Part shown: positions 1 to 11,825 of the stretch, piece after piece | Layout: the number at the start of each line of letters is the position of its first letter | Numbering within the stretch: the first letter of the stretch is position 1 | NCBI GenBank assembly: GCA_903970565.1 | Contig: CAJCJE010000796.1 | Coordinates: 1-11,825 of the forward strand | Origin: Candidatus Melainabacteria bacterium | GTDB lineage: Bacteria > Actinomycetota > Actinomycetes > Mycobacteriales > Pseudonocardiaceae | DNA: 11,825 bases | Direction of reading: 5' to 3' | Position numbers and translations under genes: made by a program | The notes under the pieces: model-generated | What the model saw: the letters and a program-made list of their open reading frames with translations, nothing else | Databases searched by the model: none | Told to the model about the DNA's origin: nothing

Positions 1-26
1 GAACCAGGGAAACGGGGCAGCGGCGA

Positions 27-1922
27 ATGAGGCCAGGAGCGATGAGCATTGGCCGGGGGATGCGGCAGGACCGGTCGGTACTCAAGAAAACGATCACGCC
101 GGGCACCTGGCGGCGGATGTTCGCCTTCGTCTGGCCCTACCGCCGCATCCTGAGCGTGTTCATGGCAATGGTCATCCTGGACGCGGCGATCAGCGTGGTG
201 AACCCGCTGATCTTCCGGGAGATCATCAACCAGGGCATCCTCGGCAAGAACGTGTCGATCGTGCTGGACTGCGCGATCCTGCTGGCGGTGCTCGCGATCG
301 TGGACGCGGCGCTGTCCATCGGCCAGCGCCGGGTGTCGGCCAAGGTCGGCGAGAGCCTGATCTACGACCTGCGGACCAGGGTGTTCGGGCACATCCAGCG
401 GATGCCGCTGGCGTTCTTCACCCGCACCCAGACCGGTGCGCTGATCAGCCGGCTCAACAATGACGTGCTCGGCGCGCAGCAGGCCTTCACCGACACGCTG
501 TCCTCGGTGGTGTCCAACCTGATGACGGTGATCCTGGTGGTCACCACCATGCTGATCCTGTCCTGGCAGATCACCCTGGTGGCGCTGATCATCCTGCCGG
601 TCTTCGTGATCCCGGCCAAGCGGATGGGCAACCGGCTGGCCAAGATCACCCGCGAGTCCTACGAACTCAACGCCAGTATGAACGCGACCATGAGCGAGCG
701 GTTCAACGTCTCCGGCGCGCTGCTGGTGAAGCTGTTCGGCCAGCCGGTGGCGGAACTCGACTCCTTCAGCGACCGGGCCGGCCGGGTCCGCGACATCGGC
801 ATCAAACAGGCCTTCTACGCCCGGCTGTTCTTCGCCGCGCTGATGCTGACCGCGTCACTGGCCACCGCGCTGGTCTACGGCTGGGGCGGCACGCTGGCCA
901 TCGAGGGTGTGCTCAACGTCGGCACGGTCGTCGCCCTGACCTCCTACCTCACCCGGCTCTACGCTCCGCTGATCGGCCTGTCCAACGTGCAGTTGGACGT
1001 GATGACCGCGCTGGTGTCCTTCGACCGCGTCTTCGAGGTGCTCGACCTGAAACCGATGATCGACCAGAAACCCGACGCGCGGCCGATCCGACCCGGTCCG
1101 GCCAAGGTCGAGTTCGACCATGTCGAGTTCAGCTACCCCCGCCCGGAGGAGGTCTCCCTGGCGTCGCTGGAGTCCGTCGCGGTGCTGGATTCGCTGCCCG
1201 ACCAACAGGTCCTGCACGACATCACCTTCACCGCGCAGCCAGGTCAGCTGGTCGCGCTGGTCGGCCCCTCCGGTGCCGGCAAGACGACCATCAGCTACCT
1301 GGTGGCCCGGCTCTACGACCCGCGCGGCGGCGCGATCCGGATCAACGACACCGACCTGCGCGACGCCACGACCGCCTCGCTCACCTCGACCGTCGGCATG
1401 GTCACCCAGGACGCGCACCTGTTCCACGACACCATCCGCGCGAACCTGGCCTACGCCAAACCGGACGCGACCGACGAGCAGATCATCGAGGCACTGCACG
1501 GCGCGCAGATCCTCTCGCTGATCGAATCCCTGCCGCAGGGCCTGGACACCGTGGTCGGCGATCGTGGCTACCGGCTCTCCGGCGGCGAGAAACAGCGCCT
1601 GGCCATTGCCCGGCTGCTGCTCAAGGCACCGTCGGTGGTGGTGCTCGACGAGGCGACCGCGCACCTGGACTCCGAGTCCGAGGCCGCCGTCCAACAGGCG
1701 CTGGCCACCGCGCTGCGCGGCCGAACCAGCCTGGTCATCGCGCACCGGTTGTCCACCGTCCGCACCGCCGACGTCATCCTGGTGATCAACAACGGTCGGA
1801 TCGTCGAACACGGCACCCACCAGGAACTGCTCGCCGGCAACCGGCTCTACGCCGACCTGTACCGAACCCAGTTCCAGGGCCAGGCGGGCGCGGCCGAGGC
1901 CGAGCCGGTGCCCAGTCCCTGA
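27..1922 (+). CDS. ABC exporter half-transporter (permease fused to ATPase)
   Basis: A type IV (MsbA/ABCB-like) exporter half-molecule that should dimerise and use ATP to move an unidentified substrate out across the cytoplasmic membrane. The N-terminal ~330 residues hold six hydrophobic segments, including a helix near 41-60 and a long pair near 160-195. The ATPase domain carries Walker A (GPSGAGKTT, Lys419), a Q-loop in VTQDAHLF, the signature LSGGEKQR from residue 517, Walker B ending in Asp541 followed by catalytic Glu542, and the switch His573 in IAHRLS. All catalytic residues are intact. About 20 residues, including EEVSLASLESVAVLD, are inserted between the FSYP strand and VLHDITF; from memory this occurs in an actinobacterial subgroup. 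The start is uncertain: ATG 27, 42 and 60 are in frame, and an AGGAG at 35-39 is too close to 42. The gene converges on the Lrp-type regulator. The substrate cannot be inferred. Confidence 0.93.
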   Translation: MRPGAMSIGRGMRQDRSVLKKTITPGTWRRMFAFVWPYRRILSVFMAMVILDAAISVVNPLIFREIINQGILGKNVSIVLDCAILLAVLAIVDAALSIGQRRVSAKVGESLIYDLRTRVFGHIQRMPLAFFTRTQTGALISRLNNDVLGAQQAFTDTLSSVVSNLMTVILVVTTMLILSWQITLVALIILPVFVIPAKRMGNRLAKITRESYELNASMNATMSERFNVSGALLVKLFGQPVAELDSFSDRAGRVRDIGIKQAFYARLFFAALMLTASLATALVYGWGGTLAIEGVLNVGTVVALTSYLTRLYAPLIGLSNVQLDVMTALVSFDRVFEVLDLKPMIDQKPDARPIRPGPAKVEFDHVEFSYPRPEEVSLASLESVAVLDSLPDQQVLHDITFTAQPGQLVALVGPSGAGKTTISYLVARLYDPRGGAIRINDTDLRDATTASLTSTVGMVTQDAHLFHDTIRANLAYAKPDATDEQIIEALHGAQILSLIESLPQGLDTVVGDRGYRLSGGEKQRLAIARLLLKAPSVVVLDEATAHLDSESEAAVQQALATALRGRTSLVIAHRLSTVRTADVILVINNGRIVEHGTHQELLAGNRLYADLYRTQFQGQAGAAEAEPVPSP

Positions 1923-1946
1923 GCCAGCCCCTGAGCCCAGCCCCCT

Positions 1947-1976
1947 CTGACGGCCGTCCACAACAGACGGTGTCAG
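1947..1976. terminator. Hairpin between the convergent ABC and Lrp genes
   Basis: CTGAC (1947-1951) and CCGTC (1954-1958) pair with GACGG (1966-1970) and GTCAG (1972-1976). The result is a ten-pair stem with a small internal bulge and a 7-nt loop. The 3' arm includes the regulator's stop codon. There is no U-tract, which is common for actinobacterial hairpins, so a two-way terminator role is inferred from position. Confidence 0.5.
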
Positions 1977-3022
1977 GCGCTGATGCCGGTGGCGATGCTC
2001 TTGACGGTGCGGATCACCGGCGCGCTCTCCACCCGCTGGATGCCGGGCAGCCGGGCCACCTTCTCGGTCAGGTAGGCATACAGCGCGGCGACGTCGGAGC
2101 ACACCACGTTGCCGGCGAGGTTGGTCTGGCCGGTGACGGCGGCGGCGAAGGCGACCTCGACGTGCTCGGCCATCGCCGTGCCGGCGGCCACCAGGTCGGC
2201 CGGCGCGACGGTCAGCCACAGCATGGCGTGGGTGTCCAGATCCAGGATTCGCCGGTCGAAATCGAGGTCGAGGTAGAGCACGGCGCTGTCCAGCAGTTCG
2301 GCCAGCCGGCGGCGCACCGTCGACTGCGACCACCCGGTCGCCGCGGCCAACTCGGCGTGGCCGGCCCGGCCGTCCCCGCGCAGCACCGCGAGCAACTGGT
2401 GGTCGGCCTCGGTCAGTGGGCCGGGGTCGACCTCGGCCGCGCGTTCCCTGGCCAGCCGCGCGATCTGGTCCTGGCTGAGGTGGTCGCGTTTGTTGATCGG
2501 ACCGGTCGGGCCGCCGAAGAAGCGGTGCAGGATGCACTGCGCGGTCACCCCCTGCACGCGCGGGGTGCTCGGCAGGTTCTGCAACAGCAGGGCATTGGCG
2601 CCCTCACCAGGACCTGACCTGGTCACGCAGACGATCTCGGTGCCGCCCGAGGTCAGGCTCACCCAGGTGGTGTCCTCCCGGCGGGCTAGCGCCTCGGCGA
2701 CCGGCGTCGCCACGTCCGGCGCGCACTGCACCCGCACGAACCAGGAGATCTCGCCGAGCACGGCCGGATCGGTCATCCCCAGCACCCGCAGCGCGCCGGA
2801 GGAGCGCAGCCTGCTGTAGCGGCGCGCGATGGTCTGGTCGGATACTCCCAGCACCTCGGCGATCCGGCTGAACGGCGCGCGGCCGTCGAGCTGGAGGGCC
2901 TGCAACAGCTGGCGGTCAAGCTCGTCGAACGACTGCGCGGGCGCCGGATGAGGAACCGTGAAGGTGTGGGATTTCACCACCGAATCGTATGCCAGGTCGA
3001 AAAAGCTGGGCTCGATCGCCAC
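1973..3022 (-). CDS. Double-module Lrp/AsnC family transcriptional regulator
   Basis: A DNA-binding regulator made of two Lrp/AsnC units in tandem. The first winged-helix segment starts near FDELDRQLLQALQLDGR and runs through SDQTIARRYSRLRSSG (about residues 31-80). A first ligand-binding (RAM-like) region follows around SWFVRVQC. A second HTH starts near LTEADHQLLAVLRGDGR and contains WSQSTVRRRLAEL, followed by a second C-terminal RAM-like region. At ~349 residues it is about twice the size of classic Lrp (~150-165), which fits a tandem-duplicated subclass seen in actinomycetes. The longest reading starts at GTG 3022 without a visible ribosome binding site. GTG 2977 (VKSHTF) is an alternative, placed exactly as a leaderless start behind a TACGAT element. 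Target and effector are unknown; the divergent small membrane protein is the nearest candidate target. Confidence 0.9.
   Translation of the reverse strand: MAIEPSFFDLAYDSVVKSHTFTVPHPAPAQSFDELDRQLLQALQLDGRAPFSRIAEVLGVSDQTIARRYSRLRSSGALRVLGMTDPAVLGEISWFVRVQCAPDVATPVAEALARREDTTWVSLTSGGTEIVCVTRSGPGEGANALLLQNLPSTPRVQGVTAQCILHRFFGGPTGPINKRDHLSQDQIARLARERAAEVDPGPLTEADHQLLAVLRGDGRAGHAELAAATGWSQSTVRRRLAELLDSAVLYLDLDFDRRILDLDTHAMLWLTVAPADLVAAGTAMAEHVEVAFAAAVTGQTNLAGNVVCSDVAALYAYLTEKVARLPGIQRVESAPVIRTVKSIATGISA
2984..2989 (-). promoter_or_regulatory. Possible -10 element giving a leaderless Lrp-type mRNA
   Basis: TACGAT read on the minus strand (2989 to 2984) fits TANNNT. Seven bases downstream of its last base is GTG 2977, in frame with the regulator. 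That is the expected distance to +1, so the transcript could begin on the start codon. No convincing -35 was found, and the element lies inside the longer reading of the gene. Confidence 0.35.
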
Positions 3023-3155
3023 ACGCGGTGATTCTGGTCAGTAGGGTGGATCAGGCGTCGAGAAGTGACGATTCGGGTGGACGGGCTGGTTATCGGGATG
3101 GCCGGGGCAGGAGCAAGCTGTAGTTGACGTGCTCGCCGGTGAGGAGATGCTGATC

Positions 3156-3356
3156 GTGAAGAACTGGATGCTCGTGATCGTCGGAGTGGTGTTGTTACTG
3201 GTCGGCCTCGTCTGGACCTTGCAGGGACTGGACGTCATCAAGGGCAGCGCCATGAGCGGCGCGAAGCTGTGGCTGGCCATTGGCGTGCTGCTCGGCATCG
3301 GCGGCCTGTTCGCGATCAACAGCGGCGTCCGTCGGCTGCGCACCAGCAGTCGCTGA
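3156..3356 (+). CDS. Small two-helix membrane protein
   Basis: A 66-residue protein starting KNWMLVIVG after the initiator. It has two predicted membrane helices (about residues 4-24 and 36-56), a short connecting loop with WTLQGLDVIKGSAMSG, and a basic tail (RRLRTSSR). The WTLQGL...GS.MSG pattern resembles small conserved actinobacterial membrane proteins of unknown function. GTG 3156 was chosen because GAGGAG at 3141-3146 sits 9 nt upstream. ATG 3147 directly abuts that site and GTG 3129 lies before it; both are in frame but less likely. It is transcribed away from the Lrp-type regulator. No function is assigned. Confidence 0.75.
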   Translation: MKNWMLVIVGVVLLLVGLVWTLQGLDVIKGSAMSGAKLWLAIGVLLGIGGLFAINSGVRRLRTSSR

Positions 3357-3419
3357 ACCGAACGCTGCCAAGGGTTTCCGCCCCGCGCGGGTCCGGGCTG
3401 ACAGATAGCCCCTGGGCAA

Positions 3420-3437
3420 TCTGACCACAAGGTCAGA
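3420..3437. terminator. 7-bp hairpin downstream of the small membrane protein
   Basis: TCTGACC (3420-3426) and GGTCAGA (3431-3437) are perfect inverted repeats around the 4-nt loop ACAA, 64 nt after the stop codon at 3356. It could terminate that transcript or be a small operator. No U-tract follows. Confidence 0.35.
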
Positions 3438-3502
3438 GCGAGAGGCGGGAATGGGGAAACCAACCGACTCGCGCACAGTAGAAGCGCTCCGAGCCGTGGT
3501 AA

Positions 3503-3616
3503 GCGATCACTGACTTGGCAACAGGCGCCGATGCCGGATGGGACTTCGTCCAGGACCAAGTGGAGTTCTGGCCGTGCAACGGCGGCGCCAACCAGCAGTG
3601 GGCGGTGGCTTCGTAA
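3503..3616 (+). pseudogene. C-terminal remnant of a ricin-B-type (CBM13) lectin gene
   Basis: Read in the frame of GAT 3530, this segment gives ...DQVEFWPCNGGANQQWAVAS and then TAA at 3614-3616. VxxWxCNGGANQQW is the hallmark last QxW repeat of the ricin-type beta-trefoil, commonly found at the C-terminus of secreted actinobacterial glycoside hydrolases. The frame is closed upstream by TAA at 3500-3502, and no start, signal peptide or earlier QxW repeat is visible. It is therefore read as the 3' end of a gene whose body has been lost. A strong hairpin begins 10 bp after the stop, where the original terminator should lie. The motif is seen directly; decay is inferred, and a chance match is less likely but possible. 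Confidence 0.6.
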
Positions 3617-3626
3617 CGATCGGGCG

Positions 3627-3676
3627 GGCCTGCCTCGGCCCGGGCCGGCCCGGTGCGGACCGGACCGAGGCAGGCC
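3627..3676. terminator. Strong GC-rich hairpin after the lectin remnant
   Basis: GGCCTGCCTCGG (3627-3638) pairs perfectly with CCGAGGCAGGCC (3665-3676). The loop contains its own 14-bp palindrome, CCGGGCCGGCCCGG (3640-3653), so the element can fold in two ways. It lies 10 bp past the lectin stop and 91 bp before recD2, so it probably insulates recD2 from upstream transcription. Confidence 0.6.
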
Positions 3677-3691
3677 GGTCGGTGCTGGCGA

Positions 3692-3697
3692 TAGGCT
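3692..3697 (+). promoter_or_regulatory. Possible -10 element for recD2
   Basis: TAGGCT fits TANNNT and lies just after the GC-rich hairpin, about 70 bp before the recD2 start. No matching -35 is visible at 16-19 bp. Confidence 0.25.
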
Positions 3698-3767
3698 CAG
3701 GCACACTGTTGGATCGGCGGTGCCGGTTTTCCGCGCGCCGACCTCGACCCTGGAGTTGTGCCGCGCC

Positions 3768-5978
3768 ATGAGCGAACCGTTCCGTGCCGCAGTGCTGGAT
3801 GCCGTGCTGGAACGGATCACCTTCGCCAACGAGGAGACCGGTTACACCGTCGCCAGGGTCGACACCGGGCGTGGCGGGGAGTTGCTGACCGTGGTCGGGG
3901 CGCTGTTGGGGGCGCAGCCGGGTGAGTCGCTGCGAATGCGCGGCCGGTGGGGTTCACATCCGCAGTACGGCAAGCAGTTCCACGTCGATGACTACACCAC
4001 CGTGCTGCCCGCGACCGTCCAGGGCATCCGCCGCTACCTGGGCTCCGGCCTGATCAAGGGCATCGGCCCGGTACTGGCCGACCGCATCGTCGAGTACTTC
4101 GGCGTCGACGCGCTGGAGGTGATCGAGAACGAGCCGAAGCGGTTGATCGAGGTGCCGAAACTCGGCCCGAAGCGCACCAAACTGATCGCCGACGCCTGGG
4201 AGGAGCAGAAGGCGATCAAGGAGGTGATGGTCTTCCTCCAGGGCGTCGGGGTGTCCACCTCGCTCGCGGTGCGGATCTACAAGCACTACAACGACAAGTC
4301 CATCGACGTGGTGCGCACCGAGCCCTACCGGCTGGCCTCCGATGTCTGGGGCATCGGTTTCCGCACCGCCGACACCATCGCCAAGGCGGTCGGCATCCCG
4401 CACGACAGCCCGCAGCGGGTCAAGGCCGGGCTCCAGTTCACCCTCTCCGAGGCGACCGGCAACGGCAACTGCTACCTGCCCGAGCACGAACTGATCGCCA
4501 ACTCGGTCAAGATCCTCCAGGTCGACACCGGTCTGATCATCGACTGCCTCGCCGAACTCGTCACCGAGGAGGGCGTGGTCCGCGAGGAACTGCCGGACGA
4601 ACTTCTCGGCGAGAAGATCGCCGCGATCTACCTGGTGCCGATGCACCGCGCGGAGATCTCGCTGGCCAACCAGCTGCTGCGGCTGCTGCACGCGGACGCC
4701 GACCGGCTCTCGGCCTTCGCCGACGTCGACTGGGACCGGGCGCTGGCCTGGTTACGCGGCAAGACCGGCGCCGCCCTCGCTCCGGCCCAGGAACAGGCGG
4801 TGAAACTGGCGCTGACCAAGAAGGTCGCGGTCCTCACCGGCGGCCCCGGCTGCGGCAAGAGCTTCGCGGTCCGCTCGATCGTCACGCTGGCCATCGCCAA
4901 GGGCGCCAGGGTGGTGCTGGCCGCGCCGACCGGCCGGGCCGCGAAACGGCTCACCGAGCTGACCGGGCAGGACGCCGCGACCGTGCACCGGCTGCTGGAA
5001 CTGCGGCCCGGCGGTGACGCCGCCTACGACCGGGACCGGCCGCTCAACGCCGATCTGGTCGTCGTCGACGAGTCCTCGATGCTGGATCTGTTGCTGGCCA
5101 ACAAACTCGCCAAGGCGGTCGCGCTCGGTGCGCATCTGCTGCTGGTCGGCGATGCCGACCAGTTGCCCTCGGTCGGTGCCGGCGAGGTCCTGCGCGACAT
5201 CCTCGCCGACGGCTCGCCGGTGCCCAGCGTGCGGCTGACCGAGATCTTCCGACAGGCCCAGGAGTCCGGGGTGGTCACCAACGCGCACCGGATCAACTCC
5301 GGCGAGCAGCCGCTCACCAAGGGGCTGACCGACTTCTTCCTGTTCGCCGTCGACGAGGCCGAGCCGACCGCCGAACTCACCGTCGACGTGGTGGCCAACC
5401 GGATTCCGGCCCGTTTCGGCCTCAACCCGCGCCGCGACGTGCAGGTCCTCGCGCCGATGCACCGTGGGCCGGCCGGCGCCGGCGCCCTCAACAGCCTGCT
5501 CCAGGAGGCACTGACGCCCTCCCGGCCCGACCTGCCCGAGCGGCGCTTCGGCGGGCGGGTGTTCCGGATCGGCGACAAGGTCACCCAGATCCGCAACAAC
5601 TACGACAAGGGCGCCAACGGGGTCTTCAACGGCACGCTGGGCATCGTCACCGCGCTGGACCTCGACGAGCAGCGGCTGACCGTGCACACCGACGAGGACG
5701 AGGACATCGACTACGAGTTCAGCGAACTCGACGAACTCACCCATGCCTACGCGGTGACCATCCACCGTTCCCAGGGCAGCGAGTACCCGGCCGTGGTCAT
5801 CCCGATCACCACCAGCGCCTGGATGATGTTGCAGCGCAACCTGCTCTACACCGCGGTGACCAGGGCCAAGAAGCTCGTGGTGCTGGTCGGTTCGCGCCGG
5901 GCCATCGGCCAGGCCGTCCGCACGGTCAGCACCGGCCGCCGGCACACCGCCCTGGACCACCGGCTCGGCGCGGCCTGA
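3768..5978 (+). CDS. recD2: RecD2-type 5'-3' DNA helicase (RecD/TraA family)
   Basis: A superfamily 1B helicase acting outside RecBCD, expected to unwind DNA 5'-to-3' in repair and fork maintenance in the cytoplasm. The 736-residue product matches RecD2 length. The N-terminal part has the family's OB-like start (ITFANEETGYTVARV) and helix-hairpin-helix repeats (IKGIGPVLADRI, VPKLGPKRTKLI, DVWGIGFRTADTI). The motor follows with Walker A GGPGCGKS (Lys364), Walker B VVVDESSM (Asp434-Glu435), GDADQLPSVGAGEVL, an IFRQ segment, and the C-terminal motifs TIHRSQGSEYPAVVIP and LLYTAVTRAKKLVVLVGS. All helicase motifs appear intact. ATG 3768 was chosen because similarity begins at once (SEPFRAAVLDAVLERITF); TGGAG at 3751-3755 is 12 nt upstream, a little far. 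No recB or recC is nearby, which fits RecD2. It converges on the methyltransferase gene. Confidence 0.95.
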   Translation: MSEPFRAAVLDAVLERITFANEETGYTVARVDTGRGGELLTVVGALLGAQPGESLRMRGRWGSHPQYGKQFHVDDYTTVLPATVQGIRRYLGSGLIKGIGPVLADRIVEYFGVDALEVIENEPKRLIEVPKLGPKRTKLIADAWEEQKAIKEVMVFLQGVGVSTSLAVRIYKHYNDKSIDVVRTEPYRLASDVWGIGFRTADTIAKAVGIPHDSPQRVKAGLQFTLSEATGNGNCYLPEHELIANSVKILQVDTGLIIDCLAELVTEEGVVREELPDELLGEKIAAIYLVPMHRAEISLANQLLRLLHADADRLSAFADVDWDRALAWLRGKTGAALAPAQEQAVKLALTKKVAVLTGGPGCGKSFAVRSIVTLAIAKGARVVLAAPTGRAAKRLTELTGQDAATVHRLLELRPGGDAAYDRDRPLNADLVVVDESSMLDLLLANKLAKAVALGAHLLLVGDADQLPSVGAGEVLRDILADGSPVPSVRLTEIFRQAQESGVVTNAHRINSGEQPLTKGLTDFFLFAVDEAEPTAELTVDVVANRIPARFGLNPRRDVQVLAPMHRGPAGAGALNSLLQEALTPSRPDLPERRFGGRVFRIGDKVTQIRNNYDKGANGVFNGTLGIVTALDLDEQRLTVHTDEDEDIDYEFSELDELTHAYAVTIHRSQGSEYPAVVIPITTSAWMMLQRNLLYTAVTRAKKLVVLVGSRRAIGQAVRTVSTGRRHTALDHRLGAA

Positions 5979-6010
5979 CCGCGCACCAGCGGCCTCTGAC
6001 CGCGCACCAG
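5975..6010. repeat. 15-bp tandem repeat at the recD2 3' end
   Basis: CTGACCGCGCACCAG occurs at 5975-5989 and again at 5996-6010, a 21-bp period. The first copy contains the recD2 TGA; the second ends 5 bp before the convergent methyltransferase stop. GTCAGG at 6015-6020 can pair with CCTGAC at 5974-5979, but the stem is weak. It probably arose by a small local duplication. Confidence 0.6.
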
Positions 6011-6015
6011 ACCCG

Positions 6016-6852
6016 TCAGGGCAGGCGGCCGACAGCGGCGAAGGCGTTCGCGTCGGCCGGATCGGACAGCCAGGACGGACTGTGGTCGGATCGCCAGTTC
6101 GGCGTCCACACCAGACCCGGTTCGACCAGGGTGTACCCGGCCAGCAGCGGCCGGATCTCCGCCTCGGTGCGCCACCGCACCGGAGTCGGCGTCCGGCTCA
6201 TCACGTCGTAGGCGTGCGCCAGTTGCTCGTCGGTGACGCCGAGCGGGGAGATGTGCGAGATGGCCAGATAGCTGCCCGGCGCGCAGGCTGATCGGTAGCC
6301 GGCGACCACCTCGACCACCTCGGTGTCGTCGGTGACGAACGGCAGGATCGCGACCGCGAGCACGGCGACCGGCCGGCCGAGGTCCAGCAGCTCGGCGACG
6401 CCGGGTTGCGCCAGCACCGTCGCCGGCTCCCGGATGTCCGCCTGGGTGATGCTGACATTGTCGAAGTCAGCGAGCAGTCGCCGGGCGTGGGCCACCGCGA
6501 CCGGTTCGACGTCGACGTAGGCGACCCTGGCCGCCGGATTGAGCTGGTGGGCGACCTCGTGCACGTTGCCCACGGTCGGGATGCCGGAGCCGAGGTCCAG
6601 GAACTGATCGATGCCCTGCTCGGTCAGGTAGCGCACCGCTCGGCCGAGGAAGGCGCGGTTGGCCTGTGCGTAGGGGCGCGCCCACGGGCCCGTCTTCAGC
6701 AGTTCCTCGGCGGCGGCCCGATCCACGGCCAGGTTGGTGTTGCCGTCGAGGTAGTAGTCATACATCCGCGCGGCGTTCGGTCGATCGACGTCGACCCGAG
6801 AGACATCCGCCAGCCAGGCGGCGCGATCCTCGGACGATTGCCGCTGAGTCAT
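6016..6852 (-). CDS. DUF574-type SAM-dependent methyltransferase
   Basis: A 278-residue protein of the actinobacterial S-adenosylmethionine methyltransferase family PF04672 (DUF574); acceptor unknown. Family hallmarks are RMYDYYLDGNTNLAVDR near the N-terminus, ANRAFLGRAVRYL, the SAM-binding motif FLDLGSGIPT (Asp86, Gly88, Gly90), the acidic end of strand 2 in YVDVEPVAVAHAR, and QADIREP. Length matches the family. ATG 6852 was chosen because AGGGAG (6863-6858) lies 5 nt upstream. The open frame to 6990 adds 46 residues without family similarity. Such genes are abundant in actinomycetes, often near HTH/DUF397 pairs or secondary-metabolite genes; no such partner is visible here. It is divergent from the cell-wall hydrolase. 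Confidence 0.9.
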   Translation of the reverse strand: MTQRQSSEDRAAWLADVSRVDVDRPNAARMYDYYLDGNTNLAVDRAAAEELLKTGPWARPYAQANRAFLGRAVRYLTEQGIDQFLDLGSGIPTVGNVHEVAHQLNPAARVAYVDVEPVAVAHARRLLADFDNVSITQADIREPATVLAQPGVAELLDLGRPVAVLAVAILPFVTDDTEVVEVVAGYRSACAPGSYLAISHISPLGVTDEQLAHAYDVMSRTPTPVRWRTEAEIRPLLAGYTLVEPGLVWTPNWRSDHSPSWLSDPADANAFAAVGRLP

Positions 6853-6857
6853 CCATA

Positions 6858-6863
6858 CTCCCT
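6858..6863 (-). promoter_or_regulatory. RBS fixing the methyltransferase start
   Basis: AGGGAG on the minus strand, 5 nt before ATG 6852. It decides against the longer reading from 6990. Confidence 0.7.
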
Positions 6864-6971
6864 GCGAATCCTCGTACTCCAGCAACTGGCGCACGGATCG
6901 GGTGATTTCTCGCCAGGTAACCGGGTCAACACGTGAGGTATTGACGTCGATGTCGGTGCGGGCCACAGTGA

Positions 6972-6994
6972 ACCACGATCCACGGACCACGATC
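6972..6994. repeat. 9-bp direct repeat in a divergent promoter region
   Basis: ACCACGATC occurs at 6972-6980 and 6986-6994 with a 14-bp period, between the divergent methyltransferase and hydrolase starts. It could be a regulator half-site pair; nothing else supports that. Confidence 0.35.
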
Positions 6995-7018
6995 TGCCCG
7001 CTTCACCCGGTGAGCGTA

Positions 7019-7024
7019 GAGGAG
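7019..7024 (+). promoter_or_regulatory. RBS for the secreted cell-wall hydrolase
   Basis: GAGGAG lies 9 nt before ATG 7034 and fixes that start. The upstream extension to 6902 has no such site and would bury the signal peptide. Confidence 0.7.
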
Positions 7025-7033
7025 ACGGCGTCG

Positions 7034-8926
7034 ATGAAAGCAGTTCGCCGAGCGGTTGTCGCGCTCACCGTCGCCGCGGTGGGGGTGGCCATCGGGGTGC
7101 CGATCACCGCAGGCGCCCAGGACGCCTCCGCCGTCCGGCAGGCCCAGTTCGCCTCGGCCGCCCAGGAGTTCGGCGTGCCGGCCCCGGTACTGCTCGCGGT
7201 GTCCTACCAGGAATCGCTGTGGGAGGCGCACGACGGCAGGCCCAGCACCACCGGCGACTACGGGCCGATGGCGCTGACCGACCTGCCGGCCGGTGCGCCC
7301 AGTGCCAAGGGCGACGGCGCGGCCGGGCCGATGACCTCCTCGGCCTTGCACAGCCTGACCGCCGCCGCCGCCCTGCTCGGCGTCGCGCCGGCCGCGGTGC
7401 GGGCCGACCCGGCGGACAACATTCGCGGCGCGGCGGCCCTGCTCGCCGGTGACGCCAGGAAACTCGACCACGGCATCCTGCCCACCTCGCTGGACGACTG
7501 GTACGCGCCGGTCGCCGAGTACTCCGGCTCGACCGACGAGGCCGGCGCGCGCGAGTTCGCCGACGAGGTCTACGCCACCATCCGGACCGGCGCGGCCCGG
7601 CACACCGACGACGGCCAGAACCTCAGCCTGCCGGCGAACCCGGACGTGCGGCCGGACACCGGCCAGCTGGCCGAGCTGAACCTGGCCTCGCCGCCGCCCG
7701 GCCAGCAGGCCCAGTGCCCGCCGACCCTGGACTGCACGTTTATCCAGGCCGCCTACGCGGAGGACTCCAGCGCCACCGACTACGGCAACTACGACCTCGC
7801 CGACCGGCCGAAGAACCACCTGACGGTCAACTACGTCGTCATCCACGACACCGAGGAGTCCTACGCGCAGACCGTGTCGGACTTCCAGAACCCCAGCCAC
7901 TACGCCAGCGCCAACTACGTGGTGCGCGGCACCACCGGCACCGTGACCCAGATGGTGGCCGACAACGACGTCGCCTGGCACGCCGGCAACTGGTACGTGA
8001 ACATGCACGCCATCGGCGTCGAACAGGAGGGTTACGCCGTACAGGGCGCGACCTGGTTCACCGAGCGGCTCTACCAGACCACCGCCGCCCTGGTGCGCTA
8101 CCTCGCCGCCTACTACCACGTGCCGCTGAACCGCCAGCACATCATCGGCCACGACGACGTGCCAGGGGTCAACACGGCCGGCATTCCCGGTATGCACTGG
8201 GACCCGGGGCCGTTCTGGAACTGGACCCACTTCATGAACCTGCTCGGCTCCCACATCGTGCCGACCGGGAGTCCGCGCGCTCCGGTGGTCACCATCAACC
8301 CGGACTTCGCCACGAACATCCAGCAGGTGACCGACTGCGACGCCGGCCAGCCGGTCGCGGCGCAGGCGTCCAGCTTCGTCTACCTGCGCACCGCGCCGAG
8401 CGCGACCGCGCCGCTGTACAACGACCCCGGCCTCGACCCGACCGGCACCGTCGGCACCACCTGCGCCTCGGACTGGGGGGACAAGGCCAGCAGCGGCCAG
8501 CAGTTCGTGGTCGCCGGCCGGTCCGGCGACTGGGTCGCCATCTGGTGGGACGGCGCCAAGGTGTGGCTGGAGAACCCGACTGCCCGCCCGGTGCTCACCC
8601 CGACCTCGACCCTGGTCGTGCGACCGAGGCCGGGCGAGACCTCGGTGCCGGTCTACGGCGCCGCCTATCCCGAGGCGAGTGCCTACCCGGCCGCGATTCC
8701 GGTGCGAACGTTGACGCCCCTGCCCTACACCATCCAACCGGGACAGTCCTATGTGTACGGTGGAGTGACGCCGACGGACTACTACTACGCGCAGACCATC
8801 GACAACAGCATCCCGGACGACCACACGGATGTCGTCGGCAGCCAGCGTTATCTGGAGATCCAGCTCGGCCACCGGGTGGCGTTCGTGCTCGCCGCCGACG
8901 TCCAGGTGGTGCCGGCCTTCGGCTGA
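7034..8926 (+). CDS. Secreted N-acetylmuramoyl-L-alanine amidase with lysozyme-like N-domain
   Basis: A 630-residue exported peptidoglycan hydrolase. Residues 1-29 are a Sec signal peptide (basic start, hydrophobic core, likely cleavage after AGAQ or nearby). About 33-110 resemble a transglycosylase-type fold: VLLAVSYQESLW has the QES motif with candidate catalytic Glu60, followed by GDYGPMALTD. About 260-405 form an Amidase_2/PGRP domain with expected zinc ligands His271 (VVIHDTEE), His373 (IIGHDDV) and Asp390 (WDPGPF), plus the conserved HAGNWYVNMHAIGVEQEG. The amidase should cleave MurNAc-L-Ala bonds in the wall. The C-terminal third (SSFVYLRTAPSA..., SGDWVAIWWDGAKVWL) looks like SH3-like wall-binding repeats. 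Whether the N-domain is active is uncertain. The gene stands alone and converges on the P450 across a hairpin. Confidence 0.92.
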   Translation: MKAVRRAVVALTVAAVGVAIGVPITAGAQDASAVRQAQFASAAQEFGVPAPVLLAVSYQESLWEAHDGRPSTTGDYGPMALTDLPAGAPSAKGDGAAGPMTSSALHSLTAAAALLGVAPAAVRADPADNIRGAAALLAGDARKLDHGILPTSLDDWYAPVAEYSGSTDEAGAREFADEVYATIRTGAARHTDDGQNLSLPANPDVRPDTGQLAELNLASPPPGQQAQCPPTLDCTFIQAAYAEDSSATDYGNYDLADRPKNHLTVNYVVIHDTEESYAQTVSDFQNPSHYASANYVVRGTTGTVTQMVADNDVAWHAGNWYVNMHAIGVEQEGYAVQGATWFTERLYQTTAALVRYLAAYYHVPLNRQHIIGHDDVPGVNTAGIPGMHWDPGPFWNWTHFMNLLGSHIVPTGSPRAPVVTINPDFATNIQQVTDCDAGQPVAAQASSFVYLRTAPSATAPLYNDPGLDPTGTVGTTCASDWGDKASSGQQFVVAGRSGDWVAIWWDGAKVWLENPTARPVLTPTSTLVVRPRPGETSVPVYGAAYPEASAYPAAIPVRTLTPLPYTIQPGQSYVYGGVTPTDYYYAQTIDNSIPDDHTDVVGSQRYLEIQLGHRVAFVLAADVQVVPAFG

Positions 8927-8931
8927 ACGGC

Positions 8932-8967
8932 ACGCACTCGGCCGCGGCGGTCCGGCGTCGAGTGCGT
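8932..8967. terminator. Hairpin between the convergent hydrolase and P450 genes
   Basis: ACGCACTCG (8932-8940) and CGAGTGCGT (8959-8967) form a perfect 9-bp stem; GCCG/CGGC inside can add four pairs. It sits 5 bp after the hydrolase stop and 21 bp beyond the P450 stop on the other strand, so it may terminate both transcripts. Confidence 0.65.
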
Positions 8968-8988
8968 CAGTGCCGGGCCACCCGTGTT

Positions 8989-10044
8989 TCAGCCTCGGAC
9001 CACGCGCACCCTGACCCCGAGCAGGCCGTCGAGCGGCACCCGGCCGACGGTCTGCTCGGGGCTGACCCGGTAGCCGCCGGCGCGCATCAGGTCCATCAGC
9101 CGCTCCGCGAGAGGCAGCACCAGATGCCGGCCCCAGCACCGTTCGCTCGCGTGGCCGAAGGGCAGGTAGCCGGCCACGGTGTCCGGATCGGCCACGTCCG
9201 CCCACCGCCGTGGCCGGTAGGCGTCCGGGTCGTCCCAGAACCGAGGGTCGCGCTGGGTGAGCAGGGGAAGCAACAGCACATCGTCGGTCGGCCCGATCCG
9301 GCGATCGATGTCCGGGTACTCCGGCGAGGCGAACCGCAGCAGGTTCCACGAGGGCGGCAGCAGTCGCAGGGTCTCCAACAGGATGTGCCGGTTCGGGGTG
9401 TCGGCCGGGAACGGCGCGGCCAGCCAGCTGGCGTTGGTGACCAGGGTGGACACCGTGTTGCAGATCGGCGAGGCCATCCGGCGGTACAGGCCCATCGCGT
9501 GCAGCCGGTGCCGGAAGTCGAACTCGGTGAGCGTGCCGAAGGTATGTCTGGCCAGGTCCGACACTGCCGAATCGGCGGAGACCGAGCCACCGGGCAGCGC
9601 GGCGGCGGTGCCCAGTACGGTCCGGGACACCGCGTGCGAGGCCTCCAGTCGGCGCCTGCTCAGCAGTTGGAGCCGAAACGGATCGGCGCCGAACATCAGC
9701 TTCCGCAGGTAACAGTGTCCGACCTTCGGCCATTCGCCGGACAGGTCGATCCCGGTTTCCAGCGGTTTCCGCAGCGCGCCCCGCACGTCGCGCGTGATCG
9801 CCTGCATCAGCTCCGAGGATTCTCCTCGGGTGATGGCCTTGCCGCGAAAGGGTTTGAACGTGGGCCGCTCGGATTCCCGCATCGGCCGGGCCCACAGGAG
9901 ACGGTCGATCACGGCCGGATCGCCGACGCCGACCGTGCCGGCGTCCAACCGGAACACGGCGTCCCCGCGATGCCGGTCCAGCAACTCGGCCAGTCGCGGG
10001 GCGAACACGGTGGTCCTGGCCTGGTCCTTGGTGGAAACGTCCAT
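8989..10044 (-). CDS. Cytochrome P450, probable RiPP-modifying (atropopeptide-type)
   Basis: A 351-residue heme-thiolate oxygenase, shorter than typical bacterial P450s (~400). Seen directly: the heme loop LPFGHASERCWG with axial Cys303, the K-helix ExxR (Glu224-Arg227 in LLETLRLLPP), and PDAYRPRRW between them. The region before the K-helix where helix I is expected (about 190-207, SPICNTVSTLVTNASWL) lacks the usual (A/G)Gx(D/E)T, so the acid/alcohol proton-relay pair is missing or replaced. That is known in P450s doing radical coupling rather than hydroxylation. Start ATG 10044 has GGGGAG 8 nt upstream; the open frame to 10140 would overlap the peptide gene. It lies 77 bp downstream of the AWYGWD precursor on the same strand, evidently co-transcribed. 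Inferred role: aryl cross-linking of the precursor's Trp and Tyr side chains, as in tryptorubin biosynthesis. P450 identity is certain; the substrate is inferred. Confidence 0.9.
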   Translation of the reverse strand: MDVSTKDQARTTVFAPRLAELLDRHRGDAVFRLDAGTVGVGDPAVIDRLLWARPMRESERPTFKPFRGKAITRGESSELMQAITRDVRGALRKPLETGIDLSGEWPKVGHCYLRKLMFGADPFRLQLLSRRRLEASHAVSRTVLGTAAALPGGSVSADSAVSDLARHTFGTLTEFDFRHRLHAMGLYRRMASPICNTVSTLVTNASWLAAPFPADTPNRHILLETLRLLPPSWNLLRFASPEYPDIDRRIGPTDDVLLLPLLTQRDPRFWDDPDAYRPRRWADVADPDTVAGYLPFGHASERCWGRHLVLPLAERLMDLMRAGGYRVSPEQTVGRVPLDGLLGVRVRVVRG

Positions 10045-10052
10045 CGATGCGG

Positions 10053-10058
10053 CTCCCC
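10053..10058 (-). promoter_or_regulatory. RBS fixing the P450 start
   Basis: GGGGAG on the minus strand, 8 nt before ATG 10044. It gives the P450 its own translation start after the precursor gene. Confidence 0.6.
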
Positions 10059-10121
10059 ACGCGCAATCGGAGCGCCCGGTGAGGCCCTGACGGACCCCAC
10101 CGGGCGCGACATCGGTAGGGA

Positions 10122-10202
10122 CTAGTCCCAGCCGTACCACGCGAAGGTCTTCAGGCTTTTCTCCGGCATGATCTTGCTCTTCAGGAAGCTGACGAGCCTC
10201 AT
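10122..10202 (-). CDS. Candidate atropopeptide (tryptorubin-like) precursor peptide
   Basis: A 26-residue peptide. It begins MRLVSFLKSK, has PEKSLK before the end, and finishes FAWYGWD at TAG 10124-10122. The leader is amphipathic and basic; the last six residues, AWYGWD, match A-W-Y-x-W-x, the core layout recalled for tryptorubin A (AWYIWY). A KSLK segment just before the core is also, from memory, a feature of that precursor family. GAGGAGGT at 10216-10209 with a 6-nt spacer is a near-perfect ribosome binding site, strong evidence that so short a frame is translated. The stop is followed 77 bp on by the P450, the only tailoring enzyme needed in the known pathway. Inferred role: a ribosomal precursor whose Trp/Tyr residues are cross-linked by the P450 before the ~20-residue leader is removed by a protease encoded elsewhere. 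Positions 4 (Gly) and 6 (Asp) differ from tryptorubin. Confidence 0.85.
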   Translation of the reverse strand: MRLVSFLKSKIMPEKSLKTFAWYGWD

Positions 10203-10208
10203 CGCATT

Positions 10209-10216
10209 ACCTCCTC
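10209..10216 (-). promoter_or_regulatory. Strong RBS of the precursor peptide gene
   Basis: GAGGAGGT on the minus strand, 6 nt before ATG 10202. It is the closest match to the anti-Shine-Dalgarno complement noted in the window and decides the start of the 26-codon gene. The overlapping ATG at 10207 is closed after two codons. Confidence 0.85.
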
Positions 10217-10334
10217 GGGTCGTCGAACTTCGCCCAGCCGAGTTGTTTGACGAATCGGAACAAGATTGTCGCCGAATCCGATTCTCTGCGTCTCGTCGTC
10301 GAAAGGCGAAGGTCCACTGTCCGCTCCAACGCGG

Positions 10335-10356
10335 CTGCTGATAGCTATATCAGCAG
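10335..10356. promoter_or_regulatory. Perfect 9-4-9 palindrome, candidate operator
   Basis: CTGCTGATA (10335-10343) and TATCAGCAG (10348-10356) are exact inverted repeats around GCTA. The 22-bp symmetry and AT-rich centre in GC-rich DNA are typical of a dimeric repressor site (TetR or GntR size). It lies 133 bp upstream of the precursor start. On the minus strand TTGCTC is followed after 18 bp by TATAGC, a weak promoter-like pair overlapping the palindrome. A terminator role is less likely, as no gene ends here. Confidence 0.5.
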
Positions 10357-10554
10357 GTCAGAGGTGGGAGCAAGGGTTGGTCCGCGATAGTGGCAATACG
10401 CCACATCCGGGTAGCTCGCGCACCGTCGCGGGTGGTCGGCCGGCGCCCGGAGTCCTTCCGCGCAGGCCGTGAACTCCGGTGTCCACGGTCGCGGTGAGTA
10501 CACGGCGAACTCCCAGGAAGCGGGAGCTTTCACAGGGGCTGCACAGCGGGCAGC

Positions 10555-10585
10555 TAGACACGGTGCGCGTCGGCATCACTATCGT
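10555..10585 (+). promoter_or_regulatory. Possible promoter of the GT-C gene
   Basis: TAGACA (10555-10560) and TATCGT (10580-10585), 19 bp apart, resemble -35 and -10 elements about 75 bp upstream of ATG 10660. The spacing is long, so this is tentative. Confidence 0.3.
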
Positions 10586-10604
10586 AGGTAACTCAGGTAC
10601 GGCT

Positions 10605-10626
10605 CGGCAATGACGCCGGCAATGAC
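10605..10626. repeat. 10-bp direct repeat before the GT-C gene
   Basis: CGGCAATGAC occurs at 10605-10614 and 10617-10626, a 12-bp period, in the leader of the membrane glycosyltransferase gene. It may be local slippage or a regulator site. Confidence 0.5.
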
Positions 10627-10659
10627 TGCCCATCACCGAGAAAACCGCGAGGACCGTCG

Positions 10660-11825
10660 ATGACATTTGGTGCCACGGCCGATTCCGTGACGACGCGACC
10701 CGTTGAGCCAGGAGGCGGGGAGCCTCGGGCCGGCGGCGCATCGGCGCGGAAGATGCTGGTGATCGCGATCATTGTGCTGGCCGCGATCGCGGTGCGGCTG
10801 GCCTTCTTCACATACCAGTCCGGCGACTACACCGCGTACTTCGCCCGCTGGTATTCCTATATCAAGGACAATGGCGGCTTCCACGCGCTGAAGGACAATT
10901 TCGCCAACTACAACGAGCCGTACCTGTACCTGCTCGCCGGGCTGACCTACACCCCGATCCCGGAGTTGGCCGGTATCAAGCTGATGTCGGTCGTCTTCGA
11001 CTTCCTGCTCGCGTTCTTCGCCTACCGCATCGTGAACCTGCGCTATCCCAACCGCTGGTGGCCGATCCTGGCCGGCGCGGTCGTGCTGTTCCTGCCGACC
11101 GTGGTGCTCAACAGTTCGATGTGGGGCCAGGCCGACGCGATGTACGCCGCGTTGGGCGTCGGCGCGCTCTACTTCCTGCTGCGCCGCCGTCCGTGGCTGG
11201 CCTGCCTGTTCTTCGGTCTCGCGTTCTCCTTCAAGTTACAGATCATCTTTCTGTTCCCGCTGTTGCTGCTGCTGGTCCTGCGCAGGTACGTGCCGTGGCG
11301 GGCGCTGCTGCTGATTCCCGGCGTGTACGTCGTACTGGAGATCCCGGCGCTACTGCTCGGCGCGAGCCCCTCGACCCTGCTGTCGGTCTATGTCACCCAG
11401 ACCGACACCTACGACCAGTTGACCCTCAACGCGCCCAACGTCTACCAGTACTTCGACACCACCACCTCGACCGTCCTGCGCTACGGCGGCATTGTGCTGA
11501 CCGGAGTACTGCTGCTCGCCCTGATCATCCCGGTCGTGCTGCGGCGCATCGAGTTGACGCCGACCCGGATTCTGCTCGCCGGCACGGTGTCGGTCCTGCT
11601 GGTGCCCTACTTCCTGCCGGCCATGCACGAGCGGTACTTCTATCTCGCCGACACGCTCACCGTGCTGTCCGCGTTCCACCTGCCGCGCACGCTGTGGGCG
11701 CTGCCGATCCTGGAACAGTTCGCCTCGCTGTTCTCCTACCTGCCCTTCCTGCTGATGACCACCGGCGCCGGGCGCGGCGGCTTCGGTGGCGGCGGACGAC
11801 GCGGCGGCTTCCCCGGTGGCGCCGG
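10660..11825 (+). CDS. GT-C-type membrane glycosyltransferase (GT87-like), 3' end cut
   Basis: An open frame of at least 388 codons running off the window end without a stop. The start is ATG 10660 with GAGGA at 10649-10653, 6 nt upstream. A ~30-residue cytoplasmic head is followed by many hydrophobic helices. Landmarks are SGDYTAYFARW in the first external loop (Asp56, position of the usual GT-C acidic residue), NSSMWGQADAMYAAL (Trp155), FSFKLQIIFLFP (Lys192) and FLPAMHERYFYLADTL (His323). These are typical of polyprenyl-phosphate-sugar-using mannosyltransferase-like proteins in actinobacteria. It probably moves a sugar from a lipid-linked donor to a wall glycan or protein on the outer face; the exact acceptor is unknown. 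The visible C-terminus turns into a Gly/Arg-rich tail (RGGFGGGGRRGGF), which may continue past the edge. It diverges from the peptide/P450 unit and is probably unrelated to it. Confidence 0.85.
   Translation, partial: MTFGATADSVTTRPVEPGGGEPRAGGASARKMLVIAIIVLAAIAVRLAFFTYQSGDYTAYFARWYSYIKDNGGFHALKDNFANYNEPYLYLLAGLTYTPIPELAGIKLMSVVFDFLLAFFAYRIVNLRYPNRWWPILAGAVVLFLPTVVLNSSMWGQADAMYAALGVGALYFLLRRRPWLACLFFGLAFSFKLQIIFLFPLLLLLVLRRYVPWRALLLIPGVYVVLEIPALLLGASPSTLLSVYVTQTDTYDQLTLNAPNVYQYFDTTTSTVLRYGGIVLTGVLLLALIIPVVLRRIELTPTRILLAGTVSVLLVPYFLPAMHERYFYLADTLTVLSAFHLPRTLWALPILEQFASLFSYLPFLLMTTGAGRGGFGGGGRRGGFPGGA

Follow-up and report, generated by a model that had tools for sequence, protein, structure and literature searches.

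A predicted minimal atropopeptide cluster combining an AWYGWD core with a cytochrome P450 of unusual helix I

The window, that is, the whole stretch of 11,825 nucleotides analysed here, very probably contains a minimal two-gene atropopeptide (tryptorubin-type) cluster, because a precursor with a KSLK leader motif and a Trp at core position 2 is encoded beside a cytochrome P450 of the class type. In PMC11450843, atropopeptides are defined by precisely these elements: a class-type P450, a KSLK (or close) leader motif and Trp at core position 2. The same source describes more than 650 atropopeptide clusters collected by AtropoFinder, and refers to the xWxxWx subfamily as bitryptides. With the locus described here, this well-mapped family gains a core sequence and a P450 lineage. 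No report of its product was found in the literature, and none of the titles listed by exact-string searches with parts of the core is on atropopeptides.

The precursor gene (10202..10122, minus strand) runs from ATG to TAG, comprises 26 codons plus the TAG and encodes MRLVSFLKSKIMPEKSLKTFAWYGWD. Its Shine-Dalgarno sequence, GAGGAGGT (10216..10209, minus), was read from the sequence and is separated from the ATG by a spacer of 6 nt (AATGCG). An earlier note on this DNA had described the 26-codon gene, the GAGGAGGT placed 6 nt before the ATG and the AWYGWD end, all of which are confirmed to the base. The codons of the KSLK motif, a proposed docking anchor for the P450 (PMC11450843), are situated at 10160..10149 (minus) and correspond to residues 15-18 of the leader. 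From alignment with relatives, the core is predicted to be AWYGWD, residues 21-26 (10142..10125, minus), where the candidate bridging residues W22, Y23 and W25 are present; W22 provides the Trp at core position 2 typical of atropopeptides, and the second Trp, at core position 5, the xWxxWx pattern of bitryptides. The encoded peptide matches the NCBIfam model NF038372 (tryptorubin_fam) with 42.3 bits (E 6.8e-11, cut-off 33), the GC3 of the 26-codon frame is 0.963, and the motif [KREP][SP][LR]K..xW..[WY].{0,3}stop has a single match in the window, against none in 300 first-order Markov sequences of equal length; by GC3, Markov control and family model, this frame is more than chance. Identity as a biarylitide was also considered and rejected: the precursor has 26 residues, whereas biarylitides are by definition made from precursors of five residues, with genes of 18 bp (PMC13417212).

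The P450 gene is found on the same strand (10044..8989, minus; ATG at 10044, stop at 8989), with 77 bp between the precursor stop and its start, just as previously described; the ribosome-binding site of its own that had been attributed to it is present as GGGGAG, roughly 10 nt from the ATG, although weaker than that of the precursor. The predicted cross-linking enzyme has 351 residues (343-376 among the 119 listed homologues), and its structure model presents a P450 fold. E224, R227 and Cys303 are conserved in 91 of 91 alignment rows; the latter (codon 303, 9138..9136, minus) lies in FGHASERCWG, and the Cys of this P450 motif is the haem ligand. Judged by its length, these conserved residues and the modelled fold, the P450 looks complete. 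It is 58% identical to the P450 of the amyxirubin producer, an identity which, together with its position in the tree described below, places it among the class-type atropopeptide P450s. Its listed homologues reach approximately 395 bits or more; solved P450s do not exceed 57 bits, and three further P450s from the window's genome score 21-32 bits. In this comparison by score the enzyme does not group with small-molecule hydroxylases, a grouping that the earlier note had named as refuting its proposal. Assignment to the aminopyruvatide P450 ApyO (NF050147) was discarded, the P450 scoring 48.5 bits against a cut-off of 525. Among the homologues listed, the closest are P0004, P0005 and P0006 (76, 75 and 67% identical, respectively), known here as proteins alone; P0005 used as a query against viral contigs gave no match.

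A tree of 91 P450 rows, outside which ordinary hydroxylases were compared by score only, joins the window's P450 to P0004 and P0005 (100/99), and these to P0006 (100/99). This group is placed among the P450s of Amycolatopsis xylanica, Embleya scabrispora and other precursor-paired P450s, and the 17 rows of AWYGWI type group in a separate clade (100/100). When three long rows were left out, the two groups of the window were recovered with the same support; the branch leading to the outgroup L119 is very long, and the rooting of the tree is uncertain. The proposal of an atropopeptide/tryptorubin-like locus is thus upheld by the family-model score, the KSLK motif, W2 and the placement of the P450 among atropopeptide P450s.

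The pairing of both genes is conserved among relatives. Of 163 distinct P450s gathered, 149 (window counted) share 45% identity or more with that of the window and have a readable helix I, the 14 left out being the partial gene L218, L119 and the twelve sister-group P450s L203-L214; the unrelated P450s L005-L007 of the window's genome scored too low to enter. A readable core was found upstream in 148 of these 149 loci (window counted), in precursor genes of 23-28 residues just upstream of the related P450s, and the remaining one (Amycolatopsis echigonensis, L086) has a precursor with an in-frame TGA replacing the core Trp. The precursor frame is therefore conserved beside related P450s, as had been asked of it, in a sample where the window represents the sole genome of its genus and which falls short of the complete set of published atropopeptide clusters. 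KSLK is present in the leader of 129 of the 149 loci, window counted. As for the extent of the sampling, the scan of genome contigs gave 133 pattern matches and 132 confirmed relatives, the best 80 of those 132 being used; within the window's family, 32 of the 390 genomes searched have a match to the P450 at E <= 1e-60 (own genome counted), and the precursor model matched in 2 of 100 relatives, 3 of 397 genomes of the order and 3 of 394 of the class (own genome in each). In the genus of G952 (probably Streptomyces), the same model had matches in 44 of 392 genomes, 42 of them over the cut-off; a search of 220 genomes of the family of G952 (probably Streptomycetaceae) gave a match in 43, the distant sister group included, and 3 of 18 plasmid records contributed to the set of relatives. 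One such precursor-P450 locus was found in the window's own genome, a 75%-complete assembly.

Several loci met in this survey differ from the common pattern. The leader motifs KNLK, QSLK, TSLK and RSFK (L008, L091, L081 and L217, respectively) are outside the published list, and a motif-list search would miss the loci carrying them. L119 (G242:C1:3248000-3254500) consists of a divergent P450 whose start is overlapped by the precursor MKLVRRVKEMFESKSMRRYTWIHWS, with KSMR replacing KSLK and 18.7 bits against NF038372, below the cut-off; the same genome also holds an AWYLWI locus. The sister-group P450s L203-L214, from the family of G952, are 36-38% identical to that of the window, and 11 of the 12 loci (L203-L208 and L210-L214; none was read at L209) have 27-residue upstream peptides of type MKMIKALVKKFKKDEDLANHAWVLHVI, with W-x-x-H-x-I cores, DEDL (NDDL in L203) where KSLK is expected, and TLCDG in helix I of the P450. 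The two of these peptides that were scanned did not reach the NF038372 cut-off, and exact-string searches of the literature with the sister-group cores gave no match; they may represent Trp-His cross-linking relatives of atropopeptides.

The locus has its counterparts among named systems. It has in common with tryptorubin A and other atropopeptides the two-gene layout, the KSLK leader, the six-residue core with W2, Y3 and W5, and the single class-type P450; it differs by its Asp6, not present in the other 147 readable cores, and by Asn196 of its P450, Gly4 being common in the family. The amyxirubin locus of Amycolatopsis xylanica (L013, AWYIWW) comes from a bacterium probably of the same family as that of the window, with the same layout and Arg141 also in its P450, but has Phe196, Trp6, Ile4 and a 23-residue precursor. 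The scabrirubin locus of Embleya scabrispora (L053, ScaA/ScaB, TWFIWYS) encodes a P450 57.5% identical to that of the window, likewise non-Phe196 and with Arg141; it has, however, Leu196-Gly197 instead of Asn196-Thr197, and a seven-residue core with Phe3 and a reportedly cleaved C-terminal tail. Finally, the AWYGWI loci of Amycolatopsis, Kitasatospora and Streptomyces (for example L063, L073 and L061) have, as the window, AWYGW plus one residue and Asp339 in the P450, but Ile (or Val/Leu) at position 6, Phe196, and P450s in a clade of their own.

The earlier note had attributed a different or smaller set of bridges to Gly4 and Asp6, a suggestion that does not survive comparison with the family. 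Core position 4 is Ile in 47, Gly in 44, Leu in 29, Phe in 14 and His in 10 of the 148 readable cores (window counted), with one each of Ala, Arg, Gln and Asn; Gly4 is therefore no novelty. At position 6, the same cores have Tyr (95), Ile (41), Phe (3), Val (3), Trp (2), Leu (2), Met (1) and Asp (1), the last being that of the window and the sole acidic residue. Within this 148-core sample, Asp6 is rare and Gly4 ordinary. According to PMC11450843, the sixth core residue lies outside the usual bicyclic system, and the Tyr6 of laurentirubin is bridged via a second P450; Asp6 thus removes no standard bridge and was discarded as a cause of fewer bridges. Since AWYGWD retains W2, Y3 and W5, the substrate side predicts no loss of bridges. 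On the enzyme side, Asp339 appears in the window group (4 rows) and in 16 of 17 Gly4 rows, against 0 of 64 non-Gly rows (cores beginning in T left out), and also in two Kitasatospora P450s, P0052 and P0093, known here without cores. The best tree contains three changes of Gly4 state, and a topology in which the window group and the AWYGWI group form one clade is not rejected (p-AU 0.289); an independent origin of Gly4 in the window lineage is accordingly not established, and the link between Asp339 and Gly4 is confounded by ancestry.

The most unusual feature of the P450 is found in helix I, which spans residues 177-209 (DSSP). Codon 196 (9459..9457, minus) encodes Asn, where 142 of the 149 P450s (window counted) have Phe; the other exceptions are five Embleya-type P450s and that of Xanthomonas vasicola (L068), all with Leu, the latter paired with the core SWGLYM. 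Among the 119 listed homologues, Phe occurs in 107, Leu in nine, Asn in two (P0004 and P0005) and Ser in one. Being common to P0004 and P0005, Asn196 is a lineage change and not a reading error. These two and the window's P450 combine A192S and F196N, neither of which is found in any of the 87 other rows, as well as R181L, common also to P0006, and [AS]SHAVSR after E134 (such as EASHAVSR), the common form at 134-141 being ELTPKLTW (57 of 91 rows). From its helix, residue 196 would face the substrate; in hhalign profile alignments against known P450 structures, helix I was not believably aligned (the structure search gives ranges only), and in the alignments listed, the solved structures nearest by sequence cover no more than the C-terminal part.

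According to PMC11450843 and PMC12352619, ScaB makes monocyclic scabrirubin and brings about only a 2-Da loss even on LauA, and LauB1 converts LauA into tryptorubin B, with three modifications. As ScaB combines Leu196 with a monocyclic product, it is plausible that position 196, or its surroundings, determines bridge number. A sub-case of the atropopeptide reading, whose probability overlaps with it, is consequently that the product has fewer bridges than usual, probably just the one Trp2-Trp5 bond that scabrirubin has, by way of Asn196, with Asp6 either trimmed or left as an acidic tail. We consider this a serious possibility, somewhat short of an even chance: the window is one of only seven exceptions to Phe196, together with five P450s of the ScaB kind, and its Asn196 recurs in P0004 and P0005. 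On the other hand, the window has Thr197 where ScaB has Gly, and its core has Tyr3; a single characterised enzyme gives little to build on, and those who described ScaB themselves point to its larger predicted pocket (PMC11450843/PMC12352619). Two Embleya-type Leu196 P450s, moreover, are paired with Tyr3 cores (TWYIWYS), and residues 196/197 were for this reason rejected as a marker of Tyr3 loss; Kutzneria L081 has Phe196 and yet a core without Tyr3. In a smaller set, Tyr3 is absent in 3 of 4 non-Phe196 rows against 1 of 128 Phe196 rows, an association among related rows drawn from 351 scanned columns. That bridges are fewer or different at all, owing to the P450 rather than to Asp6, we would put forward with reserve, as something rather less probable than an even chance. 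More tentatively still, in the lineage of the window, P0004 and P0005 the changes in helix I (F196N and A192S) and the rebuilt 134-141 segment may have altered bridging on a standard W2/Y3/W5 core, giving an acid-capped WYGW-type product with one bridge or a new pattern, and residue 196 may act as a switch between mono- and polycyclisation.

The window corresponds to the whole contig C796 of a 75%-complete assembly of 1,020 contigs. In 21 of 59 genomes of the same family, genes with 75-85% identity to its RecD2 gene were found, and the contig is likely to be correctly binned, with support that is modest because the gene also matches outside the family (76 and 78% identity in 2 of 40 genomes of the same order). 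The neighbouring genes encode an ABC transporter, an Lrp/AsnC-type regulator, RecD2, a Methyltransf_19 protein and an N-acetylmuramoyl-L-alanine amidase, none of which we know as a partner of atropopeptide clusters; the amidase gene is oriented towards that of the P450, with 62 bp between its end and the latter, and a divergent gene at 10660 extends beyond the contig edge. Between the divergent genes, 132 bp 5' of the precursor ATG, lies a perfect 22-bp palindrome, CTGCTGATA-GCTA-TATCAGCAG (10335-10356), expected 0.00 times in 200 shuffles and found at one place in the whole genome with up to 2 mismatches allowed; its inner 6+6 was not found in 165 other loci (of 168), and it is a possible candidate operator.

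A decayed or silent locus, its product no longer made, is improbable. Such a fate has a precedent in Amycolatopsis echigonensis, where a full-length P450 adjoins the precursor A*YGWI (L086; L103 has the same P450 stretch), TGA standing for the core Trp codon in a locus that is apparently decaying, and a simple scan of 8800-10700 found neither sigma-70-type promoter-like nor terminator-like sites; however, both frames of the window are open, the ribosome-binding site of the precursor is strong, and E224, R227 and Cys303 are present in the P450. Least credible is an ordinary small-molecule hydroxylase beside a spurious small frame, for which the Pfam match confined to residues 222-308, towards the C-terminus of the P450, and the mostly ordinary P450s among the listed solved-structure matches might speak, but the small frame passes NF038372, with the GC3 and the absence of chance counterparts given above, and the P450 groups among precursor-associated ones.

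Returning to the atropopeptide reading, the steps of biosynthesis can be proposed by analogy with characterised relatives. In these, according to PMC11450843 and PMC12352619, a leader helix and KSLK position the core in the P450, bonds are formed among W2, Y3, W5 and the backbone, and a host peptidase frees the peptide, often cutting residue 1. The ribosome would thus make a 26-residue precursor composed of a 20-residue leader and the core AWYGWD; the leader, with its KSLK, would dock on the P450 and thread the C-terminal core into the active site, where Trp2, Tyr3 and Trp5 would be oxidatively coupled, with a Trp2-Trp5 bond at least and possibly Trp2-Tyr3 and Trp5-backbone bonds; a host peptidase would then take off the leader and, as is frequent, Ala1, perhaps with Asp6 as well. 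Sequence by itself does not reveal how many bridges are made, and what determines whether one, two or three are formed is not settled in the parts of PMC11450843 and PMC12352619 consulted. In this sense, the P450 of the window is a natural non-Phe196 variant paired with a core that retains all three bridging residues, and is well suited to a test of position 196.
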